Positions 1 to 64,000 of a stretch of 64,000 nt of DNA are shown piece after piece. The stretch is from Rossellomorea marisflavi (GTDB lineage: Bacteria; Bacillota; Bacilli; Bacillales; Bacillaceae_B). The DNA lies in contig NZ_CP081870.1 in assembly GCF_022170785.1 (NCBI RefSeq), positions 4,030,001 through 4,094,000 on the forward strand. Direction: 5' to 3'. Positions within the stretch are counted from its first letter, which is position 1. Each line of letters begins with the position of its first letter. Both the position numbers and the translations under genes were made by a program. The notes under the pieces were generated by a model. It saw only the letters and a list, made by a program, of their open reading frames with translations, had not been told where the DNA came from and made no database searches.

Positions 1-576
1 CCTTTTTTCCGAAGGAGTCCGGATCCCTTCGTTTCTTTTCACTCTTTGGTAGGACTCAGGATCTTTTTCTACACTTTCGGTTCACGATTCTTTTCAACTT
101 CGTTATATTACAAAATGAACATGTCACTCTAGGTTATAAGTTTCATTCTTTCTCGCATTCTTTTACCTACATTAGCCGTCTGGGACTGTGTGCCTTCTGC
201 TGTCTGTGATCAGTATGGAACACCAATATGCTCTTCTTTATAAACAATAAAACTTCCTTCTTGGCGAGGGAAGTTTTGGACTATTTGGGTCGGTGTACGG
301 ACTTTTCCACAAAGGGTTTGGGGGTCGGTGCAAGGCCTGAAATCCAGATAGCCCAGCCGTCTGGAATCGGCATTGATTTGTCTTTTTTAGACGGTTTTTC
401 TACCTTTGACACAATACCGTTCCATACGATACTCTTTTCGGCTTTGTTTTGCAAGGGAGGTTCACCCAAGCAACGAAACTAGCAGACCAGAATTTTTTTA
501 GCATATTCGTATAAAAATGCCCGGAGCTGTCAATGATGATATCAACGACATATTATTATATGGGGGTTGAGAGGAA
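1..576. other. Leader region before rsfA, no convincing gene
   Basis: No well-supported gene is visible. A minus-strand open frame at 281-469 (TTG start, 62 codons, or an internal TTG at 454 preceded by GGGTGA) has plausible codon use. It is followed on its own strand by a hairpin at about 248-277 (AAACTTCC pairing with GGAAGTTT). It could be a tiny gene or a gene remnant, but I do not recognise the peptide. The plus-strand frame at 228-482 is its shadow. The 90 bases before rsfA are AT-rich and probably hold its promoter. Confidence 0.3.
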
Positions 577-1323
577 ATGACAGTTAAATCAAGACAAGAT
601 GCCTGGACCGAAGAAAATGATCTTTTATTGGCAGAAACCGTTCTTCGTCATGTGCGGGAGGGAAGCACTCAGCTTAATGCTTTCGAAGAAGTAGGAGATC
701 AATTGAATCGTACGTCGGCAGCATGTGGATTCCGTTGGAACGCAGTTGTCCGCCATCAGTATGAGAAAGCTCTTCAACTAGCAAAAAAACAAAGAAAGCA
801 ACGTCACCGTATCCTGGGGAAAGATCAGGGTGGGAAGAAGAAGCTATTGTATCAGCCGCCTACACCTTCGTTCGATGATCTGGATGCTATGTCTCTATCA
901 ATGCCGGAGGATGATGTTCCCTTCTCCCTTGATGAGTTCACCCATAAGCCACAGGTAGAAGAAGCAGGACAGCCGGAACCGGTACATGAAGCAGTGCCTG
1001 TTGCCTCTAAAGGCGAGATGAGCATCGAGAAGGTCATTTCGTTCCTGCAGCAATACGCCCTTTCCAATTCTGATGTGTATAAGATCGAGAATCAACGTTT
1101 GAAGGGTGAAATCCATGAACTCAGGAAAGAAAATGAGGCATTGGCTAAAAAGGTGAATGAGCTGGAGAATAACACGGTGACCATGCAGGAAGATTATGAA
1201 ACCCTCATGCAGATCATGAACCGGGCACGAAAGCTGGTCCTGTTCGATGAAGATGAGGCTGCAAAATCACCGCGCTTCAAAATGGATCGCAACGGCAATC
1301 TGGAAAAAGTGGCAGAAGGATGA
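577..1323 (+). CDS. rsfA: RsfA-family prespore-type transcriptional regulator
   Basis: A 248-residue protein. The N-terminal 75 residues form a Myb/SANT-like DNA-binding domain ([19 protein letters not shown], then a second helix pair with the [11 protein letters not shown] pattern) followed by a basic patch (KKQRKQRHR). Residues about 165-215 form a leucine-rich coiled coil, as in the RsfA/YlbO family. RsfA in Bacillus subtilis modulates SigF-dependent prespore genes; that role is transferred by homology. The start is chosen from GAGAGG upstream of ATG 577. Its place beside lipL, pta and hemQ matches the B. subtilis ywfN locus, so orthology is likely. Confidence 0.85.
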
Positions 1324-1326
1324 TAA

Positions 1327-1361
1327 AAGAGGGTGGCCCCGTCAATCGGGTCCACCCTCTT
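1327..1361. terminator. Bidirectional terminator between rsfA and lipL
   Basis: AAGAGGGTGG pairs with CCACCCTCTT around an inner CCCCG/CGGG stem. It lies between the convergent rsfA and lipL and overlaps the lipL stop codon. Confidence 0.8.
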
Positions 1362-2211
1362 ATTTCATTCCCAGTACCTTCGCATTCCTGTCCAAGACGC
1401 GCTCGTAGTACGCTTCATACATGGCGTATTCTTCTCCTTGGAGGGATGAATTGTAAAGCTGCCCGCTGAATGAGTGGAGAGACGTCAGGAACCTCATCAT
1501 CACATCCTGGACCGTGAGCTCGACCCCCAACAGTTCTGCAAGACTCGCCATGACGCTTGGGTTGATATCAGGGAAGGTGAATTTCGATGGTTCACCCTGC
1601 AACCCCACCTCATAGAAGCGGCGGATGAGCTCTGCCCGTTCCGATCCGCTTCCATTGACGCAAAGGTAGATCTGGACCGCCACTCCCCCGCGGATCCTGC
1701 GCTGGGAGATGCCGGCGAACTTCCGGTCGTTGATACTCAAATCATAGCCGCCAGGGCAGTAGGAGCGGGTGATCTCCTTCGCTTCGATCTGCTCGCTAAC
1801 TTCCGGGAACATCTCCTTGATGAGAAGCCACATGGCATCATACCCTCTGTTGATGTCGATTCCTTTCTCCGAATCTGGGAAGACGAGGGACAGGTTGAGT
1901 ACCCCTTCATCCAGGACGACTGCCAGGCCACCTGAGTTCCGGACAATATAGTGGTACCCTGCATCTTCAAGCACTTCAAGGGCTTCATCCAGAAATGGAA
2001 GCTTCGTGTCCTGGATGCCGAGGACCACGGTCTGGTGGTGGACCCACGAACGGGCAGTGGGGTCGGAGTCTCCTGAGCCGGTAACTGTGCATAGCGTATC
2101 ATCCATGGCGAACGACTGCAGGGCACCGAAGGTAGGTCCGAGGCTCGATTGATCAATCACCCTCCACCGGTCTTGGCGGAGGAGCTCATATACTTTATCT
2201 TTCTCCATCAT
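1360..2211 (-). CDS. lipL: Octanoyl-[GcvH]:protein N-octanoyltransferase LipL
   Basis: A 283-residue member of the lipoate ligase/octanoyltransferase fold. LipL moves octanoyl groups from GcvH to the E2 subunits of oxo-acid dehydrogenases in the Bacillus lipoate relay. The lipoyl-binding RNSGGLAV motif is at residues 91-98. A likely catalytic Cys152 sits in [10 protein letters not shown], the position of the acyl-thioester cysteine in LipL. The start at 2211 follows AAGGAG. Neighbours pta and rsfA match the B. subtilis ywfL locus. The related amidotransferase-type LipL is favoured over LplJ by length and synteny. Confidence 0.88.
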
Positions 2212-2270
2212 GTTTCTCCTTCGTGTATCTTCGATTTGTCCATTATAGCATAGCCCCTATAAAGCAAAAA

Positions 2271-2299
2271 AGACCGGTTCCCACCGTGGGAACCGGTCT
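2271..2299 (-). terminator. pta terminator
   Basis: A long stem (AGACCGGTTCCCAC with GTGGGAACCGGTCT), followed on the minus strand by a T-run, sits just after the pta stop. Confidence 0.8.
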
Positions 2300-2306
2300 A
2301 AAACTC

Positions 2307-3278
2307 TTACAGTGCTTGAGCTGCCGTGATGAGGGCAAGCTTGTACACGTCTTCTTCGTTACAACCGCGTGAAAGGTCGTTCACCGGTGCGTTCAATCCT
2401 TGAAGGATCGGCCCGACTGCTTCAAAGTTACCAAGGCGTTGAGCGATTTTGTATCCGATATTCCCTGCTTCAAGGCTTGGGAATACGAAGACGTTGGCAT
2501 TTCCTTGGATATCGGCACCTGGAGCCTTTTTCTCAGCAACAGAAGGAACAAATGCTGCATCGAATTGGAATTCTCCATCCACTGTGATGGAAGGTGCTTT
2601 TTCTTTTGCGATGGTTACGGCTTCAACCACTTTTTCTGTTTCAGGTGATTTAGCAGATCCTTTTGTCGAGAAGCTCAACATAGCAACACGAGGATCGATA
2701 TCGAACATTTCCGCTGTTTTTGCACTTTCGATGGCAATCTCAGCAAGGTCTTGGCTGTCAGGGGAAATATTGATTGCGCAATCTGCAAATACATATTTCT
2801 CTTCTTCACGTACCATGATGAAGACGCCGGACGTTTTGCGCACGCCTTCTTTTGTTTTGATGATCTGAAGGGCAGGGCGCACAGTGTCTGCTGTTGAATG
2901 AGCCGCTCCGCTTACAAGACCGTGAGCTTGTCCAGTGTATACAAGCATGGTTCCGAAGTAGTTTTCATCAAGAAGGATCTTTTTCGCGTCCTCTTCTGTT
3001 GCTTTGCCTTTGCGGCGTTCCACGAAAGATTTCACCAAATCGTCCATGCCTGCAAATGTTGAAGGATCAATGATTTCGCAACCTTCAAGCTTCACGTTCT
3101 GTTCATGTGCTTTCGCTTCGACCTGCTCTTTGTTTCCGATTACGATCGGCGTCAGTATGCCGTCTGCAGCAAGGCGGGAAGCGGCAGTAAGGATGCGCTC
3201 ATCAGTACCTTCAGGGAAAACGATCTTCAACTCTTTACCTTTTACTTTATCTGTCAATGTCGCAAATAAATTACTCAA
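2307..3278 (-). CDS. pta: Phosphate acetyltransferase
   Basis: A 323-residue phosphotransacetylase that interconverts acetyl-CoA and acetyl phosphate in overflow metabolism, paired elsewhere with acetate kinase. Family signatures run through the protein: an N-terminal KIVFPEGTDERILTAA block, the central GLVSGAAHSTADTVRPALQ segment and a C-terminal VFPSLEAGNIGYKIAQRLG block. Length matches the short, single-domain Bacillus enzyme. The start is TTG at 3278, eight bases after AAGGAGG. It has its own terminator. A cre-like site upstream at 3503 suggests CcpA activation as in B. subtilis, which is inference. Confidence 0.95.
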   Translation of the reverse strand: MSNLFATLTDKVKGKELKIVFPEGTDERILTAASRLAADGILTPIVIGNKEQVEAKAHEQNVKLEGCEIIDPSTFAGMDDLVKSFVERRKGKATEEDAKKILLDENYFGTMLVYTGQAHGLVSGAAHSTADTVRPALQIIKTKEGVRKTSGVFIMVREEEKYVFADCAINISPDSQDLAEIAIESAKTAEMFDIDPRVAMLSFSTKGSAKSPETEKVVEAVTIAKEKAPSITVDGEFQFDAAFVPSVAEKKAPGADIQGNANVFVFPSLEAGNIGYKIAQRLGNFEAVGPILQGLNAPVNDLSRGCNEEDVYKLALITAAQAL

Positions 3279-3502
3279 TAGAGGAACCTCCTTGATTTAT
3301 ACATATCCAATCTTAGAATACTCTTCTCATAGAGGAATTCAAGGGAAAGTCGATTTGGTATCGCTTCCACTATAAAATTCTTTGTTTTCAAAAAACGGTA
3401 CGCTATTTCTTTACCCGGGAATCTCTATGAATACTCATATAGTCTGTTCCCGCGTGTTTCCCTTTATCCCTGATTGTGCCATTTTTACGACATTCAAGTA
3501 TG

Positions 3503-3516
3503 GGTATGCGCTTTCA
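3503..3516 (-). promoter_or_regulatory. Candidate CcpA (cre) site upstream of pta
   Basis: Read on the pta strand the site is TGAAAGCGCATACC, 12 of 14 positions of the cre consensus TGWAANCGNTNWCA. B. subtilis pta is activated by CcpA from an upstream cre. It lies about 225 bases before the pta start, and also upstream of hemQ on the other side. Confidence 0.4.
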
Positions 3517-3570
3517 TTGGTGAAACTATGATATAGTAATGGATGGATATTGATTAAAGGAGTGATCAAG

Positions 3571-4317
3571 TTGGCAGAACCGGCACAAACACTGGATGGT
3601 TGGTATTCCCTTCATGATTTCCGGGCGATTGATTGGACGACATGGAAGATGCTCTCCAGCGAAGATCGTACAGAAGCCATTGCGGAATTCCAACGCTTTT
3701 TAGATAAGTTGAATAGCACACAGGATGCGAAGGAAGGCAGCCACGCCCTCTATTCGATCGTCGGACAGAAAGCTGATTTCATGCTGATGATCCTGCGTCC
3801 TACCATGGAAGAACTGAACGAGCTTGAGAACGAGTTCAACAAGCTGAAGATTGCTGAATTTACCGTTCCGACCTTCTCATATGTCTCAGTAGTCGAATTG
3901 GGTAACTACATGCCTTCAGAAGGCGATCCATATGATAACCCATATGTGAAAGAGCGTCTTTATCCAATCCTACCTAAAGCGAATCACGTTTGCTTCTATC
4001 CGATGGACAAGCGTCGCCAAGGAAACGATAACTGGTATATGCTTCCGATGGAAGACCGTCGCGATATGATGAGAAGTCACGGGATGATCGGCCGTCAATA
4101 TGCCGGCAAAGTGAAACAGATCATCACAGGCTCTGTCGGTTTCGACGACTACGAGTGGGGAGTCACACTATTTGCAGATGATGTCCTTCAATTCAAAAAG
4201 CTTGTATACGAAATGCGCTTTGATGAAGTCAGCGCACGGTACGGGGAATTCGGTGCTTTCTATGTAGGGAACCTCCTGCCTGAAGAAAAAATCGAAACGT
4301 TCCTGCATGTAAACTAA
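3571..4317 (+). CDS. hemQ: Coproheme decarboxylase HemQ (ChdC)
   Basis: A 248-residue chlorite-dismutase-fold enzyme that converts coproheme III to protoheme in the coproporphyrin-dependent haem pathway of Gram-positives. The N-terminal [17 protein letters not shown] block is a family hallmark. Tyr143 in CFYPMDK matches the catalytic tyrosine, and His170 in RSHGMIGR matches the proximal haem ligand. The start is taken as TTG 3571, after AAAGGAGTGATCAAG; an in-frame TTG at 3550 lacks a ribosome site. The position opposite pta matches B. subtilis ywfI. Confidence 0.93.
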
Positions 4318-4320
4318 ATC

Positions 4321-4352
4321 AAACGCGTCCTGGAACCCAGGACGCGTTTTTT
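4321..4352 (+). terminator. hemQ terminator
   Basis: AACGCGTCCTGG and CCAGGACGCGTT form a perfect 12-bp stem followed by a T-run. Confidence 0.88.
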
Positions 4353-4397
4353 CATATGTAAGAAGCTCCCTCCTCCGATAAAAAAGGATTTTCATGA

Positions 4398-4424
4398 ATA
4401 ATCTCCTTTCTCCCCTCATAGAGT
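4398..4424 (+). promoter_or_regulatory. SigE-like sporulation promoter before gerQ
   Basis: ATA at 4398, then 16 bases, then CATAGAGT at 4417-4424 fits the mother-cell SigE pattern (ATA-N16-CATANNNT). gerQ is a mother-cell coat gene in B. subtilis, so the match is in context. Confidence 0.55.
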
Positions 4425-4530
4425 GAATTAGTGAGACAGTCAGGTACCGTAAGCTCCAAAACGGTCCGCAGAGTATAGGAATCAAGATGCTGATTGATGG
4501 GCATCTGGAGAATAAAGGGAGGTCAACGCG

Positions 4531-4980
4531 TTGTCTAATTATCCTAACTATGGGCAAGGACAAGGATACAACCAGTATAATCCGTATAGTCAGTATGGAG
4601 GCCAGCAGAGTCAAGGACAGAACTTCAATATGCCGCAAGCAGGGGGAAATTACATCCCTTCCCCGACAAATGCTCCGGCACCATCCTCACAGAATGTTCC
4701 CGGCATGCTTCCGATGGAAGAATCGTACATCGAGAACATCCTCCGATTGAACAAAGGAAAAGTTGCCACGGTCTATACCACATTTGAGAATAATAAAGAA
4801 TGGAATGCGAAAGTCTTCAAAGGAATCATTGAGGCTGCGGGGAGGGATCATCTCATACTCACCGATCCCCAGACCGGCATGCGCTACCTTATCCCGATGA
4901 TCTATTTGGATTACATCACGTTTGATGAAGAAATCGAGTATGAATATCCATATGCTCAAGGGTATACACCTCGAAGATAA
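4531..4980 (+). CDS. gerQ: Spore coat protein GerQ
   Basis: A 149-residue coat protein needed for placing the cortex-lytic enzyme CwlJ in the spore coat and cross-linked by transglutaminase in B. subtilis. The N-terminal 55 residues are low complexity, rich in Gln, Tyr, Gly and Asn. The conserved C-terminal domain (MEESYIENILRLNKGKV to about residue 140) matches GerQ. The start is TTG 4531 after GGGAGG. It is monocistronic, between the hemQ terminator and a bidirectional terminator, with a SigE-like promoter upstream. It faces ywdK as in B. subtilis. Confidence 0.92.
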   Translation: MSNYPNYGQGQGYNQYNPYSQYGGQQSQGQNFNMPQAGGNYIPSPTNAPAPSSQNVPGMLPMEESYIENILRLNKGKVATVYTTFENNKEWNAKVFKGIIEAAGRDHLILTDPQTGMRYLIPMIYLDYITFDEEIEYEYPYAQGYTPRR

Positions 4981-4981
4981 T

Positions 4982-5016
4982 GAAAAAGCCGTCATCCTCA
5001 GAGGGATGGCGGCTTT
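4982..5016. terminator. Bidirectional terminator between gerQ and ywdK
   Basis: AAAGCCGTCATCC and GGGATGGCGGCTTT pair across a short loop between two convergent genes. Confidence 0.75.
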
Positions 5017-5021
5017 CCGTT

Positions 5022-5393
5022 TTACAGATTTTTCGCGGCAAAAATGATCAGGAGCACCCACGCTGCAAGGAAGCTGACTCCTCCAAGTGGAGTGATGGCT
5101 CCGAGCACCTTGATTCCTGATAGACTCAAAACATACAGGCTTCCTGAGAACAGAATCGTTCCGATCAACATCAACCAACCCGACCATGATAAGAGTGAGC
5201 TTGGTGCAAGGTTCCCAAGCATGACCCCAATGATCAAGATTCCGATGGCATGGAACATCTGATATTGAACACCTGTATTCCAGGTCTCAATATATTTAGC
5301 GGAAATCTTTCCTTCAAGTGCATGGGCACCGAACGCACCAAGTGCCACCGATAAGAAAGCATTGATCGCTCCGATGATGATGAATGTCTTCAT
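5022..5393 (-). CDS. ywdK: DUF423 membrane protein YwdK
   Basis: A 123-residue integral membrane protein with four hydrophobic segments. The opening (IIGAINAFLSVALGAFGAHALEGKI) is the DUF423 signature, and the conserved MFHAIGILIIGV segment follows. The molecular function of the family is unknown. It is the last gene of a probable minus-strand operon ung, small Cys protein, ywdI, ywdK, matching the B. subtilis ywd order. Confidence 0.85.
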   Translation of the reverse strand: MKTFIIIGAINAFLSVALGAFGAHALEGKISAKYIETWNTGVQYQMFHAIGILIIGVMLGNLAPSSLLSWSGWLMLIGTILFSGSLYVLSLSGIKVLGAITPLGGVSFLAAWVLLIIFAAKNL

Positions 5394-5426
5394 TGCTCTT
5401 CGTCCTTTCTTCCATTGATGCTTTTA

Positions 5427-5711
5427 TTAGAAATCAAAAAGGGATGAACCATTTGCGCCATCATCCGTTTCCAGCGGCTCTTCCTTCTGGATGGTAACCG
5501 GCTTGGATATCGGCTCCGGCTGCGGGACATATTGAACGGCTGACTGCTGGAAGACCGCAGATGTTTCTCCTGACTGCTCTTCAAGGAGCAACTCGCACAT
5601 CGCCTTGATGGAATAGATGTGTTCCCGAATCTGGCTGGCCTTTTCTGCATTCTTTGCCTTCCCGATCTCCATCTCCATTTTCTTGATTAAAGACTGATGA
5701 GGGATATTCAT
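5427..5711 (-). CDS. ywdI: YwdI-family protein (DUF5327)
   Basis: A 94-residue soluble protein. The first 45 residues are a helical segment (IPHQSLIKKMEMEIGKAKNA, then ASQIREHIYSIKAMCELLL), typical of YwdI. The tail is Gln/Pro/Glu-rich and ends in SSLFDF. Function is unknown. It sits 33 bases upstream of ywdK, so co-transcription is likely. Assignment rests on the pattern and on synteny. Confidence 0.75.
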   Translation of the reverse strand: MNIPHQSLIKKMEMEIGKAKNAEKASQIREHIYSIKAMCELLLEEQSGETSAVFQQSAVQYVPQPEPISKPVTIQKEEPLETDDGANGSSLFDF

Positions 5712-5783
5712 GTTGTCGTACTCCTTTCAACATCCTCATGAATTCGTTTACCTACTCCATAATCCTAATTGTTCGTGATGAAA

Positions 5784-5978
5784 TTAGCAACTCGTCTGCC
5801 CCTTCCTTTTATCAACGAATTTTAAACATGGATGTCCTGAGGATTGGCGGACGACAGCCGAGGGCATCAACTTCGTTTTGAAGCCGTATCCCCTGCAGCC
5901 ACGCGGATGCGCCGGTTCCCAAGTTGTATAGAAATAGACGCATTGAAAACAGTTCACTTGAGTCGCCTTTGACTTCAT
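5784..5978 (-). CDS. Small cysteine-containing conserved protein
   Basis: A 64-residue protein starting at ATG 5978; a TTG 21 bases further upstream is the alternative. It has a CFQCVYFYTTWEPAHPRGCRG core and a later HPCLKF, so four cysteines that may bind metal. Such proteins sit next to ung in several Bacillus genomes and are sometimes labelled uracil-DNA glycosylase because of that position. It contains none of the Ung catalytic motifs, and I do not assign that activity. It lies between ung and ywdI on the same strand. Confidence 0.7.
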   Translation of the reverse strand: MKSKATQVNCFQCVYFYTTWEPAHPRGCRGYGFKTKLMPSAVVRQSSGHPCLKFVDKRKGQTSC

Positions 5979-6036
5979 TCCTCCACTTCCCTTTCTCAAT
6001 GTTCACAGAATTGTAAGGAACCCACTCCTCACAGGA

Positions 6037-6052
6037 TGTTCCACGTGAAACA
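6037..6052. other. parS: parS centromere site for Spo0J/ParB
   Basis: TGTTCCACGTGAAACA is an exact 16-of-16 match to the Bacillus parS consensus. It lies immediately after the ung stop codon (6055) and before the small Cys gene. Chromosomal parS sites cluster around oriC, where ParB loads and recruits condensin. This is the only full match I found in the window. Confidence 0.92.
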
Positions 6053-6054
6053 CG

Positions 6055-6720
6055 CTATTCAATACACCAATCGATTTCAGGGATATTGTGCTTTTTCAAG
6101 AACTGATTGGTCTTAGAGTAAGGTTTGCTTCCAAAGAACCCTCGATGTGCTGACAGCGGACTCGGATGAGGAGATTTAATGGTGAAATGGACGGATTGAT
6201 CAATCAGCTTTTCTTTTGATTGAGCAGGTTTCCCCCACAAGATGAATACGACGGGCTTTTCACGTTCATTCAACGTTTTGATCACATGATCCGTCAGACG
6301 CTCCCATCCTTTGTTCCGATGAGAGTGCGCTTCCCCGTCCCTCACCGTCAATACCGTATTCAAGAGGAGGACGCCCTCTTTTGCCCATTTCACCAACGAG
6401 CCATGTTCCGGCACAGGACAGCCGATGTCGCTTTCAAGTTCCTTGTACATATTCCGAAGGGACGGGGGAATCTTGACCCCTTTCTTCACAGAAAAGCTCA
6501 TGCCCTCTGCTTGATTCGGTCCATGATAAGGATCCTGCCCCAGCAGGACTACCTTGACGTCGTCATATGAAGTGTAGTGGAAGGCATTGAAGATATCGAA
6601 CATGGGCGGGTAGACCGTATGCTCGTCATATTCTTTCTTGAGCCACTCCCTAAGGGATTGGTAATAGTCCTTCTTCAACTCATCATCTAACAAATCGGCC
6701 CAGTCATTTTGAAAAATCAT
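6055..6720 (-). CDS. ung: Uracil-DNA glycosylase
   Basis: A 221-residue family-1 enzyme that removes uracil from DNA to start base excision repair. The water-activating motif GQDPYHGP is at residues 61-68 with catalytic Asp63. The C-terminal loop [16 protein letters not shown] carries His185. Length and motifs are complete. It heads the probable operon with the small Cys protein, ywdI and ywdK, and the parS site is directly behind its stop codon. Confidence 0.97.
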
Positions 6721-6844
6721 GACAGACTCCTTTCCACTCTCTCAATTTGGTTATCTGCTCTTCTACTATAGCTTTATGGCAGAACACCTGTAAATCCACT
6801 ACTCCCTGCCAGTGGGGTTCATTTCTACGGACTGCCCCCCTGAC

Positions 6845-6869
6845 GTTTAACTCTATGTACAGCGGGAAC
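6845..6869 (+). promoter_or_regulatory. SigB general-stress promoter
   Basis: GTTTAA at 6845-6850, 13 bases, then GGGAAC at 6864-6869. This is a close match to the SigB consensus GTTTAA-N12-15-GGGWAW, 45 bases before the start of a stress-type gene. Confidence 0.8.
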
Positions 6870-6914
6870 AGTACACATAAGAAATCACAACTTTTTATTG
6901 GAGGGTATTCATTC

Positions 6915-7265
6915 ATGTACAAAGTACACACGGTAGAAAACGTAGTCGAAGCTAAAAGAGAAATTGAAATGCTGACCGGCCAAGGGTATACAAAGGACGA
7001 TATCTTCATATTTGCACATGATAAGAATCGTTCCCAGCATATCACCGATGGGACGGATACTGAATCGGTAGGACTTAAAGAACAAGGCGTATTCGACGCC
7101 ATCGGGAACCTGTTCCAAAAACGCGGAGACGAGCTGCGCTCCAAGATGAAAGCAGTCGGACTCAATCAGGCAGAAGCTGATACGTATGAGGAAGAACTTG
7201 ACAAGGGGAAATTAGTCATTGTCGCTTCCAAACACGGAGTCGATCATAACCAAGGCGTCCTCTAA
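6915..7265 (+). CDS. General stress protein of the YflT/17M type
   Basis: A 116-residue soluble protein. The opening (VHTVENVVEAKREIEMLTGQGYTKDDIFIFAHD, quoted here as a pattern around residues 4-36) fits the heat-induced stress protein YflT domain. The remainder is a charged helical region. The true start is ATG 6915 after GGAGGG; the frame stays open upstream without a ribosome site. An excellent SigB promoter lies upstream and a strong terminator follows, so it is a single-gene SigB stress unit. Biochemical role is unknown. Confidence 0.82.
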   Translation: MYKVHTVENVVEAKREIEMLTGQGYTKDDIFIFAHDKNRSQHITDGTDTESVGLKEQGVFDAIGNLFQKRGDELRSKMKAVGLNQAEADTYEEELDKGKLVIVASKHGVDHNQGVL

Positions 7266-7274
7266 ACCAGGAGA

Positions 7275-7308
7275 CGAAGAAGACACCGGCCACCGGTGTC
7301 TTCTTTCG
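7275..7308 (+). terminator. Terminator after the YflT-type gene
   Basis: AAGAAGACACCGG and CCGGTGTCTTCTT form a 13-bp stem with a three-base loop. Confidence 0.8.
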
Positions 7309-7408
7309 TATGTAATGAAAATGTACAATTTGATATTCCCTATGTGATAGTATATTCTTTAGTCAGACTTTTACATTTACACCCGCACTAATTAGGAGGA
7401 ATACTACG

Positions 7409-8218
7409 ATGACATTGAAAAAAACACTAACCATTGCTGGTTCTGATACAAGTGGGGGCGCAGGCATCCAGGCGGACCTGAAGACCTTCCAGGAGCACGG
7501 CGTTTACGGCATGACCGCCCTTACCACTGTCGTCACGATGGATCCTGCCGATCACTGGCACCACAACGTACATCCCCTTCCGGTAAGCACTTTGGAAGCT
7601 CAGCTTGAGACCGTCCTTTCTGTCGGCATCGATGCAATGAAAACCGGGATGCTCGGTACAGTGGAAGTCATCGAGCTTGCGGCAAAAAAAATCGATCAGT
7701 ACGGCTTGAATAAAGTTGTCATTGATCCGGTGATGGTCTGTAAAGGCGAAGATGAAGTTCTTCACCCCGAAACAACCGACGCTATGAGAGAGCATCTCCT
7801 TCAGCGCGCCACGGTAGTGACTCCCAATCTTTTCGAAGCTGGACAGCTTGCTCAGACCGGTCCAATCAAAACCATCGAAGGCATGAAAGAAGCCGCAAAG
7901 AAAATTCATGACCTCGGAGCGAAGAACGTAGTCATCAAAGGCGGAAAGCAGCTCGAGCACACAAAAGCCCTTGATCTCTTCTATGATGGAACGGACTTCA
8001 CCATCCTAGAAGAAGATAAAGTGGATACCACATACAACCACGGAGCAGGCTGCACATTCGCGGCTGCCATCACGGCGAATCTTGCCAATGGCCAGGATGT
8101 AAAAGAAGCTGTGACAAATGCAAAATCATTCGTAACAGCTGCCATTAAGCACGGATTTAAGTTGAACGAGTATGTAGGGCCTGTCATGCATGGCGCTTAC
8201 AATCGATTTGAAAAATAA
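7409..8218 (+). CDS. pdxK: Pyridoxine/HMP kinase (PdxK, ThiD-like)
   Basis: A 269-residue ribokinase-fold kinase. Motifs are [20 protein letters not shown] near the N-terminus, [10 protein letters not shown] in the middle and the anion-hole motif [12 protein letters not shown] near residue 210, with Gly-Ala-Gly-Cys in the catalytic loop. The family phosphorylates pyridoxal, pyridoxine or hydroxymethylpyrimidine. The match to B. subtilis PdxK and the ywd neighbourhood favour vitamin B6 salvage over thiamine synthesis. It is monocistronic with its own terminator. Confidence 0.85.
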
Positions 8219-8229
8219 GAATCTCCCAA

Positions 8230-8276
8230 GGGACCGTTTTGAAGCTGTGAGCAGCATCAAGACGGTCTCTTTTTTG
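8230..8276 (+). terminator. pdxK terminator
   Basis: GACCGTTTTGAAGCTG pairs with CAGCATCAAGACGGTC, followed by a T-run. Confidence 0.75.
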
Positions 8277-8425
8277 TTCCATTAGCCCTTCATACGGATG
8301 CAGACGATTCTGGATGGGAATACTAGACTCCGCATATGCGGATTATCAAACAGAGTTTTCGCTTTCGGCCACTAAATTTAGTAAGATAGTACATAATGGT
8401 TTTTTCATTATGAGGAGGATATGAT

Positions 8426-8773
8426 ATGAAGCCTATTCAATTAGCGGATGTGCAAGGATTGATCAATCAGTTTGCACGTCAAGATATATATATACATCTA
8501 GAGACGACGAACGGTGCCTATGCATCCCACTTCAATGAGAATTTCTTCTCAGCAGGTGCCTACATCCGTAACGCCAAGGTCAATTACGAACATGGAAAAA
8601 TCGTCGGTGACGGTCCTTTCCGTGTCGGGTTGAAGCTGGAGATCGGCTGGATCTACGCCGAAGGCTTGACCCATTATGAACAAGATGAGGAAGGCAGGCT
8701 ACTGATGGCCGGACACGGAGCCGATGGAAAACTGGCCGTGGCCCTCGAGATCAGCCCTACCCCATTCAAGTAG
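8426..8773 (+). CDS. yojF: YojF-family protein (DUF1806)
   Basis: A 115-residue soluble protein starting after GAGGAGG. It follows the YojF pattern: an N-terminal LADVQGLINQFARQDIYIHLET block and a conserved NAKVNYEHGKIVGDGPFRVG core. Function is unknown. It lies 29 bases before the bacillithiol deacetylase gene, as in B. subtilis yojF-yojG, so the two are probably co-transcribed and YojF may have a thiol-related role. Confidence 0.85.
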   Translation: MKPIQLADVQGLINQFARQDIYIHLETTNGAYASHFNENFFSAGAYIRNAKVNYEHGKIVGDGPFRVGLKLEIGWIYAEGLTHYEQDEEGRLLMAGHGADGKLAVALEISPTPFK

Positions 8774-8802
8774 AACGATTTTTCGATAAAGGAGATTTCA
8801 AA

Positions 8803-9486
8803 ATGGAAAAAGAAAGACAATTACTCGTAATCTTTCCCCATCCCGACGATGAAGCGTTCGGTGTATCCGGAACGATTTCATCTCATGTCAATAACGGAAC
8901 CCCTGTCACATATGCATGCCTGACCCTTGGTGAAATGGGCCGTAATTTGGGTAACCCACCATTTGCTACACGCGAGTCCCTTCCTCTCATCCGTAAGAAG
9001 GAACTTCAAAAAGCGGCAGAAGTCATGGGAATTCAAGACCTTCGCATGATGGGCTACCGTGATAAGACGGTCGAATTCGAAAATGATGAAAAGCTAGCAA
9101 ATATGGTGACGGAACTGATCGAAGAGCTCGACCCTTCCCTGATCATCACATTCTACCCTGGCTATTCCGTCCATCCAGACCACGAGGCAACCGCCCGCGC
9201 TGTCATCAGGGCAGTACGCCGTTTGCCAAAAGCTTCCCGTCCGAAGCTTCACTGCCTGGCTTTCTCGAACGGATGCGAAAAGGAACTCGGCCAACCCGAT
9301 ATCACAGTCGATATTTCTGCTGTGAAGGAGCAAAAGCTCAACACGATGAGAGCCCATATCTCCCAAACCGCCTGGATGCTGAAAGATTTGGACAAAGGCA
9401 TCGAGCAAAATGATCCTGAGGCCCTTCGCTGGGTAACCAACGAGCGATTCTGGAGCTATCAGTGGGAAAAAGACTCCGTTGAATAA
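8803..9486 (+). CDS. bshB2: Bacillithiol biosynthesis deacetylase BshB2
   Basis: A 227-residue LmbE/PIG-L family zinc deacetylase that converts N-acetylglucosaminyl-malate to glucosaminyl-malate in bacillithiol synthesis. The metal motif HPDDE is at residues 13-17 (His13, Asp16), with the third ligand in VHPDHEAT near residue 127. Length fits BshB2 (YojG). It is the second gene of the yojF-bshB2 operon and ends at a long stem terminator. BshB1 is the alternative paralogue, but the yojF neighbour argues for BshB2. Confidence 0.88.
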   Translation: MEKERQLLVIFPHPDDEAFGVSGTISSHVNNGTPVTYACLTLGEMGRNLGNPPFATRESLPLIRKKELQKAAEVMGIQDLRMMGYRDKTVEFENDEKLANMVTELIEELDPSLIITFYPGYSVHPDHEATARAVIRAVRRLPKASRPKLHCLAFSNGCEKELGQPDITVDISAVKEQKLNTMRAHISQTAWMLKDLDKGIEQNDPEALRWVTNERFWSYQWEKDSVE

Positions 9487-9503
9487 CCTTATTACGTAAT
9501 AAT

Positions 9504-9549
9504 ACACAACCCCCAAGTCCGGGATTTCAGCGGGCTTGGGGGTTGTGTG
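9504..9549 (+). terminator. Terminator after bshB2
   Basis: ACACAACCCCCAAG and CTTGGGGGTTGTGT form a perfect 14-bp stem. Just before it, at 9489-9502, is the perfect palindrome TTATTACGTAATAA. Confidence 0.8.
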
Positions 9550-9650
9550 CGTTCTTTTTGATGAGAGATTCCTTGAGATGGAGACCGTTCCTTTTTGAGT
9601 TAAGTACCTTCTGCTTTGTCAGTAAAACTGGATTTATCCTTGTGTATAAG

Positions 9651-9774
9651 GGGCGTTCCTTTCCGCTGCAGGTGCTTGCTTTCCTGCGGGGAGGGCGTCG
9701 AGCCTCCTCGTGCCTGCGGGGTCTCGCCACTCCTCCTTTTCCGCTGGAGTCAAGCACCTTCCGCTACAATCCAC
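9651..9774 (-). repeat. Palindromic intergenic repeat, copy A
   Basis: Imperfect palindrome of about 125 bp. Read on the minus strand it has the family blocks GACTCC.GCGGAAAAGGAGG, GAGACCCCGCAGGC, GAGGAGGCTCGA and GGAAAGCAAGCACC. The same blocks recur at 35.4 and 41.2-41.5 kb in this orientation, and in plus-orientation copies at 10 and 11 kb. Copies of this broad family occur between genes in many Bacillaceae; its function is unsettled. Confidence 0.8.
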
Positions 9775-9984
9775 TTTGTAGTTTTAAACAAGGTGGGATT
9801 CCATTTGATTATTATGACTATAAGGATGATGCATACCAATACCCTTACGTTATTATGTAAAAATCAAACGATTATTCATTTTAGCTCCATCCCGATAAAT
9901 AATATCGCACCCCCCCTACTTACATTCACAATGTAATGTTTATCTTTCCATTCACAATATAGCAATCACGCCTTAAAAAGCACA

Positions 9985-10117
9985 TAGTGCAGTGTAGCGA
10001 AGGCTACCCGACTCCTATGGGAATAGCGGGCAGGGTGAGACCCTGCAGGCGCAGCCGAAGCGGCTCACCGCACGCCACATGGAAAGCGGGTGGCCGCAGC
10101 GGAACGAAACGAACCCT
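9985..10117 (+). repeat. Palindromic intergenic repeat, copy B (tandem unit 1)
   Basis: Carries the blocks CGACTCCTATGGGAA, GGTGAGACCCTGCAGGCGC, CGAAGCGGCTCACCG and GGAAAGCGGGTGGCC, so arms pair over about 130 bp. With the 80 bases that follow (GAACCCTTCATCTTTTCACC, a TCAAAAGAGAAG stretch and ACGTACAAGCAAG) it forms a unit of about 212 bp that is repeated directly at 10199. Confidence 0.85.
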
Positions 10118-10198
10118 TCATCTTTTCACCCCTAATCAAAAGAGAAGTGGTTGTAATTCTCCTCACGTACAAGCAAGTGATTTCTTCTCTAAAAGCAC

Positions 10199-10329
10199 AG
10201 TGCAGTGCAGCGGAGGCCACCCGACTCCTATGGGAAATGCGGGCAGGGTGAGACCCTGCAGGCGCAGCCGAAGCGGCTCACCGCACGCCCCATGGAAAGC
10301 GGGTGGCCGTAGCGGAACGGAACGAACCC
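10199..10329 (+). repeat. Palindromic intergenic repeat, copy C (tandem unit 2)
   Basis: Near-identical to copy B over the whole 130-bp palindrome and over the following spacer. A third unit starts at about 10412 (CCAGTGCCGTGTAGCAATGGCC) and is broken off after some 30 bases. Confidence 0.85.
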
Positions 10330-10473
10330 TTCATCTTTTCACCCCAAATCAAAAGAGAAGTCGTTTGAATTCTCCACACGTACAAGCAAGCAATCTCTTC
10401 TCCAAAAGCACCCAGTGCCGTGTAGCAATGGCCTCCACTCCCTACCTATTCAGAGAGGGAGATGATCCTGACA

Positions 10474-10794
10474 TCATCCAGGTTCATCCGCCTCATCGAC
10501 CGGCACTGCAAACTGGACTAGTTCTGGATGTCTCTTTATGTCTTCCTCCACTTTTTGTTTAAGTCCCTCTGTGTCCTTTTCATCCCCTTCTGTTAACTCG
10601 TGAAAAGCGTTTGGATACTTCTTCTGAATTTCCGAGAAATCCACTGGTTCAGTAGTATGTTCCTCTAGTTTTTCAACCGCATTGGGGTACTTCTTTTGAA
10701 GCTCCTCGAAGCTACTTCCATCCACCAGAACATTATCCACTGAAAATGATAAGGTCATAATAATGACCACCATCAAACTACCTAACACTTTCAT
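10474..10794 (-). CDS. Small secreted protein with a duplicated KKYPNA motif
   Basis: A 106-residue protein starting at ATG 10794, preceded by GGGAGGTAAGCGG, a strong ribosome site. The first 22 residues form a hydrophobic signal peptide or anchor without a lipobox cysteine. The mature part holds two copies of a motif, FEELQKKYPNAVEKL near 29-43 and FSEIQKKYPNAFHEL near 53-67, about 24 residues apart, then an acidic helical tail. I do not recognise the family. It is the only gene inside a repeat-rich stretch. Confidence 0.7.
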   Translation of the reverse strand: MKVLGSLMVVIIMTLSFSVDNVLVDGSSFEELQKKYPNAVEKLEEHTTEPVDFSEIQKKYPNAFHELTEGDEKDTEGLKQKVEEDIKRHPELVQFAVPVDEADEPG

Positions 10795-11133
10795 CCGCTT
10801 ACCTCCCTACTCATTTTCCATCAACCGTATTATTTCCAATTCCCCTTATAACAATAGGTTAACCGTAACAAAATTGGTTATTTGTGTAAACTATGAACAC
10901 AAGGAAAAATCACTAACTGTAGTGACTCAAACCACATATGACGGTGTTAAGAGTCAGAAGGATTTTTTTGAAAATGATAAGATAACAGCCAGGCTTTTTA
11001 TCCTAAAAAGAAGCTAATGAGCATCTAAGAGAAGGTACAAACCGAACCGCCCCTTCCCCACCCCTTGCCAAATGGAAAAACGGGGTGGGTTCTTTAACCC
11101 CCGATCTTTGAAGCTATCACTCATGCAAAACTG

Positions 11134-11247
11134 CACAGTGTAGTGTATGGGAATAGCGGGCAGGGTGAGACCCTGCAGGCACAGCCGAAGCGCCTCACCG
11201 CACGCCCCATGGAAAGCGGGTGGCCGCAACGGAGCGAAACGAACCCA
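11134..11247 (+). repeat. Palindromic intergenic repeat, copy D (internally deleted)
   Basis: Same family as copies B and C, but about 20 bases at the left arm (the AGCG..CCCGACTCC segment) are missing, so the sequence jumps from CAGTGTAGTG to TATGGGAATAGCGGGC. The right arm is intact, so the palindrome is one-sided. Confidence 0.8.
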
Positions 11248-11326
11248 TCTTCCATCATCCCCCAATTTTATAACAGGATGGGTTCTTCAACCTCTAATCT
11301 TTGAAGCTAGCCCCCCTTCAAAACCG

Positions 11327-11460
11327 CTCAGTGCAGTGCAGCGAAGGACGACCGACTCCCGCGGGAATAGTGGGCAGGTGAGACCCTGCAGGCACAGCCG
11401 AAGCGGCTCACCGACCACCCCGCAGGAAAGCGGTCGACCGTAGCGAAACGGAACGAACCC
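11327..11460 (+). repeat. Palindromic intergenic repeat, copy E
   Basis: Full-length copy with better-paired ends than B and C: ACGACCGACTCCCGCGGGAA on the left pairs with CCCCGCAGGAAAGCGGTCG on the right. Compensating changes in both arms suggest the fold is kept. Confidence 0.82.
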
Positions 11461-11600
11461 ATCTTCCATCACCTATCAAATTTAAAAACAGGATGGGTTC
11501 TTCAACCTCTAATCTTTGAAGCTAGCCACCCACCAGACTGCCCAAAATGGTTTCCACCCCTCCCCGACAGGGTAACCCTAAAACACAAGGAGGAAAAAAC

Positions 11601-12392
11601 ATGACCATTTTTCACAACCAAGCACTGCAAAACCAGCACATCCTCATCACCGGTGCCACAGGAGGCATTGGTCACGAAACGGCCATCGCTGCCATTGAGG
11701 CAGGGGCGAAGGTTACCGTAACCGGGCGGAACGAAGACAAACTTGCCAAACTCAAAGAATCCGTCCAGTCCCCAAACAATCTCCACGTCTTCCCTGCAGA
11801 CCTGACCAAGGAGGAAGACCGTCAACAACTCATCTCCCATGCAATCGAAGCATCCGGTCCGATTACAGGACTGGTCAACTCTGCCGGGATCGGGGGCGGT
11901 GATCTTGTTGAGAAACTCTCCGATGAAGATATGCGCACCATCATGGAGCTTAACTACTTTTCCCTCGTCTCCATCACCCAGGACGTGTATCACGGCATGA
12001 AGGAACATGGGGAAGGGTCCATCGTCAATCTATCATCCCTCTCTGGCTTACGGGGAACACACGGCAACAGCGCCTACAGTGCATCCAAATTCGCGGTCAA
12101 TGGCTTCACCCAGGCATTCGCCCATGAAGCCATTGAGCACGGCGTGAGGGTCAATGCAGTGTGTCCAGGCTATGTCGATACCGAGATGGGTCGTGAAGCC
12201 ATCGCCTCAAAAGGTAAACGGGAAAACCGCACATATGAAGAGCAGCTGGAAGTCGCAAAGTCAGGAATTCCATCCAACCGGCTGACTTCTCCCCGCGAAG
12301 TGGCGAATGTCATCCTTTTCCTGCTGAGCGACGCCGCCTTCAATGTGGTAGGTGAGTCCATGAAGATCTCAGGTGGAAGCGTCATGAGATGA
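11601..12392 (+). CDS. SDR-family oxidoreductase
   Basis: A 263-residue classical short-chain dehydrogenase. The nucleotide motif TGATGGIG is at 17-24, NSAG at 93-96, and the catalytic triad is Ser146, Tyr159 and Lys163 (YSASK). The TGR at 41-43 hints at NADP preference. The closing motif is GESMKISGGS. It resembles 3-oxoacyl-ACP reductase-type enzymes, but the substrate cannot be read from sequence. The start is ATG 11601 after AAGGAGG; the frame is open further upstream only inside repeat DNA. Confidence 0.8.
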   Translation: MTIFHNQALQNQHILITGATGGIGHETAIAAIEAGAKVTVTGRNEDKLAKLKESVQSPNNLHVFPADLTKEEDRQQLISHAIEASGPITGLVNSAGIGGGDLVEKLSDEDMRTIMELNYFSLVSITQDVYHGMKEHGEGSIVNLSSLSGLRGTHGNSAYSASKFAVNGFTQAFAHEAIEHGVRVNAVCPGYVDTEMGREAIASKGKRENRTYEEQLEVAKSGIPSNRLTSPREVANVILFLLSDAAFNVVGESMKISGGSVMR

Positions 12393-12396
12393 TAAA

Positions 12397-12428
12397 AAAG
12401 GAAGCCGCCGATTGCTTCGGTGGCTTCT
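12397..12428. terminator. Bidirectional terminator
   Basis: GAAGCCGCCGA and TCGGTGGCTTC pair around ATTGCT between two convergent genes, with A and T runs outside. Confidence 0.8.
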
Positions 12429-12429
12429 C

Positions 12430-12774
12430 TCATTGTTCGTTTTTGATCTTTTCTTTAAGCTCCTCGATGTATTTCTGTTTTTCTTTTTCATTTTTCAGCG
12501 TGTCGGCGTTTTTATCTTTTATATAGTCCTGCAGTGCTTTCTCAATGTCTTCTTTCGTGGCGTTCTCAGGTATCTTGCCTGATTCTTTCAGCGTTTTGAT
12601 GATCTGTTCATCGTTGGCTATCATATCCAAATGTTCAACACCCTTCTCTGCCTCGGGAACGACGGTTTCTTCCGCATCGTCCTTCGGCTTTTCTTTAGAT
12701 GATCCATCTGTACCGCACCCGCTGAGGATGACGGCCAGACTCATGACACCAGAGAGGATCAAGCGCGTTTTCAT
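12430..12774 (-). CDS. Small lipoprotein, charged helical
   Basis: A 114-residue predicted lipoprotein starting at ATG 12774 after GAAAGGGAG. The signal peptide ends in a lipobox, ILSGC, with Cys at residue 20. The rest is strongly charged and helical, with repeated Lys/Glu stretches towards the C-terminus (ATKEDIEKALQDYIKDKNAD). I do not recognise a family. It is monocistronic and shares a terminator with the convergent dehydrogenase gene. Confidence 0.72.
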   Translation of the reverse strand: MKTRLILSGVMSLAVILSGCGTDGSSKEKPKDDAEETVVPEAEKGVEHLDMIANDEQIIKTLKESGKIPENATKEDIEKALQDYIKDKNADTLKNEKEKQKYIEELKEKIKNEQ

Positions 12775-12934
12775 GCAAGCACTCCCTTTCAAAGGACTGT
12801 CTAGTAAACTTCTACTTTCCATGTGAAAAAGCCTTCTTCTAGGGGAAAAGAAATGAAATTAGTGCCATCCTCACTTTCAGCTCATGCCTTAATATGGTTT
12901 AATTAGTAGTACATTGGTATGAATAGTGGTTGGC

Positions 12935-12965
12935 AGGTTGTTTTTTTATACCCTTTTTATTCTTT
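12935..12965 (+). promoter_or_regulatory. Promoter-like element shared with the lysis-like cassette (copy 1)
   Basis: AGGTTG at 12935-12940, exactly 10 bases, then CCCTTTTTATTCTTT at 12951-12965. The same elements with identical spacing recur at 13902-13932 upstream of the M15 peptidase gene. If AGGTTG is the -35 box, the -10 box is TATTCT after 17 bases. This suggests a promoter used by the SigO-like factor encoded just downstream, that is, autoregulation. The sigma assignment is inference. Confidence 0.5.
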
Positions 12966-13040
12966 ATATAGTAAAAGCGAGATTTCTCTCTCTTTTTTTT
13001 ACTACAAAACCGAACATACGTTCTAATGGTGGTGAAAAAA

Positions 13041-13616
13041 ATGGACACATTGATGACCCGGTTTTACAAGCATTACCCTCATCTCAAGCATAACAAAGCG
13101 GTCGATTCGTTTATCAGCAAGCAGGAAAACAGAACATTGATCGAACAGTTCCTCCTTGAACCGAACGCTGAAAGGGAATACGAATTGAACGAAGCATTCA
13201 AGTCCCATTATTTTGATATCCGTTTTACGGCTTATGTGAGTTCCTCACTGTATTTCCATAGTGTCAATTTTGATAAGAAGCATCGGACGTATTCCGAGCG
13301 GCATCCTCTCACTCTTGATAAGAAAACCGATCAGGGGGACGGGCAGGCGTTCATCGATCTTGTTCCTGATCAATCGGACAGCCTGTCGCCATTCATGAAT
13401 TACTCGACACTGGCAGAATGCCTTGAGGACGACGATCTTCTCACAGGCTACAGGACGCTTACAGAGAGACAGCAAAGGATCCTTGACCTCGCTTACGTCC
13501 AGGAATGGAGCGACACGGAAATCGCTAGGAGCATGGGGGTATCCCAGCAGGCCATATCCAAGAGCCATAAAAAGGCTTTGAATGCATTACGAATCCTATT
13601 ACAGAAAAAGGAGTAG
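13041..13616 (+). CDS. sigO: SigO-like alternative sigma factor (YvrI type)
   Basis: A 191-residue protein. The C-terminal third is a sigma region-4 helix-turn-helix (LTERQQRILDLAYVQEWSDT, then EIARSMGVSQQAISKSHKKA). The N-terminal part lacks a clear region 2, as in B. subtilis SigO (YvrI), which needs the separate RsoA protein for that job. The start is ATG 13041 after GGTGGTGA; ATG 13026 is possible. A small RsoA-like gene follows after five bases and a yvrJ-type gene lies downstream, as in the yvrI-yvrHa-yvrJ locus. A phage-type sigma such as Xpf is the alternative. Confidence 0.72.
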   Translation: MDTLMTRFYKHYPHLKHNKAVDSFISKQENRTLIEQFLLEPNAEREYELNEAFKSHYFDIRFTAYVSSSLYFHSVNFDKKHRTYSERHPLTLDKKTDQGDGQAFIDLVPDQSDSLSPFMNYSTLAECLEDDDLLTGYRTLTERQQRILDLAYVQEWSDTEIARSMGVSQQAISKSHKKALNALRILLQKKE

Positions 13617-13621
13617 ATGCA

Positions 13622-13837
13622 ATGGGCGCACTTTATGAAATGGTAAAAGAAGCACAGGCTACAGGTGAATATGAAACACAGGTGATTACGACATTCGAAC
13701 CGAAAATCAAGAAATCCCTCTACATGACCCGTGCTGAAAACCGTGATGATCTTGAGCAGGAGCTTAAAATCAAGATTATCCACTATGTGAGGGAGTATTC
13801 GATGGACCGCATTCCTGGACTGTTTGATTTGGAGTAA
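13622..13837 (+). CDS. rsoA: RsoA-like sigma co-factor
   Basis: A 71-residue protein. Its segment ITTFEPKIKKSLYMTRAENR, then DDLEQELKIKIIHYVREY, resembles the start of sigma region 2 (the core-binding helices), the same reading as B. subtilis RsoA. The ribosome site AAGGAG overlaps the stop of the sigma gene, so the two are translated together. It is followed by a strong terminator, so the pair is one transcription unit. Assignment rests on size, region-2 likeness and pairing. Confidence 0.68.
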   Translation: MGALYEMVKEAQATGEYETQVITTFEPKIKKSLYMTRAENRDDLEQELKIKIIHYVREYSMDRIPGLFDLE

Positions 13838-13846
13838 TGACAATCG

Positions 13847-13873
13847 ACCGGCTGAATCCAGCCGGTTTTTTTA
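13847..13873 (+). terminator. Terminator after the sigma pair
   Basis: ACCGGCTG and CAGCCGGT pair around AATC, followed by seven T. Confidence 0.88.
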
Positions 13874-13901
13874 TGCCTTGTTTTCGTGTATTTTCTGTGG
13901 G

Positions 13902-13932
13902 AGGTTGTAGTTCTGCTCCCTTTTCTTTCTTT
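13902..13932 (+). promoter_or_regulatory. Promoter-like element of the lysis-like cassette (copy 2)
   Basis: AGGTTG at 13902-13907, 10 bases, then CCCTTTTCTTTCTTT at 13918-13932. It aligns without gaps to the element before the sigma gene (23 of 31 positions). It lies past the sigma-pair terminator and about 110 bases before the M15 gene, where the cassette needs its own promoter. Confidence 0.5.
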
Positions 13933-14044
13933 AGTAAGTGTAAGGCAAACGAAACGGTCGCGATGAGGTTGGGATGACTTCAATCGCAGTACCGCATCCC
14001 TTTGGTTTGTCTCTTACCATTCATATCATAGGGAGAGATGTTAC

Positions 14045-14677
14045 ATGAACTGGACAAGGACAATGAAGCAAGGTGACTCTGGTAACGATGTTCGAGAATT
14101 GCAAATCCGGGTGGCAGGATGGGCAGCTGCCTCGCCGGCAAAGACTCATGTGGCCGTTGATGGCGTATTCGGTGCAGGGACTGCAGCAGCCGTCAAGCGA
14201 TTCCAAAGCGCTTATGGCCTTACAGCAGACGGCGTTGCCGGTCCTCAGAGCCATACTCAATTGAACGCACTGGAAGCCAGTGACGGATCGACTGCACACT
14301 TCAACTTCTCTGAATTTTATTCCAAGGACGGAAGCACCTTCAATGGAGGGAACGTCGGATCCACTCAGGTCAGGGAGAATATCCGCCGCCTCATGTACAA
14401 GTTGGAAGCACTTCGCAAAAAGCTCGGAAACCCTCCCGTCACCATCAACTCAGGATTCCGAAGCATCAGTCATAACCGCAGTGTAGGAGGAGCCTCGAAC
14501 TCCCAGCACACCTACGGGATCGCAGCGGATATCAACCCTTCCGGAAAGACCCCTTCACAGGTGGCGGAAGTGGCCAAAACATGCGGATTCAGCGGAATCA
14601 TCAAATACAATACGTTCCTGCACGTCGACAGCCGCGCGGAATACTCATACGGCGCCCAAACGTACTACTGGGCTTAA
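14045..14677 (+). CDS. Peptidoglycan-binding M15-type D,D-carboxypeptidase
   Basis: A 210-residue cell-wall enzyme with two parts. Residues about 8-78 are a peptidoglycan-binding domain (GDSGNDVRELQIRVAGW and VDGVFGAGTAAAVKRFQ). Residues about 85-210 are an M15 peptidase, with zinc ligands in SQHTYGIAADIN (His, Asp) and FLHVD (His). It would cleave D-Ala links in peptidoglycan stems. There is no signal peptide, which is typical of phage endolysins that leave the cell through a holin. It heads the cassette with the amidase and two small membrane proteins. Confidence 0.85.
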   Translation: MNWTRTMKQGDSGNDVRELQIRVAGWAAASPAKTHVAVDGVFGAGTAAAVKRFQSAYGLTADGVAGPQSHTQLNALEASDGSTAHFNFSEFYSKDGSTFNGGNVGSTQVRENIRRLMYKLEALRKKLGNPPVTINSGFRSISHNRSVGGASNSQHTYGIAADINPSGKTPSQVAEVAKTCGFSGIIKYNTFLHVDSRAEYSYGAQTYYWA

Positions 14678-14707
14678 ATCAACCTTAAAAACAGGAGGAA
14701 TACCATT

Positions 14708-15250
14708 ATGCCAATCATCGTACTAGACCCGGGACACGGCGGCTCTGATCCAGGAGCCATCGGGAACGGTCTTCAAGAAAAGAATCTTGCTTTAACGATC
14801 GGACTTAAGGTGAAAGCCTATCTCGAATCCAATTACGGCGCGGATGTCCGCATGACCCGCTCCACCGACGTCTTTATCGAATTATCCCAGCGGTCCGCTT
14901 TTGCCAATGGACTCGGTGCTTCTTACTTTGTCTCTCTTCACCATAATGCAGGCGGTGGAACTGGGTTTGAAAGCTTCGTCTATACTGGCACGAGGGAAAC
15001 TGAAACCGGGCGAAGGCAGGATGTCGTCCATGCTGAGATCATGAAGTTCTATTCCCAGTATGGCCTCCGTGACCGCGGCAAGAAGGTAGCTAACTTCGCC
15101 GTACTTCGTGGAACGTCCATGCCGGCCATCCTCCTCGAGAATCTGTTCATGGACAGCGTGAATGACACGAATCTATTAAAAAGTGCATCGTTCATCCAGG
15201 GATTATCGAATGCCATCGGCCTTGGCATTGCCAAAGCACTTAATCTGTAA
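14708..15250 (+). CDS. N-acetylmuramoyl-L-alanine amidase (Amidase_3)
   Basis: A 180-residue zinc amidase consisting of the catalytic domain alone. Signatures are IVLDPGHGGSDPGAIG at the N-terminus (first His and the following Glu in LQEKN), SLHHNA in the middle, and the C-terminal LLENLFMDS catalytic glutamate. It cuts the MurNAc-L-Ala bond. It lacks both a signal peptide and a wall-binding domain, so export would need another route. It lies 30 bases after the M15 gene, with AGGAGG before its start. Confidence 0.88.
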   Translation: MPIIVLDPGHGGSDPGAIGNGLQEKNLALTIGLKVKAYLESNYGADVRMTRSTDVFIELSQRSAFANGLGASYFVSLHHNAGGGTGFESFVYTGTRETETGRRQDVVHAEIMKFYSQYGLRDRGKKVANFAVLRGTSMPAILLENLFMDSVNDTNLLKSASFIQGLSNAIGLGIAKALNL

Positions 15251-15255
15251 ATCCA

Positions 15256-15280
15256 GGGCGGGCTTCCCGCCCGCTTTCTT
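15256..15280 (+). terminator. Hairpin between amidase and yvrJ genes
   Basis: GGGCGGG and CCCGCCC around CTT, then GCTTTCTT. The T-run is poor, so it may only reduce read-through into the two small genes. Confidence 0.55.
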
Positions 15281-15296
15281 ATAAGGAGGAATGATC

Positions 15297-15452
15297 ATGG
15301 ATTATTCTGTGTTCGTCCAATTGCTCGGTAACTTCGGATTTCCGATCGCCGTCACCCTTTTCCTGCTCGTTAAATTGGAGAAGAAGCTTGAGCAGTTGGA
15401 GCAGGCCATTCAAGCCCTGTCCCAGACTTTCTCCAAAGAAGACAGGCAGTAA
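15297..15452 (+). CDS. yvrJ: YvrJ-family small membrane protein
   Basis: A 51-residue protein starting at ATG 15297, seven bases after AAGGAGG. One membrane segment (about residues 9-26, LLGNFGFPIAVTLFLLV) is followed by a charged helix (KLEKKLEQLEQAIQALSQ). This is the YvrJ layout and also that of BhlA-type holin-like proteins. In B. subtilis yvrJ belongs to the SigO regulon. Its place behind two signal-less wall hydrolases suggests a role in their release, which is inference. Confidence 0.75.
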   Translation: MDYSVFVQLLGNFGFPIAVTLFLLVKLEKKLEQLEQAIQALSQTFSKEDRQ

Positions 15453-15460
15453 GGAGGTTC

Positions 15461-15610
15461 ATGAATGTGATATCATATGTATCCAATTTGGTCGCCATCG
15501 GGATTGGCATGGTGGGAATCGGACTTTGGTTGAGTCAGTTCCATGCATGGATGGCTGTGCTGCTTCTGATCGGAAGCGTGCTGATGTTAAGAATGGATAA
15601 GAAGGGTTGA
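15461..15610 (+). CDS. Tiny two-helix membrane protein, holin-like candidate
   Basis: A 49-residue protein. AAGGAGG overlaps the yvrJ stop and the ATG follows at 15461, so the two are coupled. Two hydrophobic segments (about 7-22, LVAIGIGMVGIGLW, and 29-43, AWMAVLLLIGSVLML) are separated by a short loop and end in a basic tail RMDKKG. It is too short to assign by homology. Position and topology fit a holin or holin partner. Confidence 0.6.
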   Translation: MNVISYVSNLVAIGIGMVGIGLWLSQFHAWMAVLLLIGSVLMLRMDKKG

Positions 15611-15639
15611 GCGCCGGGCTCTGCCCTTTTTTTGTTGCA

Positions 15640-15668
15640 AAAAAAAAGAGACCTGAACGGCCTCTTTA
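15640..15668. terminator. Terminator shared by the cassette and the downstream minus-strand gene
   Basis: AAAGAGGCC and GGTCTCTT pair (one G-T) with T-runs on the minus-strand side. A weaker GGGC-TCT-GCCC hairpin with seven T at 15616-15635 serves the plus strand. Confidence 0.6.
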
Positions 15669-15669
15669 T

Positions 15670-16743
15670 CTATTGCTTTCCTTCAATGGTGGAAAGGTCC
15701 ACTTTATACAGTTTGTCATCCTGCTCTCGCGGGATGCCCCTTCCGTCCGTATTATTCGTTGTGAAATAGAGAGTTTCCCCATCTACATGGACATCGCGGA
15801 TCCTTCCAAAGCCATCCAGCAGATCAGTGACCTCTTTGGTGTCCGGGTCGAACTGCTTTATGCTCTGTCCTGCGAGGGTCGCAAACAGCAGCGTCCCTTC
15901 ACTGAAATCGGCTCCCGACGGGGCCCATGATGGCTCACCTGAATGAGCGAGAGGAGGAATGGTCCCTTTCTTTTCTTCGTCACCCGTTACATCCGGCCAG
16001 CCGTAGTTGGCCCCTTTTTCAATCCGATTGACTTCATCATAGCCTTTCGGTCCATGCTCCGTTGCATACAGGGTCTCACCATCCCAGGCCAAGCCCTGGG
16101 GATTCCGATGACCATAACTATACAGATAGCTATCGGAAGGATTGTCGCTCGGAGTGCTTCCGTCGAGATTCATCCTCAAAATTTTCCCACCAAGGTATTC
16201 GGGATCTTGAGCCTTCTCGTCATTTGTGGCATCTCCTGTGGTGATGTAAAGCTTCTCATCCGGTCCTATTTCAAGACGCCCCCCATGATGGAACTGGCCG
16301 CTCGGAATCCGGTCTAAAAGGACGTTTTTCTCGTTCCAGGATTGATCTTGCCTTTCAAGAAGGATGACCCTGTTATAAGGAGTGCCGCTGTCATCATAGG
16401 TGTAATAGGCATATGCTTGCTGATTTTGAGCAAAATCCGGATGAAGGACAAAGCCCAACAGACCTGCTTCAGGGTTGTCCGATAACGGTTTTTCCAAGGA
16501 AACGTCAATCTTATCTTTCTTCCCGTCCCGTACTTCTACGATAGAACCTGTCCTCTCGGTTACATATAGCGTCTCTCCGTCTTGGTCGATGGACCATGGA
16601 ATGGAGAGAGAATCGGCAACGACTTCATATTCAACGCTTGGTTTTTCGACTGATGCATGTTCTTCTTGCTGTTTTTCCTCCTGATCGGCACATCCCGCTA
16701 TCAGGACCAAGCTGAAGATGATCCATATGAATGGATGTTTCAT
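15670..16743 (-). CDS. PQQ-dependent sugar dehydrogenase-like lipoprotein
   Basis: A 357-residue protein of the glucose/sorbosone dehydrogenase beta-propeller family (as E. coli YliI, B. subtilis YvpA-like). The signal peptide ends in the lipobox LIAGC at residues 14-18. Propeller signatures include SIPWSIDQDGE, QFHHGGRLEIGPD, LYITTGDATND and YSYGHRNPQGLAWD with the conserved HRNPQG motif. It would be anchored outside the membrane. Whether it is a true dehydrogenase is uncertain, since bacilli lack PQQ synthesis. Confidence 0.85.
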   Translation of the reverse strand: MKHPFIWIIFSLVLIAGCADQEEKQQEEHASVEKPSVEYEVVADSLSIPWSIDQDGETLYVTERTGSIVEVRDGKKDKIDVSLEKPLSDNPEAGLLGFVLHPDFAQNQQAYAYYTYDDSGTPYNRVILLERQDQSWNEKNVLLDRIPSGQFHHGGRLEIGPDEKLYITTGDATNDEKAQDPEYLGGKILRMNLDGSTPSDNPSDSYLYSYGHRNPQGLAWDGETLYATEHGPKGYDEVNRIEKGANYGWPDVTGDEEKKGTIPPLAHSGEPSWAPSGADFSEGTLLFATLAGQSIKQFDPDTKEVTDLLDGFGRIRDVHVDGETLYFTTNNTDGRGIPREQDDKLYKVDLSTIEGKQ

Positions 16744-16795
16744 GCATTCAGCTCCCTTTATGATTTTTCACCAGTATAGCCTGTTTTTCTTTATT

Positions 16796-17668
16796 TCAGT
16801 CCTCTTCCGACTGCTCCATTGCGTCCAGGATTGCTTTTGCCACACCATCTTCACGGTTAGTAGCCGTCACATGGGAACAGAATTCCTTTACTTCAGGTAG
16901 GCCATTCCCCATGGCGACCGGACGACCTACAACCTTCATCATGGACAGGTCGTTCAAATTATCCCCTATGGCCATGGCGTCTTTTACATTCAACCCTTTT
17001 GATGATAATACTTTTTCAAGGGCTACCCCTTTTTGTGCGTGGATGCTATTGATCTCAAGGTTGTTCTTACCTGAAGAGCTGACGGCAAGATCCTTCAGTT
17101 CTGCCAGAACAGATTGAGCCTGCTGAAGCTTTTCCCGATCTTTGGAGAATACGAGGAATTTGAAGACAAGATGCTCCGAATCTTCGAAAAGGACTTCATA
17201 ATCCTCCACGACGTTGATGCGACCTTCGTCATACCTTTCCTTCGCAGCCTGCCTCACCTGTGCTTCTGATACGTCGGGATTTGAAGTCATGAAGATGTCG
17301 ATGATGAGATCGATCCCCTTCTCATAATCTTCTGTGTATGTACCCTGATTCGTATACACCTCGAAATAGATACCGAGCTCGTTCAGTTCTGCCGCGATTT
17401 GCCTCGAACGATCATCCTCGATGCCCGCCTGATAGACGATTTCCCCATCAGCATCCCGGACTTCGGCTCCATTGGCACAGATGATATCGCAGTCGATCCC
17501 TGCCTCTTTCACAACATAGGAGGCTTCTTCGTAAGAGCGGCCCGTTGCCACAATCACTTCGATTCCAGCTTGTTGGGCTTTCAGGATCGCCTCTTTATTC
17601 CCTTCGCTGATTTCTTGTTTTTCATTCAATAATGTTCCATCCATATCGCTTGCTATGCTTGTAATCAT
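16796..17668 (-). CDS. Cof-type HAD-IIB phosphatase
   Basis: A 290-residue HAD superfamily hydrolase of the Cof/YidA group. Motif I is SDMDGTLLN at residues 7-15, motif II is VATGRSYEEA near 60, and motif III-IV is AMAIGDNLNDLSMMKVVG near 235, with the large type-IIB cap between. Such enzymes remove phosphate from sugar phosphates, FMN or pyridoxal phosphate. The natural substrate cannot be read. It is monocistronic and divergent from the fatty-acid permease gene. Confidence 0.87.
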   Translation of the reverse strand: MITSIASDMDGTLLNEKQEISEGNKEAILKAQQAGIEVIVATGRSYEEASYVVKEAGIDCDIICANGAEVRDADGEIVYQAGIEDDRSRQIAAELNELGIYFEVYTNQGTYTEDYEKGIDLIIDIFMTSNPDVSEAQVRQAAKERYDEGRINVVEDYEVLFEDSEHLVFKFLVFSKDREKLQQAQSVLAELKDLAVSSSGKNNLEINSIHAQKGVALEKVLSSKGLNVKDAMAIGDNLNDLSMMKVVGRPVAMGNGLPEVKEFCSHVTATNREDGVAKAILDAMEQSEED

Positions 17669-17776
17669 TGAGTAGACACCTTTCTTTCAGGAAAATATTC
17701 TTAATTAGGTCATTGTATCATGAACCGCTATCATTTATTAGTTTGCACCACTCTACTTGAAGAAAACCCCTTTAAA

Positions 17777-17790
17777 TGAAAGGGTTTTCA
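17777..17790 (+). promoter_or_regulatory. Candidate cre site before the fatty-acid permease
   Basis: TGAAAGGGTTTTCA differs from the cre consensus TGWAANCGNTNWCA at one position (C7 to G). It is also the right arm of a hairpin (AAAACCCCTTT/AAAGGGTTTT). It lies 63 bases before the start codon, consistent with carbon catabolite control. Confidence 0.4.
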
Positions 17791-17852
17791 AACCTTTTAT
17801 AGAACTAAGTAGGGATATCAATTTTTCACATAGCCTAAAGGAGTGACATTCA

Positions 17853-19166
17853 TTGAAGAAACTCACAGCCCTATCGAACCGAATCATGCAGCGCTACCTA
17901 CCAGATCCGTTCTTATTCGTCATCATCCTTACCCTCTTTGTTTTTGCTTCGGGAATCATTTTTACAAAGAGTTCACCCGTCGACATGGTTCAATATTGGG
18001 GTGAAGGCTTTTGGGGACTTCTTGCCTTTTCCATGCAAATGGTGCTTGTGCTTGTGACAGGGTATGTTCTGGCAAGCAGTCCTTTATTCAAACGACTGCT
18101 GGGCTATCTTGCTTCCCTGGCAAAATCACCTGGGTCGGCCATCATCATCGTTACCCTTGTGTCGCTCGCAGCGAGTTGGATCAACTGGGGGTTCGGTCTC
18201 GTCATCGGTGCCCTATTTGCAAAGGAATTGGCCAAACGGGTCAAAGGAGTTGATTACCGCCTCCTCATTGCGAGTGCCTACTCCGGATTTGTCGTATGGC
18301 ATGGTGGGTTTTCCGGTTCCATCCCTTTATCGATTGCGACAGCGGGACATCCATTCGAAGCCAAGATGGGCGTGATTCCAACAAGTGAAACGATGTTTGC
18401 GGCCTTCAATATCTTTATTGTTGTCGCCCTCTTCATCATTCTTCCTATCGCTAACAGGCTGCTCATGCCCTCAAAGGAGGATACCGTTTCTGTTGATCCA
18501 TCCTTGTTCAATGAATCTGCAGCCAGTGCGGAAGTGGTCGAACCTACTCCCGCTGAACGCCTGGAGAACAGCTCGATCCTTTCGGTCATCATATCCCTAC
18601 TTGGAATAGGATTCATCGTCTACTATTTCATCAATAACGGCTTCGCGTTGAACTTGGATATTGTTAATTTCCTCTTCCTGTTCCTTGGCATCCTCTTCCA
18701 CGGGACCCCGAAAAGCTACCTGAATTCCGTGCAGGAAGCCATCAAAGGGGCAAGCGGCATCGTCATCCAGTTCCCGTTTTACGCGGGGATCATGGGCATG
18801 ATGGGGGCTTCTGGACTTGCTGTCCTCGTTTCTGAGGTTTTTGTTTCCATTGCAAATGAAACAACTTTTTATTTCTTTGCCTTTCTTTCAGCAGGGATTG
18901 TTAATTTCTTCGTCCCGTCTGGTGGAGGCCAGTGGGCCGTACAAGCACCAATCATGCTTGATGCTGCACAGGCCCTCAATGCTTCGATTCCCAAGACGGC
19001 TATGGCTGTGGCGTGGGGCGATGCCTGGACAAACCTCATCCAGCCGTTCTGGGCCTTGCCGGCTCTTGCCATCGCCGGACTTAAAGCGAAGGATATCATG
19101 GGCTTTTGCGTTTTAATCTTGATTGTGAGCGGTGTCGTCATTTCAATCGGACTCCTGATCTTATAA
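17853..19166 (+). CDS. atoE: Short-chain fatty acid transporter (AtoE family)
   Basis: A 437-residue integral membrane protein with about 11 hydrophobic segments. The family signature blocks are visible: RYLPDPFLFVIILTLFVF at the start, LAASWINWGFGLVIGALFA, SAYSGFVVWHGGFSGSIPLS, and FFVPSGGGQWAVQAPIM near residue 355. AtoE moves acetoacetate and short-chain fatty acids into the cell. The start is TTG 17853 after AAAGGAG. It is monocistronic with a terminator. The cre-like site and the 3-hydroxybutyrate module elsewhere in the window fit use of C4 acids. Confidence 0.88.
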   Translation: MKKLTALSNRIMQRYLPDPFLFVIILTLFVFASGIIFTKSSPVDMVQYWGEGFWGLLAFSMQMVLVLVTGYVLASSPLFKRLLGYLASLAKSPGSAIIIVTLVSLAASWINWGFGLVIGALFAKELAKRVKGVDYRLLIASAYSGFVVWHGGFSGSIPLSIATAGHPFEAKMGVIPTSETMFAAFNIFIVVALFIILPIANRLLMPSKEDTVSVDPSLFNESAASAEVVEPTPAERLENSSILSVIISLLGIGFIVYYFINNGFALNLDIVNFLFLFLGILFHGTPKSYLNSVQEAIKGASGIVIQFPFYAGIMGMMGASGLAVLVSEVFVSIANETTFYFFAFLSAGIVNFFVPSGGGQWAVQAPIMLDAAQALNASIPKTAMAVAWGDAWTNLIQPFWALPALAIAGLKAKDIMGFCVLILIVSGVVISIGLLIL

Positions 19167-19176
19167 ATACACACAA

Positions 19177-19209
19177 AAAAGGCTGTTCTCATTTGGTGAG
19201 CAGCCTTTA
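19177..19209. terminator. Terminator between atoE and the sda-like gene
   Basis: AAAGGCTG.TCTCA pairs with TGAG.CAGCCTTT, with A and T runs outside. It can serve both converging genes. Confidence 0.7.
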
Positions 19210-19236
19210 CTTATCATTTACGAGTTTCGGTAAAAA

Positions 19237-19371
19237 TTACATTTCACTCTCTCTTCTTCTCAATAGCTCCACTTCCAGCATCTCGATGAATTCTTCTTCC
19301 AGTCCTTCTTTTTGTGCCATTCGGTGGGCATTGGTTAATTGCTCTTCAGTAAGTAATGTTAGTGATTGCAT
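19237..19371 (-). CDS. sda: Sda-like sporulation checkpoint protein
   Basis: A 44-residue protein on the minus strand, start ATG 19371, six bases after AGGGGTG. The sequence LTEEQLTNAHRMAQKEGLEE, then EFIEMLEVELLRRR, follows the Sda helical-hairpin pattern residue by residue (LSDELL, a middle helix, DFIELIENEIKRR in B. subtilis). Sda binds sporulation kinases and blocks phosphorelay input when replication is disturbed. It is shorter than most gene-calling cut-offs. An orphan sporulation-type kinase gene lies 2.5 kb away. DnaA control of this copy could not be shown. Confidence 0.72.
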   Translation of the reverse strand: MQSLTLLTEEQLTNAHRMAQKEGLEEEFIEMLEVELLRRRESEM

Positions 19372-19751
19372 CTACTACACCCCTGACTAACCTGGTTATG
19401 GGTTCCCTTTACCCCTAATAATCCCCATTAAACCTATTTACCAGAAAAATATAATATATTTCCTTTTACTATTCTTTTTATCGGTTTACGGGAGGACTTT
19501 TGAATGTGTTTTGAAAAAGAGTTGAATTGAAAGAACTATAAGGTAAACTATAGATGCAAGCGCTTACTATATAAAAATAGGGGATTGAGCATAGGATTTC
19601 TTCACAGGTTGTTTATCAGAGAATTTTTTTGGGAAGATAATCAAAGGCATCTATTGTTATCCAGTTTGCAGTAGAGTATGGACAATTAAATATGTATGCA
19701 TTAGAATGAATAATGTTTCATTTTTCGTCATTACTTTTTTGAGGTGAACCT
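19372..19751. other. Intergenic region with candidate cre and promoter for the YjiH-type gene
   Basis: AT-rich region between divergent genes. TGCAAGCGCTTACT at 19555-19568 matches 12 of 14 cre positions with a perfect AAGCGCTT core. It follows a possible promoter, TTGAAT, 16 bases, TAAACT, so it would overlap the transcription start. A perfect DnaA box was not found; TTATCCAGT at about 19657 is the nearest. Confidence 0.4.
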
Positions 19752-21113
19752 ATGAATCCGCAACAACGATTTACACTCGGACAACAGTTACGTTTTATCA
19801 TTCCCTCCTTGCTGGGAATTTTATTATTTATAGTTCCTTTACCGGTCGATGGTGAAGTGACGATCCCGATCGCCGTCCTATCGAATGCACTTCTCGATGC
19901 AATCGGTCCAGTGATTCCCTATGTCATGACGATCCTCATCGCCTTGACGATCATCGGGACGTTCATCACCAAGGCTTTCAAACCGGCGATCATCATGGAC
20001 TCACCGTTTTTCAAAACGCTGTTCAATGTGACGCCCGTCTGGTTCGTGATCAGGATCGTCGGCGGTATCTATGCTGTCATGACCCTTTTCCAGTTAGGGC
20101 CGGAGTGGATATGGTCAGAAAACACAGGGGGGCTGCTCCTGAGCCCGGATGGGCTGATTTCCATCCTGTTCTGCGTCTTTTTATTCGCCGGACTCCTTCT
20201 ACCATTACTCTTGAATTTTGGTCTTCTTGAGTTTTTCGGCTCCATCCTGACGAAGGTCATGAGGCCGATCTTCAATCTGCCTGGCCGCTCCTCCATCGAC
20301 TGTCTGGCTTCATGGCTTGGCGACGGGACCATCGGGGTCCTGCTGACCAGCAAGCAGTACGAGGAGGGCTTTTATACGAAGCGGGAAGCAGCTGTCATCG
20401 GGACGACGTTTTCCGTAGTATCCATCACCTTCTGTCTCGTCGTCATTTCGACGGTCAACCTGAGTGAATTCTTCTTCCCATTCTACCTTACGGTGACGTT
20501 CTCCGGACTCGTCGCGGCAATCATCCTGCCGCGTATCCCTCCTTTGTCCCTCAAGCCTGATACGTATTTCAACGATCAGGAAGGGAAGGATACAGCAGAG
20601 ACCATTCCTGAGGGCTATACCCGTGCAGGCTATGGCTATGAGCAGGCTGTCCTACAGGCAAAGAAGAACAACAGTGTGTCAAAATTCATCACAGATGGCA
20701 TGAAGAATGTATTGGATATGTGGATGGGCGTAGCCCCGATCGTCATGGCCATCGGAACGACGGCACTCATCGTTGCGGAGAACACAAAGTTCTTCGAATG
20801 GATCGGTATCCCCTTCATCCCGGTACTCGATCTCCTTCAGATCCCTGAAGCAGCAGAGGCTTCGAAGACGATCCTGGTCGGATTTGCGGATATGTTCCTT
20901 CCTACGATTTTCGGTGCGGGCATCGAGAGCGATATGACCCGATTCATCATCGCCTGCCTTTCCGTCACACAGCTGATCTACCTATCAGAAGTCGGCGGAC
21001 TCCTCCTCGGATCGAAAATCCCTGTTTCCTTCTGGGATCTTGTGGTCATCTTCCTTCAACGGACGATTTTGACTCTACTCATCATTGTCGGAATTGCCCA
21101 CCTGTTATTCTGA
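19752..21113 (+). CDS. YjiH-family nucleoside-recognition (GATE domain) membrane protein
   Basis: A 453-residue integral membrane protein with about 11 hydrophobic segments. The central PIFNLPGRSSIDCLASWLGDGTIGVLLTSKQYEEGFYTKREA region and the later VLDMWMGVAPIVMAIGTTAL block fit the YjiH/GATE domain family (positions about 175-220 and 320-340). The substrate is unknown; transport is inferred. RBS GAGGTGA precedes ATG 19752. It is monocistronic with a strong terminator. Confidence 0.8.
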   Translation: MNPQQRFTLGQQLRFIIPSLLGILLFIVPLPVDGEVTIPIAVLSNALLDAIGPVIPYVMTILIALTIIGTFITKAFKPAIIMDSPFFKTLFNVTPVWFVIRIVGGIYAVMTLFQLGPEWIWSENTGGLLLSPDGLISILFCVFLFAGLLLPLLLNFGLLEFFGSILTKVMRPIFNLPGRSSIDCLASWLGDGTIGVLLTSKQYEEGFYTKREAAVIGTTFSVVSITFCLVVISTVNLSEFFFPFYLTVTFSGLVAAIILPRIPPLSLKPDTYFNDQEGKDTAETIPEGYTRAGYGYEQAVLQAKKNNSVSKFITDGMKNVLDMWMGVAPIVMAIGTTALIVAENTKFFEWIGIPFIPVLDLLQIPEAAEASKTILVGFADMFLPTIFGAGIESDMTRFIIACLSVTQLIYLSEVGGLLLGSKIPVSFWDLVVIFLQRTILTLLIIVGIAHLLF

Positions 21114-21124
21114 CTTATACGAAA

Positions 21125-21158
21125 GGAGTACCCGGAACGAACCGGGTACTCCTTTTTA
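21125..21158 (+). terminator. Terminator after the YjiH-type gene
   Basis: GGAGTACCCGG and CCGGGTACTCC are perfect arms around AACGAA, followed by T5. Confidence 0.9.
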
Positions 21159-21190
21159 TCATGCGGTGAGTGCCAGTGCACGCGTCTTCC

Positions 21191-21862
21191 TTACGTCACG
21201 CACCATTTGTGATATTGTTCCTGCAGTGCCTCCAGTGTCAGGTCCCCAGTGGAAGCAATCGACCAGTCTGCATTGCTCATGAAGGGATCGCTTCCGACCC
21301 CTACCGTGAACATCCCTGTCTCAAGAAGGCCTCTTAATCCAGCTTCCCCGTCCTCGATCCCGACACACTTCCTTTCTTCGACTCCCAGCACCTCCCGCGC
21401 CTTCAGGAAAATCTCGGGATCGGGCTTCCCCCTGGTAAGGGAAAGTGGATCGATGATGTATTCAAATGCCCAAGAAAGACCGGTTTTCTTCAGTACCTCC
21501 GGTGCGTTCCGGCTGGAAGAGGCAACAGCCATCCGTATTCCATTCTCCCTTAGTTCCTTCAGGAATGATTCCATACCAGGGAGGACTTGATCAGGCGTCA
21601 GGCTGTCCATCAGTTGCAGGTAGTGTCGATTCCTCTCCTCCGCGAGTCGGATTTCCAAGTCCTCTTCAATCTTCCTTCCCGCTTCCTCCCACACGGTTCG
21701 GATGGTCTCCCGCCTGCTGATACCCTTCAGTCGATCATTCTGCTCCCATGTATAGTCGATACCGAATGGAAGAAGGGTATCCCTGGTTGCTTCGTAATAA
21801 AGGGGCATTGTATCCGTCAGGACCCCGTCCATATCGAAAATGACTGCTTCGATCATCTTCAT
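21191..21862 (-). CDS. Beta-phosphoglucomutase-like HAD hydrolase
   Basis: A 223-residue HAD subfamily IA protein, start ATG 21862 after AAAGGAGG. Motif I is FDMDGVLTDT with the two catalytic aspartates, a helical cap carries GISRRETI, motif II is ASSSRNAP, the GKPDPEIF lysine follows, and motif IV is GIEDGEAGLRG. The cap arginine and the GKPDPE/GIED set are the beta-phosphoglucomutase pattern. No maltose or trehalose phosphorylase gene is nearby, so it may be another sugar phosphatase. Confidence 0.75.
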   Translation of the reverse strand: MKMIEAVIFDMDGVLTDTMPLYYEATRDTLLPFGIDYTWEQNDRLKGISRRETIRTVWEEAGRKIEEDLEIRLAEERNRHYLQLMDSLTPDQVLPGMESFLKELRENGIRMAVASSSRNAPEVLKKTGLSWAFEYIIDPLSLTRGKPDPEIFLKAREVLGVEERKCVGIEDGEAGLRGLLETGMFTVGVGSDPFMSNADWSIASTGDLTLEALQEQYHKWCVT

Positions 21863-21898
21863 CGTCAACCTCCTTTAAAAGAATTGAAAAGCCTGCCA

Positions 21899-23164
21899 TC
21901 ATGGTGCTGACGGCAGGCGTGCATGGATGGGGAACCCGATCGTGACACGGGTCCCTTCCCCCAATTCTGATTCGATCTTTAAACTTCCTTTATGACCTTC
22001 GATAATTTTCTGACTGATGGTGAGTCCGAGGCCCATACCTTTTTCCTTGAGGGTGAAAAACGGTTCTCCCAGTCGTTCCAGCCTGTCTGCAGGAATGCCC
22101 GCTCCCTGATCTTGTATGGTGATCAATATTTCTTCTTCCAAGCAGTGGGCTTTGATGCTGATGAGGCCCTCTTCCATGGCCTCGATGGCATTCTTCGTGA
22201 TGTTGATCACGACCTGTATGCATTGGTTCCTGTCCCCGATGATCTCAATCGGCTCCTGGGGCAGGTCCACTTTCAGATTGATCCCTTTCATAAGTGCCTC
22301 ATGTCCCATTACTTTGCCGACGTAGTCCAAAACTTCCCTTATATCGAACGGACGTGATTCCCTCAGATGTGGCTTCGACAAAATGAGTAGCTCTCCGACG
22401 ATCTGATTGATGCGGTCCATCTCGGCACTCATGATGGTTAAGTACCGGTCTGAGACATGTTCGTTCTCCTCCAACAGCTGGATGAATCCCTTGATGCTGG
22501 TCAGGGGGTTTCGGATCTCATGGGCGATGCCTGCGGCAAGCTCTCCCACGACAGACAGCTTTTCATTTCGAAGAAGCATTTCTTCAGCTACCTTTTGCTG
22601 GGTAATATCCCGGCCGATGATGACCAGACCCTTTCTTCCTCCAGTTGAATAAAAGAGCGGGACCTTGATGACATCGAAGGTTTTTTGCTCACCGGAAGGC
22701 AGAACAAAGCTCTCTTCGCAGCGGGTCCCTTCTTCACCCCACGCCCTTTCATCCGATTCGATACAGAAATCGAAGGCGTCCTTGAAGAAAGGAACAAGCT
22801 CTCCCAGCTCCTTGTCGGTCTTTCCGATATAATCGATGCCTTCCAGATTGTAAAGCTCCCTCCCAAACTGGTTGACTTTCATCCATCTTCCTTCCCCATC
22901 CTTGAACGATATAAAATCGGGCAGGGAGTGGAGGAGAGTGGAAAGCTGGTTCTCTTCCTCCAGAAGGGTTTCGTGGGCAGAAGAAAACGTAAGGGCTTTC
23001 TTGATGGACTGATAGAGTAAACCAATACTGATGCACGCAACTGTGGGAATAGCCACCATAAGGGCCACTCCCTCAAGAACAAACACCATGATCATAGCGG
23101 AGAGGAACAGCACCGCTGTCAGGACCAGTCGCATAATGATATAAGATATGTCATGTGAGCGCAC
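21899..23164 (-). CDS. Orphan PAS-domain sensor histidine kinase
   Basis: A 421-residue kinase. Two membrane helices lie at about 10-30 and 34-53. A PAS domain follows (about 75-190, LLHSLPDFISFKDGEGRW to GLVIIGRDITQQK). The H-box has His215 in AGIAHEIRNPLTSIKGFIQL, the form found in sporulation kinases. The N-box is at 321-328 (NITKNAIE), G1 is DQGAGI and G2 is GMGLGL. No response regulator gene is adjacent. The start is GTG 23164 after AAAGGAGAGG. It follows the 515-residue membrane-protein gene by 21 bases, so they are co-expressed. Confidence 0.85.
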   Translation of the reverse strand: MRSHDISYIIMRLVLTAVLFLSAMIMVFVLEGVALMVAIPTVACISIGLLYQSIKKALTFSSAHETLLEEENQLSTLLHSLPDFISFKDGEGRWMKVNQFGRELYNLEGIDYIGKTDKELGELVPFFKDAFDFCIESDERAWGEEGTRCEESFVLPSGEQKTFDVIKVPLFYSTGGRKGLVIIGRDITQQKVAEEMLLRNEKLSVVGELAAGIAHEIRNPLTSIKGFIQLLEENEHVSDRYLTIMSAEMDRINQIVGELLILSKPHLRESRPFDIREVLDYVGKVMGHEALMKGINLKVDLPQEPIEIIGDRNQCIQVVINITKNAIEAMEEGLISIKAHCLEEEILITIQDQGAGIPADRLERLGEPFFTLKEKGMGLGLTISQKIIEGHKGSLKIESELGEGTRVTIGFPIHARLPSAP

Positions 23165-23185
23165 GCGCCTTCCTCTCCTTTTACC

Positions 23186-24733
23186 CTAGAATAGATTGAA
23201 CATATACGGTCCGATAAGTGATATATATAGAAGGATATAGGTTCCCATGAAGTAAAACACTCCGGCAAATGGACCCCACTCCTCATTCCTTCCAAATTTC
23301 CAGACAAGGGCCGTCAGTAAGCTGATTACGATCATCACTGCATAGCCACTTCCACTGAAGCTCAAGAGATCCGGGGCGACCTGGTAATAATAATCCCCCA
23401 TCGCCTTGCCTGTATAGGTGAACGGCATGATCAAAAAGATCAAAATGGTGACATATTCCGCCATGCTGATGCCTTCCCTCTCAAATACATTCGGTTTGAA
23501 GATATTCAAGAGGATCAGGATAAATAAAGAAGGAAGCACCCAATAGAATGAGGTCAGCCCCGTTACCAAACTTGAAAATAGCATAAGAGTCCCATTGAGT
23601 AAAGCTTCTTTTACGGATGCTTTTGTCCAGTGCAGACTCGATTCGATGACCTCGTCATTCTGCGAGGTCCCATATAGTTCATATGTACCACCATTGTAAT
23701 TGAACCAAACCACTTCATTGTCTGATAATGGAAGAGGTGATTGTGTCAAATGTCTCGTGGTGTTTAGGCGCAACGCCTGATAAGAGCCATCTTCAATCGG
23801 AACGGCCTTATATAAGGCGATTGCGTTGAAATCCCCGATCTCCTGCCCCTCAGCAGTAAGCAACAATGTGGCTTCCCCATCGATCTCCGCCAATTGGATA
23901 TCGCCCGGAGACTCCAGATCAAGCCCGTTGTCTGCATTGACGAATCGGACTTTTTCCGCCTTTTGAAGCTCATCCCCCACCTCGTCCACAGGCACCTTGA
24001 CCTTGTATGTCGCCGTAGTCAATTGTCCCTGCGAGCGTGCTGTTTCACTGTAGAATAACGTCAGTTGACCTCCTGTTATTTCATACGTCGCATTTTCAAC
24101 CTGCTTGCTTGAATTCTTCTCCAGAAGCAGGAAAGGAGCACTTACACGTTGCTCTCTATCAATATAGTGAAATTGCACATGCGTATCATCTGCCTTGGTC
24201 TGAACAAGGGAATCCCCATCTTTTCCGATGGTTACTCCATCGATCTCCTGCTTAAATGAATGAATCTTCCCGGCATCCATTGTGAGAGGATCCATTTTGT
24301 AGAGTGTGCCACCCGTCCAATAATACACAGTGCTAGTATTTGTCTCAATGCCTGTGACCCCTTCTGAGAGGACGGAGACCTTCCCGCCTTCATGTGATAG
24401 AAGTTTCGCATCCTCATAGTAGATGACCTTCTTGCCGTCGGTCCAATAAGGGTTGCTACCGGAAACATCGACATCGAGTGCCTGTTTCTCCTCGAGCCGG
24501 AGTCCTTCCTTAACGGTTAGCCCCTGGATCTTCCCTCCACTGGAGATGAAGAGATCCCCGCTTCCATTGAACAATTGCGGTCTGTCCTTAAATGATTGAT
24601 CAAGGTATACCGAACGGCTCCAATCCTTCTGAGGAGGCTCTTTCACCTTCAGTAATTGATGGAGGAACATCCCTCCTATTATGAGGATGACCAATGTCAT
24701 CGGAATACCCCATACCTTCAGCTTTTCTTTCAC
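23186..24733 (-). CDS. Unrecognised membrane protein with large outside domain, kinase partner
   Basis: A 515-residue protein I do not recognise. One helix (about 9-27) is followed by about 350 residues of short beta repeats of the type SGGKIQGLTVKEGLRL, NPYWTDGKKVIYYEDAK and STVYYWTGGTLYKMD, which read like a beta-propeller. Four or more helices complete the C-terminus (about 380-515). The start is GTG 24733 after a GGGGG ribosome site. The long outside domain, membrane bundle and tight spacing to an orphan histidine kinase suggest it is the sensory or accessory half of that kinase system. Confidence 0.7.
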   Translation of the reverse strand: MKEKLKVWGIPMTLVILIIGGMFLHQLLKVKEPPQKDWSRSVYLDQSFKDRPQLFNGSGDLFISSGGKIQGLTVKEGLRLEEKQALDVDVSGSNPYWTDGKKVIYYEDAKLLSHEGGKVSVLSEGVTGIETNTSTVYYWTGGTLYKMDPLTMDAGKIHSFKQEIDGVTIGKDGDSLVQTKADDTHVQFHYIDREQRVSAPFLLLEKNSSKQVENATYEITGGQLTLFYSETARSQGQLTTATYKVKVPVDEVGDELQKAEKVRFVNADNGLDLESPGDIQLAEIDGEATLLLTAEGQEIGDFNAIALYKAVPIEDGSYQALRLNTTRHLTQSPLPLSDNEVVWFNYNGGTYELYGTSQNDEVIESSLHWTKASVKEALLNGTLMLFSSLVTGLTSFYWVLPSLFILILLNIFKPNVFEREGISMAEYVTILIFLIMPFTYTGKAMGDYYYQVAPDLLSFSGSGYAVMIVISLLTALVWKFGRNEEWGPFAGVFYFMGTYILLYISLIGPYMFNLF

Positions 24734-24889
24734 TTTTCATTCCCCCTGCTTTAAAGCATGTTCTCTACTTATACTTCTGAATTTTAGCACAATTAGTGTC
24801 TATATTCACTTATTTTTCCATATTTAGGTATAAAATAGAGAGTAAGGGCTATATTACATATACCACATCTCCTATATTATGTCGAAAAA

Positions 24890-24922
24890 AAAACCGCTCC
24901 CTATTCATATCGGAGCGGTTTT
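24890..24922 (-). terminator. Terminator of the kbl-tdh operon
   Basis: AAAACCGCTCC and GGAGCGGTTTT pair perfectly; on the minus strand a run of nine T follows. Confidence 0.85.
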
Positions 24923-24929
24923 CATTTTC

Positions 24930-25880
24930 TTATATTCTTTTTTCGGCCTTTAGCTTATGGAGCATATCGGCTGTCATCTTCGAGAGGTCGTACGAACAGC
25001 TGAATCCCCACTCTTCCACTGCAGCAGAAGAATCGATGGCATCCGGCCAGCTTTCGGCAATGGCCTGCCTGACGGGATCGACCTGATAGTCAATCTTGAA
25101 GTCAGGCCGGTGAACCTGTATCGCTTTCTCAAAATGCTCAGGCGCTGCACTCATGGCACTCACATTGAAAGAATTGCGGTGGATGAGCTTCGATCCATCC
25201 GCCTCCATCAAATTGATGATGGCATCTAGGGCGTCCGGCATATACATCATATCCATGAAGGTGCCCTCACCGATATAGGAAGTATAACGATTCTGCTTGA
25301 TGGCTTCATAGTAAATTTCTACTGCATAATCCGTTGTTCCCCCACCTGGAAGCGTTTCGTATGAAATCAATCCAGGGAACCGCAGACCCCTGGTGTCCAC
25401 ACCGAATTTCGTGAAATAATAATCCGACAATAATTCACCGGACACTTTATTCACGCCGTACATCGTCGTCGGTCGCATGATGGTATCCTGCGGTGTCGCC
25501 TTTTTAGGGGTACTTGGACCGAATGCTCCGATCGAACTTGGGGTGAAGAATTGACAATCGAATTCCCTGGCCGTTTCGAGGGCATTGACGAGTCCTCCCA
25601 TATTCAAGTTCCATGCAAGCAGCGGCTTAGCTTCAGCTGTAGCCGACAATAGAGCGGCAAGATGGATGATGGTATCGACCTTGTTCGTCTTGGCTAGCTC
25701 GAACATGCGCTTTTCATCGGTTACATCCAGCTGGGCGAAGGGTCCTCCGGTCACGACAGGACTGTCGGTTTCCCTGATGTCTGTTGCCAATACGTTTTCC
25801 GCGCCGTAAACCTCGCGGAGACGCGTCGTCAGTTCCGATCCAATCTGTCCCAACGCACCGGTGACAAGAATCTTTTTCAT
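24930..25880 (-). CDS. tdh: L-threonine 3-dehydrogenase, SDR/epimerase type
   Basis: A 316-residue extended-SDR enzyme that oxidises threonine to 2-amino-3-ketobutyrate with NAD. The nucleotide motif GALGQIGSE is at residues 8-16. The [10 protein letters not shown] block carries the catalytic Ser/Thr, and Tyr141 and Lys145 lie in [30 protein letters not shown] is the threonine-dehydrogenase signature that separates it from UDP-sugar epimerases. It follows the ligase gene kbl by 36 bases, giving the complete two-step pathway to glycine and acetyl-CoA. Confidence 0.9.
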
Positions 25881-25916
25881 CTTAGTTCCTCCTGTATATC
25901 ATTGATGATGAGGGAA

Positions 25917-27107
25917 TTAAAGGATCCCCAGCTCTTTTCCTACTTTTTCATACGCTTCTACCGCTTGATCAAGCATCTCTTTCGTATGGGCTGCCGATGG
26001 CATATTCCGTACCCGGCCCGTCCCGCGTGGCACAGTAGGGAATACGATGGATTTCGCATAAACCCCTTCTTCATACAGGCGTTTACTGAAATTCTGAGTA
26101 TCCTGCTCATCACCGATGATCACAGGAGTGATCGGCGTTTCAGATTTCCCGATATCAAAGCCAAGCCCTGAAAGTTTTTCCTTGAGATAGGTACTGTTTT
26201 CCCACATTTTATCCTGCAGTTCCGTGCTAGTCATCAACAAGTCCAGCGCTTCCGTACACGCTGTCACATCCGCAGGTGTCAGGGAAGTGGAGAATAGGAA
26301 CGGGCGGGATCGCACCTTCAACCAGTCGATCAGATTTTGAGTACCCGCCACATAGCCACCTACTACCCCGATGGCTTTAGACAGCGTACCCATTTGGAAA
26401 TCGACTTTATGAGAGAGACCGAAATGCTTCACCGTACCGGCACCTTTACCAAGAACACCGGAACCATGGGCATCATCCACATAGGTCATGATATCGAATT
26501 CCTCTGCGATTTCGACGATTTCAGGTAGCTTGCATACGTCTCCATCCATAGAGAAGACCCCATCTGTGATGATCATGATTTTCGCGTAAAGACCTGATTC
26601 TTTGGCTTCCTTCGCCTTTGCGCGCAAATCTTCCATATCCGAGTGGTTGAATCGGATGATCTTGGCACGGGACAGACGGCATCCGTCGATGATGGACGCA
26701 TGGTTCAATTCATCGGAAAGAATGGCATCATGTTTATCCATGACCGCAGAAATGGCTGCCATATTGCAATTGAAGCCCGATTGATACGCGATGGCCGCTT
26801 CGGTTCCCTTGAATTCAGCAAGCTTTTCTTCCAGTTTCACGTGAAGGTCAAGTGTTCCGTTGATTGTCCGGACAGCACCTGCTCCGACACCATATTCTTT
26901 CACCGCTTCGATGGCCACCTTTTTCAAGCGCTCATCTGTTGCAAGTCCTAGATAATTATTGGAAGAGAGATTCACAAGCTCCTTGCCTTTAATCGTAATG
27001 ACGGGTCCGTTTGCCCCTTCCAACGGATCGATTTCATTATAGAGACCTTTTGATTTTAGATCCTGCAGATTGTCCTGTAAGAAATGGTCCAGGGTTTTAC
27101 TTGTCAT
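25917..27107 (-). CDS. kbl: Glycine C-acetyltransferase (2-amino-3-ketobutyrate CoA ligase)
   Basis: A 396-residue PLP enzyme of the alpha-oxoamine synthase family that cleaves 2-amino-3-ketobutyrate with CoA to glycine and acetyl-CoA. The PLP lysine is Lys244 in [14 protein letters not shown]. Other marks are [10 protein letters not shown] at 47-56, [13 protein letters not shown] at 73-85 and [11 protein letters not shown] near 210. It is the first gene of the kbl-tdh operon. A cre-like site sits between the likely promoter and the start codon. Family relatives BioF and HemA are less likely because of the tdh partner. Confidence 0.92.
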
Positions 27108-27127
27108 CTTTGTGACCTCCTTGTTTA

Positions 27128-27141
27128 TGTAAGCGTTTTAT
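27128..27141. promoter_or_regulatory. Candidate cre site in the kbl leader
   Basis: TGTAAGCGTTTTAT matches 12 of 14 cre positions. It is 20 bases upstream of the kbl start on the other strand, a place where CcpA binding would block elongation. Confidence 0.38.
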
Positions 27142-27323
27142 ATACAATTGTACACTCGAGAAAGACACTTACCGGTATAATGTTAGCGGTTTTCGTACTA
27201 TTTCACACAGATTAGTTTAACATGTTTCTCCGTGATGGACAAAATAATTCTTGCGGAAATGGTTGATTCTCTGTGTCTGATGATGTCTCTAGTATGCGGT
27301 TGACCAATCAAATTGATTCCTAT

Positions 27324-27354
27324 AAAAAAAGAAGCTGGCCCTAAGGCCCGCTTC
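27324..27354 (-). terminator. Terminator of the metalloprotease gene
   Basis: GAAGCTGGCC and GGCCCGCTTC pair imperfectly around CTAA, with a run of seven T on the minus strand. Confidence 0.75.
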
Positions 27355-27361
27355 ATGATGA

Positions 27362-29497
27362 TCAATGCTTTTTCTTCGGTTTTTTCTTATCCTTCAGTTT
27401 GACTTCATACGTGAAATCGACCGGGTTTTTATCGTGTGGCGGAGCTGCATAGGAAGTAATCATATAGTTACTTCCATCCTTGAAGAGTTGTCGAAGCTTC
27501 AAGGCATTGGTTTCCGTCACATTGAACGGGTCGACCTGAATGACTTTATACTTGGTTTTCGGGTTCTTTTTGTTGCCTACCTGTCTCTCATTAATGAATG
27601 TGACCGTATATTCCACGTACTCTCCAAGGATTTCCGCTTTCGATTTAAATACGTCCAGATTGGATCCGTCCTGCTGGAAGCCGATTTCCGGGATCTCGAT
27701 ATTATTAATGAACCAGCCTGAGTCATTGTAACCCCAGTCCGTCAGATAGCGGAAGGAGATCAGGATGTCCTTGCCGGCGTATTGGCTCAAATCAAATGTT
27801 TCTTTTTGCCAGTCTTCATAGTGACCAGTGAAGCCCGGGACATTATCTTTAATCTTAGGATATCCCTGTCCGTCCACATCCGAACGGGTATTTTCATTTT
27901 CAAGGGATGTCCAGGTCTTCCCATTATCCTTAGAAACTTGGACCATGGCGTAATCCCATGCTTCTTCAATATCGATGAAATTGTCGAAGGAAAGGGTAGC
28001 TTTGTCCACCTTTGACAGATCTGCTTCTAATACGATGGCACTGTCCAGTTCGTCGCCTTCATTGGCCCATAGGACTTTGTTGCCCGATCCTTTGGGATCA
28101 TCAACGCTTTGCCATTTGACCGGTAAGAAATCTACTCCATCAAAATTGATCGTGTCGACCTTCCCTTTAAAATCAAGCTCCTTGAAGTCCCCTCCCCATG
28201 CAGGGACTCCTTCTTTTTCATACTCGAGTGCTTTCTCATAATCGACGGTCTTGCCTCGCTTCGTACCTTTACTGTCGACCGGAAGATCCCTCAAATCGAT
28301 GCTGTCGAAATCATACTTGCTACCAGATCCATCATCAATAGCGAGGGCCGTGATGAAGTGTTGATAGAGTGTGGTGAAGTCTTCCTTCGCTCCATATTCT
28401 TTCAGCATGTGATCGACACTCTCGATTCCATGCTTTTCGTCAGTGGCAAGATCCCTGATGAATTCCTGTCCATACTTATCGTACATATAGAGGGTGAAGA
28501 GATAGACCTGACCATAGTCCGCGATCGTTTCCGGTCCTGTTGCCGCACTGCGGTGTTCATCCCAGTTCACCAGGGAGTTTTCTGGGTGATCAAGATAGAA
28601 GTTCACAGAACCCTCATTGGATCCGTACCCGCCAAGGAATTCGGAGAATGTGGACATCCCTTCATTCAGCCATGTCTCTTCAGCCGGGTCATTATCGGCA
28701 TGGATCAAATGCTGAAGCTCATGGATGGTCGTACCGAAGAACGTATTCTCGAGCCTGGTTTCCCAGCTGTTCGTATCAATCGTGATGATGTTCCGGTCCA
28801 TATAGTTTTCAAGGGTCTGCCAGAAGAATCCTGCCACGAAGAACGGATAGCTAGGGTCGTAGTAGCCGTCATCCTTGATGTTGTCGACGAGCATGATTAC
28901 CTTGTCGCTGCCCTCGTAATAGTTATTCGGCAGTCCTACCATTCCTGGGACGGTTGCATTCGATCCATCCAACTCATCCGGCATGCCGAAGAAATCCGTT
29001 GCAGTCGGATAGATGTTCGAATCGAATTCATCCTTCAGCTTATCTACCTGCTCCTGAGTGACCACATGAGGAGGTCGTGGATCTCCTTCAGGGAAGGAAA
29101 GATCATTCGCCACCCAGATCTCCACGTTGTCTCCCACACTTCTCAGGGTGAATTGTTTAAATTCCAGATCCCGATCAAGGAATACTTTTGTCCCACCGTC
29201 GTATGTAAATTCATTCGTCTGTTTATTGCTTTGAGCCTTTACTTCTCCTTTTTGATCAAACTTGAACTCTTTCACCTGTTTTTTCAGCTTTCCTTCAGCC
29301 TTATTCAGGAAGTTTTCATTTTCAGACAGTGACTCAAGATGACCATCGATATCAATGCGATCACCGTATCGCTCGGTGTCCCAGTTGGCCTTTGTCGGAG
29401 CGGACTCAGCCGAGACCTCCTGTGAGAATGGTGCCAACAGCCCCAGTGCCAAAGCACCGGTCGAAAGAATGGAAAACAATTTAGTTTTCAAATACAT
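27362..29497 (-). CDS. Secreted zinc metalloprotease, immune inhibitor A/hyicolysin-like
   Basis: A 711-residue exported protease. The signal peptide ends after EVSA (residue 30). A pro-region follows. The zinc motif is HELQHLIH (259-266) with the third ligand Glu279 in WLNEGMSTFSEF, a gluzincin layout like the M30 and M6 families. Downstream (about 440-600) is a beta-sandwich with the ISFRYLTDWGYNDSGWFINN pattern of the immune-inhibitor-A MAM-like domain. The tail is Lys-rich (KKPKKKH). It would act outside the cell on proteins. It is a single-gene unit. Confidence 0.82.
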   Translation of the reverse strand: MYLKTKLFSILSTGALALGLLAPFSQEVSAESAPTKANWDTERYGDRIDIDGHLESLSENENFLNKAEGKLKKQVKEFKFDQKGEVKAQSNKQTNEFTYDGGTKVFLDRDLEFKQFTLRSVGDNVEIWVANDLSFPEGDPRPPHVVTQEQVDKLKDEFDSNIYPTATDFFGMPDELDGSNATVPGMVGLPNNYYEGSDKVIMLVDNIKDDGYYDPSYPFFVAGFFWQTLENYMDRNIITIDTNSWETRLENTFFGTTIHELQHLIHADNDPAEETWLNEGMSTFSEFLGGYGSNEGSVNFYLDHPENSLVNWDEHRSAATGPETIADYGQVYLFTLYMYDKYGQEFIRDLATDEKHGIESVDHMLKEYGAKEDFTTLYQHFITALAIDDGSGSKYDFDSIDLRDLPVDSKGTKRGKTVDYEKALEYEKEGVPAWGGDFKELDFKGKVDTINFDGVDFLPVKWQSVDDPKGSGNKVLWANEGDELDSAIVLEADLSKVDKATLSFDNFIDIEEAWDYAMVQVSKDNGKTWTSLENENTRSDVDGQGYPKIKDNVPGFTGHYEDWQKETFDLSQYAGKDILISFRYLTDWGYNDSGWFINNIEIPEIGFQQDGSNLDVFKSKAEILGEYVEYTVTFINERQVGNKKNPKTKYKVIQVDPFNVTETNALKLRQLFKDGSNYMITSYAAPPHDKNPVDFTYEVKLKDKKKPKKKH

Positions 29498-29813
29498 AAT
29501 CCCCTCTCTATGAGAATAGTTATAATATAAGCGAAATAATCATAACACACTAAATTTTCAGAATATATAAGCCGAAAGTTTCTTCTCTTCCTTCGTTATT
29601 TATGACATTTTCGACTATCCCACCTAGTAACGAACCATACGCCCTATACTTTCGACATAGTTCGATGTTCCTCATAAGTTGACACGCTTAAATCAAGGTC
29701 TTTACACCCATCCCCTCGACGATATTTCATTCTCAACTGCAAACATTAATTGAAAGTGGCGATACCCGTCGGTTGATGTTAGGATTACAGGACAAAACAA
29801 AAAAACAGCCCTA
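29498..29813. other. Intergenic region upstream of the metalloprotease
   Basis: AT-rich, with no supported gene. It must hold the protease promoter. At its left end, 29797-29826, the patB terminator (AAAACAG/CTGTTTT) is the only structure I see. Confidence 0.5.
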
Positions 29814-30986
29814 TTAAGACTGTTTTCCTATTCTATGCTCAAGCAAAGCTTCATTCATGCGCCGCAACGCCATGTCGATGCGCTCCTTGGGACAGGCAAT
29901 GTTCATTCGGATGAACGAACTGCCGGTCTCTCCGAATTTGAATCCTTCATCGAATTTCACTCGAGCCTTCTCCAGGAAGAAGGTACAAAGCTCTTCTCCG
30001 CTCATTCCGAGTTTCTGACAGTCGATCCAGATCAGGTGGGTGGCTTCCGGCTGAATCGCCTGAAGTTCAGGCATGTATTCCTTGATGTAATTCAATACAT
30101 ACTGCTTGTTATCCTCCAATACCATCCGGAGTTCTTCAAGCCATGGAGTCCCTTCCTCATAAGCAGCGATCGTCCCTTCGATCCCGAATACATTGGGACG
30201 CATCAGCCCGAAGGATGTGAGCTTCTCTTGATAACGCTGTTGTAACTCCTTATTCGTAATCATGAGAATGGACGTCTGAAGCCCGGCAATGTTAAACGTT
30301 TTGCTCGGGGCCGAGCAGACGATAGTACGGTCCCTCACGGAAGGATCTGACTGGATAAAAGGAAGATGCCGATGTCCCTGGAACACGAGGTCGCCATGCA
30401 TTTCATCTGAAATAATCCAAAGATCATGTTCTTTCGCAATCGCCGCCACCCGCTCCAGCTCTTCTTTTGTCCACACCCTGCCAACAGGATTATGGGGACT
30501 GCAGAGGATCAAAACCTTTGCTTTTGAGGAACGCGCTTTTTCCTCCAAGTCATCAAAGTCCATCTCATAGCGACCATTTTCATAGAGAAGCGTATTCTTC
30601 ATAATCGTGCATCCATGTGCCTCAATCGTGCTGTAGAACGGATAGTACACGGGATCCTGCAGGATGACGGCATCCCCTGGCTCTGTAAGGACCGAGAGAA
30701 GGACGTTGATGCCCGGAATGATACCAGGACTGAATGAAATCCATTCCTTCTGGATCTTGATGCCATACTGCTTGTCCCACCAGTCGATAATCGAGTTGAA
30801 GTACCGGTCACTGAAGGTGGTATAGCCATAAATTCCATGAGCAGCTTTCTTTTGCAGCGCCTCCACGATGGCAGGGGAAACCTGAAAATCCATATCCGCT
30901 ATGCACATCGGTATGACATCCTCCTGAGGATACGACCATTTAACCGAGTGGGTATTCGTTCTCTCGATGCAATCATTCCAGTTCAT
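29814..30986 (-). CDS. patB: PatB/MalY-type C-S lyase aminotransferase
   Basis: A 390-residue fold-type I PLP enzyme. The PLP lysine is Lys229 in SAPSKTFNIAGLQTS. Other marks are MCIADMDFQVSPAI at 27-40, the HNPVGRVW block near 165 and ISDEMHGDLVF near 192. Relatives act as cystathionine beta-lyases or other C-S lyases and may have regulatory roles. The start is ATG 30986, six bases after the alkD stop, so it is the last gene of the yczE-alkD-patB operon. Confidence 0.88.
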   Translation of the reverse strand: MNWNDCIERTNTHSVKWSYPQEDVIPMCIADMDFQVSPAIVEALQKKAAHGIYGYTTFSDRYFNSIIDWWDKQYGIKIQKEWISFSPGIIPGINVLLSVLTEPGDAVILQDPVYYPFYSTIEAHGCTIMKNTLLYENGRYEMDFDDLEEKARSSKAKVLILCSPHNPVGRVWTKEELERVAAIAKEHDLWIISDEMHGDLVFQGHRHLPFIQSDPSVRDRTIVCSAPSKTFNIAGLQTSILMITNKELQQRYQEKLTSFGLMRPNVFGIEGTIAAYEEGTPWLEELRMVLEDNKQYVLNYIKEYMPELQAIQPEATHLIWIDCQKLGMSGEELCTFFLEKARVKFDEGFKFGETGSSFIRMNIACPKERIDMALRRMNEALLEHRIGKQS

Positions 30987-30992
30987 ATTCCC

Positions 30993-31778
30993 TTACCCCC
31001 TGATTTTGTGAATATGTTTCATCCCTTCGCGCTCACTGAGCGGTGCGAGATCTTCGTTTTCTATAAAATCCTCCACCGCCGTCGGGTTTGTCTTCGAGTA
31101 CTCCCGGAGAGCCCAGCCGATCGCTTTTTGGATGAAGAATTCCTTGGAATCTTGTTTTTTCCTGATATAGCCGAATAGTCGGTCCTCTTCGGTCTTATCC
31201 TTATATTTCAACTGATAAAGGATTGCCGACCGGTTCAGCCATATATTATCTGATGTGATCCACCGTTCAGGATATCCTCCATCTCCATGTTTTAGGAAAA
31301 TCAGTCCTGCAAGGTTCGGGGCAATGCCATCAATCGTATCCCACCAAGACTTTTTGACGATGAGCCCTTCAAGGAGCGGAAGATGGTCAAGGGTCAGCTT
31401 CTTGACCTGCCTGGAAAGGAGGTAGAGAGCGGCATACTGACACTCCCGCTCCGGTTCATCCCAAAGCAATTTCGTGACAGAAGGCAGCTCTTCCAGAGGA
31501 GGATCACCATACTGTTTGACAAAGTCCTTGAGAGCAGCATTGCGCTCGGGCGTCCTGATGCCATAGAACGAAAACTGATTCCGCATATACGCTTCCATCG
31601 ATTCACGATTTTCTTCCGTTCCCATCTCTTTGAAGCGCTGGAGGAGGGCTTCGGTATATGTTCTCACATTGTTAGAACACTCCAGACATAATCTGAGCTC
31701 CTCATCACCTTTATAAAAGCCGTTTTCACAATAAATGTTGCCACCGCATGCTGCACAGTTTGTCACAAGCTCCCTCAC
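30993..31778 (-). CDS. AlkD-like DNA alkylation repair protein with N-terminal zinc-ribbon-like segment
   Basis: A 261-residue protein. Residues about 40-255 are the HEAT-repeat AlkD glycosylase fold (RNQFSFYGIRTPERNAALKD, KSWWDTIDGIAPN, FFIQKAIGWALREYSKTNP). The WDTID and GWALREY segments are family marks. Such enzymes excise bulky or positively charged alkylated bases. An extra 40 residues at the start carry CAACGG, YC and CLEC, four or five cysteines that could bind zinc. The start is GTG 31778 after GAGGAGG, so the extension is translated. Confidence 0.82.
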   Translation of the reverse strand: MRELVTNCAACGGNIYCENGFYKGDEELRLCLECSNNVRTYTEALLQRFKEMGTEENRESMEAYMRNQFSFYGIRTPERNAALKDFVKQYGDPPLEELPSVTKLLWDEPERECQYAALYLLSRQVKKLTLDHLPLLEGLIVKKSWWDTIDGIAPNLAGLIFLKHGDGGYPERWITSDNIWLNRSAILYQLKYKDKTEEDRLFGYIRKKQDSKEFFIQKAIGWALREYSKTNPTAVEDFIENEDLAPLSEREGMKHIHKIRG

Positions 31779-31804
31779 CCTGGTTCCTCCTCATCCTACT
31801 CGAG

Positions 31805-32443
31805 CTACCCTGCAAGAGGTGCATCCTCTCGCTGACGTGCAATCGTTGCCTCTACCCAATTCCTGCTCATAGGCAAGGACATTCCAACCACCTGTCCGAC
31901 ACCCAGGGCGATCACAATCGTTCCGATCCCGACGGGGCCGCCAAGCAGCCATCCTGCAATCAATACGACCAGTTCCATGCCGTTCCTCACCCACTGGACG
32001 CGCCAGCCGGTCTTATCCACGATTAAGAGCATAAGGCTGTCCCTTGGGCCAGCCCCAAGTCCGGCAGCTACATAAATGCCGATCCCGATACCCATGATGA
32101 TGATCCCGATACATAGTACACCTGCCTGTATCCATAAAGACGAAGGGTCAGGAAGAAGAAAGTTGAAGATGTCTATAAAAATCCCCACAAGGAGCATATT
32201 GATGAATGCACCCAGCTTCGGGATTGACTTTGTCATGATCCCGGTGAAGGAGAGGATGACGATACCCGCAATGATCGACCAGGCCCCAATGCTCAATCCT
32301 GCATTCAGGAAGAGCCCATAATGAAGGACGTCCCATGGACCGATGCCAAGATCCTTCCCTTTAATGGTCAACGTAATACCGAACGCCATGATGATCAACC
32401 CGACAAAGAAAAATCCCCAACGGGTCATCCGTTCCCTTTTCAT
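31805..32443 (-). CDS. YczE/YitT-family membrane protein
   Basis: A 212-residue integral membrane protein with five or six helices. The pattern KGKDLGIGPWDVLHYGL near residue 28 and AAGLGAGPRDSLMLLI near 127 is typical of YczE-like proteins, with repeated Gly-x-Gly-Pro-x-Asp motifs. Function is unknown. It lies 26 bases upstream of alkD on the same strand. Confidence 0.82.
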   Translation of the reverse strand: MKRERMTRWGFFFVGLIIMAFGITLTIKGKDLGIGPWDVLHYGLFLNAGLSIGAWSIIAGIVILSFTGIMTKSIPKLGAFINMLLVGIFIDIFNFLLPDPSSLWIQAGVLCIGIIIMGIGIGIYVAAGLGAGPRDSLMLLIVDKTGWRVQWVRNGMELVVLIAGWLLGGPVGIGTIVIALGVGQVVGMSLPMSRNWVEATIARQREDAPLAG

Positions 32444-32692
32444 CTTCTATCACTCTTTCTCTCTTTCATAATGCACCCACTTTACCACATATTCACCTTC
32501 AAAGAAATTTCACCATGCCGATTGGGTTTGTGGGGTATACTTTTTTTACGAGGCGGAATTCACATTCGGCGAAGAAGGTTTGAACACGTTTTCTCCTCTA
32601 TGCCTTCATTTCCCAAATAGGAATCTCTCAAAACCGAACGATACGACTAGATTCTTATTTTATATTCGTGTTATAATCGTTTTGCATCTATC

Positions 32693-32771
32693 AAGCAGTG
32701 ACTGGCGAAAATGTGGAAATGACCACAAGGGAGCTGCATTCATATACCCATTTGCCGTTCGCCTGGGCATA
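32693..32771 (+). promoter_or_regulatory. ZTP (pfl) riboswitch upstream of folD
   Basis: The leader holds the pfl/ZTP consensus pieces in order: GTGACTGGCG (32698-32707), GTGGA..GACCAC stem, AAGGGAGC, and the 3' pseudoknot element CGCCTGGGCA (32760-32769). This RNA senses ZTP/ZMP, the signal of 10-formyl-THF shortage, and commonly controls folD. A TATAAT box lies upstream at 32672. No clear poly-T terminator follows, so control may act on translation or by a structure I cannot fold by eye. Confidence 0.85.
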
Positions 32772-32833
32772 ATGATTGGGCCATATCCATGAGCTACACG
32801 ATAACAGCCTTAAAACATTCAGGAGGGATCGCA

Positions 32834-33682
32834 ATGGAACCATTGATCTTAAACGGAAGCAAAGTCGCAACAGACGTAAAGGAACAATTAAAAATACGTG
32901 TTGAAGCATTGAAAGAAGAAGGGGTTACTCCATGTCTCGCCACGGTACTGGTAGGAGAAGACCCGTCCTCCGCCACTTATGTGAAGATGAAGGGGAATGC
33001 CTGCGCGAAAATCGGCATGGAATCAAGAAAAATCCATCTACCGTCCGAAACGACGACAGAGGAGTTATTGGACGTCCTTGATGGACTCAATGATGATGCT
33101 ACGGTCCACGGCATCCTTCTTCAGCACCCTGTCCCGTCCCAAATCGATGAGCGCGCTGCTTTTGAACGCATCTCCATTGAAAAGGATGTAGACGGTGTAA
33201 CCAGCCACGGCTTCGGCCAAAACGCATTGGGCTTTGGTGAATTCCCTTCCTGCACCCCGGCAGCGATCATGGAAATCATTGATTACTATAATGTAGACCC
33301 TCAAGGAAAGCACGCTGTAGTGGTAGGGAGGAGTCCGATCCTAGGTAAGCCTGTCTCCATGATGCTTTTGAACCGGAACGCCACGGTGACCACGTGTCAT
33401 TCCTATACAGAGAACCTCCCCGCCCTCGTTGCTAATGCGGACATCGTCGTAGCAGCAGTAGGCAAGCCAAACTTCATTCAAGGAGATTGGTTGAAAGAGG
33501 GAGCAATTGTCCTCGACGCCGGATACAACCCCGGAAATGTGGGCGACATCGATTATGAAAGCTGCTATGCAAAAGCATCTGCCATTACACCCGTCCCTGG
33601 TGGTGTCGGCCCCGTGACAATCTCCATGCTGCTGAAGCAGACGGTGGACGCAGCTGAAAAATACGGAAAAACCAATTCATGA
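32834..33682 (+). CDS. folD: Methylenetetrahydrofolate dehydrogenase/cyclohydrolase FolD
   Basis: A 282-residue bifunctional enzyme converting 5,10-methylene-THF to 10-formyl-THF, needed for purine and fMet synthesis. Catalytic Tyr49 and Lys53 lie in ATYVKMKGNAC. The family signatures DGILLQHPVP-like (VHGILLQHPVPSQI) and TPVPGGVGPVTISMLL are present, as is the nucleotide motif VVGRSPILGKP. The start is ATG 32834 after AGGAGGGATCGCA; the frame upstream is leader RNA. The ZTP riboswitch in front links it to folate and purine status. Confidence 0.96.
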   Translation: MEPLILNGSKVATDVKEQLKIRVEALKEEGVTPCLATVLVGEDPSSATYVKMKGNACAKIGMESRKIHLPSETTTEELLDVLDGLNDDATVHGILLQHPVPSQIDERAAFERISIEKDVDGVTSHGFGQNALGFGEFPSCTPAAIMEIIDYYNVDPQGKHAVVVGRSPILGKPVSMMLLNRNATVTTCHSYTENLPALVANADIVVAAVGKPNFIQGDWLKEGAIVLDAGYNPGNVGDIDYESCYAKASAITPVPGGVGPVTISMLLKQTVDAAEKYGKTNS

Positions 33683-33690
33683 TACACGCG

Positions 33691-33716
33691 ACCGCCCCTA
33701 AAGGGCGGTTTTTTTT
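33691..33716 (+). terminator. folD terminator
   Basis: ACCGCCC and GGGCGGT around CTAAA, followed by eight T. Confidence 0.9.
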
Positions 33717-33796
33717 ATTTTGCTCTCCCAACGACTTATGTTTTCCAACCAGTTCGGCCATCATGGTAGGGACATAATGAAAAGGAGCGTGAATTC

Positions 33797-35302
33797 ATGA
33801 ATTTTCAGCACCCGGAACCTTATTGGAGGAAGGACACTCACCTCCAGTCGTATCCGAAGCTTGACCGGAACCTGAAAGTGGATGCGGTCGTGGTCGGTGG
33901 TGGCATCGCCGGAATCACCACTGCTTATTTCCTTGCCAAAGGCGGAAAGAAGGTCGCACTGATCGAAGCAGACCGAGTATTGAATGGGACAACCGGCCAC
34001 ACGACAGCCAAGATCACCGCGCAGCATGGACTGATATACGATGAACTGATACAACATTTTGGTACAGAATACGCAAGGCACTATTATGAATCAAACATGA
34101 AGGCATTGGACTGGATCAAAGAGACAGGGAAAGGACTCGACTGCGATCTCAGAGAACAGGATGCCTATGTCTATGCCGAAACGAATGAATATCTTCAAAA
34201 GGTACAAAAAGAATACGAAGCGTATCTCGAACTTGGAATCGACGGAGAACTGGTGGAAACCATCCCCCTCGATATTCCCATCAAGCAGGCCATCATGATG
34301 AAAAAGCAAGCCGAATTTAACCCTTTGAAATTCTTCAAGCATCTTGTAGAATCCTTTATAGGCCTTGGCGGTCAAGTATTCGAACAAACCCCTGCCGAGA
34401 CCATTGAAGACGACACGATAACAAAGGTCATGACGGCGAACGGCTACCATCTTGAATGTGAGAAGATTGCAATCTGCACCCACTTCCCTTTCTTTGATGG
34501 AATGGGGCTATACTTCACCAAGATGTATGCAGAGCGTTCCTATATCATCGGAATCAAATCGGAGAAAAAGTTCCCTGGTGGCATGTATATCAATGCAGAG
34601 GATCCTTCTCGATCCTTCCGCTCGGTCGTCCAAGAAGGTGGAGAACTGATCCTCATCGGAGGAGAGAACCATAAAGCCGGGCAGGGCAAAGACACCCGGG
34701 AACACTATGAAGCTTTGGAGAAATGCGGACAATCCGTTTTCGGGGATACGGAAACCCTTCACAGGTGGTCGGCCCAGGACTTGATTTCAGTTGATAAAGT
34801 TCCTTATATCGGGACTCTCTCGCCAAAGCACCCAACCATATTCGTAGCCACAGGCTTCAAAAAATGGGGGATGACGACCGGGACCTTATCGGGAATGATC
34901 CTGTCCGATTTGATACTCGGGAATCATAATATTTACGCCGACCTCTACGCCCCTTCACGATTTGTCGCCGATCCAAGCATCAAACATTTCATCTCGCAGA
35001 ATGCCGATGTGGCCAAGCATCTTGTAAAAGGTAAACTGCAGATTCCATTTAAGTCTTCAGGGGATTTGAAGAGCGGAGAAGGAGGTGTGGTCTGGCATGA
35101 AGGGAAGAAATGCGGCGGATATCGTGACAACGACGGCAAACTCCATCTCGTAGATAACACCTGTACCCATTTAGGCTGCGAGACCGCATGGAACCATGGT
35201 GATCTGACATGGGATTGCCCTTGTCACGGATCGCGTTTTTCTCCTGAAGGTACAGTCATTGAAGGACCAGCCCAAAAGCCGCTTCCATCGATTGATGAAT
35301 AA
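33797..35302 (+). CDS. FAD-dependent oxidoreductase with C-terminal Rieske domain
   Basis: A 501-residue fusion. Residues about 30-380 are a DAO-type FAD oxidoreductase with GGGIAGITTAYFLAKGG (about 36-52) as the dinucleotide motif and the FVATGFKKWGMTTG block near residue 355. The C-terminal 85 residues are a Rieske [2Fe-2S] domain with ligands Cys456 and His458 (CTH) and Cys474 and His477 (CPCH). Relatives are found in many bacilli; the substrate is unknown. GGAGCGTGA precedes ATG 33797. It is monocistronic. Confidence 0.88.
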   Translation: MNFQHPEPYWRKDTHLQSYPKLDRNLKVDAVVVGGGIAGITTAYFLAKGGKKVALIEADRVLNGTTGHTTAKITAQHGLIYDELIQHFGTEYARHYYESNMKALDWIKETGKGLDCDLREQDAYVYAETNEYLQKVQKEYEAYLELGIDGELVETIPLDIPIKQAIMMKKQAEFNPLKFFKHLVESFIGLGGQVFEQTPAETIEDDTITKVMTANGYHLECEKIAICTHFPFFDGMGLYFTKMYAERSYIIGIKSEKKFPGGMYINAEDPSRSFRSVVQEGGELILIGGENHKAGQGKDTREHYEALEKCGQSVFGDTETLHRWSAQDLISVDKVPYIGTLSPKHPTIFVATGFKKWGMTTGTLSGMILSDLILGNHNIYADLYAPSRFVADPSIKHFISQNADVAKHLVKGKLQIPFKSSGDLKSGEGGVVWHEGKKCGGYRDNDGKLHLVDNTCTHLGCETAWNHGDLTWDCPCHGSRFSPEGTVIEGPAQKPLPSIDE

Positions 35303-35419
35303 TCTATGACCCGGGAAATATTTATCGCAGGATATGACAAAAACAATTGAAAGAGATTGGGACAAAACAAAAATGGTCATGACGAACAATATCAGTATGG
35401 CTTCTTTGTACCGCTCATG

Positions 35420-35532
35420 ATTTCCGTGCAAGACTGCGCGCGGGTAGCCCGTGAGCCTCCTCGGCACGCCTGCGGGGTCTCACATCCGCTACTCTTCCCG
35501 CAGGAGTCTTCGTCTTGCACTCCAATCAACCG
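35420..35532 (-). repeat. Palindromic intergenic repeat, copy G
   Basis: Same family as copies A, H and I. Blocks on the plus strand are CGTGAGCCTCCTCGG, CTGCGGGGTCTCAC and TTCCCGCAGGAGTCTTCG. The outer arms differ: GTGCAAGACTGCGC here pairs with GTCTTGCAC, so both arms changed together. Confidence 0.78.
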
Positions 35533-35571
35533 CTAGGAACAAGTAAATCGTAATGGTCATGAAACAAATCG

Positions 35572-35609
35572 AAAACCCGAGCTATCCCAGGCAAGATAGT
35601 TCGGGTTTT
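35572..35609 (-). terminator. Terminator-like hairpin before the msrAB end
   Basis: AAAACCCGAGCTATC pairs with GATAGTTCGGGTTTT. It can terminate msrAB on the minus strand and the Rieske gene on the plus strand. Confidence 0.7.
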
Positions 35610-35642
35610 ACTATGACTAAAACACTCTTGTCCCAGCCTCTT

Positions 35643-36581
35643 TCAATTAAATAAGATTTTGAAATCCCCATACCCTTCTTCCTCAAGCAAATCTTTCGGG
35701 ATGAACCGGAGAGCTGCTGAATTGATGCAGTACCTCAACCCGTCAGGTCCTGGTCCGTCGGTGAACACGTGCCCAAGATGGGAGTCGGCTTCCCTGCTGC
35801 GGACTTCCATACGTGTCGAACGATGACCGAGGTCATATCGTTCCGTGACACTCGCCTTCATGACAGGTTTTGTAAAGCTCGGCCATCCGCATCCACTGTC
35901 ATACTGATCCCTCGAGGTGAACAAAGGCTCCCCGGAGACGATATCGACATAGATGCCCTCTTCCTTATTAGCCCAGTACTCATTTTCATAAGGAGGTTCC
36001 GTCCCATTTTCCTGGGTGACACGGTATTGTATGGGAGTGAGCGTTTCTTTCAGATAAGAACGGTCTTCCGGCCAATGTTCCTTTATAAACGCGTCCCTTC
36101 CAGACCCCCTTTTATAAAGGGCATAGCGGAACATATTTTTTTTATAGAAATCCTGGTGGTACTCCTCCGCTTTGTGAAATACAGCAGCAGGAAGGATCTC
36201 TGTTGCAATCGGCTTTGCAAATTTCCCGGTGTGTTGAAGCTCTTCACGCGATTTCACCGCCGCGATCCGCTGTTCCTCGGAGTGATAAAAGATTACCGTT
36301 CGATAGGGTGTACCCCGATCATTGAACTGCCCTTCAGCATCTGTGGGATCGATCTGCTTCCAATACACATCCAGAAGCCGTTCGTATGAGAAAAGTGAGG
36401 GATCAAAGAGGATTTCGACCGCCTCCACATGTCCGCTTTCACCGCTCACGACTTCTTTATAGGACGGTGAATCACCTTCTCCTCCGATATAACCCGAAGT
36501 AACGGATTCGATCCCTTCTAATTGATCAAAAGGCTCGACCATGCACCAGAAGCATCCTCCTGCAAATGTTGCTTTTTCCAC
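35643..36581 (-). CDS. msrAB: Fused methionine sulfoxide reductase MsrA-MsrB
   Basis: A 312-residue two-domain repair enzyme that reduces both S- and R-methionine sulfoxide. MsrA comes first, with catalytic Cys10 in [13 protein letters not shown]. MsrB follows (about 170-312), with [10 protein letters not shown] and [14 protein letters not shown], and the catalytic Cys in [13 protein letters not shown]. The start is taken as GTG 36581, which fits the family start ([12 protein letters not shown]) and lies nine bases after the CHY gene stop with GGGTAGGG in front. The longer open frame upstream overlaps that gene and has no support. Confidence 0.92.
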
Positions 36582-36589
36582 CGGAATCC

Positions 36590-36913
36590 CTACCCTTCGA
36601 AGTATAAATGATAATGATTGCTGCAGCCCGGATTGAATGAAGCATGACAATGAGGGCAGGAGGACTGACAGTTCATATACTGCAGAATGCTCAATTCCGA
36701 TCGACACTTCCCACAAAGGACGGCCTTCTCGTTCCACTCTTCACGTCCCCATAATACGGGCTCATGGTCAGCTACTTCATCATGGCATTTGTGACATGGA
36801 TAATAGGTGTCACAGCATTTGAATTTAATAGCGATAATATCCTTTTCTGTATGGTAATGATCGCATCTTGTTTCTTCATCGACGCTTATGCCTTTAATCG
36901 CACGCATGGACAT
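36590..36913 (-). CDS. CHY zinc-finger protein
   Basis: A 107-residue zinc protein. The ligands follow the CHY pattern: [30 protein letters not shown], then [10 protein letters not shown] and [20 protein letters not shown]. The start is chosen as ATG 36913, seven bases after GGGGG; ATG 36919 and 36907 are close alternatives. Small bacterial CHY proteins have no known function, but this one is translationally coupled to msrAB, hinting at redox or metal stress. Confidence 0.85.
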
Positions 36914-36987
36914 ATTCATCCCCCGTTCAGATTCGTCATTCTCTTCCCCCATACTATACAATATTCTTAAAGAAGGAGGGAAACAAA

Positions 36988-37593
36988 ATGAAAATCATCG
37001 TCTTCGGCGCAACGGGTGCCACTGGAAAAGAAGTGGTGAAGCAGGCAAAGGAACGGGGATTGGATGTGACAGTATTTGTGCGGGATCCCGCCAAACTTCC
37101 TGACCATTCACCCTTCATCCAGGGAGATGCCACAGATAGACAGGCTGTCCATGAAGCGCTGCAGGGGCAAGATGCGGTCATCTCTTGCCTAGGGGCCTCT
37201 GGGCTCGGAAAGACCACCCAGCTTAGCACCATGACGGGTCATATCCTCTCTGGTATGCAGCTTCAAGGAGCGAGATCCATCCATTATGTCGCCTCTGCCG
37301 GCATTGACCATGAAATAACAGGGTTCCAAGGTAAGTTGGCCCAATTCATTCTACGGAACGTGCTGAAGGATCACCGAGAAGCCGTTTCCCTAATCAAGGA
37401 TAGTGGATTTCGCTATACCATCGCCCGTCCCATGCAATTGATCAACGGGCCCTTCACAGGGGAATACCGCACCCACCCCGCCTCCATACCCGAAGGCGGA
37501 AAGAAAATATCCAGGGCGGACGTTGCCCATTTCTTGCTGGAAAGCCTCGACCACGATGCGTATGCCAACGCATCCATCGGCCTCTCCTACTGA
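36988..37593 (+). CDS. NAD(P)-binding SDR a5-type protein (YwnB-like)
   Basis: A 201-residue atypical SDR. The nucleotide motif FGATGATGKEVVKQA is at 6-20. The YVASAGIDHE segment near residue 100 and YTIARPMQLINGP near 150 match the NmrA/flavin-reductase-like group such as B. subtilis YwnB. The catalytic tyrosine is absent, as in this group. It could be a biliverdin- or flavin-reductase-like enzyme or a redox sensor. AAGGAGGG precedes ATG 36988. It is divergent from the CHY-msrAB operon. Confidence 0.8.
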   Translation: MKIIVFGATGATGKEVVKQAKERGLDVTVFVRDPAKLPDHSPFIQGDATDRQAVHEALQGQDAVISCLGASGLGKTTQLSTMTGHILSGMQLQGARSIHYVASAGIDHEITGFQGKLAQFILRNVLKDHREAVSLIKDSGFRYTIARPMQLINGPFTGEYRTHPASIPEGGKKISRADVAHFLLESLDHDAYANASIGLSY

Positions 37594-37694
37594 AGGATTT
37601 TCCGGGTGAACCCCGGAAGTCCTCCCACCTACCCTCATTCCTTACAGTGCATTTCCCTTCGTGAAAGCAAAAGGTTTTCAGAGAGGTTTGTTTT

Positions 37695-39092
37695 GTGGTA
37701 TATTACTTCGAGTGTCTAAACAAAATCAACTACGGAGGTGGTCTTATCAAGACTGAACAACCGACCAAGACCGCTCCTTCTTACACAAAGACGGTTGCAT
37801 TCCTCAGCCTGACCATATGGCTGGTCGTCATGAACACCACCATGTTCAATGTCGCACTTCCGAATATCCTGCATGAGTTTTCCCTGAAACCTTCAGAGGG
37901 TGCGTGGATCGTATCGGGCTATTCCATCGTCTTGGCGATCGGGACGATTACGTATACGCGTCTGTCTGACTATCTTCCGATCAGACGCTTGATCATCATC
38001 GGGATCATTGTGTTCGGATTGGGCTCCCTTTCAGGATTCTTTGCCAATTCGTTCATATGGTTGCTGCTATCCCGCTTGTTCCAGGCAGCCGGAGCCGCAG
38101 CCATTCCAGGCTTGTCCATGGTCTTTGCCAGCAGATTCATTCCAATGGCCGTGCGTGGACGTGCCCTGGCCATGATTGCTTCGGCATCTTCCCTCGGATT
38201 CGGACTGGGGCCTGTAGTAGGAGGAGTCATCACCGATTATCTTAACTGGAATTATCTTTTCCTGGTTACACTCCTCGTGATTGTCATGATTCCGGTCCTT
38301 TATAAGATGTTGCCAGCCGAAACAATCCGGAAAGGTGCATTCGACATTTGGGGAGCCATCATGACGGGAGTGGGTGTCACATTCTTCCTCCTCTTCATTT
38401 CCGGATTCAACTGGATCCATCTCGCCGTCGCACTAGTATTCTTTGCGGCCCTGTGGATCAGGATCCATAAAGTCGAACTTCCTTTCATCCAGCCAAAATT
38501 GATCCGGGATAAAGGATACAGGAAGATCTTATACATGAGCTATATGGGGTTCGTGACGCATTTTGCCATCCTGCTCGTCATGCCCCTGATGCTTAAAAGC
38601 ATTTTCGATAAAAATCCGACCACCATGGGACTGATCATCTTCCCTGGTGCCATGCTCTCGGCAGTTGCTGCCATCTATGTGGGCAGACTGATCGACAAGT
38701 ACGGGAACATGCGGGTGATGGTGATGGCCCACTGCCTTCTCCTCATTTCGACCATCCTGTTCTTCTTCCTGTCACCGATCAACGAATACATGATCATGCT
38801 CGCCTATATGTTCACGAGCTTCGGGTTCTCCAGTCTCTCTTCGAGTACCACAAACGAAGTCTCCCGCGTGGTGAACAGGGATCTTGTCGGATCCGGAATG
38901 GGTATGAAACAGCTCCTCCACTACGTCGGCAGTGCTTCCGGTTCGGTCATTGGAGGCCTGATCGTAGAAATGGGCGGAGTGAATTATGGTGTCGATGCGT
39001 TCAGGAATACGTTCCTTGTCCTCATCATCGCCATGAGCCTATCCTTCCTGATCCTCATGTTCTATCATCGTCAATTAAAGAAAGCCGTTTGA
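37695..39092 (+). CDS. MFS multidrug-type transporter
   Basis: A major-facilitator exporter of about 450 residues with 12-14 helices. Family marks are WLVVMNTTMFNVALPNIL in the first helix, GYSIVLAIGTITYTRLSDYL with the loop 2-3 motif, and GLGPVVGGVITDYL for motif C of drug-proton antiporters. The start is unclear. GTG 37695 has only GAGAGG. A far better ribosome site, GGAGGTG at 37734-37740, is followed after a normal gap by in-frame ATC at 37746, giving a natural-looking N-terminus (x-KTEQPTK). The substrate is unknown. Confidence 0.85.
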   Translation: MVYYFECLNKINYGGGLIKTEQPTKTAPSYTKTVAFLSLTIWLVVMNTTMFNVALPNILHEFSLKPSEGAWIVSGYSIVLAIGTITYTRLSDYLPIRRLIIIGIIVFGLGSLSGFFANSFIWLLLSRLFQAAGAAAIPGLSMVFASRFIPMAVRGRALAMIASASSLGFGLGPVVGGVITDYLNWNYLFLVTLLVIVMIPVLYKMLPAETIRKGAFDIWGAIMTGVGVTFFLLFISGFNWIHLAVALVFFAALWIRIHKVELPFIQPKLIRDKGYRKILYMSYMGFVTHFAILLVMPLMLKSIFDKNPTTMGLIIFPGAMLSAVAAIYVGRLIDKYGNMRVMVMAHCLLLISTILFFFLSPINEYMIMLAYMFTSFGFSSLSSSTTNEVSRVVNRDLVGSGMGMKQLLHYVGSASGSVIGGLIVEMGGVNYGVDAFRNTFLVLIIAMSLSFLILMFYHRQLKKAV

Positions 39093-39095
39093 TCT

Positions 39096-39131
39096 ACAAA
39101 GCCCTGCGCCTACAAGCGCAGGGCTTTGTTT
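39096..39131 (+). terminator. Terminator after the MFS gene
   Basis: AAAGCCCTGCGC and GCGCAGGGCTTT are perfect arms around CTACAA. Confidence 0.88.
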
Positions 39132-39235
39132 CTATCGGTAAAGCACGTATTGAATAAAATGACAAAGCCCGGATTCCCTTCTTACCTTTGTGGGTATAGT
39201 AGGAAGGACATTATATATAGAATAGGGGAGTCCAT

Positions 39236-40705
39236 TTGAAAAAACGCTCGTGGTACAAAAAGAAACGATGGGTGATCGGTCTTGCGGTTGTCATCCTTAT
39301 ATCATCCATCATGTTTTATCAGCGCACCAAGCCTCTGCCTGACGGTGTTTCATATGCAGGCGATATCCATTCCATTCCCGAAGAAGATGTCGAGTTCATC
39401 TATGACCTCACCTATCAAAAGGATGGAAAGGAAGAATACGATCATTCCATATTTGACGAAGTCAACAAAACCGTTAGTGAAGCAGAAGATTTCCTCATAC
39501 TCGATCTATTCCTCTTCAACGGCTACACGAAAAACGACCGGAATTACCCTAAGATAAGCGAAGAGCTATCAAAGACGATCCAGGAACGCATGAAAGAAAA
39601 ACCCGATCTCAAAGTCGTCTTCATCAGCGATGATGTCAATACCACATACGGTTCCCATACGGCCGATCAGCTCGAACCTTTGAAAGAGCTCGGTGCCGAA
39701 GTGATCTTCACTGATTTGGATCGACTCCGGGACCCGAATCTCCTGTATTCAGGCGTGTGGAGAGCCGGGATTCAATGGTTCGGACAAAAAGGAAATGGGT
39801 GGTTACCGAATCCCATGGCCCCATCTGCTCCTGAAGTAACGGCGCGATCGTACCTCAAACTGCTGAACGTGAAAGCGAATCACCGAAAAGTGGTGATCAG
39901 CGAGAAGGAAGGCATGGTCCTCAGCGCCAATCCTCACAACGCCAGCGGATTCCATTCCAATATCGCCTTCAGGGTGAAAGGGGACATCCTCAAAGATATG
40001 ATCAAGGCCGAAAAAGCCGTCGCCGCTTTCTCTGGGGGAGATATGAAGGCGTTCCCTTCTGATATGGAAGTGGATAACCTTATAACCCCGTCACAATCAT
40101 CGGGAGGAAAAGAAGTAAAAGCCCAGATCCTTACAGAGAGAAAGGTCCAGACCAATGTCGTGAAGGCACTCGATAAGGCGAAGGAAGGAGACGAGGTCTG
40201 GATCGGCATGTTCTATCTAGCAGATCGTGACATCATCGATGCCATCGAAAACGCAGCAGATCGAAAGGTGGACGTGCGCATCGTCCTGGACCCGAACCAG
40301 AATGCGTTTGGACAGGAGAAAATCGGATTGCCAAACCTCCCCGTCGCATCAGAACTGAACAAGTTGGATAACGAGCATATCACCATCCGCTGGTACAATA
40401 CCAACAAAGAGCAATATCACACCAAGTTCATTTATGTAAAAGGAAAAGACAGCTCGACCGTCATTGGAGGCTCAAGCAACTATACGTCAAGAAACCTAGA
40501 TGACTATAATCTTGAAGAAAACATTCTTTTCACAGGAGCCACGAACAGCCGTCTTATGACAGATGTGGATGACTACTTCCAGCGCATCTGGAATAACGAA
40601 AACGGAACGTATACCGTCGAGTACAAGAAATATCAAGATAAATTACCAATCTTCAAATACATCATGTACGTCCTTCAAAAAGTATTCCAAGTCACCACGT
40701 ATTAG
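39236..40705 (+). CDS. Phospholipase D-like membrane-anchored protein
   Basis: A 489-residue protein. One N-terminal helix (about 12-27) anchors it, followed by two PLD-like halves. The HKD-type motifs are NHRKVVISEKEG and QYHTKFIYVKGKDSS, each followed by the usual Ser-rich strand (VLSANPHNASG, VIGGSSNYTSRN). In both, the His-x-Lys is kept but the aspartate position is replaced or shifted (Glu, Lys). It is related to cardiolipin synthases; the substrate is uncertain. The start is TTG 39236 after GGGGAG. Confidence 0.82.
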   Translation: MKKRSWYKKKRWVIGLAVVILISSIMFYQRTKPLPDGVSYAGDIHSIPEEDVEFIYDLTYQKDGKEEYDHSIFDEVNKTVSEAEDFLILDLFLFNGYTKNDRNYPKISEELSKTIQERMKEKPDLKVVFISDDVNTTYGSHTADQLEPLKELGAEVIFTDLDRLRDPNLLYSGVWRAGIQWFGQKGNGWLPNPMAPSAPEVTARSYLKLLNVKANHRKVVISEKEGMVLSANPHNASGFHSNIAFRVKGDILKDMIKAEKAVAAFSGGDMKAFPSDMEVDNLITPSQSSGGKEVKAQILTERKVQTNVVKALDKAKEGDEVWIGMFYLADRDIIDAIENAADRKVDVRIVLDPNQNAFGQEKIGLPNLPVASELNKLDNEHITIRWYNTNKEQYHTKFIYVKGKDSSTVIGGSSNYTSRNLDDYNLEENILFTGATNSRLMTDVDDYFQRIWNNENGTYTVEYKKYQDKLPIFKYIMYVLQKVFQVTTY

Positions 40706-40706
40706 G

Positions 40707-40731
40707 GTTTAAACCCTTCTAGATGGGGAAT
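40707..40731 (+). promoter_or_regulatory. SigB general-stress promoter
   Basis: GTTTAA at 40707-40712, 13 bases, then GGGAAT at 40726-40731 matches the SigB consensus. It begins two bases after the stop codon of the preceding gene and 44 bases before the YeaQ-type gene. Confidence 0.78.
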
Positions 40732-40774
40732 ATCTAAAGTAACACCAATAATACATCATAAAGGAGAGACAAAC

Positions 40775-41032
40775 ATGGGACTAATTATTTTCTTGATTGT
40801 CGGAGGCATCATCGGTTGGCTGGCAGGACTAATTCTAGGTAAAAATGTACCAGGCGGAATCATCGGGAACATCATCGCCGGAATCATCGGAGCATGGATC
40901 GGTGGAAAGCTACTTGGAAGCCTTGGACCTGTCGTAGGAGGAATGGCTATCATTCCGGCATTGTTGGGAGCCATCATCTTCGTATTTATTTTGAGCATCA
41001 TCTTACGCTCCACTAGAAGAGCAGCACACTAA
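40775..41032 (+). CDS. GlsB/YeaQ/YmgE stress-response membrane protein
   Basis: An 85-residue protein with three glycine-rich membrane helices. The segment GGIIGWLAGLILGKNVPGGI followed by GNIIAGIIGAWIGGKLLGSLG is the transglycosylase-associated protein pattern, a historic name without proven enzymatic function. A strong SigB promoter lies upstream and a terminator downstream, so it is a single-gene stress unit. RBS AAAGGAGAG precedes ATG 40775. Confidence 0.9.
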   Translation: MGLIIFLIVGGIIGWLAGLILGKNVPGGIIGNIIAGIIGAWIGGKLLGSLGPVVGGMAIIPALLGAIIFVFILSIILRSTRRAAH

Positions 41033-41056
41033 TAAAGGGGTTTAAATCCCTGAGCA

Positions 41057-41093
41057 AAACGCGGTCAGAGAATATTCTGATCGCGTTTTTTTT
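41057..41093 (+). terminator. Terminator after the YeaQ-type gene
   Basis: ACGCGGTCAGA and TCTGATCGCGT pair around GAATAT, followed by eight T. Confidence 0.9.
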
Positions 41094-41148
41094 GAGTATA
41101 TATCTGATGAGTATAGCTTTCTGGTTTTCATGGGAGGGTATGAAATAT

Positions 41149-41283
41149 GCAGACCGTTCCTTTCCGCTGCAGGGACTTGCTTTCCGCGGGGAGGTAGTCG
41201 AGCCTCCTCAGCTGCGCTTCCGGGGTCTCGAACTTCCCTCCTTTCCCGCAGGAGTCAAGTCCCTTCCACTTCAATCCACTCTA
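41149..41283 (-). repeat. Palindromic intergenic repeat, copy H (tandem unit 1)
   Basis: On the plus strand: CCTTTCCGCTGCAGGGACTT, GCTTTCCGCGGGGAGG, GAGCCTCCTCAGCTGCGC and GGGGTCTCGAACTT, then CCCGCAGGAGTCAAGTCCCT. The arms GGGACTTG and CAAGTCCC pair over the full length. It is followed by a spacer with ATTATTGGTCG and CGTTAGA that is also duplicated after copy I. Confidence 0.85.
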
Positions 41284-41392
41284 TATTATTGGTCGAAGTT
41301 TTCGTTAGATCGTACTCGAATCTTTGACTAATCAGTGCGGATACCAATAAACCACATCTCGCTTCTGTATGTGGGCGAGTAGTGAATAGGAT

Positions 41393-41526
41393 GACCGCTC
41401 CTTTCCGCTGCAGGGACTTGCTTTCCGCGGGGAGGCAGTCGAGCCTCCTCAGCTGCGCTTCCGGGGTCTCGAACTTTCCTCCTTTTCCGCAGGAGTCAAG
41501 TCCCTTCCGCTTCAATCCGCTCTTTA
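41393..41526 (-). repeat. Palindromic intergenic repeat, copy I (tandem unit 2)
   Basis: Nearly identical to copy H over 130 bp. The following spacer (ATTATTGGTCG, CGTTAGA.CGTA, ATCAGT.CG) repeats the copy-H spacer, so the duplicated unit is about 245 bp. A fragment of a third unit (CAGCTTCAATCCGCTC) remains at about 41635. Confidence 0.85.
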
Positions 41527-41755
41527 TTATTGGTCGTTGATATCGTTAGAACGTAATGGAATCTTAGATCAATCAGTACGAAAAACAAAAATCCATCTCG
41601 TTTTTAGATGTGGGGGGTTAAATAAGAGATGACAGCTTCAATCCGCTCTTCGCTTTGGACATGGTTAGCTTGTAAGAGAAGAAATAGAGTGCATCTGCTT
41701 TAATAAAATGGTGATGTCCAGAGAGCTTTCGAAACATAATAAAAAGCAGCCCGGA
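41527..41755. other. Spacer between repeats and the gas-vesicle cluster
   Basis: No supported gene. It contains the copy-I spacer, an ACATCTCG/ATGTGGGG-type hairpin and a fragment of a third repeat. The terminator of the 34-codon gene (AAAGCAGCC/GGGCTGCTTT, minus strand, about 41742-41767) covers its right end. Confidence 0.55.
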
Positions 41756-41860
41756 TCAGGCTGCTTTGGTTTTCTTGGCTTTTCGTTCGTTCATGATCTT
41801 TCTTACTACAGGATACACGACTGGAGCCCATTTAATCACGTTTTTAACGAGTCGTTTCAT
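41756..41860 (-). CDS. 34-residue basic protein behind the gvp cluster
   Basis: A tiny gene: ATG 41860, eight bases after AAGGAGG, encoding a 34-residue peptide (begins [20 protein letters not shown], ends in a Lys-rich KAKKTKAA tail). It has one short hydrophobic-amphipathic helix and a strong positive charge. A terminator stem (AAAGCAGCC/GGGCTGCTTT plus T-run) overlaps its stop. It lies 83 bases after gvpU on the same strand, with a hairpin between, so it may be the last cistron of the gas-vesicle operon or an independent small gene. No family recognised. Confidence 0.62.
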
Positions 41861-41898
41861 TCATGTAACCTCCTTTATACTTACCATTTACCCGCATT

Positions 41899-41937
41899 GG
41901 GTATGGAGGAAACCTGTATAAAAAACCTTCCATACCC
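41899..41937 (-). terminator. Hairpin between gvpU and the 34-codon gene
   Basis: GGGTATGGAGG and CCTTCCATACCC form an 8-9 bp stem with a long loop. No T-run follows on the minus strand, so it may be a weak terminator or an mRNA end-stabilising structure. Confidence 0.45.
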
Positions 41938-41943
41938 TGGGTT

Positions 41944-42336
41944 TTACTTACTTTTCGACTCTGAGATTTTCCCAAGGAAGAATCCATCGATTTCGGATAA
42001 CTTCCCACGCCAGAGGATTTTCCCTTTGGAAGGGGTGGGTTTGCTGTCACCACAGTAGATCTTGGCGTTTTTAAGGTGGATGAAATTCGCTTCTGACGGC
42101 TGATTTTCTTCAACCGCTTCTCCGGCGCCAGAAAGTTCTTCACTCACCTTCTGGGCTACTTCACTTCCCTCCTCGAACGCCTCGCTTAACGACGAGAAAT
42201 ACTCGGTTGCAGAGATCATGGTACCCGTCACCACTGCTCCCTTAAGGTTCAGAGAGATATCTAGGGAGAAATCATGCTTATTGGCAGCAATTGCGAAAAA
42301 CTCCAGGATGCTATCCTTATCCGTATGCCCACTCAT
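41944..42336 (-). CDS. gvpU: Gas vesicle protein GvpU
   Basis: A 130-residue protein, last of the canonical Bacillus gvp genes. The core (ILEFFAIAANKHDFSLDISL, GAVVTGTMISATEYFSSL, and ANFIHLKNAKIYCGD) matches GvpU of Bacillus megaterium, where it is an accessory protein reported to affect vesicle clustering. It follows gvpT by 48 bases on the same strand. Identification rests on sequence pattern and on its place at the end of the conserved gene order. Confidence 0.9.
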   Translation of the reverse strand: MSGHTDKDSILEFFAIAANKHDFSLDISLNLKGAVVTGTMISATEYFSSLSEAFEEGSEVAQKVSEELSGAGEAVEENQPSEANFIHLKNAKIYCGDSKPTPSKGKILWRGKLSEIDGFFLGKISESKSK

Positions 42337-42384
42337 CCGGTCACCGCTCCTTTCCTTCTGTCATAGTCGGTCAATTGCAGCCGA

Positions 42385-43134
42385 TCATGAAAGTGTGTCG
42401 TCATCACTTGATAGCGTTGTATCATCGTCATCATCTTTTTTGGAAGATTTCTTTTTAGACTTTGAAGAAGATTTCTTTGTTGAACCTTTCTTGGCTTTAG
42501 ATGACTTGGATTTAGTTGATTTTTTCTTACTGGATGGTTCTTCATCATCAGCCTCGTCATCTTCTTCATCATCTTCGTCTTCGTCTTCGTCTTCCTCTTC
42601 GTCCTCATCCGCATCTTTAGCCGCTTTGCTTTTCTTATCGGACTTTGCTTCTTCCTTTTCGTCCTCTTCCTCGTCGTCTTCTTCCTCTTCATCATCTTCT
42701 TCGCTTGATTGAGTCAGTTGATTCAATTTTTCCTCAAGCTGTTGAAGGCGATTTTGAAGAGTGTTGTTTTCTTCTTTCAGAGCTTCATAATCTGGCCCTT
42801 CCCCGCTTTCATTCACTTCTTCTTGATCTTCCTGATCTTCATCAGTTTGATCACGCTTGAACAGATTGGCGGTTGATTGCTTCAATGATACGACGGCTTT
42901 TCTTGATGTTTCTTTTGCAGAGTTCCCAATTTCCAACCCTTTGCTCTTCAGCTTCTCTTGATCGATCTTGCTAAGAAGCTTTTTACCATTTTCAGGTGTT
43001 GCCAAGTATCCTACTGTAGCTCCAAGGAGGCTTCCGGCCACTGTACGTGTAATAGGGCCGCTCTTACGTGTCTTTTTCTCTTCTTCTTTCTTTGATTGAG
43101 TCGTGTTTTCTAATTCAGTGTTTTTTTCTGCCAT
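42385..43134 (-). CDS. gvpT: Gas vesicle protein GvpT, YtxH-like with acidic tail
   Basis: A 249-residue protein starting at ATG 43134 after GGAGGG. The N-terminal part has a YtxH-like glycine helix (TVAGSLLGATVGYLATPENG, about 28-47) and a helical segment, then a coiled coil near 115-140. The C-terminal 110 residues are extreme: long Glu/Asp runs, then Lys/Ser stretches (STKSKSSKAKKGSTKKSSS) and an Asp-rich end. B. megaterium GvpT is similarly charged. Its exact role in vesicle assembly is unknown. The serine-rich plus-strand frame here is its shadow. Confidence 0.88.
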   Translation of the reverse strand: MAEKNTELENTTQSKKEEEKKTRKSGPITRTVAGSLLGATVGYLATPENGKKLLSKIDQEKLKSKGLEIGNSAKETSRKAVVSLKQSTANLFKRDQTDEDQEDQEEVNESGEGPDYEALKEENNTLQNRLQQLEEKLNQLTQSSEEDDEEEEDDEEEDEKEEAKSDKKSKAAKDADEDEEEDEDEDEDDEEDDEADDEEPSSKKKSTKSKSSKAKKGSTKKSSSKSKKKSSKKDDDDDTTLSSDDDTLS

Positions 43135-43238
43135 TATAGTTCCCTCCAAAATATTAATCATTTTATGGTTTATCCGATAATCAAATCGGTTCTTTCAAAT
43201 ACGAAAAAAAGTTAGATAATGATTTCTGCTTGCCTTTA

Positions 43239-43559
43239 TTACACTTGGTTGAGACGATTCGAACTGCTAAGCTGCTTCTCCAGGGATTCCAATCGTTCGT
43301 TCAACTTCCGGTTTTCTTCTTCAAGGGCTTTTGCCTGCTGATTTTCGGCTTTGGAACTTAGATAAGGATCGTTTTCCCACCAGTCCATCCCGATTTCTTT
43401 CGCTTTATCAACGGACGCTACGATAAGTCGGATCTTGATGGTCAATAGCTCCACATCTGCAATTCCTACGGTGATATCACCAGCGATGACCACACCTTTA
43501 TCAAGAACTTTCTCTAACACGTCCACAATGGTGCTTGATTGCATGGAATGTTCCATCAT
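43239..43559 (-). CDS. gvpJ: Gas vesicle protein GvpJ
   Basis: A 106-residue minor shell-type protein of the GvpA family. The core VDVLEKVLDKGVVIAGDITV, then GIADVELLTIKIRLIVASVDKAKEIG, is the conserved GvpA/J fold. A charged coiled-coil tail (EEENRKLNERLESLEKQL) follows. GvpJ is thought to act in nucleation or tips. It starts after AGGAGGAGAA and lies 13 bases after gvpK. Confidence 0.9.
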   Translation of the reverse strand: MMEHSMQSSTIVDVLEKVLDKGVVIAGDITVGIADVELLTIKIRLIVASVDKAKEIGMDWWENDPYLSSKAENQQAKALEEENRKLNERLESLEKQLSSSNRLNQV

Positions 43560-43572
43560 TTCTCCTCCTTTC

Positions 43573-43857
43573 TTACATCAGGCTTCCTAATGGTCCAAGA
43601 TCGATGTTCAGATCCTCTGCATCAAGGCCGAATACTTCCTTTAGTTCTTCCATTTTTTCTTCCAGGTTCATCAAAGCGACTCCGAGGTCTTCAATTTGCT
43701 GATCGGTAAGTGTGCCGCCTTCCACCCTGCGCATGGCATGCCTTTCAACGATTTGCCTGAGGAGCTCCACAACCGTCAACACTAGCTGTGCCAAGCCTTG
43801 CTCCGCCTTATCTGGGTCGAAGTTAATCCGTCCACTTGTCTGGCTGGCCGGTTGCAT
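43573..43857 (-). CDS. gvpK: Gas vesicle protein GvpK
   Basis: A 94-residue protein. The segments INFDPDKAEQGLAQLVLTVV, ELLRQIVERHAMRRVEGGTL and IEDLGVALMNLEEKMEEL define GvpK, a conserved accessory factor needed for vesicle formation. Its start overlaps the end of gvpS by 35 bases, so translation is probably coupled. Confidence 0.95.
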   Translation of the reverse strand: MQPASQTSGRINFDPDKAEQGLAQLVLTVVELLRQIVERHAMRRVEGGTLTDQQIEDLGVALMNLEEKMEELKEVFGLDAEDLNIDLGPLGSLM

Positions 43858-44098
43858 GGATCAATCCCTTCCTTTCGTGTTCCAATTGTTCTGAAGATAT
43901 GGTCTTACGCGTTCCATTTTTATGTTGGACCAGTGTTTCCACTGAAGAGATCAGCACCCGGAGATCGAGGTAAACAAGGTCCACTCCCGCGATGGAGATG
44001 ACCAAATCTCCTTTAATGGCAACACCTTTGTCCAAAATGATATCCAAGATGTCGATCAACGCGACATCCTTATTCTCGATTGATTCCCTGACGGTCAT
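43823..44098 (-). CDS. gvpS: Gas vesicle protein GvpS
   Basis: A 91-residue GvpA-family minor protein. The core ALIDILDIILDKGVAIKGDL, then VISIAGVDLVYLDLRVLISSVETL, shows the shell-protein fold, with a divergent tail. In B. megaterium GvpS lies between gvpL and gvpK, as here. It begins 15 bases after the gvpL stop with GGGGATG in front. Confidence 0.9.
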   Translation of the reverse strand: MTVRESIENKDVALIDILDIILDKGVAIKGDLVISIAGVDLVYLDLRVLISSVETLVQHKNGTRKTISSEQLEHERKGLIHATGQPDKWTD

Positions 44099-44113
44099 AT
44101 GCTCATCCCCATT

Positions 44114-44905
44114 CTATGAGAAACTTGAAAAATGATAGGGTGGCCATGGACCCGTTGCTTCGAATGTCCAGCCCGCTTCCTTCCACTTGCTTTCAGACTG
44201 TTTGATTTCATCAACGAACCGATCGACTCCCTCTTTTGGAAGGAAGTAGACGCTATTCCAAGCCATCTGTTCAGCTCGGCCAGTAACATCCTTACCCCAG
44301 TTTTTTTTCACGGTTCCCTCGGTTGCGTATGATTTCAGCCGTTCATGAAACTCCTCGCACATACGGTTCTTTTCATTTTCAATCACTTTATTTTCAAGCT
44401 GTTCCATTTTCTTTTTTTCGAAAAACTGTCTTCCCTTAGGGAGCTGTTTGATTTCCTCCCATTTCTCCGTGATGGAGGGATGACTGATTGTTTCCTTAAG
44501 GCGTTTATCGTCACAATAGATCTTTACATTCCATTCTTCCTTGCCTTCTAAATCCGTGAATGCGTCCTTCAGAGAGGAAAGATGCTTCCCTACTTTTTCT
44601 TTCAAACTGTCTTCATGCTTGTAGATCGTGCAGAATTTCAAGGGAATAATGGTGTAACGCTGCGACATCATCAAAACCGTTTCGTGGTGGTGGAACGCCT
44701 TATCCTGCAGCCACTCCATATCATTTTCAATCTTGTCCTGGAGGACCGCTTCTGAGTACTCTTCATCGGGCAGGCCACATACGATGGCTGTAATCCCCTG
44801 TATATCCAACGCATAAATATCATGTTCCCCGTCGAATCCCTTCATGGTTGGGACGGGCTCAACCTCCACCTCACTTGAAGGGACCAATGCGTACAAGTAG
44901 AGCAT
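44114..44905 (-). CDS. gvpL: Gas vesicle protein GvpL (GvpL/GvpF family)
   Basis: A 263-residue GvpL/GvpF-family assembly protein. The start ATG 44905 follows AAAGGAGG and gives the family N-terminus LYLYALVPSSEVE. Marks include ITAIVCGLPDEEYSE, HHETVLMMSQRYTIIPLKFCTIY near 90-115 and the C-terminal TGPWPPYHFS. It is thought to help load or chaperone shell proteins. It overlaps no neighbour and starts five bases after the gvpG stop. Confidence 0.92.
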   Translation of the reverse strand: MLYLYALVPSSEVEVEPVPTMKGFDGEHDIYALDIQGITAIVCGLPDEEYSEAVLQDKIENDMEWLQDKAFHHHETVLMMSQRYTIIPLKFCTIYKHEDSLKEKVGKHLSSLKDAFTDLEGKEEWNVKIYCDDKRLKETISHPSITEKWEEIKQLPKGRQFFEKKKMEQLENKVIENEKNRMCEEFHERLKSYATEGTVKKNWGKDVTGRAEQMAWNSVYFLPKEGVDRFVDEIKQSESKWKEAGWTFEATGPWPPYHFSSFS

Positions 44906-44910
44906 GCGAG

Positions 44911-45171
44911 CTAACCTCCTTTCTTCCTCGTTAAATCTTCCCATTGTTCCATTTCCATTGTTTTCGCTATCTCATAACGCATCAGAAGTTCATCTTCTTT
45001 GACTTGAAAGGCTTCTTCAGAAATCTCTCCGAGTTCGAACATCATCTGTAATTGAATCAGCTTTTGCTGGATGGTCGGCAGGTCGTAGAGCTCTTTATCT
45101 GCTTCTTCCTTGATTTTCTCACCGACCTTTATGACGAGATTCAAGGGTGCCGATACAAGTTTGTGAAGCAT
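44911..45171 (-). CDS. gvpG: Gas vesicle protein GvpG
   Basis: An 86-residue helical protein: LHKLVSAPLNLVIKVGEKIK, then LPTIQQKLIQLQMMFELGEI and SEEAFQVKEDELLMRYEIAK, the GvpG pattern. GvpG works with GvpF and GvpL in assembly. Its ATG shares one base with the gvpF stop (TAATG), so the two are translationally coupled. Confidence 0.93.
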   Translation of the reverse strand: MLHKLVSAPLNLVIKVGEKIKEEADKELYDLPTIQQKLIQLQMMFELGEISEEAFQVKEDELLMRYEIAKTMEMEQWEDLTRKKGG

Positions 45172-45932
45172 TAGGCTTCCTCCACCTTCAATCTGATATT
45201 GACGAAGTTATAGGCTGGCCATGGACCGCTGTAATTGAAATCCGCTTTATCCTTCCAGGCCTCATGTGCCTTGTTGACCAATTCATCGAATTCCTTTTCT
45301 TTATCCCGGTCAATCAAGAAGGCTGCATTCAGAAGCATACGCTCACTTGATGGATCATTGGCTTTTGCCGATTCAGCTGCTTCCTGGAGGGGAGCAAAAA
45401 TGTCTGATTTCACCTCTGTCTGAAGGTTCTGAAATACTTTTTGAGCCATTCCACCAAGCTGAATGCGTTCGTAGTACCCAGCAGATTCAGATTTCCCTTT
45501 CAGTGATGTCGACATTTTTTCGACACCGGGAGATTCTTTTACGACTGATTCCAGCCACTCAGATTTCCCGATGACTTTTAAGCCGATCTCGACTTTTCCT
45601 TTAATGGCAGGGAATAACGTTTCAAACTGCGGATAAAGGTTTTCAAGGAGGGCCTCCACGTCTTCCTTAGATCGGAATACGTTCCCGAAGCTGATGGGAA
45701 CGACCGTGTCACTCTGTTCCATCACCCTGGAGATGACTTGTTGATGCATCATGAGGTTCTCCCGTTTGGGATGATAGATTTTCTGAGGGACCTCTGCTGC
45801 CACCATGGATGCATCTTTATAGGAAATCAAGAAGATGTCCCGATCTTCCCCTTCCAGTTCCACTTTGCCTAAATCCATTTCCCCTTCATGCCCGATGGCA
45901 CAAAAGATATAAATCCCTGTTTCTTCACTCAT
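45171..45932 (-). CDS. gvpF: Gas vesicle protein GvpF
   Basis: A 253-residue GvpL/GvpF-family protein. The N-terminal GIYIFCAIGHEGEMDLGKVE, the central MEQSDTVVPISFGNVFRSKED and the C-terminal LNAAFLIDRDKEKEFDELVN and YSGPWPAYNFVNI blocks are family marks. It binds GvpA in other species. It begins eight bases inside the end of gvpN and ends one base inside gvpG. Confidence 0.93.
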   Translation of the reverse strand: MSEETGIYIFCAIGHEGEMDLGKVELEGEDRDIFLISYKDASMVAAEVPQKIYHPKRENLMMHQQVISRVMEQSDTVVPISFGNVFRSKEDVEALLENLYPQFETLFPAIKGKVEIGLKVIGKSEWLESVVKESPGVEKMSTSLKGKSESAGYYERIQLGGMAQKVFQNLQTEVKSDIFAPLQEAAESAKANDPSSERMLLNAAFLIDRDKEKEFDELVNKAHEAWKDKADFNYSGPWPAYNFVNIRLKVEEA

Positions 45933-46857
45933 CTGAATTCTCCTTTGACGTCATGTTCTTGCAAGCTTCCAATACAATTTTCTTCGCTTCTTCTTCAGGG
46001 TGATCGGATTCAATACTGCGGCTCAGGGAATGGGTCGTAATATCCAAACAAAGGCGCTGAAAATCCTGATCTTCCCCTTGTATGGGAATGTCCTGTTCCA
46101 GTGCGATCCGCGCAATCATGAGGGAGGCGCGCAGGCTTGGCCCGCCGAGTCCATCGCGGCAATGACTGCGAAGCTCTGCAATCAATTCCGTAATCTCACG
46201 AGCTTCTGAAAGCACAAGATCCACTTTCTCAGAAACGATATGGGCTTCTTCCTCACTGGTCTTGAAACCGATCGGGATCGTGATCAAACGGTCCAGAAGG
46301 GCATCCTGTGTTTTGTATACGCCTGCATACTCAGATGGGTTGCTTGTGAAGATCATCCGGAATTCAGGATGAACCCTGATGAACGGCTCCGTCCGTTTCG
46401 AACCGTAGAGGGGAATGATCCCTTCTTCCAATATGGAGAGGAAAAGATTATTCGTTGTTGGTTCGGAACGGGTGAATTCATCGTATACAAGCGTATATCC
46501 ATTTTTGACAGCTTCCAGGAGACGACCGTCCCTCCAGTTCTCTGTGACCTGTTCATCTTTCTTATAAACAGATCTGACGTAGTTATCCACTGTCTGTTTG
46601 CTTGAATAACCTATGAAATCACCGATAAGATCACTGTTGTTCAGTTCGTGATTTCCATGCATCAACATGACCGGACGCCTTCTTTTCTTTGCCAGCGTGA
46701 GGGCGAGGGATGTCTTCCCTGTACCGGATGGCCCCGTGAAATGGACGGGATAACCAAGCTTCAAATAACTCATTGAGCGGCTGATCAAGTCGGTGGTCCT
46801 TTCATCTTGGACGTACGATTTGCTGCCTTTTTGGATCTTCTGGGTTAAAACCGTCAC
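45925..46857 (-). CDS. gvpN: Gas vesicle AAA+ ATPase GvpN
   Basis: A 310-residue MoxR-type AAA+ ATPase. Walker A is GPSGTGKTS at 42-50, Walker B is LVYDEFTRS near 120, and IFTSNPSEYAG contains the sensor-1 asparagine. GvpN increases vesicle size and yield in other species, probably by remodelling growing vesicles. It lies 18 bases after gvpR and overlaps gvpF. Confidence 0.95.
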   Translation of the reverse strand: MTVLTQKIQKGSKSYVQDERTTDLISRSMSYLKLGYPVHFTGPSGTGKTSLALTLAKKRRRPVMLMHGNHELNNSDLIGDFIGYSSKQTVDNYVRSVYKKDEQVTENWRDGRLLEAVKNGYTLVYDEFTRSEPTTNNLFLSILEEGIIPLYGSKRTEPFIRVHPEFRMIFTSNPSEYAGVYKTQDALLDRLITIPIGFKTSEEEAHIVSEKVDLVLSEAREITELIAELRSHCRDGLGGPSLRASLMIARIALEQDIPIQGEDQDFQRLCLDITTHSLSRSIESDHPEEEAKKIVLEACKNMTSKENSDE

Positions 46858-46875
46858 TACCCATTCCTCCCGAAT

Positions 46876-47142
46876 CTACATTTCCTGCCCGATGGCACTC
46901 CTGTACCTGACGTCCTTCCGTTTGAAGGAGATGACCTCCTTGTCTTGATTGAGGAGGACATCATACGTTCCGAGCATTTCATCTTTTGCGTATCGTTTCA
47001 TATATTCCTTCTCTTCGACCACTTCCACTGTGAGCCTCCAGCCCTCATCTTCCGTCATTTCAACAGATGTAACCTTATGGACCGGAGCTACATGTTCTTC
47101 GAAGAATCCTTTTACACTTTTCATGATTTCAGTGATTTCCAT
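46876..47142 (-). CDS. gvpR: Gas vesicle protein GvpR (GvpO family)
   Basis: An 88-residue protein. The segment VTSVEMTEDEGWRLTVEVVE, then EKEYMKRYAKDEMLGTYDVLLN, is the GvpO/GvpR pattern. In haloarchaea GvpO is essential for vesicle formation, but the mechanism is unclear. It lies between gvpB and gvpN, as in B. megaterium. Confidence 0.9.
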   Translation of the reverse strand: MEITEIMKSVKGFFEEHVAPVHKVTSVEMTEDEGWRLTVEVVEEKEYMKRYAKDEMLGTYDVLLNQDKEVISFKRKDVRYRSAIGQEM

Positions 47143-47187
47143 AATGTCCTCCCAGCTTGAACGCCTGACTGCATCAGGTGAAATAGG

Positions 47188-47448
47188 TTAGATGCTGAAC
47201 TGTGAGTTCCGTTCATTGGACTGCGTTGCCAATCCTTCTTCCTGTACTTCATCACGGAGCAACCCGACAGCTTCTGCGTAACGCAACCACGTATCTACAC
47301 TCGCTATCACGACTCTCGCCTCGATGGTCAAGATCTCTATTCCAACAACGGAAACCCTCGCGAATGCGTCAATTACGATCCCCTTATCCAAAATGCGGTC
47401 AATGACCTCTGCCAAACTGGAACTATCCGTACTTTTTTGAATCGCCAT
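47188..47448 (-). CDS. gvpB: Major gas vesicle shell protein, second copy (GvpB)
   Basis: An 86-residue shell protein. Its first 68 residues are almost identical to those of GvpA 1.2 kb upstream ([20 protein letters not shown] and the [20 protein letters not shown] helix), with changes such as L34V and V42I; the tails diverge. The shell is a helical polymer of this protein family. In B. megaterium this copy, not the upstream GvpA, is the essential shell protein. Confidence 0.95.
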
Positions 47449-47462
47449 ACCTAAATTCCTCC

Positions 47463-47918
47463 TTATGAAGTAATGGTTTTAATATCCTTGGACGATTTGA
47501 TGTTTTCCGAGCTTTTGATATCCGTAGAACTCTTGATAGACTGGGAGCTTTTGATACTACTGACGCCTTTTAAGTTCTTGGCGCCCTTTCCACCCCGGTC
47601 ATCCGAAGAAGACATCTTTTCCTGAAATGCTTCGCCCGCTTCCTTGGCCTTTTTTAATTTTTCACGTACAGATAACAGGACATCCTGCACCTTGTCTTCT
47701 GCATTATCTGCTTTGCCATTGACGCTATCAGCGTTCTTTTCCTTGGCTTCCTCGAGCTTTCCGGATGCTTTCTTTGCTTTGGCTTGGACGGTTTCTTCCA
47801 CTTTTTCGACCGCTTTTTCCTTGGCCTTGTCCTTTAGCTTATCCTTTACGGATTCCGGAGCATGTTCATAGGCTTTTTTCGCCGTTTTTGTCGCTGCTTT
47901 TTTAATGGGATTCCCCAC
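47463..47918 (-). CDS. gvpQ: Gas vesicle protein GvpQ with C-terminal hexapeptide repeats
   Basis: A 151-residue charged helical protein. Residues about 1-100 are Lys/Glu/Ala-rich ([20 protein letters not shown]). The end carries five hexapeptide repeats of the form S-I-K-S-S-Q ([30 protein letters not shown]), encoded by tandem 18-base units. B. megaterium GvpQ is similarly helical and dispensable in minimal clusters. The repeats probably vary between strains. Confidence 0.88.
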
Positions 47919-47929
47919 GGGATCACCTA

Positions 47930-48382
47930 CTATTTCTTGGAGTCGACAAGTTTATTCAACATTTCTTCAATTCGTTCGAGGCGTTCATTCAAATCCTGAT
48001 TATCTTCTTTGATCTGCTTGATTTCGTCGTTTTGGGATTCATTTTCACCCGAGTCCTTCTTTTCAGTCAGCTTATTCTTCAGTGGGGACAGAACCCCACT
48101 GTCCATTTTGCTGAAGTAGCCCGAAGCTGTTTGTCTGAGTGAGATCATCGCCTGTTCTGTGACGAATTCCTGGGCCGTCCTTCTTAGTTCCTTTGTGGCT
48201 GCCTTCATCAGTTCAGATTTCCCAAGGCTTGCTGCCATCTTTTTCGTCGTACCCGGATTCGAGAGCAACCCAAGTCCTGCTCCGACCACTCCGCCGATGA
48301 TGGCATATTGCATTGATCCGTTCGTGTTTTCTTCTGTAGATTCTGTCTGCTTCTTTTCTTCTGATTGTTTGTTACTTGCCAT
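47930..48382 (-). CDS. gvpP: Gas vesicle protein GvpP, YtxH-like
   Basis: A 150-residue protein starting at ATG 48382, six bases after AAGAGG; an ATG six bases upstream overlaps that site. A glycine helix (MQYAIIGGVVGAGLGLLSNP, about 24-43) places it in the YtxH-like group, followed by a helical region and a C-terminal coiled coil (DEIKQIKEDNQDLNERLERI). It parallels GvpT in layout. The role is unknown. It lies between gvpA and gvpQ, as expected. Confidence 0.88.
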   Translation of the reverse strand: MASNKQSEEKKQTESTEENTNGSMQYAIIGGVVGAGLGLLSNPGTTKKMAASLGKSELMKAATKELRRTAQEFVTEQAMISLRQTASGYFSKMDSGVLSPLKNKLTEKKDSGENESQNDEIKQIKEDNQDLNERLERIEEMLNKLVDSKK

Positions 48383-48429
48383 GCCCATCCTCTTTTCTGT
48401 TCGTATTTTGTTGTATTTCATATACTGCT

Positions 48430-48687
48430 TTACACGCTGAATGATTCATTCGATGAGGTACGGTTCCCGATTCCTTCTTTTTCGACTTCATCTCGCAGGA
48501 GGCCCACTGCTTCTGCATATCGAAGCCACGTATCCACACTAGCGATGACCACCCTGGCCTCCACGGTGAGGATCTCTATCCCGACCAGGGATACTCTTGC
48601 GAATGCATCAATGACAATCCCCTTATCCAATATCCGGTCGATCACCTCTGCCAGGCTCGAACTGTCTGTGCTCTTTTGAATGCTCAT
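48430..48687 (-). CDS. gvpA: Gas vesicle structural protein GvpA
   Basis: An 85-residue shell protein and first gene of the cluster. The core matches the universal GvpA fold: [20 protein letters not shown] (helix and start of the beta hairpin), [20 protein letters not shown] (second strand) and [15 protein letters not shown] (second helix). GGAGGG precedes ATG 48687. The whole minus-strand order is A-P-Q-B-R-N-F-G-L-S-K-J-T-U. Confidence 0.96.
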
Positions 48688-48985
48688 TCAAACTGACCCT
48701 CCAATTCGTCATGCTCAGGTATCTATTCAATTTAGTCGATGTTTACCTCCATATCATCCACCCCTAAACCAGAAAATAATGGGTAAAGACTATTTCAGAT
48801 GCATCTTTTGACGAATCCAGTCGACATGTAATATTCCAAGGCTTACAAACCCTTGGGAATACTCGCTCTTTCATGCGTCCAAGCAGTTATATTACAAATT
48901 TGTTACAAATATCAATAATCAAATTTCCTGCTCATTGAATGGGTTTATCTTCATAGAATGCCTCTATCAGTAGATCCTTTGACCT
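48688..48985. other. Promoter region of the gas-vesicle cluster
   Basis: About 300 bases without a gene between gvpA and the parR terminator. It must contain the gvp promoter. I see no convincing SigB site. The notable structure is an inverted repeat, TATTCCAAGG (48832-48841) and CCTTGGGAATA (48851-48861), spaced by nine bases, possibly an operator or hairpin. Confidence 0.5.
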
Positions 48986-49025
48986 AAAAAAAGAAGGCTG
49001 CACCCAAAAGGATGCAGCCTTCTTT
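48986..49025 (-). terminator. Terminator of the parMR operon
   Basis: AAGAAGGCTGCA and TGCAGCCTTCTT pair with a run of seven T on the minus strand. It insulates the gas-vesicle genes from parMR. Confidence 0.85.
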
Positions 49026-49591
49026 CATTTATTCATTTGTGATAAGAAATCACCCAGAAGATCGTCGAGACTCTCTTCTTCAGATTTATCCGCTACCGGT
49101 TCTTCAGGTTTCATCGCACTTTCCCAGTCGAATTGATCAAGATCTTCATCCGATGGAGGAGGATTGAATTCCTCAGCCGGGGCATCTTCTTCCACAGGTT
49201 CGAAGGTGGCACCAGCCGCCTCTTCCTGAAGATAGAGCGCCTCGTCTATATTGAGGGAACTGCTGTTCAAGGATGCGAGTAATGAAGCTGTCCTTACAGG
49301 ATTCGACAGCAATTGGTACACAATGCTGCCTAGCAGCGCCTCCGAATGCTCATGTTTCAACCAATCTCGTTGAGACTTATCAAGCCCCTTCGGCAAGGGA
49401 ATTGTGATGGCTTCCCGCTGTTTGGAGAGGTTTTCGTTCACGCCGTTGACTACGAGCTCAGCGATACGACTGGAGAAATTGCGCCTCTCCGTTTCTTTGA
49501 GCTTCTGAAGATGTTTCAATATGTGATCCGGAGTATCCGAAGGAATCCTGAAAGTAATAGGTTGCCCTCTCGACATCCCTTTTCCGTTCAT
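49025..49591 (-). CDS. parR: ParR-like DNA-binding adaptor
   Basis: A 188-residue protein following parM by nine bases. The N-terminal half shows strand-helix-helix units typical of ribbon-helix-helix proteins: ITFRIPSDTPDHILKHLQKL with NFSSRIAELVVNGV, and again ITIPLPKGLDKSQRDWLKHE with ALLGSIVYQLLSNP. The C-terminal third is acidic and disordered and ends in ESLDDLLGDFLSQM, a likely filament-binding tail. ParR-type adaptors couple a centromere to ParM filaments. The assignment comes from fold pattern and pairing, not from close similarity. Confidence 0.68.
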   Translation of the reverse strand: MNGKGMSRGQPITFRIPSDTPDHILKHLQKLKETERRNFSSRIAELVVNGVNENLSKQREAITIPLPKGLDKSQRDWLKHEHSEALLGSIVYQLLSNPVRTASLLASLNSSSLNIDEALYLQEEAAGATFEPVEEDAPAEEFNPPPSDEDLDQFDWESAMKPEEPVADKSEEESLDDLLGDFLSQMNK

Positions 49592-49600
49592 ATCATCACC

Positions 49601-50776
49601 CTATTTTGATTTCGCCAGTTTTTGTTCTTCTTTCACTTTATCGGCTTTTTCATTCTTTCTTATATAGTCAGAGATGAGCTTGTAGTAAGCATGGACCATC
49701 ATCCAGATACTCTCTTTTTCATCCTCGAAGAAGTCGATGTTATAGCCATCAAGATTGTTGTTCAACGTCTTGATATATTCCTTCAGGACACTTGAACCGC
49801 CACCGATGAAATAGCATATTTCGGTTTGAGAATTCTTTTGCCACATATTTCTGAGATGGCGATATTGCTTTTTGGCCAGTTCGAGCATGATGCGATCGAC
49901 TATATCGTGGACACTTGTCCTGCTTCCCTTCACCATAATGTGATTGCGGTCGCTTTTCTTCGTGATGATTTCTACGACGTCGCGTCTGCTGTCAAGCTCC
50001 ACGCCGTGACGGGAACGGATTTCTTCCCTGATCAATTCGAGTGACTCAGAGACTCCTAGATTGAATCCTTGGGCTTTGTCATCGTCGACTTTACGGTCTT
50101 TAATGACGGCGATATCAGTCGAGAGACCTCCGATATCCTGAATCAGGATGCGCTTATCGATCAGTTCTTTATTAATGATGTTTCCGTTGTTATCCATTAC
50201 CAAATTGATGAACGCCGCGAAACCTTCCGGGTAGACCTTCACTTCATCAAAGCGGATATTGACCTTCACTCCTTGATATTGAGGTGTGACAAGGAATTCT
50301 ACCTGATGGACAGATCCAAGAAGTTTTGAACGGTATCCAACATCCTTCCCTTCCTTCACTTCACGGAGCGGAAGTCCGGTACCAAGGGTATAATTTGCTT
50401 CAATTACTTTATTATTCTTTTTAAATCCATCGTGTCCAGCTGCATCCAATGCAAGGGAAGCGAAGAGCATGACGAGCGTTTGATCTTCTTCCGATTTGCT
50501 GCTTCCTGGATCGAGTTCTGTAGAGTTCGTGCTTTTCGTTGCAAGATTTCCTACACGATAGATTGCATTGTTATCTTTGAGAGTAGGGGAGTGGACACGG
50601 ATATGTATACCGTCTAGTGGACTTTGAGCGTCCAGCTCTTCAATCCCGATGATGGGACGATCTTCAATATCCCTTGCAATGACATTAGGGATGTTTACTT
50701 CTGCTTCCAATTTTCCGAATACACCTTTAAGAGAGTCGTTACCTACATCAATTGCGGCAATACGAGTCGTTGTCAT
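49601..50776 (-). CDS. parM: ParM/StbA-type actin-like segregation ATPase
   Basis: A 391-residue actin-fold ATPase. Phosphate-1 is IAAIDVGNDSLKGVFG at 6-21, phosphate-2 is LIQDIGGLSTDIAVI near 210, and the adenosine motif is YFIGGGSSVLKEYI near 325. These place it with plasmid partitioning actins rather than MreB or FtsA. The start is ATG 50776 after GAAAGG; the frame continues upstream without support. It forms an operon with parR and is preceded by an iteron array, the typical layout of a type II partition locus. Confidence 0.85.
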   Translation of the reverse strand: MTTTRIAAIDVGNDSLKGVFGKLEAEVNIPNVIARDIEDRPIIGIEELDAQSPLDGIHIRVHSPTLKDNNAIYRVGNLATKSTNSTELDPGSSKSEEDQTLVMLFASLALDAAGHDGFKKNNKVIEANYTLGTGLPLREVKEGKDVGYRSKLLGSVHQVEFLVTPQYQGVKVNIRFDEVKVYPEGFAAFINLVMDNNGNIINKELIDKRILIQDIGGLSTDIAVIKDRKVDDDKAQGFNLGVSESLELIREEIRSRHGVELDSRRDVVEIITKKSDRNHIMVKGSRTSVHDIVDRIMLELAKKQYRHLRNMWQKNSQTEICYFIGGGSSVLKEYIKTLNNNLDGYNIDFFEDEKESIWMMVHAYYKLISDYIRKNEKADKVKEEQKLAKSK

Positions 50777-50900
50777 ACTAGCCATCCTTTCTCGAGTAAG
50801 AATTTGTAAAATTAGAACTCTTACTTTCAGAGTAATGGATAGAAGGAGCGCGGTCAATCCTACTTTCTATCTTTAATTTTGGAAGAAGCATCCTGTACTT

Positions 50901-51037
50901 GTTTACAATTTTGTCTCGTTGTATACGTTTTTTGTACACATGCTTTTAAATCAACTTGTGTACTTCTTTGTATACTTGTATACATTTTTGAATACATTTG
51001 TGTACATTTTTGTAAACATGTAAACTTTTTTGTTTAC
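50901..51037. repeat. Iteron array upstream of parM, candidate parC centromere
   Basis: At least ten copies of a GTNNAC core (GTTTAC, GTATAC, GTGTAC, GTAAAC) often embedded in TTGTxTACATTT. Positions are about 50901, 50921, 50932, 50958, 50970, 50978, 50990, 51000, 51012, 51020 and 51032. From 50958 on the spacings are 12, 8, 12, 10, 12, 8 and 12, so every second core is one 20-22-bp step, two DNA turns, away. This places binding sites on one face of the helix, as in ParR centromeres. Confidence 0.78.
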
Positions 51038-51062
51038 ATGTGATCCGAGGGTGTCTTTTCCA

Positions 51063-51782
51063 TTAAAATGGAAGGGTTATCCGTTCCTCTTTTTTACCAA
51101 AAATCAGTTTCCATTCCCCGTGATCTTCGGTTAAAGAGACTCCCCTCCAACCTGCTTTTAGCAGATCCTGTTGTTCCTTGAATTCCTTCATGGATACTTC
51201 CTTAAAAGGAGGAAGTATTTCAAACTCCTCCTTGAGATCCTTGAAGAAGATGTACCGCCAATGGCCTCCGTATTTTTGTTTAAGGCCGCCAATGGCCAGT
51301 CCCTGATTGAATTTATCTTTTAAACTTGGAATATTATATGGGGCAACGGTACAGCAGACATACTTACATTCATCTGTCCGGCTCTTCAGTTCATCCATGA
51401 TCAGTTGGCCTAGGAGTTTCTGCAATCCATTGCCGCGTACATTCTCAGATACAAAAGAGATCTCCTGATACACTACTTTTGACCACTCCGAACGTGGAAT
51501 CCCCACATCATTGCCCAAGTGACCTTCATCGATGGCAGGAAATAAGACCGCTCTTGCTCCAACGAGCTCACCTTCGACATAAACCCCCAAAATCAACCCG
51601 TTTCCCGCCAAAATATGGTCGAACTCCTCTGCAGAGAGAGGCTGAAGGATGGCCGGTTCCTGCAGTGCAGATCGGACAGATTCTTGTAAAGCGAGCAGTT
51701 CCCCACTCCCCTCCCGTGGGACTACCTTTACTAGAAAGGGGATGTGTGATGTTTTTAACGTCCCTGAATATACAATTCTCAA
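51063..51782 (-). CDS. GNAT-family acetyltransferase
   Basis: A 239-residue protein with one GNAT fold. The acetyl-CoA motif is EISFVSENVRGNGLQKLLGQ near residues 106-125, followed by the N-terminal part of the beta-5 strand (KYVCCTVAPYNIPSLKDKF) and a helical C-terminal extension. The start is TTG 51782 after GGGGG. The substrate is unknown. It points away from the divergent iteron array. Confidence 0.75.
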   Translation of the reverse strand: MRIVYSGTLKTSHIPFLVKVVPREGSGELLALQESVRSALQEPAILQPLSAEEFDHILAGNGLILGVYVEGELVGARAVLFPAIDEGHLGNDVGIPRSEWSKVVYQEISFVSENVRGNGLQKLLGQLIMDELKSRTDECKYVCCTVAPYNIPSLKDKFNQGLAIGGLKQKYGGHWRYIFFKDLKEEFEILPPFKEVSMKEFKEQQDLLKAGWRGVSLTEDHGEWKLIFGKKEERITLPF

Positions 51783-51876
51783 TATAATTCCCCCATTTTT
51801 CGCAATCTCCCATTAGTGTAGTAAAGATTTAGTAAGGTGAATAGTCGCCACAGATAATATCTACATCAAATCGACA

Positions 51877-51922
51877 AAAAAACCGTCGCAAAGGGATCTG
51901 ACCCTTTTACGACGGCCTTCTT
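51877..51922 (-). terminator. Terminator of the hydroxybutyrate operon
   Basis: CCGTCGCAAAGGG pairs with CCCTTTTACGACGG around ATCTGA, with a run of seven T on the minus strand. Confidence 0.88.
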
Positions 51923-51927
51923 TTGAA

Positions 51928-52704
51928 TTATTGAGCTGTATATCCACCATCGATGACAACGGCTTGCCCTGTTACACTTTTGGCTTGATCGCTAGATAGG
52001 AACATAGCGTAATCAGCGATTTCTTTTACATCCAACAAACGTTTTTGTGGAACGAGAGGATAGATGACTTCTTCAAGGACTTTTTCTACTGGTACATTCC
52101 TAGAGCTTGCAATATCCTTCATTTGTCCACGAACGAGGGGTGTGTCCACATATCCCGGACAGATCGAATTGACGGTTACACCATCAGCTGCGGATTCAAG
52201 AGCCGCCACTTTCGTAAGCCCGATGACGCCGTGTTTGGCACTATTATAGGCTGCTTTACCTGCAAATCCGATCAATCCATTGATGGAAGAGATATTGAGG
52301 ATACGTCCGAACTTCTGCTCTTTCATAATGGGAAGAACGTGTTTGATAGCGACAAATGGCGCTGTCAGCATGATTTTGATCATCAACTCGAATTTCTCTG
52401 TCGGGAATTCTTCAATCGGGGATACGTGTTGAAGACCGGCATTGTTGATGAGAACGTCGATGCGACCATATTCTTTATGTGCTGCTTCAATCATGTTCTT
52501 GATGTCTTCTTCACTGGTGACATCTGCCTTCAGACCGATTGCTTCATAACCAAGATCTTTCAATTCCTGCGCTGAAGCTTTGACACCCTCTTCGTTGAGG
52601 TCGGTCAATACGACTTTACTTCCATTTTCGGCGAAGGTTTTACCAATCTCGTATCCAATTCCACTTGCTGATCCTGTAATGACTACTACTTTGTCGTTTA
52701 CCAT
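51928..52704 (-). CDS. 3-hydroxybutyrate dehydrogenase
   Basis: A 258-residue classical SDR that oxidises D-3-hydroxybutyrate to acetoacetate with NAD. The nucleotide motif is TGSASGIG at 10-17, and NNAGLQHVSPIEEFP at 87-101 has the Gln92 and His93 typical of hydroxybutyrate dehydrogenases. The catalytic set is Ser140, Tyr153 and Lys157 (YNSAK). SICPGYVDTPLV and the end VIDGGYTAQ also fit. It follows the GntP permease gene by 78 bases in one operon. Confidence 0.92.
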   Translation of the reverse strand: MVNDKVVVITGSASGIGYEIGKTFAENGSKVVLTDLNEEGVKASAQELKDLGYEAIGLKADVTSEEDIKNMIEAAHKEYGRIDVLINNAGLQHVSPIEEFPTEKFELMIKIMLTAPFVAIKHVLPIMKEQKFGRILNISSINGLIGFAGKAAYNSAKHGVIGLTKVAALESAADGVTVNSICPGYVDTPLVRGQMKDIASSRNVPVEKVLEEVIYPLVPQKRLLDVKEIADYAMFLSSDQAKSVTGQAVVIDGGYTAQ

Positions 52705-52782
52705 GATTCAAACACTCCTTATAGGTTAGATATCTGTTTTCTTTTACCCATTTTTCCTTTTGGCCAATACTTACAGTCTGTT

Positions 52783-54063
52783 CTAAATGATACCGAGAGA
52801 TGCCATGATGATGGCAACGATGACGGCGATTGTAGGAATGATTAACCCTACGATGAATACGTCTTTATAGGTTTCCTTATGCGTGACCCCAGTGACTGCC
52901 AGAAGCGTCAGGAGTGCACCATTATGAGGGAGGATGGATGCTCCCGAAGCAATGGATGCCATGCGGTGGAAGGCATCGGGACCGATGCCAGATGACTGGG
53001 CGAGTCCTGAATAGGTATCACCCAGTGCTTGCATGGCGATCCCCATCCCGCCGGAGGCTGAACCTGTGATCATGGCAAGTACTTGTACAATCAGGGACTC
53101 TGAGATCAAGGGATTATCTGAGAAGCCTAGCAGGACGTCCGTGATCCTGTCGAAATCCGGAACACTTGTCACAACTGCCCCGAATCCGACAGCGGCACTT
53201 GTATTGATGATGGCCATGACAGACCCCTTAGCCCCTTCATTTACTGAAGGTATGAAGGCCTTGTACTGCTTGGCATTCAAGATGAGAATCAACAGGATCC
53301 CTGACAGCAAGGACGGAATCGGATCCCATTTCACTCCATTCAACAGGATGACAACCACTACCAAAGGTAAAAGAGATAGGATCCAATGAGGGAGAGGACC
53401 ATCCTTTTCCTCTTCTGTTGAATCCTTCGGTGCGATAAAGTGTAACCCCGAGGAGGCAAGGCGTTTCTGTCTCCAAGTGAGCCAGAAATATCCTCCCACC
53501 GCCATGACGAGGGTTGCCCCGATGCCCATGAGCGTTCCTGCCATAGGCGTCGTTCCGAACGTTTTCATGGGAATCAGATTCTGGATCTGCGGTGTTCCCG
53601 GCACTGACGTCATGGTGAACGTGAAGGCACCAAGTACGATGGTCGGGGCAATGAGGTTGCGGGTAATATCGGCTTTCTTGAATAATGCCAATGCAATCGG
53701 ATAGATGGCGAATACGACCACGAAGAGGCTGACTCCTCCGTACGTAAGGACTGCGGAAGCGACGAGAACGCCGAGGATGGCCCTCTTTTCACCGATGATC
53801 CTGGTGATTTGGAAAGCCACTGACTTCGCCGCTCCCGTGTCTTCCATCAATTTTCCGAATACGGCTCCAAGAAGGAAGATCGGGAACCACTTCTTCGCGA
53901 AATCGACAAAACCAGACATATACGTGTCGGTGTATGCGTCCATCAAATCAAGGCCGCTTAACAGTGCGACGATGCCTGCAACGATCGGGGCCACCCAGAT
54001 GATGGACCAGCCTAAATACGCGAAAAACATAAGCAGTGCCAGGCCTATGATGATACTTAACAA
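52783..54063 (-). CDS. GntP-family permease, probable hydroxybutyrate transporter
   Basis: A 426-residue membrane protein with about 11-12 helices in the gluconate:proton symporter family. Marks are GAVFGKLMEDTGAAKSVAFQ near 66-85, LTYGGVSLFVVVFAIYPIAL near 106, and GGMGIAMQALGDTY in the C-terminal half. Several GntP proteins near 3-hydroxybutyrate dehydrogenase genes carry that acid. The neighbour suggests the same here. The start is TTG 54063 after AAAGGTG. The gene is divergent from the LysR regulator. Confidence 0.88.
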   Translation of the reverse strand: MLSIIIGLALLMFFAYLGWSIIWVAPIVAGIVALLSGLDLMDAYTDTYMSGFVDFAKKWFPIFLLGAVFGKLMEDTGAAKSVAFQITRIIGEKRAILGVLVASAVLTYGGVSLFVVVFAIYPIALALFKKADITRNLIAPTIVLGAFTFTMTSVPGTPQIQNLIPMKTFGTTPMAGTLMGIGATLVMAVGGYFWLTWRQKRLASSGLHFIAPKDSTEEEKDGPLPHWILSLLPLVVVVILLNGVKWDPIPSLLSGILLILILNAKQYKAFIPSVNEGAKGSVMAIINTSAAVGFGAVVTSVPDFDRITDVLLGFSDNPLISESLIVQVLAMITGSASGGMGIAMQALGDTYSGLAQSSGIGPDAFHRMASIASGASILPHNGALLTLLAVTGVTHKETYKDVFIVGLIIPTIAVIVAIIMASLGII

Positions 54064-54169
54064 TGAATTTCACCTTTCTTTCAAGGACCTTGGTCCTGTT
54101 CATAAAATGGACACAAAATGAATGCATTAGAAATTTTACTCCTCCCCTTTTGATAAGTAAAATGAATTA

Positions 54170-54185
54170 ATACTATAGTTAGTAT
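54170..54185. promoter_or_regulatory. Candidate LysR operator between gntP and lysR
   Basis: ATACTATAGTTAGTAT is a perfect inverted repeat ATACTA-N4-TAGTAT (also ATAC-N8-GTAT). It lies 35 bases before the LysR start and 107 before the permease start, the usual place for a LysR-type binding site. Confidence 0.55.
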
Positions 54186-54219
54186 GCAAAATATCTATAT
54201 AAAATGGAGGCGAGTTTCC

Positions 54220-55107
54220 ATGGATATCCGACAACTCACCTACTTCAACGAAGTAGCCAAACATAAAAGCTTCACCAAAGCATCCCGGGTTCTCCATCTG
54301 TCCCAACCTACTCTAAGCAAAATGGTAAAGGGGCTTGAGGATGAGCTGGAGATGGAGCTTATCGACCGGTCATCCCGGCAAATTCAGCTGACAGAAGCCG
54401 GCCAGATCGTTTATGAACAGTCCAGCGTCATCCTTGAATCTCTCGACCATCTGTCCACTCACCTGTACGATCTGATGCACTTGAGGAAAGGGAAAATCAA
54501 AATCGGGATCCCTCCATTGATCGGGTTCCTGTACTTCCCCAAGCTGATCAAATCATTCAAGGATCAATATCCCGATATCGAGATTCAGCTGATCGAGCAT
54601 GGGGCCAATCAGGTGACGCAGGAGGTAAAGGACGGGCTTCTGGATCTGGGTGTCATCGTTCTGCCCCTTGATGAGGATTCGCTCGATATCATTTCCATCA
54701 TCGAGGAGCGATTGCATCTGTTCGTCCATTCGGACCACCGGTTGGCTGCCCGTGAATCCATTACGATGAAAGAGCTCGAGGGAGAAGAGTTCATCTTATT
54801 CAGCGAAGGATTCACTCTTCATGATCGCGTAATCGAATACTGCGAAGAAGCTGGATTTAGCCCGAAGATTGCCTACGAGAGCTCACAGTGGGATTTTATC
54901 AACGAAATGATCGGAGAGAATCTCGGAGTGTCCATCCTTCCCCAGTCCCTCACGAAAAAACTGAAGACCTCTTCCGTCACTTCTGTCCCGATCAAATCTC
55001 CCAGGCTGCCATACAAATTGGGTGTTGTAACGAAAAAAGGAAGATATGTATCCTTTGCGTCCAAGAAATTCATTGCGCACATGAATGACCACTTCTCACA
55101 TTCATAA
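54220..55107 (+). CDS. LysR-family transcriptional regulator
   Basis: A 295-residue regulator. The winged helix is MDIRQLTYFNEVAKHKSFTK, then ASRVLHLSQPTLSKMVKGLE (1-60). A linker helix and a type-2 periplasmic-binding-like effector domain follow (about 90-290, KIGIPPLIGFLYFPKLIKSF). The start is ATG 54220 after GGAGGCGAG; the frame upstream is without support. Divergent from the permease-dehydrogenase operon, it probably controls that operon in response to a C4 acid. Confidence 0.88.
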   Translation: MDIRQLTYFNEVAKHKSFTKASRVLHLSQPTLSKMVKGLEDELEMELIDRSSRQIQLTEAGQIVYEQSSVILESLDHLSTHLYDLMHLRKGKIKIGIPPLIGFLYFPKLIKSFKDQYPDIEIQLIEHGANQVTQEVKDGLLDLGVIVLPLDEDSLDIISIIEERLHLFVHSDHRLAARESITMKELEGEEFILFSEGFTLHDRVIEYCEEAGFSPKIAYESSQWDFINEMIGENLGVSILPQSLTKKLKTSSVTSVPIKSPRLPYKLGVVTKKGRYVSFASKKFIAHMNDHFSHS

Positions 55108-55198
55108 ACTGCATGATTTATATAAAATATATGTATTTTACTCATGGTTCCTCCCGCGTTATCGTAGTAAATGTAGATCACTACAGGAGGGATACAAC

Positions 55199-55588
55199 AT
55201 GAGTAAGTACGAAGCAGGACTGGAAAAACTGATGGAATACACCCTTTCAGGCAATAAAGACGTTCCGAGCCACCTTAAGATCTCAGAGGACTTGGAGAGC
55301 ATCGCACCTGATGTGGGGAAATACATTATTGAATTCGCATATGGAGACATCTACTCACGCTCCGGTTTGACGAACCAACAGCGCGCATTGATTACGATTT
55401 CTTCCCTTGTGACCCAAGGTACGGAGCCTCAATTGGAGCTTCATATCAATACGGGCCTGACAGCCGGACTGACGGAGAAGGAGATTGTAGAAGCAATCAT
55501 CCATTTGATTCCGTACACAGGCTTCCCCCGCGTCCTGAATGCCCTGGAAGTGGCCAAGAAGGTCTTTACCATGCGAAAAGAAGAATAA
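55199..55588 (+). CDS. Carboxymuconolactone decarboxylase-family protein
   Basis: A 129-residue CMD-fold protein. The core is FAYGDIYSRSGLTNQQRALI, then ITISSLVTQGTEPQLELHIN and GLTEKEIVEAIIHLIPYTGF. It lacks the paired CxxC of AhpD peroxidase partners. Bacillus homologues are often near aldehyde or stress genes; activity cannot be assigned. The start is ATG 55199 after AGGAGGG; the open frame continues upstream without a ribosome site. Confidence 0.85.
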   Translation: MSKYEAGLEKLMEYTLSGNKDVPSHLKISEDLESIAPDVGKYIIEFAYGDIYSRSGLTNQQRALITISSLVTQGTEPQLELHINTGLTAGLTEKEIVEAIIHLIPYTGFPRVLNALEVAKKVFTMRKEE

Positions 55589-55596
55589 TTCCACAC

Positions 55597-55626
55597 AGCG
55601 CCCAATGAAGGGGCGCTTTTTTTCAT
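55597..55626 (+). terminator. Terminator after the CMD gene
   Basis: AGCGCCC and GGGCGCT around AATGAAG, followed by seven T. Confidence 0.85.
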
Positions 55627-55672
55627 TCTTTGGAGCAATCATTATTGTATAATGATGGAAGAGGTGAGGATC

Positions 55673-56497
55673 ATGAAACGAAACTATGTGCTTCATGCGT
55701 GGGGGAAGGATTTTCATTGGGAAGGGACGGGGCAGATGTCCATTAAAACTTTCCGAGGAGGACGGGCACTCTATGAAGCGAACGGCGGTTACTACAGCGT
55801 GGAAGGAAACCGATATCTTCTCGTGAATGAGGGCGAATATTCCCTCCATATCGAGGAAAAGGAGCCTGTTGAATCCTTCTGCCTCTTCTTCCGATCAGGC
55901 TTTTCTTCAGAAGTGTCCCGGAGCCTGGAAGCCTCCCAGGACCAACTGCTCACAGATCCTTTCAAACCCGTTGGAGAGGATGGTTTCTTTGAGAAAACCT
56001 ATTATATCGGCCCTCATCTTGAAGAGAGGCTTCGACTGACAAAGCAAGCCAACCTTAACAGAGAACTTGAAGAGTCTTTTTATCCCGTCATGGAAGCCAT
56101 CCTGGCCGATCAAACCACTATTCCTCAAGAGCTGGAACGATTATCTTCTTTAAAGCGGTCGACCCGTGAAGAACTATTCAAACGGCTCATCCTGGCCAAC
56201 GAATACATACGTGCCTACTGTCAAACAGCCCTTACCCTAGAGGACATTGCAAGGGTTGCCTGCCTCTCTGCCAATCACTTGCTCAGAACCTACAGGCAAT
56301 TGTTCGGAGTCACGCCAAAGCAGCACCTGTTATTGTACCGAATGGAAAGTGCCAAACGCCTTCTGAAAGAATCCTCTACACCCTACACGGAGATGGCATA
56401 TGACCTCGGGTTTACAAGTTCGGCATCCTTCAGCCGTTCTTTTAGGCAACATACCGGATTATCACCCAGGCAATATTTTAAAAAAGGTGATTTTTGA
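55673..56497 (+). CDS. AraC-family transcriptional regulator
   Basis: A 274-residue protein. The N-terminal 110 residues read as a cupin-like effector domain (YYSVEGNRYLLVNEGEYSLH). The C-terminal 100 residues are two helix-turn-helix units: LTLEDIARVACLSANHLLRT and then SSTPYTEMAYDLGFTSSASFSRSFRQHTG, ending in the typical LSPRQYFKK. The start is ATG 55673 after AGAGGTGA. It lies 60 bases upstream of a VOC-family gene, a possible target. Confidence 0.85.
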   Translation: MKRNYVLHAWGKDFHWEGTGQMSIKTFRGGRALYEANGGYYSVEGNRYLLVNEGEYSLHIEEKEPVESFCLFFRSGFSSEVSRSLEASQDQLLTDPFKPVGEDGFFEKTYYIGPHLEERLRLTKQANLNRELEESFYPVMEAILADQTTIPQELERLSSLKRSTREELFKRLILANEYIRAYCQTALTLEDIARVACLSANHLLRTYRQLFGVTPKQHLLLYRMESAKRLLKESSTPYTEMAYDLGFTSSASFSRSFRQHTGLSPRQYFKKGDF

Positions 56498-56556
56498 TAA
56501 GAACCGGGTGCAAAAATCAATTACGATGTGAGAAACACATGAAAGGTGGACATAGC

Positions 56557-56925
56557 ATGATCAATTCAGTCGGACAAGTCGGGATTCCCGTCAAAAATAT
56601 CGAGAGGGCGACAGCCTTTTACCAGGGAACCCTGGGGCTCCCGCTTCTCTTCCACACGGATACTATGGCCTTCCTGCAATCAGGCGACGTTAGGATCCTC
56701 CTCACCTTGCCGGAAAAGCAGGAATACGACCATCCCAGTTCCGTTGTTTATTTCAATGTGGAGAGTACGCGTATTGCTTATTCGGAGTTAAGGAATAAGG
56801 GCGTGGAAGTCTGCGGGGAACCACATGTGGTGTCCAAGATGGATGGTGTTGAAACGTGGATGTGTTTTTTCAGGGATTCTGAAGGGAATACACATGCTTT
56901 CATGAGTGAAGAAAGAGCTGAATAG
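56557..56925 (+). CDS. VOC-family (glyoxalase/dioxygenase-like) protein
   Basis: A 122-residue vicinal-oxygen-chelate protein. The opening is VGQVGIPVKNIERATAFYQG, then TLGLPLLFHTDTMAFLQSGD; the end is VETWMCFFRDSEGNTHAFMS, with the typical closing Glu-Gly-Asn. Metal ligands cannot be assigned with confidence. The start is ATG 56557, seven bases after AAAGGTGG. It is probably co-transcribed with the AraC gene. Confidence 0.82.
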   Translation: MINSVGQVGIPVKNIERATAFYQGTLGLPLLFHTDTMAFLQSGDVRILLTLPEKQEYDHPSSVVYFNVESTRIAYSELRNKGVEVCGEPHVVSKMDGVETWMCFFRDSEGNTHAFMSEERAE

Positions 56926-56937
56926 CACGAAAAAGTG

Positions 56938-56975
56938 AAAAAGCCGGGAATCGTGGATGATTCCCGGCTTTTTCA
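56938..56975. terminator. Bidirectional terminator between the VOC gene and essA
   Basis: AAAAAGCCGGGAATC and GATTCCCGGCTTTTT are perfect 15-bp arms around GTGGAT, serving two convergent operons. Confidence 0.92.
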
Positions 56976-56981
56976 TATCGA

Positions 56982-57458
56982 TTACGCTTTTTTTACGTTC
57001 TGACCTGTACGTGCCCAGGCGATCATCACCACAATAAGGAGCACGATACAAATCCCTGCAAAAATGATGATGAGTAGAGACAGAGAGGATGAATTCTCAC
57101 CCTGCTCTTCCAACGAGCCCAATTTGGCCGTTTCAGTTTCACTGAAGAGCTTGAGATTATCGGCTTTTGCTTTGATGGTATTCGTATCTTTTTCCGTCCC
57201 CTGAAAGAGTGCTTCCAATCGTTCTTCGGATGTTTCACTCCCGGTGCCATCAAAGGTCAATCCCTTTTGCACCTCAGGAATGTTGCTCCGTTCGTTGTTA
57301 TACAGATTCCTTTCATGGATCAGGTCTGTATTTTTCCGGAACTTATTGTTTTGATAATCATTCGGGACGAGGTCTTCGATATCCGTATTGGCCTGTACCG
57401 GAGCCCCCATAACGAGGAGGCTCACGAGAATGGCCACCAGAAGGATTTTAGCCTTCAT
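56982..57458 (-). CDS. essA: Type VII secretion protein EssA
   Basis: A 158-residue membrane protein. A signal-type helix (about 4-22, ILLVAILVSLLVMGAPVQA) is followed by an outside domain with the EssA pattern DLVPNDYQNNKFRKNTDLIH and a C-terminal helix (about 127-147). EssA is a membrane component of the Firmicutes T7SSb. The start ATG 57458 overlaps the end of esaA by 11 bases with AAGGGTGAT in front. The open frame far upstream lies inside esaA and is not real. Confidence 0.88.
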   Translation of the reverse strand: MKAKILLVAILVSLLVMGAPVQANTDIEDLVPNDYQNNKFRKNTDLIHERNLYNNERSNIPEVQKGLTFDGTGSETSEERLEALFQGTEKDTNTIKAKADNLKLFSETETAKLGSLEEQGENSSSLSLLIIIFAGICIVLLIVVMIAWARTGQNVKKA

Positions 57459-60400
57459 AGGCTTTATCACCCTTAGCGTCCCCTCCATGGCCCTTATTGC
57501 GTCCCAGGAGCACCTGTAGAACGACAAGAGCTGCCAGGATGAGACCCATGATGAGAGCGGCCTGTCCGAACTTAGAATCCGTGCCGTATTGGATCGACAG
57601 ATACACCGTCGACATCGGATCCTTAAAGCTGAAGTTCGGCGTTGAAAGGGCGAGCAGCGGCGTGACAAACAGAGCGACGATCGCGACTGAGATGAACCAG
57701 CCCAAGAGGCGATGAGTGACAAAGCCCATCCGGACAAGCCCTGAACCTGTTAGCAGGAGCAGGATGGTGAAGACCGTCCACTCCACTTCGCGCGACTCTC
57801 CGAGGGAATAGATATCAAGTCCGTAAAGACTGATCAGGAATCCTACAATCAAATTCAGCAGGAGGAACAGCACTCCCTGGAGCCAGAGCGGTACACGCTG
57901 GAAGTAATAGCTTGTATAGCCGATCATAAGGCTCGAGATCAGGATGATGAACAGGATGACGACCGGAGGGATCACGCTGTCCTTCTTCTCCTGAGGAACA
58001 TCTCCGCTCACCTTCAATGGATTGGTCAGGAAGTCATATACGTATCCATTGGATTGTCCGTCCACAAATGCATTTCCGAGGATGCTGAATACATCATCCC
58101 GCACCATTTGTGTCGATGCGACATTCGTCGCCCACTTATTGTTCAGCGTATCGGCATCATTTTGCACGTTGGCGACATTGGATTGCAGATCCGTCGTATA
58201 GGATACAATCGTACTTTGATTATCCTGCACATTTGTCAGGAACGAATGGATCATCTTGACTTCACTCACAACCTGCTGCTGATTTCCAACAACTTCCGTG
58301 CCTGATGCCCCATTATTCGGAGCCGGAGCGGTTTGGTCAGGCTGTTGGATGCGCTGAAGCACTTTCCCGGCATCCTGGCTGATGGCGTTCAGGTTTTCTG
58401 TAAGTTGTTTTTGGTTATTATTAAGCGTTTCATTGTATTCTGCCATGAAAACAGCGAAAGAATCCTGGAGGGTGTTGAGTCCATCCTGGGTGGTTAGAAG
58501 CCTGTTCGTGTTCATGTCTTCCCACATGGCTTTTTCCCCGTCGGTCACAGAAAGGATCCCCATGACTTCATTTCGTACATCTTCATCATCCAGTACGGTC
58601 TTCTTCACTCCATTTTCCTTGAGCATCCCATTCAATACAGCTTCATACTGATCCAAGTACGCATAGTATTTGATCAAGTCCATGAGCTTATAATTATTGA
58701 TGTCCCTTGCGAAATAGCCGCCAAGATCTTCTTTTCGCTTGGAGGACAATGCAGGTGACTGAAGAATGGATGCTTCCTTGGCATCAATCTCTCCGACGAT
58801 ATTCATGATGTTGTCTGAGAACATTTCCAGCTGCTTCGTCAGAATGTCATTGTTCTCGTTCAGTTCTTCGATATGCTTTTTCAACGCTTCTTTATCTGCT
58901 AGCAGTCCGGTCACCCTTGCTTCGAGCTCTTTGATACGCTCACCGAGACCGCTGTTCTGATTTGTTAGAGCCTCTACTTCCTTAAGAAGTTTATCCACTT
59001 CTTTCTGAAGGGGATTTTCTGTGTTCGTGTTCTTTTGGTCGAGGCTTGACTTCACGCCGGCCAGGCGCTCACTGAGTGACGTCAGATTTTTTACCGTTTC
59101 GGTCAACTGTTCAGGAGTAGGTAATTCCTCCCCGGTAAGTATTCCTTGAATGGCTTCCATACCTGCGGAAATCTCATTAAGCTCTGCAATCTCCGGATTC
59201 AAGTCAGGCGGTAAAGGTGCAGAATCTCCCGGTTTACCCGGTCCATTCCCTTCCCCTGGATTTTCACCGTTGTCTTCACCAGGGGCATCAGGGTTTCCTG
59301 GGTTGCCCGGGTTCTCATTCTCATTCTCACCCTCGGATTCCTCTGGCATTTCTGGCTTTACTGGTGGATCAAAAATCACTCCGTCCCCGGAGGAAATTTT
59401 ATTGTTCCATTCCAGGATCGTACCCTGCAGATTATCCAGTTTCCTTGTATCCTGCAGTTGTTGGTAATAGTCCAATACGCGGTTCTGGAAGCTGTAGAAG
59501 TCTTGTACTTGGCGGTCGACCTCTGCCATTCGGTTCTCCTTCAGCGCAGCAAACGCATTCTGATTATCCTTCATCTTTGCGTTCAGCTGCTCCATGCCGT
59601 TATCGATTTGGCTGCCCTGCTGTCCGAACAGCTCTTTTTGCTTCATGTACATCGGCTGGGCGTTTTGAGTGGATTCGTCGATCATTTGTACCGACTGGGA
59701 TTGCACCTCGGCAAGGAGCTGTTTTTGATTGTCCTGGTATTCCCGGTACTGGTCGACGTATTCAACGAATTGAGTCAGCCTATTCTGGAATGACTCAAGG
59801 GTATTTTCCTGTTCAGGCACACGGCTGTCTGCCTGCTTGATGGACTCCTGAAGACCGAGAAGCATATTTTGCTGCTGTTCGATCTGGCCGGCAAGGTCCT
59901 TGGACGATGGCTTGTAGAAAGCGAGCATCGTTTGCTGGAACGTTTGCTCCTTTTCAAGGATTTGATCGAATTCATCCCTGACATTCTCCATATCCGCAGA
60001 CACATAGTTCCAGTAAAGGGTCGACATTTTATTGTTCACCTTTTTACTGGCCGTTTCGATTTCACGGAGAACCTTTTCTTTATTCACTGAGTTCAATTGC
60101 GTTTGCACTTTGAAGTTCAGGTTTGTTTTGACCGGTCGTTCTTCATCATAGGTCATGATTTTTTCTGAAAAGTCGGAGGGGATGTAGACCACTGCATCGT
60201 ACTTCGATGTTTCAAGGCCGTTCTCCCCCGCACTCCTTCCGACGACCGTCCATTCGTAGGAAGAATCATCACCGAGTAATGATGTGACGTCACCCCCGAA
60301 CTGCAGGGATTCCCCCTCCACTTCCGTACCCGCATCTTCATTGACGATGGCAATCGATTGGGTGGCATTCTTCTCTACCTTCAGGGGGTTATCACCGACA

Positions 60401-60480
60401 GAACGAAAGAAGAGTAACGGTGTGGCCAGGATCATTAAGATGGCTACCAAAAGTTTAACCATGCTTACTTTCTGTGTCAT
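57448..60480 (-). CDS. esaA: Type VII secretion protein EsaA (YueB-like)
   Basis: A 1010-residue membrane protein, the T7SSb component known in B. subtilis as YueB, the SPP1 phage receptor. A helix at about 8-25 is followed by a long outside stalk with coiled coils (NQNSGLGERIKELEARVTGL), a low-complexity Glu/Asn/Pro/Gly linker near 375-425, and five C-terminal helices (about 840-1000). The N-terminal TQSIAIVNEDAGTEVEGESL is a Pip/EsaA-domain mark. Its start overlaps the end of essC by four bases (ATGA). Confidence 0.94.
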   Translation of the reverse strand: MTQKVSMVKLLVAILMILATPLLFFRSVGDNPLKVEKNATQSIAIVNEDAGTEVEGESLQFGGDVTSLLGDDSSYEWTVVGRSAGENGLETSKYDAVVYIPSDFSEKIMTYDEERPVKTNLNFKVQTQLNSVNKEKVLREIETASKKVNNKMSTLYWNYVSADMENVRDEFDQILEKEQTFQQTMLAFYKPSSKDLAGQIEQQQNMLLGLQESIKQADSRVPEQENTLESFQNRLTQFVEYVDQYREYQDNQKQLLAEVQSQSVQMIDESTQNAQPMYMKQKELFGQQGSQIDNGMEQLNAKMKDNQNAFAALKENRMAEVDRQVQDFYSFQNRVLDYYQQLQDTRKLDNLQGTILEWNNKISSGDGVIFDPPVKPEMPEESEGENENENPGNPGNPDAPGEDNGENPGEGNGPGKPGDSAPLPPDLNPEIAELNEISAGMEAIQGILTGEELPTPEQLTETVKNLTSLSERLAGVKSSLDQKNTNTENPLQKEVDKLLKEVEALTNQNSGLGERIKELEARVTGLLADKEALKKHIEELNENNDILTKQLEMFSDNIMNIVGEIDAKEASILQSPALSSKRKEDLGGYFARDINNYKLMDLIKYYAYLDQYEAVLNGMLKENGVKKTVLDDEDVRNEVMGILSVTDGEKAMWEDMNTNRLLTTQDGLNTLQDSFAVFMAEYNETLNNNQKQLTENLNAISQDAGKVLQRIQQPDQTAPAPNNGASGTEVVGNQQQVVSEVKMIHSFLTNVQDNQSTIVSYTTDLQSNVANVQNDADTLNNKWATNVASTQMVRDDVFSILGNAFVDGQSNGYVYDFLTNPLKVSGDVPQEKKDSVIPPVVILFIILISSLMIGYTSYYFQRVPLWLQGVLFLLLNLIVGFLISLYGLDIYSLGESREVEWTVFTILLLLTGSGLVRMGFVTHRLLGWFISVAIVALFVTPLLALSTPNFSFKDPMSTVYLSIQYGTDSKFGQAALIMGLILAALVVLQVLLGRNKGHGGDAKGDKAYEG

Positions 60481-63400
60481 GCGAGTACTTTCCTTTCTGT
60501 TACCATGAGTGGTATTTGTAATTTGATTTCCTTACTGTTTTCGACATAATAGCCGAAGCCCGGTTGTATCTCGGGTTCCTTACGGTCGTAGCTGAGCGTA
60601 TAAAGGGTCTGCTCGGACTTCTTCATCAGTACGATGGCCTGCCTGATCTGCTTCAACTCGGTCGTGAGTGCGTCATACCCTTTGGACAGCTCGTTATTGC
60701 TGCCGCTCATGATGATATAGAAGCCCAGGTGGGAATAATTCTTCATGCATTTGACGATGCGATCTTGCAGCTTGGTATCCACATTCTGAAGGAATCTTCC
60801 ATACCCATCCGCCATGAGATAGATCGGCGGGAATTGAGGCAGGGAGTTTCCGTCGGTGATGGACTGGTTGTACTGTTCTTCCCTTGCAGCGAAGATCTCT
60901 TCGGCTTTCGTCAGCCAAATATCGATATGCTCGCGGTTTTCCATATAAACCACCTTGTCCTCTTTCATCATGTGGATAAGACCCCTGTCGATGGAATCGA
61001 AAATGGCCAGATGTTCCGTATCCTGTTGAAGGATCGTATTGGCCATCACCTTCAAGACGTTCGTCTTCCCTTTTTGGGCTTGTCCAAGGACGAGGCAGTG
61101 TTTGGTCTTCTGGAAATTGACGTAGACCGGCTTGACCGTCTCTTCGTTCAAGCCGACAGGCAGCAGTCCTTGTCGCTGGGTTTGGTCTGTATACTGTGTG
61201 AAATTGACCATGGTCAGCTCTGTCGGAAGCATCGGAACCGGATCTGGAAGGGTCATACCGGAATATTTCTCCCGGAGGAACTGTACGTCTTCTTTTAATC
61301 GGTTCAATTGCTCATAGTCGTCCTTCCCTTCTGAAGGGAGGAAGATCTGGGAGAAGAAGGCCGTGTCCTTTTTGACAATGGCACGGCCCGGAATGGCTTC
61401 CGGTTCGAAGTCGACGCGCCCTACCAGGGTCTGGGTCTCCGTTTGGTCCATCAGATAGTGAGCAATCTTCGTCTTCAGGTTATTCATCAGTGATTGACGG
61501 ACGGAGTTCACCCGGGTCGCTGTGAGAAGCATATAAACCCCGAGGGATTGGCCGTCCCTCGCCAGCTGATTCATCTGTATTTCAAAGTCCATCATTTCAT
61601 CTTTGACAATGTCATAATTATCGATGGTCACGAAGAGGAGGGGCAGCTTCTCTTCGCTGACCGTGTTGTACATCTTGATGGAGCTTACCTCTTTTTGCTG
61701 GAATAACCGTTTCCTGTTGGCCATTTCTTCATCCAGGATCGACACGAATTTTTCAATCTTCCTCTCCTGATCAATGAGGAAGTAATCGGCCGTGTGAGGA
61801 AGCTGTTTCAATGGGAGAAGCCCCCCATTGCCGAAGTCGAGTAGATAATAGTGAACCTCTTCTGGCGTTAAGCTCCTGGCCATCCCCATGAGGAGCGTGA
61901 TGGCCGTTTGCGTCTTCCCGTAGCCTGATGATCCGAAGATGCCGACATTGCCGTCCTCGACCACTGTATACCAGTAAGGCGATTGACTTTGTTTCTCCGG
62001 CTCATCGATCGTTGCCAGGAAGATCTGGTTTTCTTTAGGCGAGGTCTCCCTCGGCAAGTACAATCGATCAGCCAAGGGCGGCAGCCAAGGGCTCTGGAGT
62101 TTCTCGATATTCATCGCTGACTGCATCTCTTCGATGCGATCCACGACGGCGTCAATCTCTGATTGCACATCTTTTTGACCACCCGGGCTGGATGACACTT
62201 CGGATAGAGGAATGAGGCCAAGGTCGGTCACGATGGCCACCTCATCTTCCGCTTCATAGGAATCCTCCTGATACGGTGCACCGCTCCATGCCGATTGGAA
62301 TAGATCGTATACTTCATTATTTCCGACTTGGAGATAACCACGGCCCGTCACGGTAATGGCAGCTGCATCGGAATTTTTAAGGATTTCTCGACTATCTTCC
62401 GAGTTCTGTACTTTCAATGCCACCCTGAACCGGGCATTACTCCAGATCTGGTTATCGATGACGCCACCAGGTTTTTGAGTCGCCAGGATCAAGTGGACAC
62501 CAAGGCTCCGCCCGATACGGGCAGCGGAGACCAGCTCTTTGATGAAGTCAGGTTCTTCGCTTTTCAACTCTGCAAACTCATCGGAAATGAGGAAGAGATG
62601 CGGAAGTGGCACTTCGGTTTTCCCTTGCTTATATAAACGGGTGTAATCATTGATATGGTTGACTTCATAGCGGTCGAACAGGCGCTGGCGCCGCTTCAGC
62701 TCGCTTTTGATGGAAGCAAGGGCCCGGTTACTGAAGTTCTTGCTCCCTTCGATATTGGTGATGGTCCCCAACAAATGCGGGATATCCTTGAACGGTTGCG
62801 CCATTCCCCCACCCTTATAGTCGATGAGGAGGAAGGCTACTTCGTGAGGGTGGAAATGGACCGCCAGTGAAAGGATATAGGTTTGCAGGAACTCACTTTT
62901 CCCTGAACCCGTAGTACCTGCAAGAAGTCCGTGGGGACCATGGGCTTTTTCGTGAAGATTCAACTCCACAAGGTCTTCCTTTCCTTTCAGCCCCACCGGT
63001 ACGGCGAGTGACTTGGCCGATTCCCTCGTCAGCCAGTTTTCCTTGATCGGAAGTTGCTGAACATCGTTCGTTCCGAGCATACCCAGGAACGATACACTGG
63101 TCGGGATTGAATTGGTCATCCCGATCTGATGATTCAGCGTCCTTAGCATGCGGGCATAACGCTCATTGCCTTCCCGGTCGTAAGCATCCAATCGGAACGG
63201 GATCTTGACCGCTTTCTTCTTTTGAATCAAGATATCACCCTGCTGATCATTGATGTACCGGACAAGGGTATGGATATTTTCCGACAGGCTCTCCTTTGCT
63301 TCCGCCGCGAAAATGACGGACATCCCGAGATGGGCATACTCCCCTTCAAGATACTGAAGGATCACATGGTCGGAAATCAGCTGATGGTTCGTGACGATGA

Positions 63401-64000
63401 ACACATAGTGGGGTGAATAAATCACCTTTTCCTTGGCGTCATCATCTATATCCCTCTCCCTCAGCACTTCATAGATGGAAGACAGGATCTGATCACGGGT
63501 CTTTTCGTTATAAATGAATCCTTTTGCATAGGATTGCGGGAGTTGGAAGTGGGGAAGATACTTCATCCATTCCCACTCGTTATATTCTTCTTCGTCAAAA
63601 ATGAACACGAAGCGAAGATCGTGATAGCTATGGAAAAACGCAAGCTGACCAACCATCTGATGAATTTCGTTCTTGTAGACAGCTTCCTTTCCGATCAAGC
63701 CGATTGCCCCAAGGCTGAGTTCCGCTTTGACTGGTAGGTGGTCGATTTCACTGTAGACATCTTTCATTTTCTGAGATTGCTCCAAGAGATCATCCATTTC
63801 TCTGTTGGCCATATCGCTTGAGCTCAATGAAATGGTATAACTTGCAGGAACCTTCCCTGTACCAAGGCGGAATTCAAGGAAATCCGGGCTGTCAAGGGTC
63901 CTTTCCCACAAACGGTCCGAGAGCTCTTCCGTGAGATACTTGATCCGTTCATATGATGGATAATGGAATCGGAGCACATCGGTCTGCTTCTCAGCGAGGT
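60477..64000 (-). CDS. essC: Type VII secretion ATPase EssC, cut at the window edge
   Basis: C-terminal part, about 1170 residues, of an FtsK/SpoIIIE-type secretion motor; the frame is open to the edge, and about 300 residues (FHA domains and membrane helices) are missing. Counting from 63977, the first ATPase has GTTGSGKS at 354-361 and the Walker B LFLISDEFAE near 461-470. The second has GSSGYGKT at 682-689. A third, degenerate P-loop, GQAQKGKT, lies near 985. EssC drives export of WXG100 substrates. It forms an operon with esaA and essA. Confidence 0.95.
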   Translation of the reverse strand, partial: LAEKQTDVLRFHYPSYERIKYLTEELSDRLWERTLDSPDFLEFRLGTGKVPASYTISLSSSDMANREMDDLLEQSQKMKDVYSEIDHLPVKAELSLGAIGLIGKEAVYKNEIHQMVGQLAFFHSYHDLRFVFIFDEEEYNEWEWMKYLPHFQLPQSYAKGFIYNEKTRDQILSSIYEVLRERDIDDDAKEKVIYSPHYVFIVTNHQLISDHVILQYLEGEYAHLGMSVIFAAEAKESLSENIHTLVRYINDQQGDILIQKKKAVKIPFRLDAYDREGNERYARMLRTLNHQIGMTNSIPTSVSFLGMLGTNDVQQLPIKENWLTRESAKSLAVPVGLKGKEDLVELNLHEKAHGPHGLLAGTTGSGKSEFLQTYILSLAVHFHPHEVAFLLIDYKGGGMAQPFKDIPHLLGTITNIEGSKNFSNRALASIKSELKRRQRLFDRYEVNHINDYTRLYKQGKTEVPLPHLFLISDEFAELKSEEPDFIKELVSAARIGRSLGVHLILATQKPGGVIDNQIWSNARFRVALKVQNSEDSREILKNSDAAAITVTGRGYLQVGNNEVYDLFQSAWSGAPYQEDSYEAEDEVAIVTDLGLIPLSEVSSSPGGQKDVQSEIDAVVDRIEEMQSAMNIEKLQSPWLPPLADRLYLPRETSPKENQIFLATIDEPEKQSQSPYWYTVVEDGNVGIFGSSGYGKTQTAITLLMGMARSLTPEEVHYYLLDFGNGGLLPLKQLPHTADYFLIDQERKIEKFVSILDEEMANRKRLFQQKEVSSIKMYNTVSEEKLPLLFVTIDNYDIVKDEMMDFEIQMNQLARDGQSLGVYMLLTATRVNSVRQSLMNNLKTKIAHYLMDQTETQTLVGRVDFEPEAIPGRAIVKKDTAFFSQIFLPSEGKDDYEQLNRLKEDVQFLREKYSGMTLPDPVPMLPTELTMVNFTQYTDQTQRQGLLPVGLNEETVKPVYVNFQKTKHCLVLGQAQKGKTNVLKVMANTILQQDTEHLAIFDSIDRGLIHMMKEDKVVYMENREHIDIWLTKAEEIFAAREEQYNQSITDGNSLPQFPPIYLMADGYGRFLQNVDTKLQDRIVKCMKNYSHLGFYIIMSGSNNELSKGYDALTTELKQIRQAIVLMKKSEQTLYTLSYDRKEPEIQPGFGYYVENSKEIKLQIPLMVTERKVLA

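Follow-up and report, generated by a model that had tools for sequence, protein, structure and literature searches.

Sigma factor and holin-like systems that resemble the locus

The split sigma factor SigO-RsoA is a curiosity; it has been studied in Bacillus subtilis, with an oxalate decarboxylase as its target. The B. subtilis regulon of SigO-RsoA (YvrI-YvrHa) consists of oxdC-yvrL, yvrJ and sigO-rsoA (PMC8103513). The locus described here lies in a stretch of 64,000 nucleotides of Rossellomorea marisflavi (the window) and shares with that system the split sigma factor, the autoregulated layout and the yvrJ target (PMC8103513). In the B. subtilis group, the loci carry OxdC and YvrL, use other promoter hexamers and lack both hydrolases and a LexA box, whereas the window has a LexA box, wall hydrolases and a structured leader.

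A precedent for the combination of a LexA site with an endolysin is the UviA-UviB-BCN5 system of Clostridium perfringens pIP404/pBCNF5603, in which a sigma locus with a LexA site, a one-helix holin-like protein, an amidase and leaderless lytic cargo are found together, as in the window (PMC4459074, PMC9527704). The sigma factor UviA consists of a single chain and UviB belongs to the BhlA family, whereas the sigma factor in the window is split in two, the membrane protein is YvrJ, for which a scan gave PF12841 and no BhlA match, and the locus is chromosomal. By this comparison, the window system likely works like UviA/UviB without being a member of that type (TcdR group), which is marked by a single-chain sigma factor and a BhlA holin. 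The TcdR-TcdE loci likewise have a dedicated sigma factor, a holin-like protein and leaderless cargo, along with an endolysin, intact or as a remnant (PMC9527704), but differ in sigma group, in their multi-helix holin and in their toxin cargo. The best reading of these likenesses is that the module may be the Bacillales counterpart of UviA-UviB-BCN5 and TcdR-TcdE, and we consider it rather probable that the locus is an SOS-controlled release module in which a sigma factor governs a holin-like protein and leaderless hydrolases.

Genes and promoters of the cassette

Gene content, promoters, LexA box, conservation and leader RNA were all established at the level of the sequence, and all features given below lie on the forward strand. 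The first unit consists of sigO (13041..13616), whose start was corrected to the ATG at 13041 by comparison with relatives and which encodes a sigma region 4 subunit of 191 aa (Sigma70_r4, E 3.4e-11), and of rsoA (13622..13837), which encodes a sigma region 2-like partner of 71 aa that matches NCBIfam NF041489 (sigO_reg_RsoA) with E 4.9e-11 and 42.5 bits, below the curated cut-off of 100. An intrinsic terminator (13846..13874; hairpin at 13846-13867 with a 9-bp stem, followed by a T tail) separates this unit from the hydrolase operon. The latter begins with an M15 peptidase (14045..14677) that has an N-terminal PG_binding_1 and a Peptidase_M15_3 domain in Pfam and the muramoyl-pentapeptide carboxypeptidase 1lbu as nearest solved protein (153 bits), and continues with an N-acetylmuramoyl-L-alanine amidase (14708..15250; Amidase_3, Pfam E 1.7e-43; nearest solved protein CwlV, 1jwq), with yvrJ (15297..15452; 51 aa, one helix, holin-like, PF12841) and with an ORF that has a good ribosome site and encodes a two-helix membrane protein of 49 aa without a family (15461..15610). 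This is the gene content that an earlier note had described, with every gene and the terminator at its place. As that note had also said, both hydrolases lack an N-terminal signal peptide (MNWTRTMKQGD... and MPIIVLDPGHGG..., judged by eye), as is typical for the endolysins of phage-type lysis units. The 49-aa protein is kept only in the two closest species, and elsewhere its place is taken by a different two-helix ORF in some cases or by none.

Both units are preceded by a SigO-RsoA-type promoter. The element AGGTTG-N10-CCCTTTT-N2-TTCTTT indeed occurs with equal spacing at 12935 and 13902, as had been pointed out, and a pattern search of the 4.31-Mb genome found no further exact copy; at up to three mismatches, 0.03 copies are expected per 64 kb, and two copies were reached in none of 100 shuffles. 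What is conserved among relatives is GGTTGT together with TTCTTTA(T), and the promoter is thus best described as GGTTGT-N(about 18)-TTCTTTATA. CCCTTTT is an unconserved spacer, the identity of which is lost even where the SigO of a species is 95% identical. The proposal of a shared element before both units, and the search of relatives that it called for, thus came out with a conserved promoter that co-occurs with sigO across the genus, but with CCCTTTT removed from the motif. In its revised form, the promoter of sigO (12936..12968, GGTTGT-N18-TTCTTTATA) is present in 26 of 26 genus genomes with sigO and that of the hydrolase operon (13903..13935, GGTTGT-N18-TTCTTTAGT) in 18 of 19 M15-bearing genus sequences, the one exception (L061) having an altered -35. 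Across Bacillales, GGTTGT-N19-YYTTTA was found at 44 sites with N19, versus 0-4 at other spacings, and these sites mark sigO as well as varied, mostly leaderless cargo genes. Autoregulation by SigO-RsoA is well supported as a prediction from the sigO promoter; the regulon searches in the genome were done by sequence patterns.

LexA box and leader elements

Between the SigO promoter and sigO lies a LexA (SOS) box, CGAACATACGTTCT (13011..13024), which the earlier note had not remarked on and which predicts SOS control of sigO. The pcrA gene of this genome has an identical box, and lexA/yneA, parE and uvrB are among the other box-bearing genes, so that sigO shares with known SOS genes a box of the CGAACRNRYGTTYG type near its promoter. 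We take CGAACRNRYGTTYG to be the consensus, from which CGAACATACGTTCT differs by one mismatch, at the last base. The box is present in 26 of 26 Rossellomorea genomes, always 29-31 nt upstream of sigO. Order-wide, GAACN4GTTC occurs within 300 bp of sigO in 57 of 79 loci (54 of 73 genomes, 30 of 39 genera), with 0.2 loci expected and a background, in the remainder of these loci, of 0.004 per 300 bp. LexA/SOS control of sigO is well supported by these sequence data; in the literature searched, no paper mentions SigO along with LexA and SOS in Bacillus. At many loci of the order, the SigO -35 begins 19-20 bp after the start of the LexA box. In the window, about 75 bp separate the SigO -35 from the box that follows it downstream, and repression would therefore have to be of a roadblock type.

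Two further elements accompany sigO. A putative extended -10, TGGTTTAAT (12895..12903), has no strong -35 and may represent a basal housekeeping promoter, presumably served by SigA; TGNTTTAAT stands 41 bp upstream of the SigO -35 in 26 of 26 Rossellomorea. In the sigO leader, a hairpin with T-tract (12972..13004; AGTAAAAGC...CTTTTTTTTACT, predicted -9 kcal/mol) has a similar counterpart in every relative except one and is a possible attenuator or terminator.

The mRNA of the peptidase carries a structured 5' leader RNA (13938..14017) that was absent from the earlier note. It consists of a long covarying hairpin with a GGGAUG loop and a CAUCCC downstream. Compensatory changes on both sides are found in 10 of 14 pairs, and the covariation score was matched by none of 500 shuffles. 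The model of this RNA (R1) matched exactly once per genome in 11 cassette genomes and not at all in any other of 397, and a search of the cassette and five relative loci yielded no Rfam family. An H-type pseudoknot between GGGAUG and CAUCCC was discarded as a structure in which both helices coexist, since no more than 0-2 nt would be available to bridge a helix of at least 10 pairs; the pairing may instead form an alternative helix or an anti-Shine-Dalgarno switch. In the RNAalifold structure, CAUCCCUUU is paired to the ribosome site, without covariation.

Proposed release mechanism, alternatives and meaning

How might these elements work together? LexA would hold sigO-rsoA off, and its removal in the SOS response would permit basal transcription that yields SigO and RsoA. 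The pair would then amplify its own expression and fire the second operon via the matching promoter, giving rise to two leaderless peptidoglycan hydrolases, the one-helix holin-like YvrJ and, in this species, a second small membrane protein, with the leader RNA possibly serving as a further gate on peptidase translation. YvrJ would give the folded hydrolases access to the wall, and some cells would lyse or leak. The action of LexA and SigO at these sites and the outcome, lysis or release, are what we infer. As to the holin/endolysin-type module suggested in the earlier note, similarity of YvrJ to a holin family was indeed found: the window protein matches the phrog_4898 holin (E 1.5e-5), and 30 of 34 diverse YvrJ proteins match the same phage-holin family. 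A membrane permeabilization by YvrJ, and with it the lytic or releasing function of the module, would agree with this similarity.

In other Bacillales, a common SOS-SigO-RsoA-YvrJ core would likely handle other, mostly leaderless cargo. RsoA adjoins sigO in 76 of 79 loci order-wide and YvrJ in 71 of 79, and YvrJ-family proteins are found away from sigO too. The cargo changes between lineages while SigO-RsoA-YvrJ is constant, and it includes M15 peptidases, Amidase_3 proteins, S8 subtilases, amidases with PG-binding repeats (the latter recognized by eye), weakly PLA2-like and weakly NAGPA-like proteins and proteins with DUF3238. By eye, almost none of these has a signal peptide. Glutaredoxin and OxdC also occur as cargo; they are not lytic and count against the reading as a lysis module. 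Plasmid-borne copies of the module exist. In the R. vietnamensis-type clade, sigO-rsoA is kept without hydrolases or YvrJ, which means that the hydrolase/YvrJ output is not its sole role. This order-wide association with YvrJ and varied leaderless cargo had not been part of the earlier note.

Could SigO-RsoA-YvrJ instead be a general, non-lytic (TcdE-like) exporter of leaderless proteins, with the wall hydrolases of Rossellomorea being used for remodelling or for an attack on neighbours rather than for self-lysis? The exchange of mostly leaderless cargo under a constant core would fit such a role, the plasmid-borne modules look like bacteriocin plasmids, and holin transport without lysis has been described for TcdE/TpeE (PMC9527704). 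However, a targeting or immunity gene was not recognized, and a holin-like gene with two neighbouring hydrolases of different wall-bond specificity suits self-lysis at least equally well, so that we regard this as a serious but unlikely alternative. Considerably more doubtful is a regulon for acid or envelope stress like that of B. subtilis, where SigO-RsoA governs oxdC-yvrL, yvrJ and its own operon (PMC8103513), with hydrolases for wall turnover and an incidental LexA box; the box has a fixed position in all 26 Rossellomorea and is present in 30 of the 39 genera, and OxdC-type loci, among them those of the B. subtilis group, are a minority that lacks it. By its sequence, the B. subtilis SigO system thus looks atypical.

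The cassette lies outside any prophage, as the earlier note had stated: it occupies a single chromosomal site (SDR...GSDH, common across the genus) in those related genomes whose contigs extend far enough, and no phage genes adjoin it. A domesticated prophage lysis cassette with eroded phage origin, which had been one suggestion and for which the similarity of the hydrolases and YvrJ to phage endolysin and holin families can be cited, is very improbable, as the searches of viral contigs, phage records and neighbourhood left it unsupported, with little in favour of a phage source of regulator and YvrJ: viral contigs contained no SigO relative and phage records only two weak partial matches, the window YvrJ was not found in phage records, where a search with a composed, consensus-like YvrJ query gave weak matches that are a hint at most, and the peptidase reaches at most about 43% identity to phage proteins.

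For the SOS-controlled release module, a wider generalization can be formulated, for which we see about even chances. Throughout the order Bacillales, SigO-RsoA-YvrJ would form a LexA-gated release module, present on chromosomes and plasmids, with the split sigma factor as a two-key switch that controls a holin-like route of secretion or lysis for swappable leaderless cargo (wall hydrolases, subtilases, possibly bacteriocins); the B. subtilis OxdC system would be derived, its SOS control having been lost, and a new cis-acting RNA would add a third gate in Rossellomorea. The usual wiring, by comparison, would then lead from SOS via SigO-RsoA to a holin-like protein and leaderless enzymes, with B. 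subtilis as the atypical case. If true, the SigO-RsoA system and the YvrJ family would gain a function, and a Bacillales branch would join the sigma/holin release systems known in clostridia. The comparison suggests that the SigO-RsoA-YvrJ genes of soil and marine relatives of B. subtilis may constitute a damage-triggered protein-release or lysis module.

The sigO-rsoA cassette and its promoters

The gene order claimed in the earlier note was found in place throughout: sigO (13041-13616) is followed by rsoA (13622-13837), by a terminator (13846-13874) that separates this pair from the hydrolase unit, and then by the genes of an M15 peptidase (14045-14677), an amidase (14708-15250), YvrJ (15297-15452) and a 49-residue protein (15461-15610). 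The start of sigO was moved to the ATG at 13041, because upstream starts are absent in relatives, and RsoA matches the NCBIfam RsoA model with an E-value of 4.9e-11, under that model's strict cut-off. The gap between amidase and yvrJ contains a terminator-like hairpin with a short T-rich tail (15256-15272), which may keep yvrJ expressed at a lower level than the hydrolase genes. Elsewhere in the window (9982-11500), at least four partial copies of a ~213-nt repeat family occur, non-coding in appearance, two of them in tandem (9983-10408).

Both copies of the proposed shared promoter element, AGGTTG-N10-CCCTTTT-N2-TTCTTT, are present at 12935 and 13902, far beyond chance: with up to three mismatches allowed, 0.03 would be expected in the window, and these two are the only exact copies in the 4.31-Mb genome. 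The exact motif is nevertheless not supported as first stated, as in aligned promoters of the host genus, Rossellomorea, GGTTGT and TTCTTTA(T)A are conserved at a spacing of ~18 bases, but CCCTTTT is not. Such a SigO-type promoter precedes sigO in 26 of 26 genus sequences and the peptidase gene in 18 of the 19 sequences bearing one, the single exception (locus L061) having an altered -35 region. In genus genomes lacking sigO, matches to the promoter pattern are only scattered; those with sigO have a match at the cassette. In 79 loci from across the Bacillales, GGTTGT-N19-YYTTTA was found at 44 sites, versus 0-4 at each other spacing from 12 to 29. The note's core idea, a sigma pair that drives both its own unit and a lysis-like one, has support; the prophage option does not.

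A predicted LexA box and a structured leader RNA

In all 26 genus sequences, a box CGAACATA[C/T]GTTCT lies 29-31 nt upstream of the sigO start. The predicted LexA box of the window (13011-13024) has exactly the same sequence as the one immediately upstream of pcrA's start in this genome, where further matches include lexA/yneA, parE and uvrB, all names being assigned by reading the proteins. The latter three are known SOS genes. Bacillales-wide, 57/79 loci (54/73 genomes, 30/39 genera) have GAACN4GTTC in the 300 bp preceding sigO, compared with 0.2 loci expected from Markov shuffles and a background of 0.004 boxes per 300 bp in the remainder of the same loci. Two layouts recur. In one, the box is positioned at a SigA-like promoter, with the SigO -35 starting 19-20 bp past the box start; in the other, which is that of the window, an extended -10, the SigO promoter, a T-tract hairpin, the box and the ribosome site follow in this order. 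The SigA promoters of both layouts are putative assignments by consensus.

The 5' leader of the peptidase mRNA (13938-14017) contains a long hairpin whose pairing is maintained through compensatory changes, two-sided in 10 of 14 pairs. Its covariation score was reached by 0 of 500 shuffles, which are counts and not probabilities as the sequences are related, and slid controls scored much lower. The covariance model gave one match in each of 11 genomes, every one with a peptidase cassette, and none in the remainder of the 397 genomes; a matching Rfam family was not found. The loop GGGAUG and a CAUCCC further downstream are nearly invariant, and CAUCCCUUU is able to pair with the ribosome site. 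A function as translational switch is plausible for this leader.

Conserved core and variable cargo

SigO was found in the genome of the window and in 25 others among 36 genus genomes, with identities of 51-95%, the nearest named strain being R. marisflavi (95%). Where flanks were readable, the site is constant, with an SDR gene on one side and a glucose/sorbosone dehydrogenase gene on the other. Hydrolases are missing or broken in seven sequences: L050, L054, L055, L057 and L058 also lack YvrJ, L062 retains YvrJ as sole effector gene, and L043 retains YvrJ plus an amidase remnant. The set of effectors thus varies. Nine loci (L043, L045, L051-L053, L056, L059, L061, L062) carry a nucleoside-hydrolase-like gene in the interval from yvrJ to the dehydrogenase gene, a position at which the window has none.

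Among 397 Bacillales genomes, 132 have SigO matches (49/135 genera). RsoA adjoins SigO in 76 of the 79 loci read, and YvrJ lies within 2.5 kb in 71. The cargo at SigO-type promoters is diverse and comprises M15 and amidase enzymes, amidases with peptidoglycan-binding repeats (judged by eye), S8 subtilases, glutaredoxin, DUF3238, weakly phospholipase A2-like and phosphodiester-glycosidase-like proteins, and several unknowns; by eye, just one of the cargo proteins listed in the 79-locus promoter survey has an obvious N-terminal signal peptide. This arrangement is shared by copies on plasmids of Priestia, Virgibacillus, Geobacillus and Lysinibacillus, several of which also have the LexA box. On chromosomes and plasmids (L261, L264, L124, L126), an S8 protease - sigO - yvrJ - rsoA - glutaredoxin order with SigO-type promoters recurs, which may be a peptide-maturation system; in L261, a small cysteine-containing ORF follows the protease gene. 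The cargo of L147 and L140 (clusters c285, c14) has cysteine-rich C-terminal domains and could possibly represent bacteriocins; one of these proteins is phospholipase A2-like (E 0.004, below cut-off).

YvrJ, the proposed mechanism and related systems

YvrJ consists of a single helix and an amphipathic, charged tail. For the window protein, the match to phrog_4898, annotated as "holin", has E 1.5e-5, and 30 of 34 diverse YvrJ proteins match this family too, a resemblance to an annotated family that falls short of proof of pore formation. A second YvrJ-family protein (48 aa), with no sigO nearby, is encoded in the same genome (C1:2047235-2047336), directly 5' of an SbcD-like nuclease gene. The 49-residue protein was found in the two closest species, and some relatives have a different two-helix ORF. 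Most of L041-L058 encode, 3' of yvrJ or rsoA, a 32-residue peptide (MNTFEVLSLMLSFGMFVIAIL...) that resembles ComI/PepG1-type peptides with scores under the cut-offs of those models; it directly follows rsoA where hydrolases were lost, and was not found in the window.

Most likely, SOS induction would remove LexA, SigO-RsoA would accumulate, fed by its own promoter, and switch on the hydrolase operon, and the leaderless hydrolases would gain access to the wall through YvrJ, with some cells undergoing lysis or release. For the regulatory half of this mechanism, the sequence evidence is strong; the membrane and wall half is based on family resemblance and gene neighbourhood.

The UviA-UviB-BCN5 system of C. 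perfringens is UV-inducible and includes a LexA site and an amidase (PMC4459074, PMC9527704). This system and TcdR-TcdE follow the same logic as proposed here, but the cassette is not a member of these families, because its sigma factor is split in two and its YvrJ has no BhlA match. Loci with OxdC and YvrL, where OxdC is almost identical to the B. subtilis protein of known structure, differ in having no LexA box and other promoter hexamers, and so the species in which SigO-RsoA was worked out seems to be an unusual one. With the predicted link to SOS, a core shared across the order and the leader RNA, the system gains in interest.
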